Below, in pieces: positions 1 through 64,000 of a DNA stretch of 64,000 nucleotides (positions are counted from its first letter, which is position 1; each line of letters starts with the position of its first letter). The DNA is from Arctopsyche grandis (lineage: Eukaryota > Arthropoda > Insecta > Trichoptera > Hydropsychidae). The position numbers and the translations under genes were made by a program. The notes under the pieces were generated by a model. The model had not been told where the DNA came from. It was given only the letters and a program-made list of their open reading frames with translations, and did no database searches. The stretch spans positions 33,013,501-33,077,500 of the forward strand of contig NC_135359.1 in NCBI RefSeq assembly GCF_051622035.1. Direction: 5' to 3'.

Positions 1-180
1 TTTATCTCTATTCCTTATTATATAATCATCAAAATACTTAGGTAATAACTTATGATCTAACTTATAAACAAAAGACAATGTACTAATATTTAGACTAATT
101 CTAATACTCATCCATCCTAATTCATCTAACATACTTCCAATACTCTTAAATCTACTCACATTCAAAATACCTCTCATACC
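1..180 (-). mobile_element. LINE reverse-transcriptase C-terminal fragment
   Basis: Read on the minus strand, this gives an open stretch of about 60 codons with the pattern 'SMLDELGWMS' followed by 'FVYKLDHKLLPKYF'. That pattern resembles the region downstream of the reverse transcriptase in CR1/jockey/LOA-type non-LTR retrotransposons. It runs off the window edge and lacks any catalytic core, so it is a dead fragment. The assignment is by eye. Confidence 0.5.
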
Positions 181-263
181 TCCCATGAGGTGTTAAAAAT
201 TCAGAGGATAACACCTTATCAATTTTTACTATTTGCCGTCTATTATTTAAGTATGATTGAATT

Positions 264-266
264 ATA

Positions 267-338
<72 letters not shown>

Positions 339-345
339 TATAAAT
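264..345. repeat. (TA)n microsatellite
   Basis: An almost pure TA dinucleotide run separates two fragments of LINE coding sequence. It yields a spurious Tyr-Ile ORF. Confidence 0.95.
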
Positions 346-639
346 ATAAATATTTCTGTTTAATATACCTATTTACTTTCAATAGTTGTTAAGTATTGTT
401 TTTATAGTATTTATTGTCTCGCTTATGTATCTTATGTTTGAACGTCTGATTCGTATTTTTACTTTGTAAATCCTAACGTGGAAATTTGTAATTAGCCTTA
501 CTTCTTTTCTTTTTACCTCATGCAAATGTAATATAAATCGCTGTTAATTTCCCAATAAATAAATAAATAAATACTATACCATTTATTCTATAAATACTAT
601 ACCATTATAAACTTATATAATTTTTGTAATAAAATATTC

Positions 640-745
640 CTATCTACTGTCTCGAACGCTCGTTTAAAATCTAGAAAAACTGCTCCAACAACCATGCTAG
701 ATTCATCCATCGCCTCCATCCAATCAGAAACGACCAATTGGATAG
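640..745 (-). mobile_element. LINE reverse-transcriptase fragment (FLDFKRAFETVD motif)
   Basis: The minus strand encodes 'WMEAMDESSMVVGAVFLDF' followed by 'KRAFETVDR'. This matches the palm motif of non-LTR reverse transcriptases, in which F-x-D-x-x-K/R-A-F-x-T-V-D carries the first catalytic aspartate. It has the same orientation as the fragment at the window start and is probably part of the same decayed element, now interrupted by about 460 bp of AT-rich and microsatellite DNA. Confidence 0.6.
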
Positions 746-2004
746 CGGTTTCTGTTGATTTAAATTTGGTGTAAATTGTTGGTATAAATTTGTCGATTTT
801 AAGTGGAGTTCAACACACTAGCACTTCTTAGAGCCAGCGAGTCGTCTATGTACATACATATATAGAATTATTCTGTATCTATGGTCTGCGTGTTTACTTT
901 AGCCGGCTGTTGGTAATTAAAAAAAATCAAATTGTTGATAAAATCTAAAATTTAGTGGGTTTTGAAAAAAAAATCGTAATTTATTGTATAATCATATTTT
1001 CAGCTAAAATTACATTTCTGAAAAACATTCGAACTTCTAGATAAAATTGAGATTTAATATATACATACATGGTACAAATGTAAATTTGCGATATTTTTAT
1101 TTGGTTTTCACATTTCAATTTTAGTAGGAAATAGGATTTTTGAAAATAGTAAAAAAATAATAAGGTTTTAAAAATGAAATGATACACGCACATTTGCATA
1201 AAATATATATTTGAATGTACATATTATGTACTTTATATTTTAGAAAAATAAACCAAAATAAATTATGGATACATACATATGTACATATATTAGAAACACT
1301 AGAAACGGAAACATGTGATTAAAAAACAACATACAAAACAAAAATAACCGTGTCTAGTTTTCACCAAAAATTATAAACTTTTAGCTAAGCGCATAACTAA
1401 AAATATAAAAATTATATTTGAAACATAAAAGATACATTATAAAATATTTGTTATTTTTATAATATGCATTAAAACTATTTTACACAATTTTTATGGCTTC
1501 GTTAATATATTCATTCTAAATAATTCACTCACTCAATCACTCATATTATGTAATACAAAGACAAAGGTTTTAAATTGCTTATCCATGCATTTAAAAATAA
1601 AAATAAAATGGAATCTTTCCAATCTTCATTTCAAAATTCCCGATCATTTACATCTCTACTTGAATAAAATCCATAAATGACGTCACACAATTTGGACAAT
1701 TTCCATGATTCCTTTCTCAATCATCGCAATTTATACTTTATTTTAATTATTATCGTATTTTCAGCAATCTACTCCCTCCCATTTGTTACAAGAAGAACAC
1801 TACATATAGAATTGCTGAAAATGGTCGATTTCAATATAATGTTGAATATTTATTCTGTTCCTCCCGCTTCCCCATATCCTCTTCGTCATAGATTATCACA
1901 TATTATGTGATACCGATTTGTGGATGATCCCAGAGCTGAAAGTTAATTATTTGGGTGATGATATTCAGAAAGTTTTGTAAATGAATTAAAGCAGATTAGT
2001 GCGG
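746..2004. other. AT-rich intergenic flank, 3' of the giant ORF
   Basis: No gene is seen. A TTTATT at 1737-1742 reads AATAAA on the minus strand, about 260 bp past the stop of the giant ORF, and is a reasonable but unproven polyadenylation signal for it. Confidence 0.4.
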
Positions 2005-5000
2005 CTATTTTTGTTGCCTTGTTTCGCTTCTAGACCTTGGTTCTTTAGACAGAGGAATTTCTTTGTCAGACCTCGATTTTCCGCCGATAACAAATCCCAT
2101 ATTTTTTAAATGGTCATTCGTATTCGATTCGAGTCGTTCATTAACTCTGATTCTCACTTGATAAGATGAGAATCCATCGCCTTTAAAGTCTGGCAAGCTT
2201 CCCTTTCTCATTCTACGTTTAACAGCGGGCCCTGCTTTAGTTTTTTTGTACTGTTTAGATTTAGAGAATATCTTTGGATCACTTTCCGACGAAAATTCGT
2301 CCTCATTACCGTATGCCGCTACTTTAATTTCGTTTCGTGAGTCTGCTGCTCCTGCCAATGCTGCTGCCACAATACGTCTATGATCCAACACTATTATACG
2401 CTGTTTATTCTCTTCAACGATTACAACCGCTGATACTTCTCCCTTCCACCCCTCCGTCTTTATCTGTTCCGATAATTTTGTAATAGTCATTCCATCTCTT
2501 GTTTTGTATCCGATGCTGCTCTGAGAGAAAAGAACGGTTCCGTTCTTGATTCTTTGAAACAACTCATCGCAAGGTATGCTAATAGTGTCTTTGCGTGCTC
2601 CGCCGAACAAACCAATAGACATTGAAAACTTATGATAGCCAGCTTTGACGTCATCTCGCATGATTCCTTCGAAACAGTCTGCTATTTTTAGTCTGAATGT
2701 ATCAGGCGTCATATCGAGCGTAGGCAATGCACTTTGTATAGCTTCAAACAGACAATTGTTTTGGCCGTCTCCTGGTGAATTGTTCCCTGCGCCGATCAAT
2801 CTGAAGTGTTCACCGATCAATTGAAGAGGAATAGTAGGTCCTCCTTCACCGAAGCTGAAAGTTTGAGATACGTTATTGTCTCCCACAACTACAATATTAA
2901 TCCCAGGTAGTCCAAGTGCGGTTGGTAGTATTTTAGAGCACGCTTCAACGCATAACAAATTCATCGGAATATTTTCTTTCATTATAGTTGCAAACAATTT
3001 CGGACTTTTAGTGTTGGCCAGCAGTATTAGCATATTCTTTTGGTATTGTTTTTTTATACTATTCAAAACCGGCGTATCTTGGTTCTCAATCCGACTCATG
3101 TCGTCTTCATACTGCTTCTTCAATTCCGAAAACTCATCAAAGTGTTTTGACTCTTTGTAGAGCTCGTAGCCGTCCTTTATCTTTTCGCCGATGTATCCTA
3201 CCAAGCGATGTGCTTGTTTGTTAATAATCGGCTTCACGATGTTTTGAGTTACGATCCTTCCGACGTGGTCGTTAAGTTGGGACTTTATCTGATCGACGAC
3301 ATTCATTTCGAAGGTGTCGTAGTCACTCCCTTCGGGCTTGCGATCTTGTAAGTTTTGGTTCGAATCGTACTTTGACATGTTCTTCTTCAATTCGTTATCA
3401 ACACTGTCAACGTAATCGATGGTAACGTTCGCTATTTTGACAAGATGAGCCACCCTCTCTGACCATGTCACACCTTTGCAAATTGCTTTGATAGGAATTT
3501 TGAAATTATTTCCGGCTTTGGATACTTTCTTGGAAGCGTCTTCAATCCCTTTGGTTATGTTGCCAACTATATCCTTCGCAATCGATAAAAACTTATCCAT
3601 GAAGCTGTTTTTGCTAGTGTGAAAAATCTTCAACACCATTTGAACTATCTCCATGGTAGTTTTTTCTCCAAATTTATCATAAGCTGTTCTTAATGTAGTC
3701 TTTATATTATGTCTGTCTACTTCGGCCCCAATGCAATCCGTGATCGTCGAGAGCAATCCTTTGCACAATGTATCGAAAACGTTGTCAACAAATCGGTCAA
3801 CAAAAACATTGGTCATTCCAAATGCAACTCCTTCTATCCCCTTCAATATAATTCGTTTTCCTACCTCCTTCCATATGTTTATTTTCATTTCTTGAATGCC
3901 AGCCTGACCCAAATGCTTTATGAGAGTTTTACCCGCGGCTTTACTGCCTTCCACGCCATTCAACATAAGACCGGGTTTTATGAACTTCCGACCAAACTCT
4001 GACATTTTGACACCTTTTGAAAAAAAACCAGCGATACCAGCCGTACATATTGAGATCACTACACTGATCTTCTTTTGCTCCCAATAGTTTTTCCAACTAA
4101 AATGACCGGACATGAGAGATCCGCAAGCGAACATTAAATCATTTATGCCCTCCCCTATGAAAAATCCTCCCACATGAGTCATCAAACCAACCGAGTATAA
4201 CTCGATCAAAACTCCTATTGCTATTTGAGCCATACCCAAAAGTATAATTCCAGAAACGTTAAGAATCATTTTGAGAGTCCATTTTTTTTCCCCCAACTGG
4301 ATCACGTTATCTAAGCCGTCGAGTTGAAACACATGTATATCTTCCGCCTTTGAAAACGCATTCTTCTCAAAACAATCCGGCAGCAATTTCAGATTAAATT
4401 CAGGCACGTCTATGGTATCCAAGTCGCTTGTTAACCGATTCAACGTATTTTGAAAAAATATCCGAGTTCCAGACTCGGAGAGTGTCCGGTGGTTTTCTAA
4501 TATTTTTTCTATAGTTTCTTGAAAGCTTCGAAATCTACCATCCAATGATCCGTTAAACGATTCGTTTATAACATAATTGGCCATGACTGTTTTATGAATT
4601 TTCGTAATTTCTAGATTTTTGATAGATTCTTTTACGCTGTAATCCAATAAAAATTTCTTTTCGATTAAATGATTGACAAGATCCATCGTACACTCTTTTT
4701 GAGGGATTAGTTTACTTTTTTTTAAAAAATCCAATATACTGTCTTTCGTAACTATTCGTTTGTACATGTTTTTCAAAGAGTCTTCAAAATCTATGGTTTC
4801 AGTGGTCACGCTTACGGGTTTAATAATTCGTTTAAGGATTAAATCTCCGATTAGTTGATTGTGAGGTTTTACAAACATAGATACGGTTGGTTTGTCGCTT
4901 TTTTCAACAATTTCTTGAAAAGCTATTCGGTAAGCAAACTTCAAATGCATCAGCGTTTTCACAGCAGCTTCATATATCGGATACGATGAAAGTTCAATTT

Positions 5001-8000
5001 CGCTAATTTCACTGTATTGAATATTCAATTGATAAAGTTTACTGCCCAATTTCTTCTCTTGAAGGATTTTATTTTTAACGAGTTCGTCTATGATTTCTTC
5101 TGCGACGCCTTGTGCAATGCTATGTTTCATGAAATCTTCACACCCGACAGAGTCGTAAAGGGGAAAACTGACGTTTGTTTTATTTTTGATGTCTACGTGT
5201 GCTTTTTTGTTGAATTTAAATACTCCTCTGCTTTTTAGCTTTCGATATTTTTCACTGTTTACAAATCTGAGAAAATCGCCTTTGATGAAAATAATGTAAT
5301 CGTCTTTCAACTGAGTGATTTGTTCTGCATACAAAAGAATTTGATTCGCGCCACACTCCAAAGTTTGGCGGCTAATCTTTTTGTTACTTTCACTAAGCAA
5401 CTTTAACAATGATGGATCAATTGTCTTCAATGCATCAATGCTCACTACAATATATTTGGTCTCCTTCTTGAAGATCTTCAAATCGATTGCATGTTTCCAA
5501 AACAATTCCCTACTGGGGAATGTGACGCATTTCTTCATCTCTTTTTTGAAAGTAGTCTCGTCGAAATTATTACAATTTGTTAAAAAATTTCGTAAATTTT
5601 CACTATCTATTCCGTATTCGAAGCAGACATTCTCCAATAGATTCCTCAAATTATTATGATCTATCTCAAATTGTCGTAATATCCCTTGTTGTAATAGATC
5701 TTCGTATACAGTCTGCGACAAGTCATCGTTCACAGAAAGACACACAAACGATTGAGGCGACACAGAATGTCCGAGAATATCATCTATGGAATTTGTAAAA
5801 GCTGAAACGATACTGTTTATGTTCTTCTGCTGCTCTTCGTAGCCTTCTATTTGAAGGATTCCGCTATTGGTTTGCCTCAACTTGTTTATTGTACTCGCCA
5901 TCCTCAAAATAAACTCTTCGCTTTTGTTGAAGATATCAGCAGCTTTACGCAACTCAGTTTTGATACTATTCGATAGGTTTGTATTGATTGAAAAATTAGC
6001 TCGAGTGATTCTCTTGGAAAGAGCGTGCGCTTTGTAATAATGTGCAGCTTCGCAAAAATGAGGTTCTTGGTTAATAACCTTATCGAATACTGCGATCGCC
6101 TCCTCGTGACATTTGTTTTGAACGAAATATTTGGCTAATTTTAGAATTTGAAAAGGGCTAGCGATCCACTCGCAAAAAGTGGTTAAATCATTATTTGTGC
6201 TTATTGTTAACGAATAGTTGAAAGGGGAAATCTTTTGCATTGCTTCCTTAAACGATTTCATGAAACTGGGAATCACGCATTCTATCTCTCGATATTTACT
6301 GTTCATTTCGGTTAGAAATTCCTCTAAAATATCATCATCGTTTGCCAACTTGTCTATGTCTTTGCTGTGTTTGTCCAACCAAAAAGCCCATTTGTCGAGA
6401 CAGCTTTGAGTCATGATAGTTTGCAATTCTTCTGAAACGGAGTAACTCCTCAGATTATTTTGTAGCTCCTCGTACTTCTCTTGAAACTTTCGAAAGCATT
6501 TTTCTTCCACCGTGATGCGATTTTCGTAGTAGGCTTTGATATCAGATATTCGGTGCAGCTCTTCGCCGTCGCGTTGCTTTTTCAGCTCCAGAATTTTATA
6601 TTTATGATTTCTAGAAGCTTCGGAGTTTACAATGACCAATTGACCAGATCCCTTCTCGCCACATCTCGCTGCTCTTCCAAAAGCTTGTTGTTCTATTCGG
6701 ATATTTGTTGGCAAATAAGTCAGACAGACGTACAATCCTCCGGCGTCTTTCATAGCTTTCGATATTTTTATGTCTGTTCCACGACCAGCGAGATTAGTGG
6801 CAATGATTACGTGTCCCGGTTCCAACTCCATTTCATTTTGGATTATGTCAAACTCTTCGTAATCTCTAGTGTACGTATGGACGAATCCTTTATCCATCTC
6901 AACAACCATAGCTTTAGACACAGCTTCCACGTCTTCTATCGTCTCGCAGATGATCAAAATGGATCGCTTTTGAATTTTAGTTACCTCTGACGCTTTAGCT
7001 AACACCTTCTCTATCCATTCGTCTTTATTGTTGCAAACGAGTGGTTGATCTTCGATGAACTGCTTACATTTTGCTGTCGGAATTGTGACGAAATCGACAG
7101 AATATATCTCCTTCAACAGATCTCTCTCTCGCTTCGATCCTAAAGTTCCCGTCAATCCAAACACATTCTTATATAGTTTAATAAAGGACACGTTCGATAT
7201 GAAAACGGCTTTCAAAGACTGCATGGAAAGTCTACATCCGTGCTTCAGTTGTAAAAACTGATGCAACGCCTTATCCCATTGGGAATTGGCGTGATCTGCT
7301 CCAGTGTCTCTATCCAGGATTATAACGTTTGGATTCCGATCTGAGCTCTGTCCAGTTCTGTCCACATCTACTATGTAATCTTGACGATCTTTCATGAACA
7401 GTGCAATTTTGGCGCTCGTAATCCAAGAATCCAGGTGTAGCTCCACGAACGGTTTCAGGTACTCAGGTATGCGAATGTACTTTTCGGCTTCGCTACTAGT
7501 CTTCAATAAGTAGATAAGATGTTCAGCGTATTTTTCAAACGAACGAGATACAATTATTCTCACTCTATCGAAATCATCGTTTAACAATTTCCCTCTGGCG
7601 TCTATTACATTTTCTTTCACCAAGCACTCCCAAAGTCGATTCGATCGTTCTCCATCGTTTTGACACACTCGTTCGACGTCTTCCTTATTTATCATCGTGT
7701 ACAAAATAGATAGCACGGCTCTTTTGATGAGGTCCGAATCAAAAGTGTAAGCTATCTGTTCGATATTCGACGCCGGCCTGTTGATCCACTGCCATATGAA
7801 GACGTAAACTGACTCCAGCTTGTCCAAACCAGGCAAATCGTGCGATAGATACAAAACATTATTACCTTTGTCCAGTAACATGCTATCCACTTCATCAACG
7901 ATGATATTGTCGTAGCTGCTATTACCCAGGATGTTCTTCCCGTAAAATCTATCGAGCAAATAGTCACGCTGGAAGTTGGACAAGTCACCGTAAACGACTT

Positions 8001-11000
8001 GGTTGCTTGAATACATGTTCTTCTTGGCGTCGATGTCTTCAGTACAGTTGTGCGACACGTTCACATCGAAGAGACCATAAATATCGCGATTATCGTCGGC
8101 GTCACGTTTCGCCAACACGGGAGAGCTGGTGACCACGTCAACCCTTTCTCCACAAAGGGCTTTCATTATGGCCAGAGTCACGACTATCAGAGACTTGCCT
8201 TCCCCGGTGGATATCTGCGCCAAAGTATTGGAATCGTTGTTGAGGAACGTCAGTACGGACAACTTTTGGGTGTTGCGAAGTTTGAAATCCCTCTTCAGCT
8301 CTATCGCTCTGTCTATAACGGCGAGTAAATTTTCGCAATTTTGCATTATATATTCTTTCACTTTCACTCTATCGTCTTTGATGGATTTAATTGTGCCGTT
8401 TTTAAAATCCTTGGCCCATTTTTCAATATCGGCTTCTGACAATTTGCTCGTTTTATTCATGGTTTTGAAAGACGATATCTTTTCGCGAATAGCCGGTGAA
8501 GTGTTTGAATTTTTCGTTATCAATTTCACTAATTCGTTAATGTCCCTCTCTCTATCTGCCGAATTGAAAATTTTATGAAATCCCTCAAAGATTCCTTTGT
8601 TAAAGAAATTTTGCATCTCTTCCTCTGTAAAGACACCTTTTTCGTTATAAAAATGTAACACTATCTCGTAGAGCTTGTCGGGACTCAACGTTTTTTTATT
8701 GCGCTCCAAAATCTCCAAGAACATGGCTACCAGGGATTCTCCGTGTGTATTCTCCAACGACAGAACATAGTAGGAAATCAGGGGCAGTTTATCGTTCTTG
8801 CTCCAATCGACAATCTGTATTAATTTATATTCCCAATATTTCTCCCTGAGGGCATACGGCCATTCTGTAAGACCAATTTCATCCAAATTGATAGTATCAG
8901 TCGGAATGCAACTCAGCGTGCGCAAAATCGTATCGACGCATTCGATGTAAGTAGACGGCTCATTTCTGCATTGGTCAAGTTTCATTATAAGCGACATCAG
9001 AATAGCGACATTTTCTATCTCCAGCAAGTGCTTCATCCACTCTGTCCGATCTGAGAGCGATCTCTGGAAAAAACTTTCGAGACGCAGCATCATTAAACGA
9101 GCCATCCACTCGGATTGAGGGCAAGTAGTGACAACCCAACTGAATATGTTTCCTAAACAATCGTCATTGACCGTCGAATTTAAGACACAATCTACAAGAT
9201 AAAACAGTTCTTCAAAAGACACTTGCCTACCCTCCGTAGCGAACCGCTTAGCGATATAGTACAGAGCGCTGGAGTTACCAATGTATTCCGAAGATATCGT
9301 CTCTAAATAACTCTGCATGCGTGCTTTTTCATGTTCTACTGTGAAAGTGGCCGAGATGGTTTTCATGTCTTTTTCTTCAGATGATGGGTAGCCAGTATAG
9401 AAAGTTTTGTTGTTCAAGTAATCGTCGTATGAGAAGAATTTACCGGTCTCAAAGTAGTTAAGAATGGCTGGTACTTTTTCGAGGAGCTCAATTTCAGAAA
9501 GGATTTTTGCATACATGTCGTTTTTCCACTGCCTTTGTTTTTCCAATTTGAAATAATCATCATAGACATTCAACTGCTTAAAGTCACCGTTGGCAGTCAA
9601 GTGGAAGTGCAAGCAATTCGTCGCGGAATAGTTGTAACTGTCCGTCAGATAATATTCTTTCTGTTCATTTCGACCGTAAACTTTGATGTTGACATCAAAA
9701 ATGCATGCCAACAATTCTCTATAGCTTTCAGAATTCGGACCATTCTCTTTGATGTGATTGGAATGCTCTTTGATAAGAAGTTTATCTTTTAAACATTCGT
9801 TCCAATCGTATTCCAGTTTCATCGCAGCTGTAAAACGTCTGTAGAGACGTTTCAGATACTCATCTCCGTTAATTTTTTGCAACATTGCACTCGTGCGGTG
9901 CTCTTGGTAACCATTTCCGATGCATGGAACATTCATATATTTCAATCTACTAAGTTCGCTTTCCAAAGGACCGTAGAGGATGTTTATGGTATTTTCACGT
10001 GCCGCACAAAAGTTTGCATATTCAGAGCAATATTTTGCAACACTCGCGGACATTTCATCAGACTCAGATTTTTCACCCGACTCGGATGTTTCATCCGACT
10101 TTTCACCAGATTTTGAATTGATTTTTTCAATACGATCGGTCTTTTCCGAGATGAACTTTTTGATGGATTCCTTCAATGCTTCAGGGATATTTTCTTCGTC
10201 CTTAGTACTCTTCAAAAACGAAAATATTTTCTCATATTTGTCTGTTGTGTAATCGTGAAAATATTGATTTAAAGTGCCCAGAATATTGTGGGAAGCAATA
10301 TTCGCTTTCTCGTCGGATTCATAGAGATATTTCTCAGACAAGTCGTTGCTTGCACTAAAATCAGGCACACATGTGTTTATTTTTTTATCGACCTCTAGCA
10401 ATACAGCAGTGCGACATTTCTCGATTAAAAGAGTTTCAATCATTTTCAACACTCCTTTTCTTTCTAAACTATATTCAGCACTAAGTTGCAAAGATTCAAA
10501 ATGGGAAAAGTATTGTCTGACCTCGACGTAAGACAATTCTATATTTGTCAAGTTAGTCCAAAACTCCAAGACGTCGTTGGATAAATCATGGCTATATGTT
10601 TTTTTACTTTGTCTCGCTTTAATTTTGGGTCTAATTATTTTAGGGGTATTCTTTCGTTTGTAAATTCTAGACGTATGATAAGTTAAATTGCGCTTAAAAT
10701 TTTTCTCCATCGACTTCTTTTCACGTTGTTCCTTGCCTTCTTTGGAAACTTGGTCTAGTCGTTGTTCGATGTTGCTTAAATCTGATTTCAAACCATGCAA
10801 AATCGCCTCTTCAGAATTGAAACGGCTCGTATAATTATCTAAAAGGTTTGAAGTGGGTATAGCTTTTTTTCTCGTAGCTCTCTCTCGATTTCTCTGGTCC
10901 ATTTTCTTTTTAGTATTTCTTTCTTCAAATTTATCTAGTTTTATTTTACTTTGTCTCGCTTTAATTTTGGGTCTAATTATTTTAGGGGTATTCTTTCGTT

Positions 11001-14000
11001 TGTAAATTCTAGACGTATGATAATTTAAATTGCGCTTAAAATTTTTCTCCATCGACTTCTTTTCACGTTGTTCCTTGCCTTCTTTGGAAACTTGGTCTAG
11101 TCGTTGTTCGATGTTGCTTAAATCTGATTTCAAACCATGCAAAATCGCCTCTTCAGAATTGAAACGGCTCGTATAATTATCTAAAAGGTTTGAAGTGGGT
11201 ATAGCTTTTTTTCTCGTAGCTCTCTCTCGATTTCTCTGGTCCATTTTCTTTTTAGTATTTCTTTCTTCAAATTTATCTAGTTTTATTTTACTTTGTCTCG
11301 CTTTAATTTTGGGTCTAATTATTTTAGGGGTATTCTTTCGTTTGTAAATTCTAGACGTATGATAATTTAAATTGCGCTTAAAATTTTTCTCCATCGACTT
11401 CTTTTCACGTTGTTCCTTGCCTTCTTTGGAAACTTGGTCTAGTCGTTGTTCGATGTTGCTTAAATCTGATTTCAAACCATGCAAAATCGCCTCTTCAGAA
11501 TTGAAACGGCTCGTATAATTATCTAAAAGGTTTGAAGTGGGTATAGCTTTTTTTCTCGTAGCTCTCTCTCGATTTCTCTGGTCCATTTTCTTTTTAGTAT
11601 TTCTTTCTTCAAATTTATCTAGTTTTATTTTACTTTGTCTCGCTTTAATTTTGGGTCTAATTATTTTAGGGGTATTCTTTCGTTTGTAAATTCTAGACGT
11701 ATGATAATTTAAATTGCGCTTAAAATTTTTCTCCATCGACTTCTTTTCACGTTGTTCCTTGCCTTCTTTGGAAACTTGGTCTAGTCGTTGTTCGATGTTG
11801 CTTAAATCTGATTTCAAACCATGCAAAATCGCCTCTTCAGAATTGAAACGGCTCGTATAATTATCTAAAAGGTTTGAAGTGGGTATAGCTTTTTTTCTCG
11901 TAGCTCTCTCTCGATTTCTCTGGTCCATTTTCTTTTTAGTATTTCTTTCTTCAAATTTATCTAGTTTTACGTTCTCTACACGTTTACTCACAATACTGGC
12001 ATACAATTGTTTATAATCACACCAAATACCACTGCTATCATCGCTATATTCAATAGTAAGTTTACTATTCATATCTTCGCCGTAAATTTTTTGCCACTTA
12101 TAAAAAATATCTATGGAATAGTCGAAATAAGCCATATCCCACCCGTTTTTACCATGTTTACCATAAAGTCCACCTTTGCCTTCCTTGCCTTCTTGTCCAT
12201 TATTATTGTTTTTCCCAATATCAAAATAATGACCATCTTTAATATTTTTCACGGTAATTTCACCAGCGAATCCACCTTCGCCACTACATCCTCCTTCGCC
12301 ACCACATCCACCCGCTTTGCCCAAAGATCCTTTGTAAACGATAAACATTTGTAAGGAACCCAACCCGTCATACATAGAATAAATAATCTCATTCCCACTA
12401 CTGGTTATAACATGTTTGAAAACTTCTCGGCCGTTTCTTTGAACGTGAGAATTTTTGACAGTGGCAATATCTTCTTTCTCTATACTTCGACGATATTTTC
12501 CAACTGGAGTTTTTATTTTGCCACGACGTGGAAATTTATTGAAAAACTGTGCCGGAGTCAAACCCGATCCATTCGATCCATCTGCTCCTTTTCCACCTTC
12601 TTGACCCTCTCCGCCTTCACCACCGTTCGAAATGATGTTGAAATTTTGCGGAAAATCTATGGAATCCGCCAAAATTAGAACATTTCCACCACTTTCGCCA
12701 ACACTTCCATCGGCACCCGGTTTTCCCTCTCCGTTGCCATCTGTGCCGGTAATGTTTGAAAAGTTGCTCACAGCAGTTTTCCCAGAAACATTCCAAACGA
12801 CAGTTTCATAAACCTTAATCGATTTCACGACAACCACTACATTTTTTCCGCACCAAACAGCATTATCTAGACTGGCATCGATGTGGAAAATATTGGCACC
12901 GACGATACGCACTTCTTCCACTGAAGGATTGTTCGTAATTTTCATTCTTACTTGAGGTTCAATTTCACTGAAAATTATGCTTTTTCCTACGACTTCGACT
13001 ACCATTCGTCCGTCGACTGAATTCTCATATATTTCCACACCTCTTATGAACTCGCCAGCAATTTCTCTCAACTTATCTGTGAGGAAAAATTCGGTTTCAT
13101 TCGATAAAGTTTCAGCTGCTTGCTTCAAAGCTGAAAATTCGACACTGTCGATATCTTCACATTTTAGAATATTCACCAATAAATCCTTAAAAGGCAAACT
13201 TCCAGATGAAAAATTCTGCAGACGCAATTTAACAGCAATCCATTGTGTGTTCTTGAATACATTAAAAAATTCCACAAATACTTCGAAAAAGTTAACTTCC
13301 TTCTTGGTGAAATCTCTAAAAGCAGACATATAGTGTACACATTCTGATTCAAGCTTCTCCAGAAAATCATTTTCGATATCTTTGTCAACAAGCGAATAGT
13401 GTTCATTCAAAAGTGCATAATAAGGCAACGATTTGAAACAGTCAGGAATTTGATCTTTACTTTTCAATTTACCAATTACTTGGAGCAGCTTTTTAAAAAT
13501 GTGATAGTTCTTATTGTCGATCGTATCCTTGAAAAACTTAACAACATTCAGCATAAAAAACTCAATACAAAGTTTCAAATATACTTCATCGATGTAAGTG
13601 CAGTCGATCCCGCTCAAAGGTGTCTCATATTTTCCTTCGATTATGATTTTGATATTCGACAAATTCGTTTTGTACTCTTCGATCTCTTCTCGGATGATAT
13701 TGTCAATGTTATGCTTGTGAACTGTTTTTCTGTCGATTTCTGAATTGGTCATGCACTTTGTATAAAGACTTTTTGCCGTCATTTCATACCTATGGGCCGC
13801 TTTGGAGTTTTCCGCAAAACTGTAAGCTTTCGCAATCAGATTAGAATAGGTTGCTATGACAAAGACACTGTTGCTATTTGGAATGGCTATGCTTTCTTCC
13901 AGTTGATTTATCGCCCAGATCAATTGAATGCCCATAATTTTTAGCCACAAAATATCGTCGCAACTTTGCAACGTTTGGCATTTCGAAAAATCTCCAAAGT

Positions 14001-14490
14001 AAATTGAAGACTTCAGAATATGCATATGATCAGCATCAACATTTTCAAAATATACATCTTTCCTGTCAGAAATATTTCTGACTTCTTTAAGAGAACTTTC
14101 AGCATCGTCTTTTAATTTTTTTGTTGCCGCAGACAAATTTTCATCGGGGACTTCGCTAATTTTCTCCAGACAATTTTCCAAAAATATTTGGACACTCTCC
14201 AGAGCGATTCGCTCTCTGGTGAAAATATCGTTGTAGCATGATCCTACGGCGTAGTAGTGAAAGGCCAATCTTATGCAGTATTCATGGTAAGACCACGAAT
14301 TTTCATTTGATCGTATGTCGTCTCTTAACTGTTTATACAGAACGCTTATATCGCTTGCCAGTTTCATCAACCAATCTTCCCCATTCGGATCAAGGCTAGA
14401 ATAATCATCGAGCAACTCTTCAATATTCTTCAGTGAAATGTTTTCCGCTACACAACGGGACAGGTACACTCTTCTACGTGTTTTAGTCAT
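2005..14490 (-). CDS. Giant SecA-motor / latrotoxin-C-terminus-like / OTU-like protein, 4161 aa, intronless
   Basis: One uninterrupted ORF. Residues 1-560 are helical, with TPR-like stretches. Residues 575-790 hold two glycine-rich collagen-like tracts. Residues 843-1296 are four 114-aa repeats. A SecA-type motor follows: Walker A STGEGKS (Lys2099), Walker B DEVDS (Asp2199-Glu2200), GLTGTLG near 2447, ATNLAGRGTDIK near 2570 (the SecA motif V signature) and GRAARCGE (Arg2606). A TPR-like repeat lies near 2790. A hydrophobic Gly/Ala-rich segment at about 3400-3490 with a 'FSWKNYW' motif resembles the latrotoxin C-terminal domain reported in phage WO of Wolbachia. An OTU-like protease core follows: DGQNNCLF (Cys3913) and candidate His4037 in VLDHRR, 124 residues later. 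Bacterial SecA drives preprotein export, but no SecYEG partner is expected in insect nuclear DNA, so the role is unknown. The absence of introns and the symbiont-type domains suggest ancient transfer; that is inference. No signal peptide is evident. Confidence 0.85.
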   Translation of the reverse strand: MTKTRRRVYLSRCVAENISLKNIEELLDDYSSLDPNGEDWLMKLASDISVLYKQLRDDIRSNENSWSYHEYCIRLAFHYYAVGSCYNDIFTRERIALESVQIFLENCLEKISEVPDENLSAATKKLKDDAESSLKEVRNISDRKDVYFENVDADHMHILKSSIYFGDFSKCQTLQSCDDILWLKIMGIQLIWAINQLEESIAIPNSNSVFVIATYSNLIAKAYSFAENSKAAHRYEMTAKSLYTKCMTNSEIDRKTVHKHNIDNIIREEIEEYKTNLSNIKIIIEGKYETPLSGIDCTYIDEVYLKLCIEFFMLNVVKFFKDTIDNKNYHIFKKLLQVIGKLKSKDQIPDCFKSLPYYALLNEHYSLVDKDIENDFLEKLESECVHYMSAFRDFTKKEVNFFEVFVEFFNVFKNTQWIAVKLRLQNFSSGSLPFKDLLVNILKCEDIDSVEFSALKQAAETLSNETEFFLTDKLREIAGEFIRGVEIYENSVDGRMVVEVVGKSIIFSEIEPQVRMKITNNPSVEEVRIVGANIFHIDASLDNAVWCGKNVVVVVKSIKVYETVVWNVSGKTAVSNFSNITGTDGNGEGKPGADGSVGESGGNVLILADSIDFPQNFNIISNGGEGGEGQEGGKGADGSNGSGLTPAQFFNKFPRRGKIKTPVGKYRRSIEKEDIATVKNSHVQRNGREVFKHVITSSGNEIIYSMYDGLGSLQMFIVYKGSLGKAGGCGGEGGCSGEGGFAGEITVKNIKDGHYFDIGKNNNNGQEGKEGKGGLYGKHGKNGWDMAYFDYSIDIFYKWQKIYGEDMNSKLTIEYSDDSSGIWCDYKQLYASIVSKRVENVKLDKFEERNTKKKMDQRNRERATRKKAIPTSNLLDNYTSRFNSEEAILHGLKSDLSNIEQRLDQVSKEGKEQREKKSMEKNFKRNLNYHTSRIYKRKNTPKIIRPKIKARQSKIKLDKFEERNTKKKMDQRNRERATRKKAIPTSNLLDNYTSRFNSEEAILHGLKSDLSNIEQRLDQVSKEGKEQREKKSMEKNFKRNLNYHTSRIYKRKNTPKIIRPKIKARQSKIKLDKFEERNTKKKMDQRNRERATRKKAIPTSNLLDNYTSRFNSEEAILHGLKSDLSNIEQRLDQVSKEGKEQREKKSMEKNFKRNLNYHTSRIYKRKNTPKIIRPKIKARQSKIKLDKFEERNTKKKMDQRNRERATRKKAIPTSNLLDNYTSRFNSEEAILHGLKSDLSNIEQRLDQVSKEGKEQREKKSMEKNFKRNLTYHTSRIYKRKNTPKIIRPKIKARQSKKTYSHDLSNDVLEFWTNLTNIELSYVEVRQYFSHFESLQLSAEYSLERKGVLKMIETLLIEKCRTAVLLEVDKKINTCVPDFSASNDLSEKYLYESDEKANIASHNILGTLNQYFHDYTTDKYEKIFSFLKSTKDEENIPEALKESIKKFISEKTDRIEKINSKSGEKSDETSESGEKSESDEMSASVAKYCSEYANFCAARENTINILYGPLESELSRLKYMNVPCIGNGYQEHRTSAMLQKINGDEYLKRLYRRFTAAMKLEYDWNECLKDKLLIKEHSNHIKENGPNSESYRELLACIFDVNIKVYGRNEQKEYYLTDSYNYSATNCLHFHLTANGDFKQLNVYDDYFKLEKQRQWKNDMYAKILSEIELLEKVPAILNYFETGKFFSYDDYLNNKTFYTGYPSSEEKDMKTISATFTVEHEKARMQSYLETISSEYIGNSSALYYIAKRFATEGRQVSFEELFYLVDCVLNSTVNDDCLGNIFSWVVTTCPQSEWMARLMMLRLESFFQRSLSDRTEWMKHLLEIENVAILMSLIMKLDQCRNEPSTYIECVDTILRTLSCIPTDTINLDEIGLTEWPYALREKYWEYKLIQIVDWSKNDKLPLISYYVLSLENTHGESLVAMFLEILERNKKTLSPDKLYEIVLHFYNEKGVFTEEEMQNFFNKGIFEGFHKIFNSADRERDINELVKLITKNSNTSPAIREKISSFKTMNKTSKLSEADIEKWAKDFKNGTIKSIKDDRVKVKEYIMQNCENLLAVIDRAIELKRDFKLRNTQKLSVLTFLNNDSNTLAQISTGEGKSLIVVTLAIMKALCGERVDVVTSSPVLAKRDADDNRDIYGLFDVNVSHNCTEDIDAKKNMYSSNQVVYGDLSNFQRDYLLDRFYGKNILGNSSYDNIIVDEVDSMLLDKGNNVLYLSHDLPGLDKLESVYVFIWQWINRPASNIEQIAYTFDSDLIKRAVLSILYTMINKEDVERVCQNDGERSNRLWECLVKENVIDARGKLLNDDFDRVRIIVSRSFEKYAEHLIYLLKTSSEAEKYIRIPEYLKPFVELHLDSWITSAKIALFMKDRQDYIVDVDRTGQSSDRNPNVIILDRDTGADHANSQWDKALHQFLQLKHGCRLSMQSLKAVFISNVSFIKLYKNVFGLTGTLGSKRERDLLKEIYSVDFVTIPTAKCKQFIEDQPLVCNNKDEWIEKVLAKASEVTKIQKRSILIICETIEDVEAVSKAMVVEMDKGFVHTYTRDYEEFDIIQNEMELEPGHVIIATNLAGRGTDIKISKAMKDAGGLYVCLTYLPTNIRIEQQAFGRAARCGEKGSGQLVIVNSEASRNHKYKILELKKQRDGEELHRISDIKAYYENRITVEEKCFRKFQEKYEELQNNLRSYSVSEELQTIMTQSCLDKWAFWLDKHSKDIDKLANDDDILEEFLTEMNSKYREIECVIPSFMKSFKEAMQKISPFNYSLTISTNNDLTTFCEWIASPFQILKLAKYFVQNKCHEEAIAVFDKVINQEPHFCEAAHYYKAHALSKRITRANFSINTNLSNSIKTELRKAADIFNKSEEFILRMASTINKLRQTNSGILQIEGYEEQQKNINSIVSAFTNSIDDILGHSVSPQSFVCLSVNDDLSQTVYEDLLQQGILRQFEIDHNNLRNLLENVCFEYGIDSENLRNFLTNCNNFDETTFKKEMKKCVTFPSRELFWKHAIDLKIFKKETKYIVVSIDALKTIDPSLLKLLSESNKKISRQTLECGANQILLYAEQITQLKDDYIIFIKGDFLRFVNSEKYRKLKSRGVFKFNKKAHVDIKNKTNVSFPLYDSVGCEDFMKHSIAQGVAEEIIDELVKNKILQEKKLGSKLYQLNIQYSEISEIELSSYPIYEAAVKTLMHLKFAYRIAFQEIVEKSDKPTVSMFVKPHNQLIGDLILKRIIKPVSVTTETIDFEDSLKNMYKRIVTKDSILDFLKKSKLIPQKECTMDLVNHLIEKKFLLDYSVKESIKNLEITKIHKTVMANYVINESFNGSLDGRFRSFQETIEKILENHRTLSESGTRIFFQNTLNRLTSDLDTIDVPEFNLKLLPDCFEKNAFSKAEDIHVFQLDGLDNVIQLGEKKWTLKMILNVSGIILLGMAQIAIGVLIELYSVGLMTHVGGFFIGEGINDLMFACGSLMSGHFSWKNYWEQKKISVVISICTAGIAGFFSKGVKMSEFGRKFIKPGLMLNGVEGSKAAGKTLIKHLGQAGIQEMKINIWKEVGKRIILKGIEGVAFGMTNVFVDRFVDNVFDTLCKGLLSTITDCIGAEVDRHNIKTTLRTAYDKFGEKTTMEIVQMVLKIFHTSKNSFMDKFLSIAKDIVGNITKGIEDASKKVSKAGNNFKIPIKAICKGVTWSERVAHLVKIANVTIDYVDSVDNELKKNMSKYDSNQNLQDRKPEGSDYDTFEMNVVDQIKSQLNDHVGRIVTQNIVKPIINKQAHRLVGYIGEKIKDGYELYKESKHFDEFSELKKQYEDDMSRIENQDTPVLNSIKKQYQKNMLILLANTKSPKLFATIMKENIPMNLLCVEACSKILPTALGLPGINIVVVGDNNVSQTFSFGEGGPTIPLQLIGEHFRLIGAGNNSPGDGQNNCLFEAIQSALPTLDMTPDTFRLKIADCFEGIMRDDVKAGYHKFSMSIGLFGGARKDTISIPCDELFQRIKNGTVLFSQSSIGYKTRDGMTITKLSEQIKTEGWKGEVSAVVIVEENKQRIIVLDHRRIVAAALAGAADSRNEIKVAAYGNEDEFSSESDPKIFSKSKQYKKTKAGPAVKRRMRKGSLPDFKGDGFSSYQVRIRVNERLESNTNDHLKNMGFVIGGKSRSDKEIPLSKEPRSRSETRQQK
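10605..11972 (-). repeat. Four in-frame tandem repeats of 342 bp (114 aa)
   Basis: The same block recurs with an exact 342-bp period; a shared GTCTCGCTTT landmark lies at 10611, 10953, 11295 and 11637. The period is a multiple of three, so the frame is kept. The copies are almost identical in DNA. The clearest difference is one codon giving Asn to Thr in the C-terminal-most copy (near 10680). The encoded unit is rich in Lys, Arg and Glu and looks like a charged helix or coiled coil (begins LDKFEERNTKKK). Near-identity at silent sites points to recent expansion or gene conversion. Confidence 0.97.
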
Positions 14491-14818
14491 GTTTTAAACA
14501 CTGCGATCGTCTGCGTTATCTATAAATAAAAATCGACCATAAAAAAAATCAACAGTTTAAATGTACACATAAAAAAAAAATATTTAAAATATTTGTGTCT
14601 GAAATCAACACTGTACAGAATCATTGTGTATTTATTCGCAAAATTTGTGTAAGGAATAGTTCTGTCTGCAAAATTCACTAAATTGTACAAATAAATCAAA
14701 TTGTTTATTCCCTAGCAAACAAATCTAAATTTTTTTTAAACATATTAGCCACAGTGACATTACAAAGTAATCTAACGCGTTTCTGTGGGCAGACATATAA
14801 CGCGTCTCTGTGGGCAGA
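14491..14818. promoter_or_regulatory. Upstream region of the giant ORF, nothing certain
   Basis: This is AT-rich sequence 5' of the minus-strand ATG. A TTTTTATTTATAG at about 14517-14530, read on the minus strand, could be a TATA-like element or the acceptor of a 5'UTR intron; the two cannot be told apart here. No other gene is seen. Confidence 0.2.
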
Positions 14819-14907
14819 ATAAAAAAACAAATGAATATTTACTATTAGATTCGCCATGTTTATGCTGTTTATATTACAAATACTGAGCGAAGCGTAAAAC
14901 AACTAGT
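14819..14907 (-). repeat. Dispersed 'ACTAGT-CGGCTTCGCTC' repeat, copy 1 (reverse)
   Basis: This is the reverse complement of the repeat seen at 53469, 54696, 55425 and 61036. The shared sequence covers 'TTCGCTCAGTATTTG', the 'ATATAAACAGC' block and an 'ATGGCGAATCTAATA' block. This copy has lost the CCGG of the opening motif. Confidence 0.7.
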
Positions 14908-15239
14908 GTTCGATAAAATCAACCACGAGCGATGCTCCACAACCATTCGACCAGTTCAGCGCAGCTTATATTGAACAAGTCAATTTCACCAGCAAACCGG
15001 TTGAGCAGTTTTATTTATTTACAAATTTGTCATAGTGACTTTACAGATTAGCTCAAAGTCGTCACTATGGCTACATAAAATGAAAATTAAACAATAAAAT
15101 GCAAATATATTAATTAAAAACAAATATGGATAAAACAAATATAAAATATAAAAATATGAAATATAAAAATATAAAAAATATAAAAAATATGAAATATAAA
15201 AATATAAAAAATATAAAAATATGAAAAATAAAAATATAA

Positions 15240-15600
15240 CATGTTATAAGGTGCTACGAGCTCAAACTAACCAATACCTCAACCAGATCAGTATATTTTA
15301 GATTAAACAAATCCAATCTAATAGATATCCGGTTGAGGAGCTTGATGCCCCTGGCAACAGGAGACGAAAGCATTAAATTGGTACGTGGTACAACAATTCG
15401 CGGTATCTAGTAGATCTGAGTTTGCTGGGAACATTGAAGTTCAACTCAGCAAGAATACGAGGATTGCATATCAATCCAATGAGAAGTTTATAAAAATGTT
15501 TCCCCAGATATACTGTACGCCGTGACTCGAGGGAATTATAGCTTGCGTCCATAGCGATAGCGACCATAAACAACCATGTAAGCAACCATGTAAGTAATAA
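15240..15600 (-). mobile_element. 3' end of a jockey/CR1-like LINE, copy A
   Basis: The minus strand carries a short ORF with 'SLESRRTVYLGKHFYKLL' and 'NPRILAELNFNVPSKLR'. After a frame change, 15240-15400 continues with a 'LLNRISIRLDLF'-like stretch. This is the characteristic tail of the LINE ORF2, and it matches the copies at 23912-24331 and 30850-31272. The 5' part is missing. An AT-rich A/T-tract tail (15061-15240) lies on its 3' side. Confidence 0.65.
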
Positions 15601-15987
15601 AGAAAATTCAGGATAAAGTTTTCAAAAATTAACCTGATAACAATTTAATTACAATTAATTGTATCATGAACAAGTATTGTGCAAAAGTGTGTTAAAAGAT
15701 GAACGCGTCACATCTTTTATTATTAAACTAATAAATTCAATAAGATGGAGGAGTCTGAAATACACAATTCCTTAGTTTTGTTCAAGATATTGAATCTGAG
15801 TACAAAGATATGAGAGTAGTTTTCAAAATCAAATTCGATGGTTTAGCTTAGGAAAAGTGCTTCGGTGAGTATGGGACAATCTAGTAGATGGTATTCTACT
15901 TTTTCTATTTTTAGATATGAAAAATGTTCTGGACTTTCCTGAATTAACTGATAATAATTAGTTTTTGGATCAACTTACACATCGATG
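15601..15987. other. No gene seen
   Basis: AT-rich sequence with no coding signal and no recognisable repeat family. Confidence 0.4.
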
Positions 15988-16203
15988 ACTTGGTGCACAG
16001 ATATTGTATAACCATTTTTGAACTTTTGTCGAATTTTAAGTTTGTAGATGCTGGAATAATTCAGGTTTTTCATTTCAAAGTAATTTATGTGGTACATAAA
16101 TTACCTTGAAAAGAAAAACCTGAATTATTCCAGCATCTACATACTTAAAATTCGATACAAATTCAAAAATGAACATACAATATATGGACATATGCACCAA
16201 GTA
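15988..16203. mobile_element. Foldback (long inverted repeat) MITE
   Basis: Two arms of roughly 100 bp face each other around a 5-base centre. The inner 46 bases (16044-16089 against 16095-16140) match with only two differences. The outer parts (CTTGGTGCACAGATATTG against its complement near 16165-16203) match less well. No coding sequence is present. Confidence 0.8.
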
Positions 16204-16445
16204 GGGATCCCAATCGAATATTCGAGTATTCGAATTATCTGTCCGATTTTTCAGCAATTCGTTATTCGAATATTTCATCAACTATTCGAATATTATTCGC
16301 GAATATATTTTTTTATAAAATAAATACACAAAATGAATATGAAAAGAGTGATGACGAAGATGCCGACGATTATGAAAGAAATTAAATATGTAATGGGGAC
16401 AATTGTGATGAAAATCAAGATAATGAGGAAGATAAAATGTCTGTA

Positions 16446-18046
16446 CCGTCGCGGTTTCGGAAACCGGAACACTTGTGATTTTACGATTTTTGGGCAATAA
16501 AAATATTGTCCCTTTAGGTGTGTGGTTTTTAACGATCAGGTCTTTTAAATATGATTATCAAATATGATTAAGTTTTCGAGTTGTTCGGATCAAAATCGTT
16601 GAAAATAAAAATACCATACAACAATACATTCAACTATCATTGGAGGAGAATATAAAAATCGCGGCTTTGGCAGACTCTGGACATTCATTACGATCAATTT
16701 CTCAACAAACGGGACGTTCTGTATCTACTGTGTCAAGAATAATGAAAAAGAAAAAGGATTCTGGAACATTTGCTCGTACGAAGGGGACAGGACCGAAAAG
16801 ATGCACATCCGAGAGACAAGATCGCCTGATAACTCCATTATCTTTACGACAACGGTCCAAAACTGCTTTAGTTATAAGAAAATAGATCTCGGATCAATTT
16901 TAAATTGAAATTAGTTATGTAACCTTTAGAAAACGACTCAGAGACGCTGGACTGCATGCTCGGAAACCTGCGAAAAAACCATTACTTACGAAGAAAATGA
17001 TGAAAAACCAATTAGAGTGGTCGAAATATCACGAAAATTGGACGACATCGGATTGGCGACAAGTCATTTTTTCTGATTAGTCAAAATTTAACCTCTTCAG
17101 CTCCGATGGTTTTCCGTATGTTCGAAGAAAAGTTGTAGAAAGATTCGACCAAAAATGTACCCTGAAGAGGGTGAAGCATCCCCTAAGCCACATGGTTTGG
17201 GGATGTTTATCTTATTATGGAATTGGTCGAATACAGTTTGTGCAAGGTTCCATTAACGGAATAGCATATAAAAAATTCTAGAAGAAAGTTTTATCCCATC
17301 AATGGAAAACCATCTTTCAAATTCTGATGATGTCATATTCCAAGATGACTCTGCCCTTTGTCATCAAGCTAAATTAGTGAGTATTAATTTTATTTAATGA
17401 TATTGAATGTAATTAATAATATTTCGATCAAAAAACTGAAATATTTTTGTTACTTTTTTTTAGGTTCGGGTTTATTTGGAGGAATGGGTGTAAAGACATC
17501 AACATGGCCTGGGAATAGTCCCGATTTAAACCCAATTGAAAATTTATGGATGGCTATTAAATATAGGATTAGTAAAACAAATGTGTCTAGCCATCAATCA
17601 TTAAAAGAGACCATAGAAAAAGTGTAGTATGAAGACTTCCCCATCGACATTTTAAGAAACTTAATAGATTCTATGCCTAACCGTATAAAAGCCGTCATAA
17701 AATTAAAAGGAGCCGCAACAAAATATTAATTAAGTTTTTATAATTTGTAAATAATACCATGTAACTAATAAAATTAAAAGTTTACGCTCAACTGTGTTTT
17801 TTCATTCAAAACTTCATTCAACTGTGGAGACTGCGTTTGGTCATAAAAACCGGCTCGGACTAAAATTCTCACTACCTATTTTGTTATTGTTTCTTTTCTT
17901 AACGATTAAATAAAGTCATTAAAATAAAGCACTATGATATAATCTACCATTTTAATGACTTTGGTTGTTTATTTTATATAATATCACTGAAATTTCACGC
18001 AAAATCACATTTTCCTATGGTGTTCCGGTTTCCGAAACCGCGACTG
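16446..18046 (+). mobile_element. Tc1/mariner element, 1.6 kb, with TA target duplication
   Basis: Inverted termini of about 27 bp (CGCGGTTTCGGAAACCGGAA core) lie at 16446 and, reverse-complemented, end at 18046. They are flanked by TA at 16444-16445 and 18047-18048, the invariant Tc1 target. Length and layout fit a once-complete Tc1 element. The termini match except for an early mismatch. Confidence 0.92.
16640..17729 (+). pseudogene. Tc1 transposase pseudogene
   Basis: The N-terminal helix-turn-helix (ALADSGHSLRSISQQTGRS, then a second motif) is intact from 16640 but stops at 16885. The catalytic part resumes in other frames. 'WRQVIFSD' is followed by a stop where the family has Glu-Ser, and the DDE region ends with 'NSPDLNPIENLWMAIKYRI' at about 17515-17570. 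Several stops and frame changes make it non-functional. A GTGAGT...TTTTTTTAG segment at about 17377-17463 interrupts the frame exactly where the family reads HQAK-(L/I)V, so it could be an intron-like insertion. Confidence 0.85.
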
Positions 18047-18720
18047 TATATGAATAAACGGATTTTTATTCATTAAATACAGAAACGTTTGAAGAAAATC
18101 ACTTTTCAATCGATAATAATCTCTACGAAATTTTAGATAACATCAGAAAATAATACGAATATTTAAGAAGTCAAATTATTATTGGATGTAAAAACGAGGT
18201 GGAATTCAATGGGAACTATGGATAAGACAATTTATTTGAGTTTAAGAAAGTGCTAACATAGCAATAAAATAATATAATTTCAATACTGTGTCTAAGAATG
18301 GAATTGATATTTTGAAAATTTTAATTGATGTTCATACTCCCGTTGAAACCGCAATCAAAGAATTAAGCAAAAAGAAGGTTTGTAAAAATAGTGCATCTTT
18401 AATAACAGCAGAAGGAGTTTATAAATTTTTATCTTATATTTTATTTTTATCAAACATTTTCAATCGCGTATATCAATACAAACACCGATGAACATTTACA
18501 AGTAGTTATAAGAATTTCAACTACAAAATTCACACCTGAAATTTAAAAAAAATTGAAAGAGATAAACAAGTTCCATTCTTCTCATTAAATTTTTGGTTAT
18601 TAAAGAGAAACTTGTTTTATGTTGAAATTCCTTTACATGACACTAAATAATGGGATAATATTTTTGGCATCTCTAAAATAGCTCGCACGACAGAATCGGC
18701 CTTCACCCGGCTAATCAAAC

Positions 18721-19183
18721 GTCAAATGGGTTCCCAGTAACAAACATAAAATTTGAAGCTTCAGTGAAATCATAACCAGTTACATTTTCACTGGTAATGA
18801 TTTCAATAATAATGGTAATATCTTAGCAGCCAACACTTAAATATCTGATAAATACCTAATTTTTCTGGAAAAAGAGCTATTTTTCCGGGCCGATAAATGA
18901 TACCCCTAAATAAATAGTATTTTACTTGGGGCCCGCTGTTCATTTTTAATTCCTAATACGGCCCATCATTCGAAAAATTTGCCGAGACCTGCCTTGGTAT
19001 AATACTTCTTATCTTTGCTTGAAATTATCTTCGCTTCTGATTTATCTTTATTTTCAATCCGACTATCGCTTACCTCATCAGTTTTACTTTTTTTTACGTA
19101 ATACATTCTATTAGTATAACGATAAAAACGTTATACAACCGACATCAATCAAAGTTAAACTTGACTTCAAACTAATTCCAGAT
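18721..19183. other. No gene seen
   Basis: AT-rich interval with no coding signal between the Tc1/hAT composite and the next hAT element. Confidence 0.35.
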
Positions 19184-20337
19184 CATTGCCGATTTTAGAG
19201 GGGGGCTGGGTCGTGTGGCGCCCGAGGGCACCGAATAAGTTAGGGCACCACTTGATGCGCCGAAGGCGCTTCAAATTTTAAAATTAGAGCGCCGAAGGCG
19301 CTACAAAATTTTAGATTAGAGCCCTAATTCTAAGTTCTTGTACTCGGCAAATTCTATTCATTGGGCGAAGGCGCATTCCCTTTTATATTATATTATGCTT
19401 ATCAAAAAAAAATAGTTTCACATTTCACCGTGGCATCCACAATTTAAATCTTGTGCTATATAACGCTGAGAAATCTTCTGTAACATCACAAACTTTTTTC
19501 GATATACTCCAAAGACTGTTTACCCTATTTTCAGCTTCAATATATCGCTGGAAGATTCTAACTGCAACGTGCAATTATATTCCTTAAAAAAATAACATGA
19601 TGGGAAGCGAAAACAGTAAGTTTCAGCTAAAGATTTAGCAGTGGATTTACAAATAGAGTCGGTATTTAAATAATTAAAAAGATAAATGGCAATTTGACGA
19701 AAATACACAAAACTAGTTAGAGGTCCAGTTTTTTAATCCTCTCTTAATCCTTAACATTTGTGTCAATGAAAGAAAGATTCGAGCAGTTGAACGAATATTC
19801 AAAGACGTGGGGTTTTTTGTATTTTGTATACAATCTACCGGAAAGAAACGAACTTCGTAAATATTGTGGCGATCTTCAAATTAAGCTCACCACGAATTCA
19901 AAATGTGATATAATTAGTAATGAACTTATTAGTTAAAAATCCTATCTTTCAAATAAAGGTATAATTATTCCCCTCATTCTATTAAATTTCATAAAACAAC
20001 ATTTACAAGAATTATATCCGAACTATGGGTTGCTATGCGAATTTTAGCAAATGGTGAACGTATTTTTTCGAAACTTATCCCTGGTCTGCGGTGTCACAAA
20101 ATTGACTTTCTAGTTTGGGAACTAAACTTTGGGAAAAATGGCTCGGAAAGTTCACTTCTGAAATATAATTTTATTTATTTTCAACTCTCCCAGTGGGGTT
20201 GGGAAACCTGGTTAACCACTTTTCTGCCGGTCCCAAGCCCGGAAAAAGGAGGGTGGTAACCTATTTTTTAATATTTTTTCTAGGGGCGCTTAGGAAAAGA
20301 ATGTCCGAGGGTGCCATGGGGTGTAATGCCGGCACTG
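19184..20337 (+). mobile_element. Non-autonomous hAT element with perfect 8-bp target duplication
   Basis: The 8-bp sequence TTCCAGAT flanks the element at 19176-19183 and 20338-20345. Its termini are CATTGCCGATTTTAG and the complement of TGCCGGCACTG, a diverged CAGTGCCGGC inverted repeat shared with the mini-element at 28213-28421. Inside, broken plus-strand frames ('ERFEQLNEYSKTWGFLYF' near 19780; 'LWVAMRILANGERIFSKL' near 20030) recall ZMYM-type hAT transposases and their C-terminal dimerisation region. Stops throughout make it inactive. Confidence 0.88.
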
Positions 20338-20574
20338 TTCCAGATAAGTACATGTTTTTCAATCAAAGAAACATCCAATTGAGTTTTAAACTGTGAATTT
20401 TATTTGTTTACTTACGTTTATATGTATGTATTCTGTATTGCATATCAACATCGACAGATTTACTGGACGTGTGTTTGGGACTACAGTCCTTCTCTTATTT
20501 GTGTAACTAAAAATAAAATAAATCAAGTTAGAATTATAATGTTTATATCTACATACATATGTATATAGTTGTAG

Positions 20575-20855
20575 TGTTGGGATTGAACGAAAGGCTGATG
20601 TATGGGCTATGGCTGAGAAAGGGTATGTTACGACCGATTGTCGAGAGGGGATGGAAAAGTGGCAGAGGGCGCGAAAGGACCGCTATTTTACAGTTAGTAG
20701 AAGTTAACCTTCCACTGGGGGCGGTTGGTCGTTAAACCACCGCGTGGTGTCGTTTTAATAAACAACATGACTGAAAACGCACGTGTTTGATCTTCAATTC
20801 CACCGCCACATCCCATCGTGGTCCTGAATAGCGTCATCTATTCAGGAATTCCACC

Positions 20856-20858
<3 letters not shown>
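20575..20858 (+). mobile_element. Possible LTR fragment
   Basis: The segment starts TGTTGGGATTG, has AATAAA near 20757 and ends near CCACCCACA just before the satellite array. It is less AT-rich than its surroundings. This is how BEL/Pao or copia-type LTRs often look, but no second LTR, target duplication or coding region was found. Confidence 0.3.
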
Positions 20859-20937
<79 letters not shown>

Positions 20938-21190
20938 TATTGTTGAGACACGTATAACCAGAAATATAAAATTCAAGATTAATACCAATTCCAATTCAAT
21001 CAAAAATAATGGAGAGAAATGTGTTGGTCGGCAACTCACAGCAAGTATCACGCAAAACTAAATGTTTGGTGGCGTGCGTGCGTTAACAGTGGCGTGCGTC
21101 AGATGCCACAAAATAAATTAATTAAATAAATTTTCAATTAAATATTTTAATTGAAAATTTATTTAATTAATTAATTAAATTATTAATAAA

Positions 21191-21273
<83 letters not shown>

Positions 21274-21526
21274 TATTGTTGAGACACGTATAACCAGAAA
21301 TATAAAATTCAAGATTAATACCAATTCCAATTCAATCAAAAATAATGGAGAGAAATGTGTTGGTCGGCAACTCACAGCAAGTATCACGCAAAACTAAATG
21401 TTTGGTGGCGTGCGTGCGTTAACAGTGGCGTGCGTCACATGCCACAAAATAAATTAATTAAATAAATTTTCAATTAAATATTTTAATTGAAAATTTATTT
21501 AATTAATTAATTAAATTATTAATAAA

Positions 21527-21595
<69 letters not shown>

Positions 21596-21848
21596 TATTG
21601 TTGAGACACGTATAACCAGAAATATAAAATTCAAGATTAATACCAATTCCAATTCAATCAAAAATAATGGAGAGAAATGTGTTGGTCGGCAACTCACAGC
21701 AAGTATCACGCAAAACTAAATGTTTGGTGGCGTGCGTGCGTTAACAGTGGCGTGCGTCACATGCCACAAAATAAATTAATTAAATAAATTTTCAATTAAA
21801 TATTTTAATTGAAAATTTATTTAATTAATTAATTAAATTATTAATAAA

Positions 21849-21925
<77 letters not shown>

Positions 21926-22178
21926 TATTGTTGAGACACGTATAACCAGAAATATAAAATTCAAGATTAATACCAATTCCAATTCAATCAAAAATAATGG
22001 AGAGAAATGTGTTGGTCGGCAACTCACAGCAAGTATCACGCAAAACTAAATGTTTGGTGGCGTGCGTGCGTTAACAGTGGCGTGCGTCACATGCCACAAA
22101 ATAAATTAATTAAATAAATTTTCAATTAAATATTTTAATCGAAAATTTATTTAATTAATTAATTAAATTATTAATAAA

Positions 22179-22257
<79 letters not shown>

Positions 22258-22510
22258 TATTGTTGAGACACGTATAACCAGAAATATAAAATTCAAGATT
22301 AATACCAATTCCAATTCAATCAAAAATAATGGAGAGAAATGTGTTGGTCGGCAACTCACAGCAAGTATCACGCAAAACTAAATGTTTGGTGGCGTGCGTG
22401 CGTTAACAGTGGCGTGCGTCACATGCCACAAAATAAATTAATTAAATAAATTTTCAATTAAATATTTTAATTGAAAATTTATTTAATTAATTAATTAAAT
22501 TATTAATAAA

Positions 22511-22575
<65 letters not shown>

Positions 22576-22828
22576 TATTGTTGAGACACGTATAACCAGA
22601 AATATAAAATTCAAGATTAATACCAATTCCAATTCAATCAAAAATAATGGAGAGAAATGTGTTGGTCGGCAACTCACAGCAAGTATCACGCAAAACTAAA
22701 TGTTTGGTGGCGTGCGTGCGTTAACAGTGGCGTGCGTCACATGCCACAAAATAAATTAATTAAATAAATTTTCAATTAAATATTTTAATTGAAAATTTAT
22801 TTAATTAATTAATTAAATTATTAATAAA

Positions 22829-22923
<95 letters not shown>

Positions 22924-23176
22924 TATTGTTGAGACACGTATAACCAGAAATATAAAATTCAAGATTAATACCAATTCCAATTCAATCAAAAATAATGGAG
23001 AGAAATGTGTTGGTCGGCAACTCACAGCAAGTATCACGCAAAACTAAATGTTTGGTGGCGTGCGTGCGTTAACAGTGGCGTGCGTCACATGCCACAAAAT
23101 AAATTAATTAAATAAATTTTCAATTAAATATTTTAATTGAAAATTTATTTAATTAATTAATTAAATTATTAATAAA

Positions 23177-23261
<85 letters not shown>

Positions 23262-23519
23262 TATTGTTGAGACACGTATAACCAGAAATATAAAATTCAA
23301 GATTAATACCAATTCCAATTCAATCAAAAATAATGGAGAGAAATGTGTTGGTCGGCAACTCACAGCAAGTATCACGCAAAACTAAATGTTTGGTGGCTAT
23401 ACGTATTTAACAGTGGCGTGCGTCACATGCCACAAAATAAATTAATTAAATAAATTTTCAATTAAATATTTTAATTGAAAATTTATTTAATTAATTAATT
23501 AAATTATTAATAAATTATT
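20859..23519. repeat. Satellite array: eight copies of a 318-348 bp unit
   Basis: Eight head-to-tail units each contain a (TA)n tract of variable length, a conserved block starting TTGTTGAGACACGTATAACC, the segment GGTGGCGTGCGTGCGTTAAC and an AT-only palindrome built on ATTTTCAATTAAAT. Spacing between equivalent points is 336, 322, 330, 332, 318, 348 and 338 bp, and the variation comes almost entirely from the TA tract. Single-base variants mark some units: GTCAGATG in the first, AATCGAAAA in the fourth, and a changed GGTGGCTATACG block in the last. Short ORFs in it are artefacts. Confidence 0.97.
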
Positions 23520-23911
23520 TCGGTCCATTTACCAAGCGGAAACATTAGTATATATATAGAAGTCATCAGTATATATAGAAGGTTTTTTCTTTTGTTATTA
23601 TATTCGTATACGTTTTGGTGGATGTGTTCTCTGACGAACATATTTTAATTTATTTTATTTTAAAAAAATCAATACCACAGAGACTTGACAGGTTGCCCCA
23701 AAGCGTCAATGTGATTTTAATACAAATAATAAAAATCATAAAAATTACAAAAAAAACATCATAAAAAAATAATAACAATCATAAATAAAAAAAAACATAA
23801 GAAAATAATAAAAATCATAAATAAAAAAAAAAAAACATCATAAAAAAAATAATAAAAATCAAGTAAAAAATATGTACACAAAATAAAAACAAAGAAATAA
23901 GATTGAAAAAT
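23520..23911. repeat. Right edge of the satellite locus, related to a dispersed repeat
   Basis: It has fragments in common with the repeats at 39325-39790 and 47318-47760: the 'GTATATATAGAAG' block, the 'TTATTATATTCGTA' block and the preceding TAAATTTTCAAT at the end of the array. It continues into A-rich sequence that forms the 3' tail of the adjacent reverse-oriented LINE. Confidence 0.5.
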
Positions 23912-24331
23912 TTATATCGTGCTATTTAGGATGTGTTCCACCAACTCAACATAACTGGCATCGAATAGGTCCAAGTAATGTGCCAGTAAGTTAAGGAGTC
24001 GAACAGCTCTCGAGAGGGGAGAGTTCATGAGCACGTTTGATTTAGCCCTAATTGGTAAAAATATATCATGTTTTCTTAAAACTCTACGATTTTCCGGGGC
24101 CCAGAATTTTAGTTTCTCCAGGATAGTGGGATTGTGAATCTCTCCTCTAAGTAATTTTACGAAATGTTTCCCAAGAAATAAATCTCTTCTCTTTGCCATT
24201 CGATTCGACATTCGACATACATATGTACATATGTATGTCGAATCGAAATGACTATTATTAGTCACCGGAGCCTGAGGGGGCCGCGTATTGTTCAAAGGTT
24301 GTAAATGCATTGTTAAAGGTTTGCCGAACAA
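23912..24331 (-). mobile_element. 3' end of a jockey/CR1-like LINE, copy B
   Basis: A 139-codon minus-strand ORF ends with 'LFLGKHFVKLLRGEIHNP', 'RRVLRKHDIFLPIRAKSN' and 'SPLSRAVRLLNLLAHYLDLF'. This is the C-terminal signature of LINE ORF2 downstream of the reverse transcriptase. It is 5'-truncated, and an A/T-rich tail sits at 23740-23900. It shares its domain pattern with copies A and C. Confidence 0.7.
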
Positions 24332-24430
24332 TGGATAGCACTGTGACTTTCCTACCTCTAACTATTATAGTACGGCGAGTGTTATCTCAGACAGACACAC
24401 AGACGGAATAACGAGATAATATATGTATAT

Positions 24431-25277
24431 GTTACACCGAATCCGTGAAATTGTCTATTACACGCATTCGGCAAGAGAATTGCCGAATGCGTGAAAAATG
24501 CAAGCACGTTGCCCAGTTCGCGGATTCGGCAAATTCTTTGCCGAATGCGTGTATCTGGCAAGAATTTGTCTGCTCAAAGCGTGGAGTCGGCAGATAGACA
24601 GCAGCGCTCTGGTGTTGTTTTTTAGAACAGGACAGCGTGAACAAGTGTCAAAGTGATAGCTGAATAAGGATGTTTAATTTACGTATTATTATGTATAATA
24701 TGACTACATACAAATGTTTCGATCATCTCATATGACTTATACATAAATTAATGTTATTTTTAAACATTTTGATCAATATTTTAACAGTCGGAATTTTATA
24801 CCTAACTTCTTTACACTGTAACAACTCCTGTGAAATACGCCAAATTTAAATTTGAGCAAATTCTATCTGTGACGGTGGGAAAAGTTGAAAAAATTGTTAA
24901 TTTTTTTTAATTTGTAATGAAATTAAATATTTATAATATAATACTGATTCTTCACAAGGTATAAAACTCCGACTGTTAAATTATCGATCAAAATGTATAA
25001 AAATAGCATTAATTTATGTATAAGGCATATGAGATGATCGAAACATATGTATGTAGTCATATTATACATAATAATATGTAAATTAAACTAAATTAAACAT
25101 CCTTATTCAGCTGTCACTTTGACACTTGGTTATAATATAACACGCTGTCCAGTTAACGCATTCGGTAAAGAATTTGCCGAATCCGCGAACTGGGCAACGT
25201 GCTTGCATTTTTCACGCATTCGGCAATTCTCTTGCCGAATGCGTGTAATAGACAATTTCACGGATTCGGTGTAACAT
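24431..25277. mobile_element. Foldback element, 847 bp, with arms of about 350 bp
   Basis: Almost the whole element is two inverted arms (24431 to about 24820 and about 24945-25277). The ends read GTTACACCGAATCCGTGAAA and its complement. The outer 150 bp contain nested smaller inverted repeats of the type CGCATTCGGCAA / TTGCCGAATGCG. The inner arms match less perfectly (ATGATCGAAACAT near 25033 against its complement). No coding capacity. Confidence 0.9.
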
Positions 25278-25285
25278 ATATACAT

Positions 25286-25949
25286 ATATGATAAAAGCTA
25301 TTATTATTTATTTACACTGTTACTGTGAATGAAGTACATTCATTAGGTATGTATGTATGTTTATATTCAAAAGTTTGCTGCTAAATTTTTAAGTACCGGT
25401 TGTATGTTACAAAAAAAATAAAACAAATAAATAAATAAACTCTTTATATAGCACCTCCCCCCCCCCCTTCCCCCTCAACCATAAAAAATTTCAATGCTGT
25501 ATCAATAAATTAAAAAAAAGTCTTTTCACTCATTTTTTTTGTTTTATTAATAATATATGTATGTTATTTTGTAGAAACGACCCTAAACCAGTGGCGTGAA
25601 TGACAACTTTTTTCAACAAGTTATGAAACCATTTCGGGGGAAAAAACTCATTACGAGGAAAAACTTCATGTCAATTTTTACATTGTTTATATATGCACAT
25701 ATGTATGTTCATATGTACCTATACAATTAGGCCATAGAGATAAATGTGAATTTTGAATTCCCCACAATGAACTTAGTAGAAAATTGGTGTTGTATCCAGG
25801 AAACGTTAAATAAAACCATTCATCAACTTAAAACAATGTTCAGATCTCTAATCCAATCAATTTATTTCAACAAAAATTTCAAAAAGTAGGTTTTTTAATA
25901 TTTTCGATGTATTTCCTAATTTAAAAATATATAAATGCTCAATAGTCAT
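25286..25949. other. No gene seen; contains a C homopolymer
   Basis: AT-rich sequence with a C-rich run at about 25450-25475. No coding signal. Confidence 0.4.
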
Positions 25950-26250
25950 CATGATTTTTAAAAGAGCAGCATATAATGCTTTGAACAGAATGGTCACGGG
26001 TTCAAATCCCACTGGTTTCTGATGGCCAGACCTTGAATTTGTGACTCTAGGTCGATTGTTTTCTATCAAAGTTTGCCAGAATTGTATTTATAAAGTGCTG
26101 CAAATTTACAAATTTTACCATAAATTACTTTGTGGATGTTAATTGATATGTATTTACGTTGTATAATACTAGTATCAAATGTATAATGTTTCTGGCCAAG
26201 AAGGTGCATTGGGGTTACCTTCCTGGTATAAATTAAAAATAAGTAAATAA
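25950..26250 (+). mobile_element. tRNA-headed SINE, degenerate copy
   Basis: It has a good Pol III B box (GGGTTCAAATCCC near 25998), the family body (CTGATGGCCAGACCTTGAAT) and the family tail (GGGGTTACCTTCCTGGTAT). The A box is degenerate. It is the same family as 42513-43017. Confidence 0.75.
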
Positions 26251-26913
26251 TGGTGAATAAAAGTTGAGTGATAGTGTATACAAACTTATTTTAAAGAATC
26301 CTTTTAATAATTGATATCTCGCAGGTAGAAAGATCAGGTTTTTGACACTTTTACACTTGGCCCAAACTATTTTGACTACCAAATAGTTCGAATTAAACAA
26401 AATAAAGATGAGCCGTGTAATTGTAATTGGTGACTTGTTCAATATCTGAGTCACCATTGAATAAAACGTCATTCAAAAATTAAATAAACGAAATTACTTT
26501 TTGGTAATAAAAACACAATATTTGAACAGCTTTAGATGATACATATGTACAATATCCCTGGAAATATTTCAAATAATGATGCTGTACGTCGCTTCTATCT
26601 AGGTTAGGTTTGGGTCTCTGGTTTTGTTTGATAGCTGTCAACTTTAAATTCTTACAAAATTTTTATTTTAATATTACAAAAATACTTGCATACATTTTAG
26701 CGCAATTATTTACGAATTTTTCACTTCTCAAACATTGTGTGTAATTTTAAAACAATTTCGATATTTCAATATTTTTACACTTCAATATTTGAAGTGTAAT
26801 TTTAAAACAATTTCACTGTAGCATACATATAAATAAATATTTACATATACAAATATGAACACCGCACAGCACTGGTATTTATAGCAACACCTTATCTGCT
26901 GGAGAAATGAATC
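26251..26913. other. No gene seen
   Basis: AT-rich interval with no coding signal. Confidence 0.4.
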
Positions 26914-26921
26914 ACTTATGT

Positions 26922-28070
26922 CAGCGGTTTCCAAACTGGGAGGCGCGGACTATTGCCAGGGGAGGCGCCAAAACTTGTTAATAATAAAAAAAAATTTCAT
27001 ACCATAATATCTACAAATAAATAAAACTTCATATCGTAGCTTAACAGTAAAAATTCAATGCATGAATGTTTATTTTTATTTTTCTTTCATTTTTATATAC
27101 ACATTTAATTAGCAACCTTTCTCGAAGAAAACCTCTCGATAATTTAATTGTTTAACTTGCCTATTTGGTTGAAATTTTCGGAAAATTGAGGGGTTTAAAT
27201 AAATCAATGTAGGGATCACAAATACATCCACTTGTTCAAAAAGACAAAGAAAAAGCTTTCATTAAAAAGTTGAAGTTATGGAAATCAAATTTACAAAAGA
27301 ATGAGCTGGATATGTTTTCACTTTCCAAAGATTTCTGGGCCACAGCCAATATTGAAGCAAGTAAAAATCTTTTTATTGACCACTTGGATGGTTTAGTGCT
27401 GCATTTTTCCAATTATTTCAAAGACCTTGATTTTTCAAAGTTTTTGTGTATACATAATCCATTTAACTACAATGAAGAAGACCAATTCGAACTGACAACC
27501 ATCGAAAAAGAAAAATTGATAGAATTATCATGGATAGCTCACTAAAACAAAAGTTTCAAAATGAAACCATAATTAAATTTTGGATGAATCTTAGTGTAGA
27601 GTATGAATCTTTGTATTGCAAAGCAATGCAAGTGTTTCTACCGTTTGTAACGTCTTATTTATGCGAAACGGGCTTTTTGGCACTAGCTGCAATGAAAACC
27701 AAATATCGAGCCAGGTCAATAGTTGAAAAGGAGTTACGAGTGGCACTCTCCATATTGCCCCCAAGATTTGATAAACTTTGTGCCAATAAACAACAACATC
27801 ATTCGCATTAAATTTTGATGTGTTAGATGTATGTAGTTTAATTAGTAATTTAATATAATAATAAATATACGTGTTCGTATATATTTATGTTATAGCAAAA
27901 CCATTTTATTATTCTGTCTATTGTAGTGTTCAGTATTTTTTTTTAATAAAGGTTTATTATTTAAAACGTGTCTATATTATTATATATATTAAAAAATAAA
28001 AGGTAGGGAGGCGCAGAAAAAAAATTTTTTTTTTAGGGAGGCGTAGTAGCATAAAGTTTGGAAAACGCTG
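26922..28070 (+). mobile_element. hAT element with perfect 8-bp target duplication
   Basis: ACTTATGT flanks it at 26914-26921 and 28071-28078. The terminal inverted repeats are CAGCGGTTTCCAAACT and, at the right, the complement of CAGCGTTTTCCAAACT. At 1149 bp it is internally deleted: only the C-terminal part of the transposase remains. Confidence 0.95.
27238..27811 (+). pseudogene. hAT transposase C-terminal fragment (ZBED5/SCAND3-like)
   Basis: Two overlapping frames cover the C-terminal half of a ZBED5-like hAT transposase. The first (27270-27545) ends 'TTIEKEKLIELS'. The second (27530-27811) carries the dimerisation region 'SYLCETGFLALAAMKTKYR' and 'LRVALSILPPRFDKL'. They are joined by a one-base frameshift near 27530. 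The N-terminal zinc finger and the catalytic aspartates are missing, so it is non-functional. Confidence 0.85.
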
Positions 28071-28212
28071 ACTTATGTACATATGTAGAGGAATTGTGAC
28101 TTTTTAGTTTGAACAAATAATACTTATCTAAACGAGGTGGTCTCGATTTCGCACACAGATTTAATTGATTATAGTTACAACATAATGACGTTACGAAACA
28201 GATAAATACATA

Positions 28213-28421
28213 CAGTGCCGGCCTTAAACCCAATGGCGCCCTCGGGCAATTTTTTCTAAACACCCTTAGAAAAAAATTTCGACTTTAGCGCTCTAATCTT
28301 AAATTTTGTATGGCTTTTGGAGCTCTAATTTTAAATTTTAAAACGCATTTGGTGCATCGAGTGGCGCCCTAATTTATTTGCCGCCCGACCCAGCCCCCCC
28401 CCCCCCCTAAAACCGGCACTG
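28213..28421. mobile_element. 209-bp hAT MITE with perfect 8-bp target duplication
   Basis: AATACATA flanks it at 28205-28212 and 28422-28429. The termini are CAGTGCCGGCCTTA and the complement of AACCGGCACTG. The internal blocks (GCGCCCTCGGGCA; GACCCAGCCCC) also occur, inverted, in the hAT relic at 19184-20337, so the two belong to one family. It contains a run of about 14 C. Confidence 0.95.
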
Positions 28422-28429
28422 AATACATA

Positions 28430-29190
28430 CATAAGTTAGCATTTTTACATATTTTTGTCCCTTGTTTAATTTATTTAATAGTAAAAATCAATACTCAATT
28501 TAAGTTTTCATAATTTATCGGATTTAAAAACATTTAAATCGACCTGATAAAATAAAATTATTATAAGATAAACTACATTTCTTCTATGTACTTAATAAAT
28601 TAAATGGATTTTGTTCCCTAATTTATTTTTCATGACACACATGTTTCCAAATGTCTTTCAACTATTAGGTACATCCGCCTAGATACTGTATTGACCGCCA
28701 CACATGTGTGATTTGTAGCAATTCTTATAAGGAAAGTCGACTGCAGCTGATTAAACATTTAAAAAAGTTCAGACACATTTGTAAGTAGTGTACATATTTG
28801 CCAAAACCTCATCAATGTTCATAAGAAAACTATTTATAAATAAATAGAAGGAATACATTTGAAAAGATAAGATAAAAACCATAGATATATAGAATTCTAT
28901 ATCTATGGGTAAAAACAGTTCCTTATGCATACGTATAACCTACATATGTACAAACTTGGTGGGTATTCGGCAATCAAGAATGAGTCATTATTTTATGTTT
29001 CCGCTGCTCAAAAACACATTGAAATGAAATGTAGATTGAATTATGTTAGTGCGATCATGGAGCTTGTCAGTCGACGTGCTAACTCTTTTGTAGCATCTCT
29101 ACTATATACAATGTACATAATATTAACAGGGCTGTGCACTAGCGGATCCAGTAAATGGTCAAGGAGGGGGCCATATTGGAATTGATATTG
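28430..29190. other. No gene seen
   Basis: AT-rich sequence. A short ORF at 28925-29185 has no recognisable motif. A small hairpin CATAGATATAGAATTCTATA lies near 28880. Confidence 0.35.
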
Positions 29191-29198
29191 GCCTCATT

Positions 29199-30334
29199 TA
29201 GAGGTTGTGATTTCTCGACATTTTTTGATTCTCGAGATACGAGAATCTCCTTTCTTCGGAATATTTGAATCTCGAGATTTGAGAATCTTATTTTCTCGAA
29301 ATATTTGAATCTCGAGAATTCGAGATTTTCTTTTTTTGTTTCTCGAGATTCTCGAGAATTCTCGAGAAAGTATAATTTTTTTTTTAATATAGTGAATTGA
29401 TTTTTTTAGCATATAAACTTGACAACATACAAAAATCAAAAGGACACAAATACTTCACACATATGTATATTATATCAGGGGTTTACAACTTTATTAAAGA
29501 CATGACGAAAGAAAGATATAGAGAGATATAATAGAACATTGAAAAGAAAAAAAAGTAAAACTATACAAAAAAAAAATTATAAAAGAAGGCATGAAAAGAA
29601 AATAAAAATATACAAAAGTAATTTAAAATAGTAAAAATAACAATATGTAAAAAAGAATTTGATAAAATTCCCAGTGTTGCTACCCGGCTTTGCCCGTGTT
29701 TTTGTGACCGGACAAATAATAAAAATACTGACCATCTATGTATATTAAAATACTGACTATAAATTGATTAATATCGAAGAAACAAATACTCGAATAAATA
29801 AATAATAAATCAAAAATCTTTGTTTTATGTGTGTTAAGTGGGGTCATATTGTCAGTGAAAATATATTTTCACTAGCGTTTTAGTGATATCATAACCGAAT
29901 ACTTTCGCACTAGTGACTAGTACCTACATGCACATACATATGTATACATATGTAACTTAAAAATGGTGCGATTTCGTTGTAACATGTGTATATGTACTTA
30001 TATGATGACCGAATAATAACTTACCGGACAAATAATAAAAATACTGACCATCTATACATATTACAATACTTCACAAAATTATTTACGAGTTATAAGTATA
30101 CAAATCAGTAAGTTTATTGAGCAAAAACGATGTAGTGATAAATTTAGAATATTCTCGATATTTTCAAGATTCTAATAAACGATTTCTCGAGAATCTCGAA
30201 TTTTCATAATAAAATATTCTCGAGAAAGGAGAATCTCGAAATTTTACAATAAAATATTCTCGAGAAACGAGAATCAAAATTTCTCGAGAATTCTCGAGAA
30301 ATCTCGAGACGAGATTTCTCGATCACAACCTCTA
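29199..30334. mobile_element. Non-autonomous hAT-type element with TCTCGAGAA subterminal repeats
   Basis: GCCTCATT flanks it at 29191-29198 and 30335-30342, a perfect 8-bp target duplication. The termini share TAGAGGTTGTGAT as an inverted repeat of 13 bp. For about 150 bp inside each end, variants of TCTCGAGAATCTCGA occur in dense array. The middle is AT-rich and non-coding. Confidence 0.93.
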
Positions 30335-30648
30335 GCCTCATTGAACATAATAATTTTAAAAAAAATGAGATTTTATATTAACACTATTATGATAACAATA
30401 AATAATAGTAAACATGATATATACCTATACTTATTTATTTATTTATACAGGTAAAAACCCATTTAAGAAAATTACATAATGAAAACGAGTCTACGAGACG
30501 AGCCAGAATGTTAAATTACAGAAAACACAAATATCGGAAGGCAAAGATCGAAAATCGAAAGATCTTAAGTCGAAAGATCAAAAAAAGGGGTGCGTGGTAA
30601 ACGGTATATACTCACGTACATACTCAATTAATTTGCGCGAGCAGGGTA

Positions 30649-30739
30649 CAACAGGAACAAGAGGAACAAGCTTTTCCTCCCGTATACTGCGCGTGCACAT
30701 TGATACGGGAGGAAAAGCCTGTTCCCCTTGTTCCTGTTG
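30649..30739. repeat. 37-bp inverted repeat (hairpin)
   Basis: The arms 30649-30685 and 30703-30739 match at 35 of 37 positions around a 17-base loop containing GCGCGTGCACATT. The stem is built on GGAACAAGAGGAACAAGC. It shares GTGCACATT and the GGAACAAG/GAGGAACA words with the palindrome at 40174-40216. Confidence 0.9.
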
Positions 30740-30849
30740 TAAAATACCCATTTAAGTAAATTACATAATAAAAACATATAATGAAATCTTATAAAAAATC
30801 AAAATTAACAATCAAAGAAAAAAAATAAAATCAGAAAAGATGGTAAAAA

Positions 30850-31272
30850 TTAAGGAAACACAATATTCTGAATGTATTCGATAAACCGACCAAAAGTAAC
30901 ACTAAATATGTCGATGTCCGTCTGATCAGCTAAGTGGTTAAAAAGCCTCATGGCTGTGCATAAATGTGAATTTAAAAGAATGTTAGTTTTCGCTATAGTT
31001 GGCGAAAACAGAAAACGTTGGCGTAGTTTAAAATAATTTTCTGGTGCATATAAAGTGAATTCGCTAAGAATTGGTGGATTATAAATATTTCCACGAAGAA
31101 CAAGGAACATGTGTCGTAATAATATAATACTGCGAAGAGATTCAAGACTGACTAAGCCCGTCATTCCCAAAATAAATTTGCTTGGATATAACCAAGGGTA
31201 GTATCCATACATTTTATAATAGAGAAACCGACAGATTTTTTTGTGAATTTTTTCTAATAAATTAATATACAA
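30850..31272 (-). mobile_element. 3' end of a jockey/CR1-like LINE, copy C
   Basis: A 140-codon minus-strand ORF holds the region just after the reverse transcriptase: 'KKICRFLYYKMYGYYPWL', 'LESLRSIILLRHMFLVLRG' and 'NSHLCTAMRLFNHLADQTD'. It is the best preserved of the three related tails, with no internal stop, but is 5'-truncated. Sequence related to a Harbinger MITE abuts its upstream side. Confidence 0.7.
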
Positions 31273-31287
31273 CTTTTTGTAACCGTG

Positions 31288-31366
31288 CCGTGTCGGTAGA
31301 TATGAATAGAAATGACATATTTGAGACGGAGTCGTGTAGTACTGTTATGTATGAACAGACCTTTAT
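31288..31366. mobile_element. End of a Harbinger-type MITE
   Basis: Its complement starts AGGTCTGTTCATAC and continues with CACGACTCCGT, TCAAATATGTCATTT and ATTCATATCTACC. These match, in order, the left end of the element at 59184-59997. Confidence 0.7.
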
Positions 31367-31479
31367 AAGGATTGTATTTGTATGAATACAATACAGCTTT
31401 TACGAGCTTTCAGCAAAGCCAAAGCAAGCATATATTCGCTCCAGATAAACAAACCTTGAGTTCAAGGGAACAACTGAAA

Positions 31480-31930
31480 TAGCATAAATCCTATTACCCC
31501 AAAAAAAAAAGCACGCGACCACACAAAGGATACCCTTGAGCCTGGAAGAATCTTCGAGAACGAGGTGACATCACCTCACCTATATCCAGACCACCGATAA
31601 AGGCGATTCGACTCGCTCCAGATGAATTATGAATTGTCGCTCCAGATGAATTGTGAATCAAGCAACCTTGTGGCACACCCACACAAAGGAAACCCTTGAA
31701 CCCGGAGGAATCCCCGAGAACAAGATGACATCACCGTGCCCATATATAAACCAGTACAGCAGCCACAGACGGCAGTTCAGTCAGGCTTTCCCCTGAAGCA
31801 GGCAACTAGCCCACTTCCCCGTGAATTTCCTGTACTGACAATAAACTTGTATACTGAAGAAAATAAATTTCCTCTGTTATCTACAACGAGTTTCCATAGG
31901 CCGGGTTACGGTCACAACATAACCTCCTGT
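31480..31930 (+). mobile_element. LTR-retrotransposon LTR remnant with internal duplication
   Basis: Two related blocks start CACACAAAGGATACCCTTGA (31515) and CACACAAAGGAAACCCTTGA (31681). After the second come a TATATAAA box (about 31742), an AGTCAG initiator-like site and AATAAACTTG (about 31840), a typical LTR promoter/poly(A) arrangement. The end (TTTCCATAGGCCGGG) reappears inverted at 34365-34385. No coding region remains. Confidence 0.55.
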
Positions 31931-32789
31931 CCTATAGTTTCTATCACAATTTTATCTTAAAGTTCTTATTCAAGCGGAAAATGATTTTAAATTGAGTTGA
32001 AGAATGTTTTCATCGAAGTTTTTAAAAATATTTTTGTAGATAAAATGTTCTGGTTTTTTTTAATTTTAAAATTTAAATCATTAAGTTGTTTGAGTGTGGC
32101 AATGTGATTAATTTTTCTCGACTCTTTAAACCCTTTGCCCGCGGCAATAAATATAGCGAACAAGCCCTGTACGCGGCAACTTTTTCGCGAATTTGGCAAA
32201 TGAGTTTTCAACCTTAAATACAGATTTAAATATTTACTCAAGTAACGAGATATGTTAATTAACAAAGTATTATTTTAAACAATAAAATACATAATATATC
32301 TCGTAGTTTTGGATTAATTGTCAAATAATCATTCTTCATAATTGTATGAAGACGTGACGTCACATAAATGGGGTTTCAGTATGGTTCCAAAAAAAACTAA
32401 TTTTTGACTGGTAATATATTCATTTTAAGCAAATTGAATAGATGGCATTCAACCAATTTTGAACCTTTGAAACAGTTGAAATAGGCGTATATAAGCCTCA
32501 AAATCCCGTGCAAAGTTCAGAAATTCTATGGAAGACAGCCGCGCTACAGACTTTTCGCCCAAAGCTTCCATAGAAGACGGCCGCGGGCAAACGGTTGAAT
32601 GAATGAACTTCAACTTTAGTAATGGATAGAATTAAGATTTTAGCTTACTATAATACGATGTACACGGTAAACGAACATGATAATCGTTGCCACAACAATT
32701 GCGAATGTGGAATATCTGGCACGCGAGTTCTCGTTAGTACAGTATTCCGCATATATAGCTTTAGATTAATGGAGTTTTTATTAATGGAG
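31931..32789. other. No gene seen; relics of the NUBPL-region MITE family
   Basis: AT-rich sequence without coding signal. Around 32705-32750, words such as TATCTGGCACGCGAGTTCTC and TATTCCGC recall the MITE at 42468-43650. Confidence 0.35.
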
Positions 32790-32941
32790 TCACAAAGTCA
32801 CTAAAATATGTATAACGGAACATCTGGCAGCCGAAAAGTCCATCATACTAACGAGAACTTGAGTGCTAAATATTGTGTATTCGCGATTTTCATGGCAAAA
32901 ATTGTATTTGTGACCACCGCAATGTGACGAATTACAATTAC
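32790..32941. mobile_element. MITE copy (GGCTCGGTGATTA family), left-truncated
   Basis: It matches the MITEs at 42248-42437 and 45340-45511 through 'AACGGAACATCT', 'GAAAAGTCCATCATACTAAC' and 'GTGACCACCGCAATGTGAC'. Its right end coincides with the insertion point of the 5-kb hAT composite. Confidence 0.75.
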
Positions 32942-33119
32942 TAGAGACCTGTATTTTGGGCACTTTGCTATTAATGCTTAATTGATCCTAAAATTCGGAA
33001 TAGACGCTAATATATGCTAAATTCGTAAAATATGCGAATAGATGCTAAAATAACAAAAGTGAAATTTGCATAAAATTTATAAAAATAATAGACAATTTAA
33101 AAGGGTCTTTCTATCCCTT

Positions 33120-33660
33120 TGCCAATTTATTATGTGAAGAAATTGAGGGGATAAAACAGAGCATGCAGTTTGCCATAGACGGTGTTTTTCCTGTCGAAAC
33201 CAAGTAACTGCTTTTGTCTACTACTGTAAATAAAAGAAGACAGTTGGAGCTGTGTATCCAAAAGGCTGCTCAAAAAAGCGTCTTAAAACTAGACTCGCAC
33301 TCAAGTCTAAATGAGACAAATCTATTCCTCCGAACATTGAGTAAACTATTCAATCAATCTGTGGCAGGTTCAAAATCTAATATTAATGTAAGAAACCTGC
33401 CATTGTTAAATGTATTAACAGAAGCTCGATATTTGGAAAGATGTCAGCACTTTTTAGACAATTAATAGAGAATATAAAAATTTAATCCACGTCGGATATA
33501 TTGCTATTATTAAGAGGTTGTGCCACTCTAAAATCTATTTGGTGTCCCGATAATATTGTGGATGCTGAAAGGTATTTTAGTAAATACAATATATGTAATT
33601 GTTACCGATCGTCGCACGAATCTCAAAAAATAATCTGTAGAAATATGCTCCATGTTAAGT
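33120..33660 (+). pseudogene. hAT transposase relic of the outer composite
   Basis: Plus-strand frames include 'KRRQLELCIQKAAQKSVLKL' and 'LFLRTLSKLFNQSVAGSKSN' (33214-33465). In another frame, 'NIVDAERYFSKYN' (about 33555-33595) resembles the C-terminal D-A-E-R-x-F-S-K motif of hAT-derived proteins. Stops and frame changes break it. The catalytic region is not seen. Confidence 0.5.
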
Positions 33661-33695
33661 TTTAATCAATTTTAATTGGTATTATATTTTTATAT

Positions 33696-34211
33696 TGTAA
33701 CGAACGGTTTTACGCGCGTTATCTGATCTCGCGATGGGTGATGCAGAGGGCGGATACGTCGTTCTTCTTCCAAGGGTCGGGTTATAGGGAAACGTGAACT
33801 AACCTTGGGATACAGTTTATATAGTCGGGGAGGTTCCTGACTGCAAATCGTCTCGTTGATAACAGCTTCCTCGTGGTCGGGACACTGGCTCTGTGGTCCT
33901 CTCACGGCTGATGTTTCTCCGGAAACGGCGTGAGGAATACAGGGGACGTCGTGCTGGAACTCAGGGGAAGGAGTTATGCTGCACTCGACCTCACAGCGGT
34001 TCTTCAGCAAGATGGCGGATCTCTGGGCCCCGTCTCCCCGTGGAGACGTGCACAGGAGAGATCTTTCTTCGGCGGCTGTTGGCGGGTGAGAGACTTGCTC
34101 TCGATGCGCTCGAGATGAGCATGGTAGTTGGCGCGGTAAAGCCACGGGCGCCAACCTAAATATTACTACCGCTACAAACTGAAGGGACACTCGGGAGAAC
34201 GTCGCGTTACA
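33696..34211. mobile_element. Solo LTR, 516 bp, with ATAT target duplication
   Basis: It starts TGTAACGAACGG and ends CGTCGCGTTACA (TG...CA with TGTAACG/CGTTACA inverted ends), flanked by ATAT at 33692-33695 and 34212-34215. It is far more GC-rich than its surroundings. This is what recombination between two LTRs leaves behind. The several overlapping ORFs inside it have no recognisable product. Confidence 0.8.
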
Positions 34212-34344
34212 ATATTCATATTTTTTGCCTTTGTATTTTTATATTTATGCTTTTTTTATTGTAATTTTAATTTCAAAATATTTTTAAATTTCTCTATTAT
34301 TTTTTAATGGTTGTGTTGTCTTTAAATTGTATAGGGGGTTTGAA

Positions 34345-34790
34345 GGTTTTGGACCGTTTCCCGGCCTATGGAAATTCAGTTGAATTTTGAAGAGGATCTT
34401 TATTACTCGATTAATACAGGTGTATTTGTATGTACAGCGAAGTAGGTAGAGGATTCACTGGAACGAGCTAGGTCGAGTTCCTGAAGCTCACTGGCATCTG
34501 GGGACGATGCACTGTTTTATAAAGGTGTTGCTTGAGCAACGCGTAGCTGGGCGTTTGATGCGTAGTTGCGTAGCTCCTTGGGATTTCCCGTGTACTCGTG
34601 ATTGCGTATCTGGAGCGAGTCGAATCGCCTTTATGGGTAAAGCTGGACGAAGTATTTCGGCCACGGCTAAAGCGGGCTCCACATTCTCGTCGAGACTCTC
34701 GGTCTCGGGTCTCGCCGAAACAACACGAGACTGAAAGTAGCTCACCACATTCTCGCTCGCGCATTTGTCTGTTCGGTAGTCATACAAGAT
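34345..34790 (-). mobile_element. LTR fragment, inverted relative to 31480-31930
   Basis: CCGGCCTATGGAAATTCAG near 34371 is the complement of the end of the LTR at 31480-31930, and GGAGCGAGTCGAATCGCCTT near 34612 is the complement of its GATTCGACTCGCTCC block. It is GC-rich and without coding meaning. Confidence 0.5.
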
Positions 34791-34969
34791 GGACGTGTTA
34801 GAAACGTCTGTCGCTGTACCATTATGTGCAATAGCATATTACAATTTTTTATTAATTCGAGAAAAAATAGTTATTAAGAGACGTTGGAATGTTTTATTAC
34901 TGTTGCCATCCATGATATCCCCCAAAAAAGAATCCATCACGCTAAAAGCGAACCATATCGGCGTATATA

Positions 34970-35567
34970 CAGTCCCTGACCAGAATATTACGCCACCCCT
35001 CTCGAGATGCGTTTGGGTAAATTTGTCACGGTCGTAAATAACTCATTATGGGAACTTTTGGCCTCATTTTTTTTTGTGATCTTATCCTTAAATGCAACTC
35101 TATTCACTAGCAAAATATATCGGTGGATTATCCCTCAAAAGGTCTTCAAAAACAAAAGAAAGATGTTTGAAATCGGTTTGCGTCTGAATTTTGTTCAATA
35201 TTGACGTGCGTTTCCGTTAAAATCATTCATTATTTTGTAAAAAGCACTGTGTTTTTTTCTCTTTTACTGCAACTTTATCATATTTCTAAGGTAAGTTGGT
35301 ATATAATATCTCGAAATTTTACTTTGTTTTATGATTTAAATTGCGTGTAAAACTTTTATTGGATTTTTTTAGATGGGTAAAAAATCAGATCTTTCTAAAG
35401 AAAAAATTGCAAGCATTACATCATTATTAAATACAGGAAAGTTTTCTCAAAACAAAATCGCGACAATGGAGGGTGTTAGTAGGGCGTCTATTAGAAAAAT
35501 AAAACAAAATCTGGAGACTGATTGCGACCCCACACTCAATCGGCGAGCTAATAGTGGTACTAAATAA
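34970..35567 (+). mobile_element. Tc1-like fragment, left end plus transposase N-terminus
   Basis: It begins TA-CAGTCCCTGACCAGAATA, a plausible Tc1 terminus. The ORF 35373-35567 (64 aa) has a helix-turn-helix of the Tc1 DNA-binding type (KEKIASITSLLNTGKFSQNK, then GVSRASIRKIKQNL). The catalytic DDE domain and the right terminus are missing. A perfect 17-bp inverted repeat (35545-35561 with 35646-35662) replaces what should be the next part of the gene. Confidence 0.6.
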
Positions 35568-36239
35568 AAATTTGGCCTTCGTGTGTATCGAAAAATCGCC
35601 AGGCTTGTTTCCAAGAATCGATTTAATACAAAAAAAATACCGTAAAGTACCACTATTAGCTCCCATATAATAGGATGACACTGGTATATTTCCATAAATG
35701 TTAGTTCGAGATCGTGCGTCCAATTCGTAGGCATTTTTGTTAATAAAATCGACGAGCGCGCAGTGTGGAGTGCAGTGCCGGCCGACTGACGCGACGGGAG
35801 TGTGGAGGGAGGGTCTCGTGCGAACACAAAACTACACGAGAGCCCTTTGATTCGGGTCCCAAATAACGCCACGAAATGGAGACCGCACGAATATAGGCGG
35901 GACTAAACGAATATGTTCACTTCACTCCAGTGACGGCTCGTGATAATTTTTAGTGGCGGGGCTGCACTGAAAAGATGTCTAAAAAATGTCACCATAATTA
36001 TTCTATCATGTCATAACAGGACAAAATAAGCACAATTTTTGGCGTACGACCACTTACATGTGGATTTAAGTATTATTGAAAAAAAAACTAGCAAAATTCA
36101 CCACCCATTAAAGGGGTGCGTCCAAACGCGATGAAGATTTCGAAAAATACGCTGGTACTCCAGTAAGATTGCTAAAAAAAATTCGTTCTTGCTGGTTTCG
36201 CGACGCGGATTAAAAAAAACCCCAAAACCTTTCAAAAAC

Positions 36240-37029
36240 TTAACCCCCTAATTTGTAACGAAAAACATTAACCTGTTGACAATGCATCGATACATCGGTT
36301 GTTTCATCTGCCATAACAGCTAGATAAGTTGCTTTTTTTATTTCAGCACTTATTTGTTCCCTACACACGTTCAAAATACAATCTAAAAGTTCATTTTGAA
36401 TAGTTTTTGATGTCCCTTTAAAAACCGAAGAAGTTTGGAAATGTTTTTTTAAAGAATCGTCGAAATTTTGTGAATATTCTAGAAGCCCCCGAAAAACTCC
36501 TGGATTTTTTGAATTATCTGTTTCATCGTGTCCCCTCATTGGCATTTCAAATTTACCGCAAAATTTAACGCAATCAATAAATTTAAATAAAACATCCCGA
36601 TTTTTTTTTGACGTTTTCGTTATGCTTATCTATTTCCCGCCGACAAGCTTCCCAAAATCGTGAGATTACACACATTTTTTAAGTGTTCGACACTTCCCTC
36701 GTGTTTTTAAATTAATCGTTTAAATGTTTTTAGTCAATAACTCCTGTTTTTGTCCAAGATGCTTCGCCTGGCGACTCGCCTCCAAACAAAAGACACGGAT
36801 AACAAAATAACGCGTTTTTTTCTGTACATCTCGTTAACCAATTGTATTTTTTATAAATGTCTGGATTAAATTTTCGCGAGTAACTAAAAGATCTACTAGT
36901 TGCAGGCTGTGAAATAATTAAATTGGGCGTGAGGCAGCCTAATGCTTTTATAGCGACTTTTTCGGTAAGTTCTAGTCGCGAAAAGTGCAAATTTTGTAAA
37001 TATTTTACTGAATTCTTTTGTTCTTCCAT
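36240..37029 (-). pseudogene. ZMYM1-like hAT transposase fragment
   Basis: Minus-strand ORFs cover an N-terminal TTF-type zinc-finger region (36730-37029: 'WLTRCTEKNALFCYPCLLFG') and a downstream part (36240-36545: 'MPMRGHDETDNSKNPGVFRG', 'VMADETTDVSMHCQQVN'). The second includes the ADETTDVS motif, which holds a catalytic aspartate of this hAT group. The frame is broken between them, and the C-terminal catalytic and dimerisation parts are gone. Confidence 0.85.
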
Positions 37030-37312
37030 TTTTAAAAGAAAAAAAATCTTAATATATTTAAATAAAAATTACGAGAAAAAGTTAAACAGATTTGAAAAAA
37101 GTTTGCTGTTATCAAAATGAAAACAACTCACCGAAGATTTGATGAGGGCTCGTACACAACCAATTAAGAGTAACGAAAACGAATAAAGCTGTGATCGTGC
37201 GATTCAACTAATCAAATGTAAGATCAAGCGTGCGAAATCTTAAACAAACTGACAGTTGAATGTTGTTTAACAGGCGAAGGCTGCCGACTGTCCAGCCCAA
37301 AACGGAGTGAGT

Positions 37313-37358
37313 GAAAGAGAAAGAGCTATCTGCAGTTGCAAATAGCTCTTTCTCTTTC
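37313..37358. repeat. Perfect 17-bp stem hairpin
   Basis: The arms GAAAGAGAAAGAGCTAT (37313-37329) and its complement (37342-37358) surround a 12-base loop. Confidence 0.95.
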
Positions 37359-37480
37359 TCGTTCCAAAACTCCGGGCTGCGCAGCGTTCAGCGCGGCGCT
37401 GTAACACTTTACAGCCAGTACAGCAACATTTTAATTCATCGGTCACCATACAAGTTAGTGGGGTCTTCGAAACGGTCAAC

Positions 37481-37528
37481 ATTACTTACAATATCACCCT
37501 TTTGGATATGGGTGATATTGTAAGTAAT
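37481..37528. repeat. Perfect 19-bp stem hairpin
   Basis: The arms ATTACTTACAATATCACCC (37481-37499) and its complement (37510-37528) surround a 10-base loop. It lies within the nested hAT element, 150 bp from its right end. Confidence 0.95.
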
Positions 37529-38115
37529 ATTTACTCTGTCGAAGGCCCCAATAGTTCGTCCATCCAACTAATAAAAAAAATATCATTAATAAATAAAATA
37601 TTAAATGTATTATTAAACATATATCTTAGAGTTTTATAGGAGGTGCTGCAGCCCGGCAGCCCATTAGGACGAGCCGCCACTGCTTCACTCTCGTATTTGG
37701 CTGTTCTCGTATAGTTTTGCCGAGATTGTGGAGCGGGCTTAACTTTCGTGTACGAGAAGAGGACGCGATGATGTCATTTGTACAGATTAAGTTCGATGAG
37801 GGAAATAGGTGATATCACAAGTCGTGCTATATCTCTACAATTGTATATATGTATACCTATAAATTTTATTAAAATTCATCGAAATTTTTTATTATTTAAA
37901 ATTAAACTCTTCATAAAAATAGATGCTAAATTGAACATTTTAATGCCCTAAAACCCTAAAATTCAAAATGAAAATGCTAAAATTGACAAAAATAGATGCC
38001 CAAAATACGGGTCTCTTACCAATTACCATATATGAAGGCATGAGTTGTAGACATTATTATTCGAATTTAGGCCAAATAGTGTTACGTCTTGTGTTTAGTT
38101 TCGGCCGGCCGCGAC

Positions 38116-38706
38116 ATGGCTCTGCCTTTCAAAATTCTGTCATCGGTTTTACAAAGCAATCACGCAAGAAACATTGCCTTCATCAATAATGTACATAATT
38201 CTACAAATGGGATTCTTCAATGACGTTTGGACCTGGTTTGATTGAATGTATCATTTCTCACGTATAGGTTATGTTTTTCAGGCGAAACTATTCTCCAGCG
38301 ACAATAAACCGAAAATACCGAAAAATGTTATAGAAGTACGTTACGCCGCCTTGGATCAAAAGAAAAATGGCGAAGTTTACGATAAAAAACCTTTCAAATT
38401 GCTTTTGAAGAAAAATAAAGTATACTCGTGGTGTCTGTGTGGTAAATCTCACAATCAACCCTTATGTGACGGCACACACAAAGATATATACTTGAAAATA
38501 ACGCAAAGGTATGCATCGATATTATATGTCATATATCATGTTGTATCACATCAGTTTTTAACCGTTTATTTTATAGACCGATAAAATTCCAAGTCGAGGA
38601 AACCAAAGAGTATTGGTTGTGCAATTGCAAACAGACGAAGCATCGGCCGTTCTGCGACGGAACCCACAAATCGCAAGAAATACAAGACACCAACGTCAAA
38701 GTATGA
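38116..38706 (+). CDS. CISD3: Mitochondrial two-CDGSH iron-sulfur protein (CISD3/MiNT-like), 3 exons
   Basis: Exons 38116-38190, 38282-38508 and 38577-38706 join in frame through GT-AG introns to give 143 aa. The start was chosen because its first 25 residues (MALPFKILSSVLQSNHARNI) are hydrophobic and basic with no acidic residue, as in a mitochondrial presequence, and the exon ends in phase with the next. Two CDGSH cluster-binding motifs follow: CLCGKSHNQPLCDGTH in exon 2 and CNCKQTKHRPFCDGTH across exon 3, each with the three Cys and one His that bind a [2Fe-2S] cluster. Two motifs in one short matrix protein is the CISD3 pattern; CISD1/2 have one and a membrane anchor. Length fits the family. 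The family is linked to mitochondrial iron and redox balance. The promoter lies in repeat DNA, since a 5-kb hAT composite ends 97 bp upstream. Confidence 0.92.
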
Positions 38707-38968
38707 ACCTGAAATTATTCGATTAGTTAGCGAAGCTTTGATGGCAGCACCATGATGATAAATTATCGTCTACATTTTGGAAGTCCACACTACCACTTAC
38801 ATATATACGGGTGAACTTCTTCCAACTGCATCAAAATCTGCACACATGGATGCCCTAGCATTTAATTAAATGAGTGATAATGAAGTTAATTGGGAATGTA
38901 TGTGCGTAGAGTATATATATGTGAAATAAAATATATTAAATTTTTAATCTTGTTTTTTTTTAATGACG

Positions 38969-38969
<1 letters not shown>

Positions 38970-39026
<57 letters not shown>
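38970..39026. repeat. (TA)n microsatellite
   Basis: A pure TA run about 260 bp downstream of the CISD3-like stop codon. Confidence 0.95.
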
Positions 39027-39028
<2 letters not shown>

Positions 39029-39324
39029 AAATAAAAATCATATATGTATGTATGTCCATTTTTAATGAAATTTCAAAAAATATATATATTTAATTAAAAC
39101 AGTATTTGCGATTATTCTGTATAATTAAAACTTAACTTCTCATCTATACTCAATGTATATGTTCAGAATGGCTTTTAAATAATTTTAGCACTGCAAGGGA
39201 ATGTTTATAATAAACTTTTTTAAATCAATGCTATGAAAATTTGTAATTTTTGATTATGTGCCACAAATTTTTCTGAGAAAATAAATAAATAAAAACTTTT
39301 AAAAGTGAAATTGTTTTATCGATG

Positions 39325-39790
39325 TTCTCAATGCATGGGTGTTGGCATATTAAGTTATTAAATAATTTTTTTTTAAAGAAATGTGTCGGTCCTGTGTTTG
39401 ATCCGCACGTGGTCGAATTTTTATCAAATATATGTAATTTAATATTTATATTAGAATGTAAACTACATATAAACAATATAAAACACCAATAGAAAATTAA
39501 GTAAATAAATTTTCAATAGATGGCGCTAAATGCTCGAAGACTAATTTGCCTAGAGAAAATATTGGTAGCAAACAGTATATATAGAAGCTTTTCTTTCGTT
39601 ATTATTTTTATTTTATTAATTGAAAAATCAACAGACAGGATGTACATAGATATGTATAAAAAAACAAATAGTAAATAAATAATATATGTAACATCCTATT
39701 ATATTCGTACATTCTGTTGGCTGTGACGTACACATGTATGTATATCGAATCGAAACGACTATTAGGGCGAAATCACACAGCGTGGAATGT
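39325..39790. repeat. Dispersed ~450-bp repeat, copy 1
   Basis: It is collinear with 47318-47760. Both contain 'GGCATATTAAG', 'TACATATAAACAATATAAAA', 'AATAAATTTTCAATAGA', 'GGCGCTAAATGCTC', 'CAAACAGTATATATAGAAG' and 'ATCGAATCGAAACGACTATT' or a close variant. Parts also occur at 23440-23660. It has no coding sequence and its class is not recognised. Confidence 0.75.
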
Positions 39791-40173
39791 GGGACGTGGT
39801 TTTTTTTAAATAGTTTTAAACATATAAAAAAACTGTGGTATACATGGTATCGTCTTTTCAAAACGAAACATTCGAGCTGTTTCGTTGAAATTCTATAGTA
39901 GTGTTTATCCTCGCTTGACAGTGATATTTTTATTTTTATTTTTATTACAATCAATGTACACTCGTCATTACAGATCGCTGCAATGCGACGAGTGTACGAG
40001 AACGGTCAGACAACGTATACAGTACGTTTCTTTAAACATCGAATACAATAATTAATCAAGTACAGAAATAATAATCATAGAGACATCTATGGATTATTTT
40101 AGATTTTGTGCACAATTATTATTACAATTTTTATACACAATAAACACGAAATTATTAAGAGACATCTATATAC

Positions 40174-40216
40174 AACGGGATACAAGAGGAACAGGCTGTT
40201 CCTCTTGTATCCCGTT
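40174..40216. repeat. Perfect 21-bp palindrome with 1-base spacer
   Basis: AACGGGATACAAGAGGAACAG (40174-40194) is followed after one G by its exact complement (40196-40216). The flank GTGCACATT is shared with the hairpin at 30649-30739. As RNA it would form a long perfect stem with almost no loop. Confidence 0.95.
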
Positions 40217-40317
40217 CGTGCACATTAAGTAAGGCTGTACGACAAAAAGAGAGAGAATTTCAGCGCACGCCACTGGTTTAAAACCATCTAAAAAAAACCA
40301 CATCCCACGCTGTGTGT

Positions 40318-40617
<300 letters not shown>

Positions 40618-40878
40618 TGAGAATATTCTTTGTTCTTCATTCAAAATCTAAAATAAAAAATACAAATAAGAATACACAATTCAACTTTTAAAGCAAAAAT
40701 TATAATAAACATACATTTTTATATACAAAATTAAATTTTTTTTTTAATACTAGGGTAATATAAATGATGACTAAAAATAATATGACTTTTATATAAACTT
40801 TTCGATACATATAAATATAAACACTATATAAACATTTTGCTAAATCTACTTTGAGTAATAATATATTGATCGACGACT

Positions 40879-42145
40879 TCATTGTTCGCCTTTCACTGCA
40901 CTCTGCGATAAAATCGAATACACCTGCTTAGCTAAATTCTTATAGTGCTCGGCGTATTTACTTCCAGGCTCCGACAGTACGACGGGCTGTCCCGAGGCCG
41001 TCGAATCCGACACAGCCTGGTTCAGTTCGAAACTTTCCAACACTGGCAACTCCAGCTGACTCGCCAAGTGTCCCGTATTCTCGCCGAAGATGTGATTTTT
41101 CGCACCGCAGCCCTCGCATATCACGTGCGACATATTCTCCACGATGCCGAATATGGGAACCTTCAACTTTTCCAACATGGTAGCACCTCTACGGGTGACT
41201 TGCAGAGCGGCCGTCTGCGGAGTCGTAACTAATATAGCACCTAAAAGAATAATTGCGCTTTGAAACGCTGTTCTTTACAGCACGTCTATGCATTGTGAAT
41301 ATGTTACCGTCGATAGGAAGGTTTTGCGCGAGGGATAAGTGCGTGTCTCCGGTTCCAGGAGGTGTGTCAATTATGAGGCAATCTAAAGGGCCCCATGCTA
41401 CTTGTCTCGTGAGTCTATCCAGTGCTTGCATCACCATTAGTCCTCGCCATACTACTGCTCCGTCGCCGCTCACTAAAAGCCCCATCGACATGCTGAAACG
41501 TCATACATCGTTAAGTTATTACCGGAATTTGAAATTTCATACAGTAAGTATTTCAATATACCATTTGATGCCGTAATTCAATAAGGGTTCCATTAGATTG
41601 TCGTTGTTTAACATAGGTTCGCCACTAAGGTTCATCATCAGTGGCACGGAAGGGCCGAAAACGTCGGCGTCCAATAGTCCAATCTCTTTAGATTGGTCAA
41701 CCAATTTCATGGCGCATGCCAAATTGACTGGAAATATTTGTTTGTTTTGATTATACAATAATGAGAAATTGTATGTAAAATGTAGAAGTGGCATATTCTA
41801 ATACCAGCGGTGGTTGTTTTTCCAACGCCACCTTTTCCTGATGCTATTAGAAGAATTTGTTTAACACCAGGAATAGGTCTCTTCTTCGGCAGACCTTTTG
41901 CCATGATTTCAGCTCGTCTCTTATCAGCATTTTCAGAATTTTGTGCAGCAGCCGATGAAAATGAATACTGAAAAAAATTTCAGGCTGTTTTTTTATTTCA
42001 ATATGTCATAACGTGATTATCTTTTACTAATAAAAAATAATAAAGATGTTAAGTAATAAAAAATAAATGTAACCTGCGTTACCTTTGATAGAAGTTTATA
42101 AGAAAGTATATTTTTGACGATATTCGAAGTTATTAGTTTCACCAT
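40879..42145 (-). CDS. NUBPL: Mitochondrial P-loop NTPase for complex I Fe-S assembly (NUBPL/Ind1-like), 5 exons
   Basis: Exons, in coding order: 42145-42083, 41967-41805, 41727-41562, 41492-41308 and 41240-40879. All borders are GT-AG and the frame is continuous for 291 codons. Exon 1 gives a basic, acid-free start ([21 protein letters not shown]) typical of a mitochondrial presequence. Exon 2 holds the deviant Walker A of the Mrp/NBP35 family, [10 protein letters not shown], split at its end by an intron. Later motifs are '[17 protein letters not shown]' (switch region) and '[15 protein letters not shown]' (Walker B region). A CxxC pair in '[15 protein letters not shown]' is known to bind the bridging [4Fe-4S] cluster in this family. 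Family role: delivery of Fe-S clusters to respiratory complex I. It is convergent with the CISD3-like gene 2.2 kb away. A MITE sits about 100 bp upstream of the start codon. Confidence 0.94.
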
Positions 42146-42247
42146 CCTAGCTGACCGACAATTACTTCAACATAACATACAACTGTCAAATTCTGATAGG
42201 TAGAATGTTGCCAGTCGTAAAAATTTAGTTTAATGCAGTAAAATGTC

Positions 42248-42437
42248 GGTTCGGTGATTACTGGTCACAAAGTCACAAAAATCTCTATAACGGAATATCT
42301 GGCAGCCGAAAAGTCCATCATACTAACGATAACTATCATACAAACGAGAACTTGAGTGCCAAATATTGTGTATTCGTGATTTTAATGGCAAAAATTGTCT
42401 TTGTGACCACCGCAATGTAACTAATAATCCAATTACC
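42248..42437. mobile_element. GGCTCGGTGATTA-family MITE, upstream of NUBPL
   Basis: AAAATGTC flanks it at 42240-42247 and 42438-42445, a perfect 8-bp target duplication. It starts GGTTCGGTGATTACTGGTCA and ends CAATTACC. It lies within the probable promoter region of the NUBPL-like gene, whose ATG is at 42145. Confidence 0.88.
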
Positions 42438-42512
42438 AAAATGTCAATTTCAACAATCTATTTATTCGGCTCGGTGATTATTCCGCAAAACGCAATCTCG
42501 CGCAGTCATTTA

Positions 42513-43017
42513 ACCAGCAGCGTGGTCTAGTGGTGAATGTTGAATTATTTCGTACTTGATGTTACGGGTTCGAGTCCCACTAAGTCTCGTTGTTGGCCAG
42601 ACCTTGATTTATCGAGGTCGATCGTTTCTTATCAGAATTTGCCAATTTTTCTGATTTTCATTGAAACGGTTCCTGTAAAATTGGCGATTCCTTCCCAATT
42701 TTCTGTTGCGAACCTTTAGTTATTGTTATATCTTAGGTTTCGCCATATTGCTCACCATAGATGTCTCTGTGGTTGTTTATCGGATAAAAATTCGTATTGT
42801 TACATGAAAGTTATTCATCGTTATTTATCGTATTAATACGATGTTTGTAATATCTGACCATAGATGTCAGATATTGTTTAGATATACATGTATCTATGTA
42901 ATGACTATGTGGACCAGGAAGGCGCATTTGGGGTTTACCTGTTAAGCCTTCCTGGTATATTTGTATATATGTACATATGTAACAAATAAAAATAAAAAAT
43001 AAAATAAAAATAAAATA
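42513..43017 (+). mobile_element. tRNA-headed SINE, forward copy
   Basis: Its head has an A box (GTGGTCTAGTGGT) and a perfect B box (GGTTCGAGTCC) near 42570. The body includes TTGTTGGCCAGACCTTGA and CAGAATTTGCCAATTTT. The tail is GGGGTTTACCTGTTAAGCCT followed by A-rich AAAAT repeats. The tRNA likeness is only in the head, so this is a retroposon and not a tRNA gene. Confidence 0.85.
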
Positions 43018-43084
43018 AGTGTCGATCACGGAACATCTGGCACCCAAAAACTCCATCAATCTGATATCAAGAGAAACTTTATTG

Positions 43085-43555
43085 CTATTTTTATTTTACA
43101 TACATAGATACCAGGAAGGCTCGACAGGAAGACCCCAAAGCGCCTTCCTAGACAATTAATTACAAACAATGCAGCATTTTTATTTCATAAATCACTGTAT
43201 TTTTGAGAGGCTGAATAACACGAAATTAACAATTAATTAATTAATCCATTGAGATATCTATGGATTTAAACTTGTACATAATTTTTTTTCAAATTGTACA
43301 TACATTAAATACAGAAGATTTGTAACAGCAGATATGTAGGATGATTTTTTTTTGCCCAATTTTGAGGAACCGTTTCAACAATGATCAGATAAAATTGGTA
43401 AACTCTAATAAGAAATCGATCGATCAACTTGGAGTCACAAATATCCAAGTCTAACCAGCAGTATTAAAGATTAGCCCGGGATCAAACCCAATGATCTCTT
43501 AATAATCTCTTGGTGCTGAACATAAACGCAACCACTGAGCCATACTGCTGGGTAA
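43085..43555 (-). mobile_element. tRNA-headed SINE, reverse copy
   Basis: On the minus strand the head reads CCAGCAGTATGGCTCAGTGG with a B box GGGTTTGATCCC. The tail complement is ACCAGGAAGGCTCGACAGGA at about 43112, the shared family tail. Sister copies lie at 51640-52010 and 61190-61490. Confidence 0.85.
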
Positions 43556-43708
43556 ATATTGTACTAACGAGAACTCGAGTGCCAGATGTTCCGTGATCAA
43601 AATTTTAGTGACTTGCGCGAGATCGCTTTTTGCGGAATAATACGTTTACCATTTATTCATAAGAATGATTTATTATATTAAAATATCTATCTATATATCT
43701 TAAGCTTT

Positions 43709-44885
43709 GAGCTGATAAATCATATAACTTTTGAGAACCCACATGTGTTAAACGAATTAAATATAAAATAGCATATTTTTATTGCAGAGGCGTTAAGAAT
43801 GTGGCCACCATTTCCCGGCACGGATAGAAAGTGTCTTCGGTCTTATAAATTGCCTCCTCCTAATGATTCTACAAATGAGGGATATACAGTGAGAATAATT
43901 AAATAGTAATAATGAATGTATCCAATTTCGAGAACTGTTTTAATTATAATTAAATTTGTACTTTTGCAGTTGCAAGCGGGAGAAGGAATTTGGATTCCAA
44001 TATGTGCGATTCACCACGATCCTAAGTATTATCCTGACCCAAAGAAATTCGATCCCGAAAGATTTTCCGACGAAAACAAAGGGAATATCGATCCGGCTTT
44101 CATTTATACCATTTGGATCCGGACCTAGAAATTGCATTGGTAAGAATAATATTCTAACATCATCTCATTTAAAGAAATATGAAGAAGTAATTTAAAGGAC
44201 TAATTTTAAAATTACAGGTTCTCGATATCGTTGACGATAACTAAAACTATCATTTTCCGGATATTGAGTAAGTTCGAATCTTGTGATGATAGAAAAATTT
44301 TTCTATCATCACAAGATCGAACTTACTCAATATCCGGAAAATGATAGTTTTAGTTATCGTCAACGCATATCGAGAACCTGTAATTTTAAAATTAGTCCTT
44401 TAAATTACTTCTTCATATTTCTTTAAATGAGATGATGTTAGAATATTATTCTTACCAATGCAATTTCTAGGTCCGGATCCAAATGGTATAAATGAAAGCG
44501 GATCGATATTCCCTTTGTTTTCGTCGGAAAATCTTTCGGGATCGAATTTCTTTGGGTCAGGATAATACTTAGGATCGTGGTGAATCGCACATATTGGAAT
44601 CCAAATTCCTTCTCCCGCTTGCAACTGCAAAAGTACAAATTTAATTATAATTAAAACAGTTCTCGAAATTGGATACATTCATTATTACTATTTAATTATT
44701 CTCACTGTATATCCCTCATTTGTAGAATCATTAGGAGGAGGCAATTTATAAGACCGAAGACACTTTCTATCCGTGCCGGGAACTGGTGGCCACATTCTTA
44801 ACGCCTCTGCAATAAAAATATGCTATTTTATATTTAATTCGTTTAACACATGTGGGTTCTCAAAAGTTATATGATTTATCAGCTC
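43709..44885. repeat. 1.18-kb near-perfect palindrome containing the P450 3' exons
   Basis: The arms 43709-44297 and 44298-44885 are inverted copies with no spacer; the centre is AGAAAAA|TTTTTCT. They contain P450 exons 7 and 8 and the start of exon 9. Differences are few: a G insertion in exon 8 and a substitution in exon 7 (TTTCCCGG against GTTCCCGG), both in the left arm, plus one-base indels near 44230 and 44277. The frameshift leaves the left arm non-coding. Confidence 0.95.
43785..44297 (+). pseudogene. Inverted partial copy of P450 exons 7-9
   Basis: A plus-strand duplicate of the heme-binding end of the neighbouring P450. Exon 7' starts after an AG at about 43790, and exon 8' begins after TTTTGCAG at about 43970. 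One extra G in GATCCGGCTTTC shifts the frame just before the heme-binding loop, giving a stop shortly after. It has no promoter or N-terminal exons. Confidence 0.9.
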
Positions 44886-47800
44886 ATTAGTGCATAGCTT
44901 GCATAGTGTCAGATATCGGTTACGGTTCTGCCAAATGCTGTAAATGATCAAAATAATACCTACCACAAACTACCATATCCATATATTTCATCTTCATCAA
45001 ATCAGTGTATTCTAACGCATCTCCTTTTTCAGAAATTAATTCGTCGATCTCGATTTGCAACTTCTTTTGTACATCTGGATTTACAGTAAGCTCGTGAAAT
45101 ACAAAACACAGCAATGTTTTAGAAGTTTCATATCCAGCAACAAAGAATATGACTGCTTGAGCCACGATATCATTTTCACTCCACTCTAACAAAATATATT
45201 AATTATACTTTAATTAATCTTTAGCACTTGAATCATTTTTTTAATTTTTAAAATTAGGTCCGTAATTTTAAAGATCATTTAAATTATTTCTTATGTGCAT
45301 AAAACTATGTACTCGTATATTCTGTGAGGACCCTACGACGGCTCGGTGATTACTGGTCACAAAATCACTAAAATCTCTATAACGGAACATCTATCAGCTG
45401 AAAAGTCCATCATACTAACGAGAACTTGAGTGCCAAATATTACATATTCGCAATTTTAATGGCAAAAATTGTCTTTGTGACCACCGCAATGTGACTAATA
45501 ATACAATTACCCCCTACGACATGGTCGAACCTGGGTTGCCACCCTGCAAATTGGCACCGATTCGAGCATGTTGGTAGATCCCCCTTTACTTCCTGTTCGC
45601 CAGTCATATTAAATGGTCGTATGTTTTCACCAGAGTAATGTATTCACTTCTCTGGTTTTCACTCCAACATATATAGTATATTTATGTAAATATTAGAGTG
45701 ACACTTGCTTTGTATGTATGTTAAATTTGGATTGTATTGGTATTCCAAATGTCATAATCTCTTATTTTACTTTGAAGATATAAAATTAAAAGTATGTTTT
45801 TAAATTTAATTTTCGTTTTCTATTGATTTATTATAAAAAAAACGTTTAAAAATATGGTTAAAGTCCACATCCCCAATGATAATAAAATAAAAAGGAAAAA
45901 ATTATGCGACTTGGATTACGATAAAATCAAATTTCTTCGTACAAAACGAAAACGTATGTATCACTAACGCCTCTTAACGGTTCGTTTCCCAATAGTCGAT
46001 TCCTCGGCAGTCGCAAATCCTGCATCAGTCTCTTCATTGTGTGAACCTTCATATTTCAACGACCCTTTCCAAGCCTCCATTAATAATTGAATCATATCAG
46101 GTCTGACGATTCCATTTTTCTCGCGATTCTTCATTGTACCCAATACTAAATTCCGAAAGAACTCTCTTAAGTTTTTCCCAAGAAACTGTACTCCAGATAT
46201 CTGAAAATATTAAAAAAGGCTGCTATCTCAACTTTTTTATATTATACATAGTATATCAATCAAATCGATTACTTTTATCAGAATAGGAAATGCGAAATAA
46301 ACAATTAATTTTAAGAGTTGAACTCCGCCTAAGTCAAACGTCTTTACTCCCATATTGTAAAACTCATTTTTTCTCTCAGTCAACGAATTGACAACCAATC
46401 CAAAAACAGTCGATGCAATGACATCATTCGTATATCTTGATAAAGTATCTGCCATTTCAACCTCTATAAAACCCCTCTCTGCAAGATTAATTAATTAAAT
46501 TTAGTGATTGTGTAATATCATATATGTATTTATGTACATATGTGTATATACTTTTGTGCTCGGGTTCATTCATTTTGTCCAAATAAAAATCGGCAATCTG
46601 TCTTCCAGTTTGGTCGACCAATGAAAGCATGTTTCTCAATTTAGAACTGGTAAATGTGGGACTCACTGTAGCTCTCATATCTTTCCATTTGTCACCTTTT
46701 TGCAGTAAAACATAATTTGATTATACTCAATTTTACATTTAAATGGCACCATGAATATTTCGTAACGGCCTAATGTTTATTTTTTACATTTACGACTTGT
46801 TCATCTTTTTATTATGACTGGCTTAAAATTTACGCCTTATAAGTATGTTCAAATTATCGAATGTGATTCCAATTAACCCTTTTAAACGAAAACAAAAAAT
46901 AATGTGGCCAGAACACTATCCCAATTAACATGTTTCAATAGAAAATACTCAATATAAAATAGTATTAACAGTGAGAAACAATCCCAAGTGAAAATACGTA
47001 CTTTTGACTTTTGATTTGAACTGGACGACTACTTAGAGAGATTTGAAAGCTGAAAAGTACTATAAATGGAAGATAAAATACCCGACTATAGATTCCAATA
47101 TTCATTTTGAACAGTAAATTGACTGATTTTGAGATATCGACCGAACAACACCAAGATATACAATAGAAAAATTGCGTGATTTAAAAAACACATATATCTC
47201 CGAATCTCAAACCAATCAACATTTATTATTACCAGATTCGTGTTAACTGGGAATAGATCTATAAGAAAAATCATAGCTCGTCCCTGAACCATTTTTCGTG
47301 TCGAACAGTGATATCATCGCATGGGTTATGGCATATTAAGCTATTTATTTTTTTTAAATGTGTCGATCACGCGGTCGTATTTTTTCAAATACCTATTTTT
47401 TTAAATATATTTAATTTTATATTTATATTAAATTGTTTAATATGAAAAAAATGTTAAAAACTTCCTACCTACCTACATATAAACAATATAAAACACCAAT
47501 ATAAAAATTAATTAATTAAATAAATTTTCAATAGACGGCGCTAAATGCTCAGAAACTTATTAGTCTAGAGGAAACATTGATGGCAAACAGTATATATAGA
47601 AGTTTTTTGTTGATCTGCTATTATATTCGTTACGTTTTGTTGGCAGTGTTTTTTTACATATGTCGAATCGAAACGACTATTATAACACGGCGAGCGTTAT
47701 CTCACACACACATATACGGACACAAACACAGACACCCAGAATAGCTCTATTATATATATGATAAATTCTATAGTAGTGAGTGCAAAAAAATCTGTTATTT

Positions 47801-48462
47801 GAATCCAAATGTAAATTTATTCTAAAGATTAGTCATATGAATACTTTATATATTGGAATACTACTAAGATTTTCCTTTTTTTTTTTTTTTTGAAAATAGC
47901 TCAAAAGAAAATCTGAGCAATAACCAAATAAATACTTACCAAAACAGCATTAAAATCAAAAAAAAAAAGTAATAATATTACCTGTAATGAATAACAAGTT
48001 TCTTCCTATTATGGGATCAAAGTTTTCATCTATATTTAGTATATGACTTGTAAAGTTATCAAAATCCTTTATAGTCGTTTTTTTGATGATTTCCAAGTCT
48101 CTTATCATAATGAAAGGTCTATTAACCTGCATGAATCCTACATACCTTTGCAATTATTATGAAATTAATTGTATTTTAACATTTTGTATATTTTATGTAT
48201 GTATATGTACAAATAATATCTTTATGGGAAAAAAAATCACTCACCTTTCATTTGGAAATGCATCATACACTCTATAAATTGCACCCATGAAATGTTCTCT
48301 TCCTAAGATATGTTGAAACATATTTCCAAGAATTGGCAATTCAAATGGAACATTTTTCATTCCTCTTCTCTTAAAATAGCCACTTTCCCAATATCCGTAT
48401 GCAAAGAATATAATAAGAAAGCCAATCGCCAGTAGAAATGCATCCCACCAATTGAAAGACAT
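44250..48462 (-). CDS. Cytochrome P450, CYP9-like (clan 3), 9 exons, 3' end altered
   Basis: Exons in coding order: 48462-48245, 48145-47982, 46695-46552, 46478-46273, 46200-45969, 45185-44964, 44806-44706, 44624-44456 and 44377-44250. All have GT-AG borders and the frame is continuous (527 codons). The N-terminus has a membrane anchor (FLLAIGFLIIFFAYGYW). Motifs seen: C-helix 'WKDMRATVSPTFTSSKLRNM', I-helix 'FFVAGYETS' (oxygen activation), K-helix 'EALR', 'FDPERF', and heme loop [10 protein letters not shown] with its cysteine ligand. Such enzymes sit on the ER membrane and oxidise lipids or xenobiotics with NADPH-P450 reductase; the substrate is unknown. The last exon runs through the palindrome centre, so roughly the final 15 codons come from the inverted copy and the usual C-terminus is missing. 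MITE and repeat insertions lie in introns 2 and 5. Confidence 0.88.
45340..45511. mobile_element. GGCTCGGTGATTA-family MITE in a P450 intron
   Basis: CCCTACGAC at 45331-45339 and 45512-45520 is a perfect 8-9 bp target duplication. The start is GGCTCGGTGATTACTGGTCA and the end CAATTACC. It is inserted in the intron between P450 exons 5 and 6. Confidence 0.9.
47318..47760. repeat. Dispersed ~450-bp repeat, copy 2, in P450 intron 2
   Basis: It is collinear with 39325-39790 (see that entry for shared words). It continues at the end with CACGGCGAGCGTTATCTCA, which also occurs near 24370 as CGGCGAGTGTTATCTCA. Confidence 0.75.
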
Positions 48463-49529
48463 TATCCTGAAAACAACGTAGAATCATAACGATAATAATA
48501 TGTTCACAACATTTTCTTTTCACAATATATATGTATATTTCCAATTGCACAATCCATAAAGCATATTTTGATATAATAGGCCACTTTTAAGAGAATTGCA
48601 TGAATCATGGTCGTTAATGTTGCAACATTATTATGATACAGGCGTACGAATCTGATGGTTTTTAGAAATGTATTTGTGTATAATTTATTCAAAAAAAATC
48701 ACAGCTTCATTTCAACATATCAAAGATTGTCACTGTGTCACAATTTATAATACAGATGTATCTAAATGAGTCACACGATAGAAATTTTATAATAATACAT
48801 ATATTCCGAAATTTAAACTTATTCAAAATCAAAATTGAAATAATGACGTTTTAATGTATGTAAATATGATAGCATTTAATTTTTGGAAATGTATGACACA
48901 CGTGAGTTGAAAGAAAGCGACAATATTGGAGAAATGTAATAAAAATGAACATATTACATTTTTCAATGTACCTTAAGGTGGCCCTAGCTTTAAAGGAGAA
49001 ATTTTCAATTCAAATCAGTACTGAAATTAGAAATCGGCGAAACAACAAACACCAAATATACTCACAGACTTCAATGTTCAAATTATCAATGAAACATGAA
49101 CGTCGGTACGTTCATGTTCATGAGTAAACATCCTTCGATTTTCGAGGCTATTTAAATTGAAAAAACTAACATTAAATACACAACCATATAGATATAACCG
49201 ATTTTAAAAAAATAGCTAACTAGAACGTTGCTCAGGCCAAAAAATACGTGCATGTAAATACATAAAAATTAAACTGTCCAAATTTTAACACTTCGCAAGC
49301 GGGTACTTTTGATACTCGCAAAAATTCGTAATTAATTTGAATTGAAATTAACGATAACACCCAAAAGTAACGAAAAGTTGGACATCTCACGATAACCTCC
49401 ATAAATCTGGATTTTATTTTGGGGTGAAATCGGAAGAAACACGGGAAAGATTGAATAAAAACGGGTGTGACATGCAGCAAACACATGTTACGAGTTTAAA
49501 TGTACATATGTATGTACGAATACCATAAA
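48463..49529. other. P450 upstream region, no other gene seen
   Basis: AT-rich. A small hairpin GTACGTTCATGTTCATG with ATGAACG lies near 49090. No coding signal, and no recognisable promoter element could be singled out. Confidence 0.4.
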
Positions 49530-50040
49530 ACCAGACACTATTCGTAAAAATCTTGAATTTGCAATTAAAACAATGACGGAACACTTCACTGAGTGGAAAA
49601 TTCAAATGAATCAAACCAAAACAGAAGCTTTATTATTTAGTGTTAGAAAGCATAAACCAAATTGAGATCTGAAAATCTCCACATGAGAAAGTCTGAAATG
49701 GCAGTCAGTAATAAAATATTTAGGAATCACGTTCGATAAAAGAAAGAGATGGGCACCTCACATTGAGGCAGCGAAATGCAAGGTGATGCGGGGTATATCC
49801 TCAATATACCCAATATTTAATCCCCCATAGTTCTTTATCAACTCAAAATAAAATAAAATTACATCGCTCGCTTATATTACCATTATTCACCTGTATGGAA
49901 TAACGCCTCGAATACTAACCATTCCAAATTCCAAATAATACGAAATAAATCCCTGAAAATAATTTAAAATACACCCATATATACTAAAATTGCATGCCGT
50001 TGTCAGATTTCTCCTACTTCACAAATTTTTGAAAACTTAT
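49530..50040 (+). pseudogene. Jockey-like LINE reverse-transcriptase fragment
   Basis: Plus-strand frames give 'EWKIQMNQTKTEALLFSVRK', then 'IKYLGITFDKRKRWAPHIEA', then 'YHYSPVWNNASNTNHSKFQ'. This is the thumb and connection part of jockey-type reverse transcriptases, in the expected order (NxxKTE, KYLGI/V, WxxHI). Stops interrupt it, and the catalytic YADD region upstream is not seen. Confidence 0.8.
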
Positions 50041-50585
50041 GGTGTCTCTATTATTATTATTTTTTTGTTGACACAGATGGTTTTTATTTGATTGAATAAA
50101 CATTAGACAAACAAAAAAATAATAACTGACTAACATACCACTTTTAACTTGGGCAGTATTAGCAATTAACTGTGAGATTTTGATGTTTTTACTAAAAATC
50201 TTTAAAAATGAAATTTAAAAAAACCGTAAGACTTTGGACTGAGGTATGTGTTGCTAAAAAAAACCCTAAGGCTTTGCACTTAGCTACCAAACACCTTGTA
50301 AATATGTATATCCAGTTACAGAGATGTCGTTGACTAAAAATATTTTAAGAACACGAGTTTTCTCGGGACCCGCAGTCCAAGCGTAGACTACGTAAACACG
50401 AGAATTCTCGTGACCCGCTTACAAAGTGTTAACTTGGTAAATTGGTAAAATCAAGAAATAAACGACATAACGCTTATTCAATACATAAATTGTTGTTTAT
50501 TTATTTACAAAATATACCGCAGTGGCATTAGTTTCTTATCCAATGCATCACTGCGGAAATATTTAAAACATATGTATGAATATAT
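50041..50585. other. No gene seen
   Basis: AT-rich sequence. ACGAGTTTTCTCGGGACCCG near 50352 and ACGAGAATTCTCGTGACCCG near 50398 form a short direct repeat of unknown meaning. Confidence 0.4.
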
Positions 50586-50589
50586 GTAA

Positions 50590-50722
50590 ATTTCATTCCA
50601 TTCACGATGGCTCACCCCCACTCTACGAAATAGATACGCATCCTAGCATTGTGTAAAAGCCGTTGATTTTGAGTACTTTTTCCGAGAAGTGGGGGTGGGC
50701 CTTCGTACATGAAATGACCTCT
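50590..50722. mobile_element. Small MITE-like inverted repeat
   Basis: GATGGCTCACCCCCACTCT near 50607 and the complement of AGAAGTGGGGGTGGGCC near 50686 are imperfect inverted termini, with the outer words TTTCATTCCATTCACG and CGTACATGAAATGACC also pairing. No clear target duplication. Confidence 0.6.
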
Positions 50723-51089
50723 AATACTTAAATGAGATATGTATCATAAACTCTTTTTCGGTTTATGATTTATTTTCTTTAGTTTATATCATGTTGTAGA
50801 TATACCCGGCACCGCCTGATACATAAAACCGTTTGCTAAATCAACTTAATTAGATTTTCTTTTAATTATGTATTTTATAAATAAAGATATGCGTTTGGAT
50901 GGATGATTTTCAAATAACAATATATCGCTCCATTAATTTTAAAAGCAAGAGAGCAAAAAAGCATGGTTTTTCTAAGAAATTGAAAATAGTGAGCCATGAC
51001 ACTGTTCGACAAACGACTTTTTTTTGGTTCAGAGACGAGATATAACTTTTCTATTGATAACTGGCTCACCTTGTTAAAACAACGAATTT

Positions 51090-51370
51090 TTGTTATTAAT
51101 CCACACGAATAGTCGAAATTTACTCAATCACAACAAATAATGGAGCTAATATGATAAAATTTGTCAACATGTTAGAAACCGAAATAGACAAATAAAACCA
51201 GAATATTAATTATGAAAGAGATTATGAAGCAAATATGCTACCTTCCATTGAAAACTGTTCTTTCCTTCATCTTATCGGAATAAAATGTGTCGCACATACT
51301 TTACAATTAGCAATCAAAGATTCTATAAACGATTCCGATTTAAATCAAATTGTATATGAATTCATTATAT
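51090..51370 (+). pseudogene. hAT (ZBED-type) transposase fragment
   Basis: A broken plus-strand frame carries 'NGANMIKFVNMLETEIDK' and, after stops, 'IGIKCVAHTLQLAIKDSIND'. The CxAHTLQLAxKD motif is characteristic of the middle of hAT transposases. Termini were not found. Confidence 0.75.
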
Positions 51371-51639
51371 ATCATATATATCAATAAACACATTATAAAT
51401 TGGCTATCAAAAGTGCGCGATTCAAACACCTGTGAACGGAAAATTAAGAGTAAATAGACCCATACCTGTAAAACTTAACTTCTTGAATAAAAAAACTACT
51501 AGATTCTTTCTAAACTGTTGTCACACTTTTTTTCCTAAAAGCGGGGCCCGATGAAAAGTTGGTAAGCCTAGAAAAAGTCAAGTATGAATAAAAAAAATGT
51601 ATTTTGTCTACATTTTAGCTACATCAGAATCAATTAATA

Positions 51640-52010
51640 CATTGAGACATCTATGGATTTAGACTTGTACACAATTTTTTACATATTGTACATAAATCAA
51701 ATTCAGATATTTGTGACAGCAGGTAGGATGATTTTTGCCATTTCAACTCTGAGAAACTCTAACTAATTACAAGCAATGCAGAATTTTTTATTACACACAT
51801 CACTGTATTTCGAGAGGCTGAAGAACACGAAATTAACAATTAATTAATTAATTAATCCATTGAGACATCGTTAAGATCGAGAAACGATCGACTTAGAGTC
51901 ACAAATATCCAAGTTGAACCAGCAGTATTAAAGATTAGCATGGGATCGAACCCGGATCCTCTCGGTGCTAAACATAAACGCAAACACCGAGCCATACTGC
52001 TTGCTATGTA
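51640..52010 (-). mobile_element. tRNA-headed SINE, reverse copy
   Basis: The minus strand has the head AGCAGTATGGCTCGG, a B box GGGTTCGATCCC near 51950, and the body word ATCGTTTCTCGATCTTAACG. The 3' part is partly duplicated: the 'CCATTGAGACATC' and 'TTAATTAATTAAT' block occurs twice. Confidence 0.8.
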
Positions 52011-52399
52011 TGTAGTATGTTTGTATTGTAAATTTTTAAACTTATAAAATTGTAAACTATACTTTGTCGTATGAAAATTGATTTTTTAAAATAATTGTTT
52101 TAAATTACATACAGTAAAAATTTATTTTAAATTAAATTCTTGACTTTTTTTCATTAAAGAAAAACAAAATATTTATATTTTGATTTTATATAATAAAACA
52201 TATATGGTTTAGTTGACCTATTATCGAGTAATTAAATAAAATCACTACAATAAAAATTCCTACATTTATAATTCCTACATTTATAAAAATTCCTACATTT
52301 ATAACAGTTTTCCATTTTGATATACATATGTAGATCCATTTGAGTACATACATGTAGATACATATGTAGACTCAATATATAGGTACATATAAAAAAAAC

Positions 52400-52837
52400 G
52401 GTGCTACTTTAGTATGCGGTCTACCTTAGCATGCGATCTACCTTTGAATCGCAGTTGACTATTTTTTTTTATTTGTATCGTAGCAACGACCTGTTTATTA
52501 TAATAGTTGTTTTTTCCTGTAGCCCCATAATGCTGTCGAAGCATTTCTATCAAAATAACGCCAGCAGCGAAAAATATACCGACCCTAACGACCTAATCTT
52601 AAATGAATAGGTCCAACCCTAATTTAACCTAACCTAACTTGACCCTTAAACACATATGTGTTAGCTGCTAAGATCTGTTTTTTTTAAGTTTTATTTCATC
52701 AATATGTTCACAAAAAAATATATTTTAGCAGCCAACACCTATTTATTTAAGGGTCTATTAATTTAAGATTAGGTTTCTAGGGTCGGTATTATTCAGTCTC
52801 AGATATGTGAAGGTAGACCGCACACTAAAGTGGCACC
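52400..52837. mobile_element. Foldback element, 438 bp
   Basis: The ends match as 28-bp inverted repeats with two mismatches (GGTGCTACTTTAGTATGCGG against complement GGTGCCACTTTAGTGTGCGG). A second inverted pair lies inside: CGACCCTAACGACCTAATCT against TAGGTTTCTAGGGTCGG, and TTAGCTGCTAA against TTAGCAGCCAA. Two CCTAA-like words occur but do not form a telomeric tract. Confidence 0.88.
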
Positions 52838-53460
52838 AAAGAAACCATGTCCTTAGAGCGCAGTTTTGTTCCTGGTTTCATGCTCTATCGGAGCACACTG
52901 AATTTTTTTTAAATAGTTCCACTTTTTGTCAAAAAAATGTTATAATCAATAACATTTGTTTTCAGATTTCTTAATAACATTGGTTTTTAATCGTTTTCAA
53001 AATGTTAACGGGTAAAACACTAGTAGAAACGAAAAGCAAAAGGAGCTCACAATCAGCTGGTATAATAGAGCTTACAATTAGTATATTTTAATAAAAATAA
53101 TTTAATATTCAGTTTCCCTGAATAATCGCAATCTTTAAAATTTTGCCCTGAAAAAATATGAAACTTTTGCGCACTTATGTAAGGTAGTATTTTGAACATA
53201 AAAAAATGAGTTTTCACTGATTTCACCAAAAACGCACTTTCAATTACGCGTTTTGATATTTTCACACTCTAATTAACAAACAAACACAATAGTATTTCAC
53301 TCTCACTCACAAATTATTAAATAAATACATCATATATTATATATTATTTTTTTTTTATTGATAAAAAGTGAGCACTGCTGAAAAAGCTGTGATGTCTATA
53401 CGAACTATCAGTGCGTTGTCATTTGTTAGACTGCAAACATCAACAATCGTCTGTTATTAT
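52838..53460. other. No gene seen
   Basis: AT-rich, no coding signal on either strand. Confidence 0.4.
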
Positions 53461-53468
53461 TATATTTT

Positions 53469-53560
53469 ACTAGTGTTTTTACCCGGCTTCGCTCGGTATT
53501 TGTAATATAAACCGCTTAAACATGGCCAATCTAATAGTAAACATTTTAATAAATTTATTT
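53469..53560 (+). repeat. Dispersed 'ACTAGT-CGGCTTCGCTC' repeat, copy 2
   Basis: It starts ACTAGTGTTTTTACCCGGCT and continues TCGCTCGGTATTTGTAATAT and ATGGCCAATCTAATAGTAAA. Its class is not certain; it may be the conserved terminus of a retroposon or Helitron-like element. Confidence 0.7.
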
Positions 53561-54336
53561 GAATAATTTTATTTTATTTATTTGTTGGATGACGTCATGG
53601 ATTTACGAACCAACAATACAAAATCTCTTTCGAAATTATATATTAGATATTTAATAGGTATATGACAGTTGAGTTAGACTGTAAATGACAGTTTTAACGG
53701 TGGATTGAAGCTTTTTTTTTTAGGTTTTTTGTTAGTCTCACTTTTTTTATTTGATAATAATTGTGCGTACGAACTATGTAATTGAAAATTTTGCGGAATG
53801 AAAACCCAAAAGTGAAAGTTGGCTGTGGTTGAAGTTGAGTGAGCCCAAAAATTGGTGTAGTTGGCAACCGTCTCGTTCGCACAAATTAACTATATCGACT
53901 ATTCATGGTATTCGTTTTTTTTTTGTTTTAATATTCGGCAAAATGTCCCCCACGCACGCCACTCGACAAACTACTTTGTCGTGAAACAACCTAAACCTAC
54001 GTTCAAGTAAAAGGGGGGGGCTCCAAGCGCATTTGAAATTTGGGGCCCCCACTTTATATATTATTAAAAAATGTTATCATGGTTTTTTACCATGCTTTTC
54101 AGTATATGGTCTTTCATTAGGATTTTACAAAACAATATTTTTTTTATTTATTCACGTACTAGTTTTTGAAATAAAATAGGTACATTTTTTTTTTAATTCT
54201 ATGTAAAATAGGTACTAATTTCATGTATTCTTGGGTTACGAACGTATTGTGGACAATGTGAAAAATTTGTGAACAGTGGTGTCACCCTAATTTTGGAACA
54301 ACGGGTTTCTAAATTTTGTTTCAATTTATATATTAC

Positions 54337-54606
54337 TAGCTGAACCCCGGCATGCGTTGCAATGCGTTATTATATCGTTCCTGTTCTCGTTCCCGTTCCC
54401 GTTCCCGTTCCCATTTGTCGGAAAAACGCAGGTAGCGAACACATTTGAAATGATTGCGTTGCAATGACACTCGTTCCCGTTTCCGTTCCCGTTTTTTTTT
54501 CACAGTAATCTTCCCGGACATGCACACAACAAATCCTGAAAGTTTCATCGTAATCGGTTCAGTCGTTTAGCAGCCTATTCGAGACACACACACACACAGA
54601 CATTCA

Positions 54607-54693
<87 letters not shown>
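54337..54693 (+). mobile_element. Short retroposon-like repeat with GTTCCC minisatellite and TA tail
   Basis: It starts ACTAGCTGAACCCCGGCATG. It contains a CCCGTT hexamer array (54378-54412 and again near 54475), then ATCGTAATCGGTTCAGTCG, CGAGACACACACACACACAG and an (TA)n run of about 80 bp. The 'CGGTTCAGTCGTTTAGCAGC' to 'CAGTTTTATATATA' ending is familiar from insect non-LTR/SINE 3' ends. Confidence 0.6.
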
Positions 54694-54695
<2 letters not shown>

Positions 54696-54697
<2 letters not shown>

Positions 54698-54800
54698 TAG
54701 TTGTTTTACCCGGCTTCGCTCAGTATTTGTAATATAAACAGCTTAAATATGGCGAATCTAATATTGATAGTAAATATTCATTTGTTTTTTTATTAATTTA
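54696..54800 (+). repeat. Dispersed 'ACTAGT-CGGCTTCGCTC' repeat, copy 3
   Basis: It starts ACTAGTTGTTTTACCCGGCT directly after the (TA)n run, then TCGCTCAGTATTTGTAATAT. Confidence 0.75.
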
Positions 54801-55424
54801 TTTGAATCGAAATAAATTAATAAAAAATATATATCGAATCGTCGTCATACAAACATACTTACATACAAAGTCTCTTTCGAAATTGCATATATATTATATT
54901 TCAATTTATGTATTTATTTATGTATATAAATTGTTTAATTTTCGCCCAAGGCATTATTACGTGAAAATTTCACTTAGAATTAAAATAAATATAAATTTCA
55001 ATTTTTACGTAATAGAATTTTTTTCGTATATATTTCGTATGTATGAATGTTATTATATTTCAAATGATTATTTGTTTATAATTCCACTAGCTATTGAATT
55101 TAAGTTTTGTTTTCATCATATTGATACAGGAATTATGTACATATACTTGAATTTTGTCGTGAAGAGCACACATATTGAAAGGGTAGAAAAAAATAGTGTA
55201 AATGAGTCAAAATCTCGAGTTCGAATTTTCGCATGATCATAAAGCTTCACAGATAAAGTAAAAAGACAGTCGGTAGAAAATTAATTGAAAAAACTTCCGT
55301 CTGCAGCGCCTTTTTGGCTTTTACATAATACAAAATATGAATTCTAATCTTACAATTCAAAAAATTTCAAAAATAAAGTTGGTTATTGTTATTATATCTT
55401 TATAACCGCTCCATATTATTATAT

Positions 55425-55530
55425 ACTAGTTGTTTTACCCGGCTTCGCTCAGTTTTTGTAATATAAACAGCTTAAACATGGCGAATATAATGGTAAATAT
55501 TCATTTGTTTTTTTATTAAATTTATTTGAA
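55425..55530 (+). repeat. Dispersed 'ACTAGT-CGGCTTCGCTC' repeat, copy 4
   Basis: Same start as copy 3. The similarity to copy 3 extends to about 55640 (TCGAATCGTCGTCAT and ACATACAAAGTCTCTTTCGA), so copies 3 and 4 are the longest matching pair. Confidence 0.75.
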
Positions 55531-57517
55531 TCGAAAAAAATATATATCGAATCGTCGTCATATAAACTTTGTTTTGTTTTTGATGCTCCCAACCAAAAAT
55601 ACTTACAAACATACATACAAAGTCTCTTTCGAAATTATACATATATTAGATTATAATGAAAAAAAATGTTTGTACATGAAATATGAAAATAATAGAAAAT
55701 AGGTTGTATATGAAAATAATAGAAAAATTAAATATTAAAAAAAATACCCTTATTTTGTCTAATGTCAAAAATAATTAATTTTAATTTTTTTGTATTCTTG
55801 TTTTTTCAATTTCTCTCTTAAATATTTTTTGTCATATTTTATAACTCAATAAGGTGTATGCAAACTATATTTTCCATTTTTATTTTGATATAAAAAATAT
55901 TTTTTTGTAAAAAAATTCAATTTGACCAATTTTTTCTGCCCCCCCCTCCACCTCCCCCCCTCCTCCCACCTAGAAAAAGCAGAAATTACGTCCCTGCCTT
56001 CACCAGGAAAATATTTTTAGCAGGAATGTTAGTTTGGCGAAGGTCCGTTAGTATCTAAGTTACTATATATAGAAAATTAAAATTAAAGCAAAAACAAAAT
56101 AGTAAATTAAAAAAAAATAGCTATTATATAAATTCTGTATTGATAAAACTACAAGAGTAGACTCTTAAACCTTTATCTTTATATACCTTTTTTTTGGTTA
56201 TGTGAATACGCAGGCAGTGAGTTTTTTCTTATTCTAATATACAATAGTATCATCAGCAGTGTAATGCTCCTGACATAACCATGATTCAACAAATGGATTT
56301 CGAATTCAGAAAGTGGCTTTCCAAAAAGTTTAATAGTCATCAAGTGGGATACGTTATCTACAGTTAAACAATTTCATTGATCATTAGCAACATTAACACA
56401 TAATTTTTGACAAAAAATATGTGAATTTTTTGATTTTTAACAACCATTGAAGTAAGTTTTAAATTTTGGTAAAGAAGACCCATTTCGGAGCAGAATTATT
56501 TGCATGTATGATAAACCGCCGCTGAATACATACATAAATACGTACATAAATATGTACATATATTCTACTATGAATACCCACTCGTTTACGCATTGCAAAT
56601 GTGAATTGATGAATTCAACAAAAGAATAATAAATAATAATAAAAAAGACAACTTTTTACAACGATGACCCAAAAAAAAAAAGATTTTTATGTAATCTAAT
56701 AAAATATACATACAGACACCTGCGACTTATGTGAAAATAACAATGCTTCTCAAAATATTGGTGTCAATTTCATCATCATCATCATCATCATTTGTCCAAT
56801 TCTCCAACACGCTTCTATTCTTCTTTGTTCTGAACGAAACTCATTCATTTAACGTCACACCTTTTCTTTACTTCGTCCATCTATCTCGTTTGGGTCCTTT
56901 TATACTTTCTTGGGTAACATTCGAGCACTTATTTTGTCCTTTATTATAAAGTATGCCACATTCTTGGACTTCATGCAACGTTTTTATATTCAATGAGATC
57001 TACATAAATATTACATGAACGTTTAAATATATATATTAAAATGTAAAGAAGTGAAAGTATATTAAAATTCGTTCGTTTTTTCTTGAATTGAAAATGGTTC
57101 CGTGACTGAAAAAGTTTGCGAAACACTGGCATAACGGGACAAACCCACGTGAGAATTTTTTGACACACATCTTTTTGATATTTTTTGCACAATATGAAAG
57201 TGAACCATAAGATTGCATAACACCATTATATTGTTATTCTTATCTTCATATAGTGCGTATACAAAAATATGTAAAACAGATTCGTAAAGTTACGGTTGGT
57301 TCTATCACGTTACATCCATTTTTTCTATGCTTTTCTATGTTTCACTTCGCAAACGATTAAGCTAAAATTCCTACAGTCTTCCGATCATTTTGAAACATTG
57401 CCATTTTGCGCGGTTTGGTCAACGATGGAAATTTCAATCTATCTTAATAATTTAATGGTGAAAAATAATCGTAATAAACACTTCTAAATTTTAAAGACGG
57501 TGACGTTTAAAGGTCTG

Positions 57518-57808
<291 letters not shown>

Positions 57809-57812
<4 letters not shown>

Positions 57813-59183
57813 AGAAAGGAACGGCAACAAAATTAAGGTTTCGGGTATACAGCCCTCTTAACCCTAAAAATTGATTTGAATATCAATTATTGACCAAACC
57901 GCGCAAAATGACAAAAGTTTCAAAACGATCGAAAGAATGTAGGATATAATATAATATGTTGTCAGACCAATAAGCGAAGTGAAAAATAGAAAAGCCTTAT
58001 AATAAAAACAGTTTACTTTAATTGTAAATTATGTAGAAAATCTTCCAAATAATGAACTGCAAAATTTAAATAGGAAACTTTTTTTTTGTATTATATCTGT
58101 TTCAGCAAATTGTGAAACTTTGAGCGAAATTTTCATGGTCCGGAATTCTTGAAAAAAATTAATGTTAAATGTGGGTTTAGAGATGAAGCGTATTTTATAA
58201 TAAATACACTGAGCAATATTGCATTATAAAAACATTCTTTGTATGTGTAGAGTTCAAATAAACACACTATCGAAATACCTAAGGTCGTGTGGCCCAGATT
58301 TATTTATGATGTATGTATGTACCCAAAATACAAGTAGAACCCAAAAAAACAGGTTTTTAAAAAAATCTCAGAAACAATGATTTTGTCTTATTTTGTAGAC
58401 ATTTTTTGACATACATACGTATGTGCATACGTCACTGATGTAAAAACTTTGATAAATATTGACACATTTTATAAAATACACCACACCAATATGAGGAAAG
58501 TGACTTTTGAATGTGAAATTAAAAGCTACAAAAACTTGATTTCTAATGTTGCGATTTCAATGCGCTTCTGAGACTGTCTTCTTTCTGCTAATTTATAATT
58601 TTAGGTCAAGATTCAAAAACTTTACTATGTCTTACATCAGAATAGCTGTGTAGTTTTTTTAAATTGTGCCACTTTGCTTTTTAGATAGAGTAAAAATTAA
58701 AATGAAACTTTACAATACATTACATGCTTCTTGGTTGCAGTGTAAACAATGGACTGTACGTTGACGTCCATGTCTCGACTTTATAATATTATATTACATC
58801 AAATTAACCAGTGCAGTCGAGTGAAAACGACGAGAAAATAACAGACTTGCTCGTAGGTATGTAAAACATTATAGATAGATATTTTAGATATAATAATGCG
58901 TAGCGATGTTCCACTTATTTCCACGTAATCAAATCACATTCACTTTTTTACACGATTTCGAACGTAACTGCTTCACCATGACGAACGTTTATTACAGCTT
59001 TACATACATACATGCAATTAAACGAAATCGAAATTAATAACATTTTACCTATATTTTTATGAGTTTTTAAGAATATATTGATCAAAACCTGACAATATGA
59101 AGTTCACTTTTCAACCATTTACTAACATTACATACATAAATACTATTTTGCTGAAATTAATCGAATGTTTTTTTTACGTTTTT
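57809..59183. other. No gene seen
   Basis: AT-rich, no coding signal. Confidence 0.4.
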
Positions 59184-59997
59184 AGGTCTGTTCATACTTA
59201 ACAGCACTGCACGGCTTCAGCACTGCACGACTCCGTTTCAAATATGTCATTTTATTACATTTCTATTCATATCTACCTACACGTCGCGGTCACGTCACGT
59301 TTACAGCAATTTGGCCGAGTGCAAGGCAAAATCGGCTTACTTATACATTAGAGGCCATGACGATACGGCGCAATATTGCTTACGTCGTATTGTCGAGTAC
59401 TTACAATATGAATGTATACACGTGCATTCATAGCTACGCGTCAGAATACAAGTCAGCAAAAATATTTCGACGTTTATCGAACGAAAAATTATGTATAATC
59501 GCGCTGTTGTTGGAAGAAGAAGCTCAAGAAGGCAATAAAAAGCACGGAGGCGTTTTGATGTGCATCCCATGTTAAAAAATAGAAAAACCGAAGGAGAGTT
59601 TTGGACACTGTATAAGGAGCTTGTGGATGATGGACAAATTTTTTTTAAATATTTCCATAAAAAATTAATTTTTTTTTTAAATATTTGCGCCAAAACCATG
59701 TCGAAAGATTGAACAGCTGTCAACTATCACTATCGATTGGTCCAAAACAGCAAAGCGGCAGACTCATGGCACGTAATTCGCGTGTATATTTCCACGATGG
59801 CCAAAAAAACGGATACGATACGTTGACGGATGTTGCTGTAAGGTATGAACAGGAAATTTCGGGTACTGCTGTAAGCCTGCCGTGGCGTAAACGTGACGGT
59901 TGGTATGAATATACCCATACAAAATGTACCAAAGAATACTTTTCGTACGGCCGGATACCTGCTGAAGTCGGTACGTGCTGACTAGGTATGAACAGAC
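59184..59997 (+). mobile_element. Internally deleted PIF/Harbinger element
   Basis: The termini are AGGTCTGTTCATAC and the complement of GTATGAACAGACCT, with TTT on both sides. Inside, plus-strand frames give 'NEKLCIIALLLEEEAQEG' and, one frame over, 'HPMLKNRKTEGEFWTLYKEL' with 'FFKYF'. This is the N-terminal part of a Harbinger transposase, which normally reads HP-x(n)-GEF-x-L and F-x-x-Y/F-x-R-M. A frameshift near 59555 breaks it and the DDE domain is absent. Confidence 0.85.
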
Positions 59998-60065
59998 CTT
60001 TTATCGTGATCGGATTAAGCCGCAAGTAAATATGCATACGCGAAAAAATAAATGTATATAAAAAA

Positions 60066-60485
60066 GGTTGTGGCTATTTGCATGTACTATATCTACGAAT
60101 TATTGGCTATTTGTAGGTACTATATCTGCGACAGGCGCAAAACCTTCCGATTATAATTTCTTACATTTAATGTATGCTAGACTTGTTTAATCAATCGTTC
60201 ATTATACATGAGGCACATAAATTTCGCACGTTATTTAGCTAGTTCGCGGCTTTTACTTGTATGTAGGTATTATACGTTGTATATGATAATAATTTTCTAA
60301 CAATTAATAATATTAACTAATTTGGATTATATTTTTTACTCTACGTCACTTTACGAGTTCGAACTAAATTTTAAGAGGTTTAAAACAAAATTTTAACAGT
60401 AAACACGCTGACAGTGACAGTTCACGCGCATGCACAGAAGGCATTGCACCTGTCACAGATATAGTACCTGCAAATAGCTACAACC
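60066..60485. mobile_element. MITE with 9-bp target duplication (Mutator-like)
   Basis: TATAAAAAA lies at 60057-60065 and 60486-60494. The termini read GGTTGTGGCTATTTGCATGT and the complement of the right-end GGTTGTAGCTATTTGCAGGT, continuing through TACTATATCT and GACAGG. The left terminus is partly duplicated: 'GGCTATTTG' recurs at 60104. A 9-bp duplication fits Mutator-like elements, but the duplicated site is A-rich. Confidence 0.7.
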
Positions 60486-60499
60486 TATAAAAAAACCTA

Positions 60500-61030
60500 A
60501 TTGAGAAATCACCAATTCTCTCCGTAAACTTTGATCATGAGTTTGGCAAAGTGTTCAATCTGCCATAGCGAGAGGGGGGGCGAACAGGAAAAAAACGATC
60601 AGAACAGTGTGGACGATAGACGTCACCGTGAACGAAGATGCAATATTTTTTAAAAGTGTCTATTACGATTATTTTTCACCATCGTAATGGTCGACGTCAT
60701 TTCCACTTATATTGATGACCAAACCGAGCAAAATGGCAACGTTTGAAAATGATCGGATAATAACCCAAGCTTCGTCACACGACAAAATCGTTTCCGAACT
60801 AAGAAGAGGTTAGTAATTAGTAATAATAATAAAAAAGAAGCGTACATTGAAAAAACCGCACACTGAAATTTTATAGGTAGATGAAAAATCTCTACTGGAA
60901 ATCTAATTTAACATATAATATATTCATGCTTTTTTTGTAAAAATTTATTGAGACACAACATGAATGGGAGAAAACTATTAAAGAGGTCAAGGACGGAATC
61001 TAATCAGTTCTGTGTTGAAACTTATTTTAT
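60500..61030. other. No gene seen
   Basis: AT-rich with a few short GC-richer stretches. No coding signal. Confidence 0.35.
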
Positions 61031-61035
61031 ATTAT

Positions 61036-61110
61036 ACTAGTGGTTTTACCCGGCTTCGCTCGGTATTTGTAATATATACCTTAACTCTTAAACATGGTTA
61101 ATCTAATAGT
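61036..61110 (+). repeat. Dispersed 'ACTAGT-CGGCTTCGCTC' repeat, copy 5
   Basis: ACTAGTGGTTTTACCCGGCT followed by TCGCTCGGTATTTGTAATAT. It is followed at once by SINE sequence. Confidence 0.7.
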
Positions 61111-61189
61111 ATTATTTGAATAAAATTATTTGAATCGAAAAAAATATATTTAACGACAGCCAATCAGAAACGAATAGTTTTACATAGAT

Positions 61190-61490
61190 ATATACTAGGA
61201 AGACTCCAATTGACAGGAAGACCCCAATGCGTCTTCCTATACAACTAATTACAAACAATGCAGCATTTTTTATTACATACATCACTGTATTTCGAGAGGC
61301 TGAAGAACATGAAATTAACAATTAATTAATTAATTAATCCATTGAGACATCGTTAAGATTGAGAAACGATCGACTTGGAGTCACAAATATGCAAGTCTAA
61401 CCAGCAGTGCTAAAGATTAGCCCGGGATCGAACCGAATAATCTCTTAGTGCTAAACATAAACGCAACCATTGAGCCATACTGCTGGCTAA
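61190..61490 (-). mobile_element. tRNA-headed SINE, reverse copy
   Basis: The minus-strand head CAGCAGTATGGCTCAATGG and B box GGTTCGATCCCGG are near 61430-61480. The tail complement ACTAGGAAGACTCCAATTGA is at 61194. It is the same family as 43085-43555. Confidence 0.85.
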
Positions 61491-61494
61491 TATA

Positions 61495-61640
61495 TACGGG
61501 AATCGGAATTGAAATTGGAACTGGAAATCGGAATTGGAACCGGAAATCGGAATTGGAACTAAAACAGGAATCCGTATCCGGAACTGAAACAGGAATCCGG
61601 AAGAGGAACTGAAAAAGTAATTCGGATCCGGAACTGAAAC
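61495..61640. repeat. GGAATCGGAATTGGAAC minisatellite
   Basis: About 8-10 imperfect copies of a GGAAC/T-CGGAA-TTGGAAC motif, drifting to GGAACTGAAACAGGAATCCG. It is purine-biased on the plus strand. Confidence 0.9.
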
Positions 61641-61644
61641 TGAA

Positions 61645-62830
61645 AAATACAAGAAAATATCATAATATTATGGATATTTTGACATATGAGCCGTTATATT
61701 TGAAAGTGGCGGAAGCCCAATTTACAGCATACTATTTCTATTTTTATCGCTTTTTTTAATTCAATTTGTCCACAATCTCGGAAAAGCAGAATAAACGTAT
61801 TACAGTATTTTTAAATATTGCTAAATTTAAAACATTATATTTAATGTTTTGCGAAATGTCCCTCGAAATGAAGAAAAGTAGACTTATGCCACTTTCAAAT
61901 ATAACGGCTCATATGTACAATTTTCAGTGTGCTCGTTTTTAATGTTGGCATTTTTCTGTGTCAATTTTTCGTGTTCGATTATATCGTAGAGTTATTTTCA
62001 CTTGACAATCATCAAAAAACGATTTATATGAAAAAATAATCATATTTAAATTTATGACAAATTATAAGGAAAACTTATTTTCAAAAGATTAAGCAGACAT
62101 GTAACTAATGTGTAGGAAAAATATTATACTAGTCTAACCGGTTGTGCTAGAATTCGTCACAAATTACGCAATATATAAAAACAGTCCCACCCCAAAAAGT
62201 CGTCAACTCGTCGTCAATTAATCTGAATACATTTAAATTTAAACTCGTTTTAAAAGAAGTCGTAGAGCATACACATTTAATTATCGAGTGTCATGTCACG
62301 TTTTGTTGATTTGTGGTTGTGGTAGCGCTGTAGTCATATAGCAAGTGATTAGCATATAGCATGTGCTTTAGTTCAAGAGGCTATAAAGTATAAACTATAC
62401 CGCGGATAATCATCAAAGGGTTACCTTTACTATTATTATTTTCTACTTCGCAATAAAATACAAAAAGCGCCTAAATGACTTGTTAATTATGAAATAATTA
62501 CTTTATCTATGTCCGAAGTGGGGGGACTCTACGATGTGGGTTGCAATCCTGCGAGTTGGTGAATCCCATTTTATTTCCTTCCCACCCTTCATATCAAAAA
62601 GCGTGTCTACAACAACATCTTCGTTTCATTCCTACCGCCTCCCATAATAGTAACAATAAATGAAACTTTGTGAAAACTCGCCCTCGTTTCTATTTGTGAA
62701 ACAAAATCGAACATTGAACAAAATCAATACGACTTTATGTATTTTTAAACATAATCAAACTGAACTAAAAAAAACTTAATTTCCAAAATATTACACAGCC
62801 AACAAAAAATTGTTTTGCTTTGTATCCCTG
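61645..62830. other. No gene seen
   Basis: AT-rich. ATATGAGCCGTTATATTTGA near 61685 and its complement near 61898 form a 25-bp inverted pair around 200 bp, with no coding content. Confidence 0.4.
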
Positions 62831-62837
62831 CGGGTTT

Positions 62838-63172
62838 GGTGCAAACGATCGACAAGCGCCAGACAGACTGAACCACAGATTAACTGGATGGCTGCTTTAA
62901 ACGCAATTCTCGACTTCACGAATGATAGATTGCACATTAGATGACGAGTAACCTTTCGATGTGCACAGATGCAATTATTAAAATTGAGTTGGATCTTTAA
63001 TAAGGCAAAATTCGGAACTAAAGTATCAAAAGCACAGAACGTATACAGAGTAGGTATGTCGGGACTTGGGGTAGATTTCGCTTAGTGTAAGTGCGAGCAG
63101 TGCGCACGCATAAGGTACACGTGTCGTTAATCTGTGGTTCAGTCTGTCTGGCGCTTGTCGATCGTTTGCACC
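62838..63172. repeat. Perfect 47-bp inverted repeat around 241 bp
   Basis: The left arm 62838-62884 (starts GGTGCAAACGATCGACAAGC) and the right arm 63126-63172 are exact complements. The DNA around them is less AT-rich. No coding region or target duplication recognised. Confidence 0.93.
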
Positions 63173-63820
63173 GCATTGATCCCTGCATAGCAGATTTTCA
63201 TCAAAATTATCATAATCCGAATGATATGATATGGCGGCTGAATATCATAAAGAATGCTTACTTACGGGAAACATATCTTTGTATATGTACGTTCTGGTTT
63301 GAAGCGTGCCGTGTGCAGATGCTTTGTCTTCGTTTCCAGGACACATATTGACTGTTTTCGAGGCACGCATTTTCGGTACACGTGTGTTTTATAGCTATGG
63401 GGTCAGCGCCAGGACGTCGTTCGTTTAAGAATGCGGTCGTGTGCCACGTGTAAACGACTTTTCAGCACACGTGTTACAGTTTCCTGATGACATCACTGTT
63501 GGGTTTGGAATGATCAAAGGGGACGCTGCCCTTGAGCTATGCATGTTTGTACAGGATCGATGGTGAGATCACTGGTTTTGATTCGTAATAGCACAAGTTG
63601 TGCTATATTCCTACAAATTAATTAAATTTAACATTATGGGGGATGAACGAATGAGACGACTGGCATGTTAATGCACGTGTTTTATTTATGACAGCTGGAG
63701 GCAGAGTGAGTAGCCGCTCTCCGAACCCAGCCGAGTTGGTCCCCACTCGCAGGAAGGTAACCAAACTCGACCATGTCGTATAGCGAGCCGCCACAACATA
63801 ATCAACGACATATAGAGCCC
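63173..63820. other. No gene seen; possible LTR-like sequence
   Basis: Moderately GC-rich. A TAGCACAAGTTGTGCTAT palindrome at about 63588-63605 resembles TATCACAAGTCGTGCTAT near 37812. No coding signal. Confidence 0.3.
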
Positions 63821-63950
63821 GGAATCTGAAGGGGCTGTTTATTGTTCAAAGATTGTAAATGCATTGTTAAAGGTTTGCCGAACCTTTTTTACAAAGGATT
63901 TACAACAATGGAACAATAGGCGGCACGTTTCCGGCCCCTTCAGATTCCGA
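63821..63950. mobile_element. Small MITE with 16-bp perfect terminal inverted repeats
   Basis: CGGAATCTGAAGGGGC and its exact complement bound a 130-bp element. The left half (TTGTTCAAAGATTGTAAATG, then ATTGTTAAAGGTTTGCCGAA) also occurs at 24288-24330, adjacent to LINE copy B. Confidence 0.85.
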
Positions 63951-64000
63951 CCTCTAGACATAAATGTCTTGATTTAGGGACGCACGGTCGAAGTGAAACT

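Follow-up and report, generated by a model that had tools for sequence, protein, structure and literature searches.

Why should an insect chromosome carry one uninterrupted reading frame of 4161 codons for a protein with a SecA-type motor, when SecA is not known to have any task in the animal cytosol? This question was addressed in 64 kb of caddisfly DNA (C5:33013501-33077500), hereafter the window, from an assembly of 475.7 Mb in 189 contigs. With moderate confidence, we regard the giant gene as an animal representative, located on a chromosome, of an old giant family that is built like the polymorphic toxins, with a C-terminal tip that a peptidase would release. Published accounts, given by PMC number, were drawn on in part.

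Table 1. Features of the giant gene, with positions in the window and residues of the encoded protein.
Feature	Position	Strand	Details
Whole reading frame	2005..14490	minus	4161 aa, ATG start, 0 internal stops, one open frame
Glycine-rich region	11911..12990	minus	aa 501-860, 15% Gly
Tandem array, in frame	10602..11969	minus	4 copies x 342 bp (114 aa), 0-1 base differences
SecA_DEAD domain	7132..8475	minus	aa 2006-2453; Walker A at aa 2094, DEVD at aa 2199
Second SecA nucleotide-binding lobe	6631..7041	minus	aa 2484-2620; ATNLAGRGTD and QAFGRAARCG
Conserved family segment	3871..4350	minus	aa 3381-3540; part originally predicted as latrotoxin-like
Permuted OTU-type peptidase-like domain	2599..3033	minus	aa ~3820-3964
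Candidate catalytic His3895	2806-2808	minus	conserved, ahead of Cys
Candidate catalytic Cys3913	2752-2754	minus	conserved
Arg3933	2692-2694	minus	in OTU-type domain
His3953	2632-2634	minus	in OTU-type domain
Gly3963-Gly3964	2599..2604	minus	conserved; the variable tip starts directly behind it; putative release site
Variable tip	2008..2598	minus	aa 3965-4161; contains FSQSSI and VLDHRR

The giant gene and its locus

The gene appears to be intronless, as originally predicted, since the same single frame is open from end to end. A collinear paralog of 3521 aa is likewise open on another chromosome-sized contig (C11); the two proteins are 54% identical over 2723 aa and 53% identical over 960 aa. 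The paralog retains the motor and is without the peptidase, its C-terminal end having been lost. A simple Nei-Gojobori count over 3432 codons gave a dN of 0.299 and a dS of 1.12, with values of 0.149 and 0.93 in the motor part, while beyond the motor dS climbs to 1.6-1.9, so that dN/dS is only a rough value there. Since the paralog is open and collinear and dN is 0.30 against a dS of 1.12, the reading frame is not a product of chance, and the codon comparison shows that the giant gene is under purifying selection. Together with the presence of the motor motifs, this bears out the expectation that the gene was kept by its host with its motor motifs intact.

Outside the giant gene, the window contains 105 open frames of at least 75 codons, 69 of which were scanned. 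Matches were obtained to NUBPL-type ParA (three frames), cytochrome P450 (two), CDGSH (one) and DUF4371 (one), and other neighbouring frames matched DDE/HTH families of transposase type. These matches fit an insect chromosome; given the insect-type genes in the window and the paralog on another contig, a bacterial contig joined by misassembly can be excluded as far as sequence can tell. The DUF4371 match (window 36243-36629, minus strand, E 1.3e-9) is probably a transposase remnant. Elsewhere in the assembly, a COX1 copy that is open under the mitochondrial code lies at 36 Mb on C1 (C1:36084329-36085669); either it was copied into the nucleus recently, or mitochondrial sequence was joined to the contig. 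It matches the Pfam model over its entire length, and its translation under the invertebrate mitochondrial code shows 98% identity to Arctopsyche sp. XG-2022, followed by Maesaipsyche (94%) and Parapsyche (93%), which places the host among the caddisflies close to Arctopsyche.

In the N-terminal half, aa 501-900 had a BLAST match in 106 of the 122 homologs studied (the best 120 of 357 and two more). The unit of the tandem array is present once in the C11 paralog as judged by BLAST, and since the four copies in the giant gene are near-identical, the expansion would be recent; the array was either amplified very recently or produced by the assembly.

A SecA-type motor in a protein without a full-length SecA match

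The motor motifs were found in the order in which they occur in SecA, namely STGEGKS (aa 2094), DEVD (aa 2199), GLTGT (aa 2445), ATNLAGRGTD (aa 2564) and QAFGRAARCG (aa 2602). A Pfam search of the whole protein returned SecA_DEAD with E = 3.1e-32 and P-loop_SecA with E = 1.1e-10, and all 24 PDB matches at E ≤ 0.01 were SecA chains (best E = 2.2e-34), with alignments spanning both nucleotide-binding lobes. The SecA motor of the original prediction is thus confirmed, and the protein has a DEAD motor of two lobes in which Walker A, DEVD and motif VI are all present.

The giant protein has both nucleotide-binding lobes and their motifs in common with the SecA preprotein translocase, but differs from it in the remaining parts. 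None of the seven Pfam families found in the whole protein at E ≤ 1 is a wing/scaffold family, and the preprotein-binding domain is at most a trace (Pfam E 0.04). The NCBIfam scores lie far below the curated cut-offs (TIGR00963, 136 bits against 800; best model NF006630, 174 against 862), so that the protein does not appear to be a full-length SecA.

Spread of the family and additional SecA copies

A search with the motor region gave 357 homologs at E ≤ 1e-3. Named sources among the best 120 include Wolbachia, bees, ants, mosquitoes, flies, a moth, a butterfly, true bugs and Artemia, as well as nematodes, rotifers, mussels and a brittle star. The family is multicopy in the caddisfly genome and in the ant Harpegnathos. 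SecA_DEAD was found at nine places in the caddisfly genome, comprising the giant gene, its C11 paralog, six copies of ~1460 aa that are 52-91% identical among themselves, and a single short fragment. Between the long and the ~1460-aa types only the motor matches, with 25-31% identity; the six copies have kept the DEVD but show neither the Walker A string nor the motif V/VI strings found in the long type. They are located at C6:2.44 Mb, at C12:24.7 Mb and on C11 at 5.96, 7.10, 29.17 and 29.19 Mb (L011-L016), and in one of them (L015) a frameshift seems to have broken the frame in two.

Adjoining SecA-like genes for proteins of 5225 and 1589 aa were observed on the plasmid CP113870.1 of Candidatus Megaera polyxenophila (L021/L024). 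The idea that an adjacent long and short SecA pair is a shared operon was dropped, as the 1589-aa Megaera protein is nearer to the long than to the ~1460-aa type.

The multiplicity of copies, the C11 copy without its end and the transposase-like frames in the window would all suit a selfish or drifting expansion family, whose copies multiply and decay and have no role at the level of the organism. However, purifying selection across 3432 codons and the invariance of the candidate catalytic residues described below (50 of 50 rows) argue against such a family, and we consider this explanation highly improbable.

A predicted permuted OTU-type domain ahead of a Gly-Gly junction

The segment of aa 3381-3540, for which a latrotoxin-like C-terminus had been proposed, is conserved in the family (BLAST match in 110 of the 122 homologs, the best 120 of 357 and two more). 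The latrotoxin reading was rejected, as Pfam gave no latrotoxin match at E ≤ 1 for the whole protein or at E ≤ 10 for aa 3381-3700, and a PDB search returned three unrelated matches with E ≥ 0.8. In the window protein aa 3406-3436 are strongly hydrophobic. Of the 122 homologs searched, 27 carry the motif MTHVG, and in 14 of these a hydropathy threshold was passed close to it, while no stretch passed this threshold anywhere in the Wolbachia proteins P0008 and P0018; membrane insertion via this segment was therefore rejected, its hydrophobicity not being conserved.

The OTU-like protease of the original prediction stands as a peptidase-like domain, but not in the motif pair DGQNNCLF...VLDHRR on which it had been based. 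DGQNNCLF sits in a domain common to the family and VLDHRR in the tip, that is, in separate modules; moreover, P0018 is without the D-G before NNC, and the pair was rejected. Conservation is instead seen for His3895 and Cys3913, which stand in reversed catalytic order. In an alignment of the domain ahead of the tip, His preceded Cys throughout, with Cys, His and a basic residue each present in 50 of 50 rows and an aromatic neighbour in 49 of 50; Cys, His and Arg form an invariant set, and the Gly-Gly junction is conserved as well. Five homologs (P0087, P0088, P0090, P0071 and P0080) have by eye a GDSL/SGNH-like stretch beyond the common tip type, and are apparently without the pre-tip Cys segment.

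The predicted structure of the domain is nearest to EschOTU, a permuted OTU; the resemblance is modest, and the model suggests an OTU-type fold. Pfam gave no OTU match at E ≤ 1 for the whole protein or at E ≤ 10 for aa 3381-3700, which may well be due to the permutation, since a permuted domain can fail such a profile. A Foldseek search against viral models yielded no match at E ≤ 0.001. EschOTU, an active deubiquitinase, likewise has His before Cys, an aromatic residue after His, a conserved basic residue and an OTU-type fold (PMC7396840), and LupA is another permuted OTU-like enzyme (PMC10318531). In contrast to EschOTU, which has Asn at the position two residues after His (PMC7396840), the giant family is variable there (most commonly Q16, T13, E8, S4, R3, Y3 and N1 of 50; Arg in the window protein), so that an acidic residue or Asn does not appear to be a fixed feature. 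Mutation of this residue can leave some OTUs active (PMC7396840). A further difference from EschOTU is that the domain of the giant protein stands immediately ahead of the Gly-Gly junction.

Exchange of C-terminal tips at the junction

The match to the window protein extends to residue 3880 in 91 of the 122 homologs (the best 120 of 357 and two more), and the tails of these, of the window protein and of the C11 paralog (n = 93) fell into 20 BLAST clusters with 31, 26, 10 and 5 members, five pairs and 11 singletons. The number of 20 overstates the tip types, because several singletons are very short or cut tails (P0035, P0045, P0046) or the C11 end; nine clusters have at least two members.

The tips part at the junction even between nearly identical proteins. 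P0008 and P0011, from the Wolbachia of Tribolium confusum and of Brachyopa scutellaris, respectively, share 99.755% identity across 3667 residues, belong to different tip clusters and diverge at the first residue past FGG. P0017 and P0018 are 96.07% identical over 3687 residues, differ likewise in their tip clusters and diverge two residues further on. These alignments show exchange of tips at a fixed Gly-Gly among close relatives, the near-identical pairs being from or near Wolbachia. When the nine multi-member tip types were placed on the motor tree (82 rows with a tip type, 46 of the 128 being excluded as untyped or as singletons), at least 20 changes were required, compared with a mean of 43 and a minimum of 38 in 300 shuffles. 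Tips are therefore partly inherited and often exchanged; the count of 20 is inflated by weakly supported forks, while the near-identical pairs are independent of the tree.

Three of eight homolog tips scanned exceeded a Pfam cut-off, as a GIY-YIG nuclease (P0076), a DNA/RNA non-specific nuclease (P0113) and an OTT_1508 deaminase (P0100). The other five gave nothing above cut-off, the two largest clusters being without a known family, and HNH-like and SGNH-like motifs were seen by eye in other tips. No additional orphan tip copies were detected by tblastn of the 93 tails against the window and the retrieved loci.

Among the 122 homologs (the best 120 of 357 and two more), the tip of the window protein is found in full only in P0018, a protein of Wolbachia (group B) of Ischnura elegans, with 43% identity. 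It had no ParB profile match; the two motifs FSQSSI and VLDHRR, seen by eye, considered for the Ser and the x-R-R motif of Tox-ParBL1 and compared with a table in PMC3482391, provide a lead towards a ParB-like nuclease fold. An AlphaFold model from a two-row alignment reached a pLDDT of 33, and a weak KOW1_SPT5 match of the window protein's tip (20.4 bits against a cut-off of 22) was absent for the P0018 tip. Relatives of this tip were found neither in viral_contigs nor in genome_contigs, and motor and full-length scans of viral_contigs were also negative, which is weak evidence because each scan used only two to six short peptide patterns. Phage records gave no match at E ≤ 1e-20. The 2966-aa SecA-like protein on the plasmid NZ_CP110822.1 (1-8901) of Candidatus Bandiella woodruffii has a lipase-like GHSLGG end by eye, possibly another tip type.

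The parting of tips after Gly-Gly in near-identical proteins, together with three nuclease or deaminase tips among eight, argues for a polymorphic-toxin architecture, with a conserved trunk and putative interchangeable C-terminal effectors. Position, conservation and predicted fold suggest that a releasing peptidase stands directly before the tip.

The OTU-type model, the conserved Cys and His and the deubiquitinase activity of the nearest structure, EschOTU (PMC7396840), are also consistent with a host-domesticated cytosolic unfoldase-deubiquitinase, in which the motor would unfold ubiquitinated clients, the OTU-type domain would remove ubiquitin and the tip would serve in targeting. This leaves unexplained the nuclease and deaminase tips, the Gly-Gly junction right behind the peptidase and the exchange of tips, and it is at odds with a C11 paralog in which the motor is kept and the peptidase is missing. 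The anatomy agrees better with self-release of the tip than with the coupling of an unfoldase to deubiquitination as first suggested, and we think the latter unlikely.

Direction of transfer

Two trees were computed, a quick one (128 rows, 822 columns) and a careful one under a mixture model (39 rows, 830 columns). In both, the Wolbachia rows grouped as a shallow clade inside the animal sequences, close to Osmia, Chilo and Artemia (support 100/100 in the careful tree). The giant gene and its C11 paralog formed a 100% pair away from the Wolbachia clade, with ants as nearest neighbours at weak support (81/32). A single clade of the giant gene, the paralog and eight Wolbachia rows was rejected by the AU test (p 1.8e-5), the group having been chosen after inspection of the tree. 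Because the giant gene pairs with its own paralog and the joint clade is rejected, the sampled Wolbachia clade is, at the level of these sequences, not the donor of the caddisfly gene.

These results bear on the idea that the caddisfly captured a symbiont toxin that came from Wolbachia or phage WO. The closest named matches include Wolbachia, with 57% motor identity (best 120 of 357), the full tip type is otherwise found, among the 122 homologs studied, only in a Wolbachia protein, and phage WO carries a eukaryotic-like secA (PMC5062602, PMC9203015). Yet the shallow position of the sampled Wolbachia and the AU test speak against this direction, and the 2013 report on the family argued for transfer from animals to Wolbachia (PMC3639933). 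We judge the capture to be quite unlikely; of the predicted origin from a symbiont or its phage, the kinship with Wolbachia and phage WO genes holds, whereas the sampled Wolbachia as donor does not. An older donor symbiont would find support in the plasmid relatives from Candidatus Megaera polyxenophila (5225 aa), Candidatus Bandiella woodruffii (2966 aa) and Legionella geestiana (2947 aa), whose motors are 29-34% identical and which take outside positions on long branches, with unsure placement.

Proposed mechanism and comparison with known systems

For the tip-releasing toxin-like protein that we favor, the following sequence of events seems most likely. The trunk would recognize a partner or compartment, and the SecA-type motor, presumably using ATP, would drive unfolding or threading. 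A cut after Gly3964 is proposed because ubiquitin, too, is cleaved by OTU enzymes behind its Gly-Gly; the peptidase would thus cleave its own chain and free the tip, which might then act on nucleic acids or another target. A role in conflict with symbionts or parasites may be envisaged. It is a tentative and somewhat doubtful proposition that animals own a chromosomal polymorphic-toxin system, in which a SecA giant threads and, by means of a permuted OTU-type peptidase, self-releases at Gly-Gly tips that are swapped with symbionts. Among known toxins, exchangeable tips occur chiefly in those of bacteria. If the family works as set out above, many insects and some crustaceans, nematodes and rotifers own giant effector-releasing machines, common to them and Wolbachia, and some of the machines bear nuclease or deaminase payloads. 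Cleavage of its own chain at Gly-Gly by a permuted OTU, action of animal tips on nucleic acids, and the direction of the trade in giant secA genes between Wolbachia and animals thereby become testable.

The giant secA family is known by name and in outline from the 2013 report, in which wBol1_1092 (11,829 nt) is the giant "eukaryotic-like secA" of Wolbachia wBol1 (PMC3639933). wBol1_1092 and its insect homologs resemble the family studied here in length, SecA domain, sharing between animals and Wolbachia and full-length kin in Harpegnathos; likened by description, wBol1_1092 has the length of P0007 (3942 aa), and wBol1_1091 is similar in length to the six ~1460-aa caddisfly copies (PMC3639933). 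Unlike the present analysis, the parts of that report drawn on contain no description of variable tips or of a permuted OTU domain. No account of either in this family was found in the parts used of PMC3639933, PMC5062602, PMC3482391, PMC8195603, PMC7396840, PMC10318531 and PMC9203015, or in those of PMC11521996, PMC7046167 and PMC7391069, with subscription journals, preprints and supplements outside the scope of the search.

Giant actinobacterial toxins, compared by description only, also have a SecA-like ATPase within a giant toxin-like protein, but are actinobacterial and contain glycosyltransferase and transporter domains (PMC8195603). Polymorphic toxins and Amoebophilus effectors are alike in their conserved trunk, the position of the releasing peptidase and the exchangeable C-terminal effector; Tox-PLOTU is listed as mostly releasing peptidases, and the Amoebophilus effectors include OTU peptidases and SecA-like domains (PMC3482391). 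The giant family differs from these in uniting a SecA motor and an OTU-type domain in one trunk, in being chromosomal across animals and in the reversed order of its OTU-type domain. On animal chromosomes, such a combination of polymorphic-toxin architecture and an OTU domain in reversed order appears to be new.
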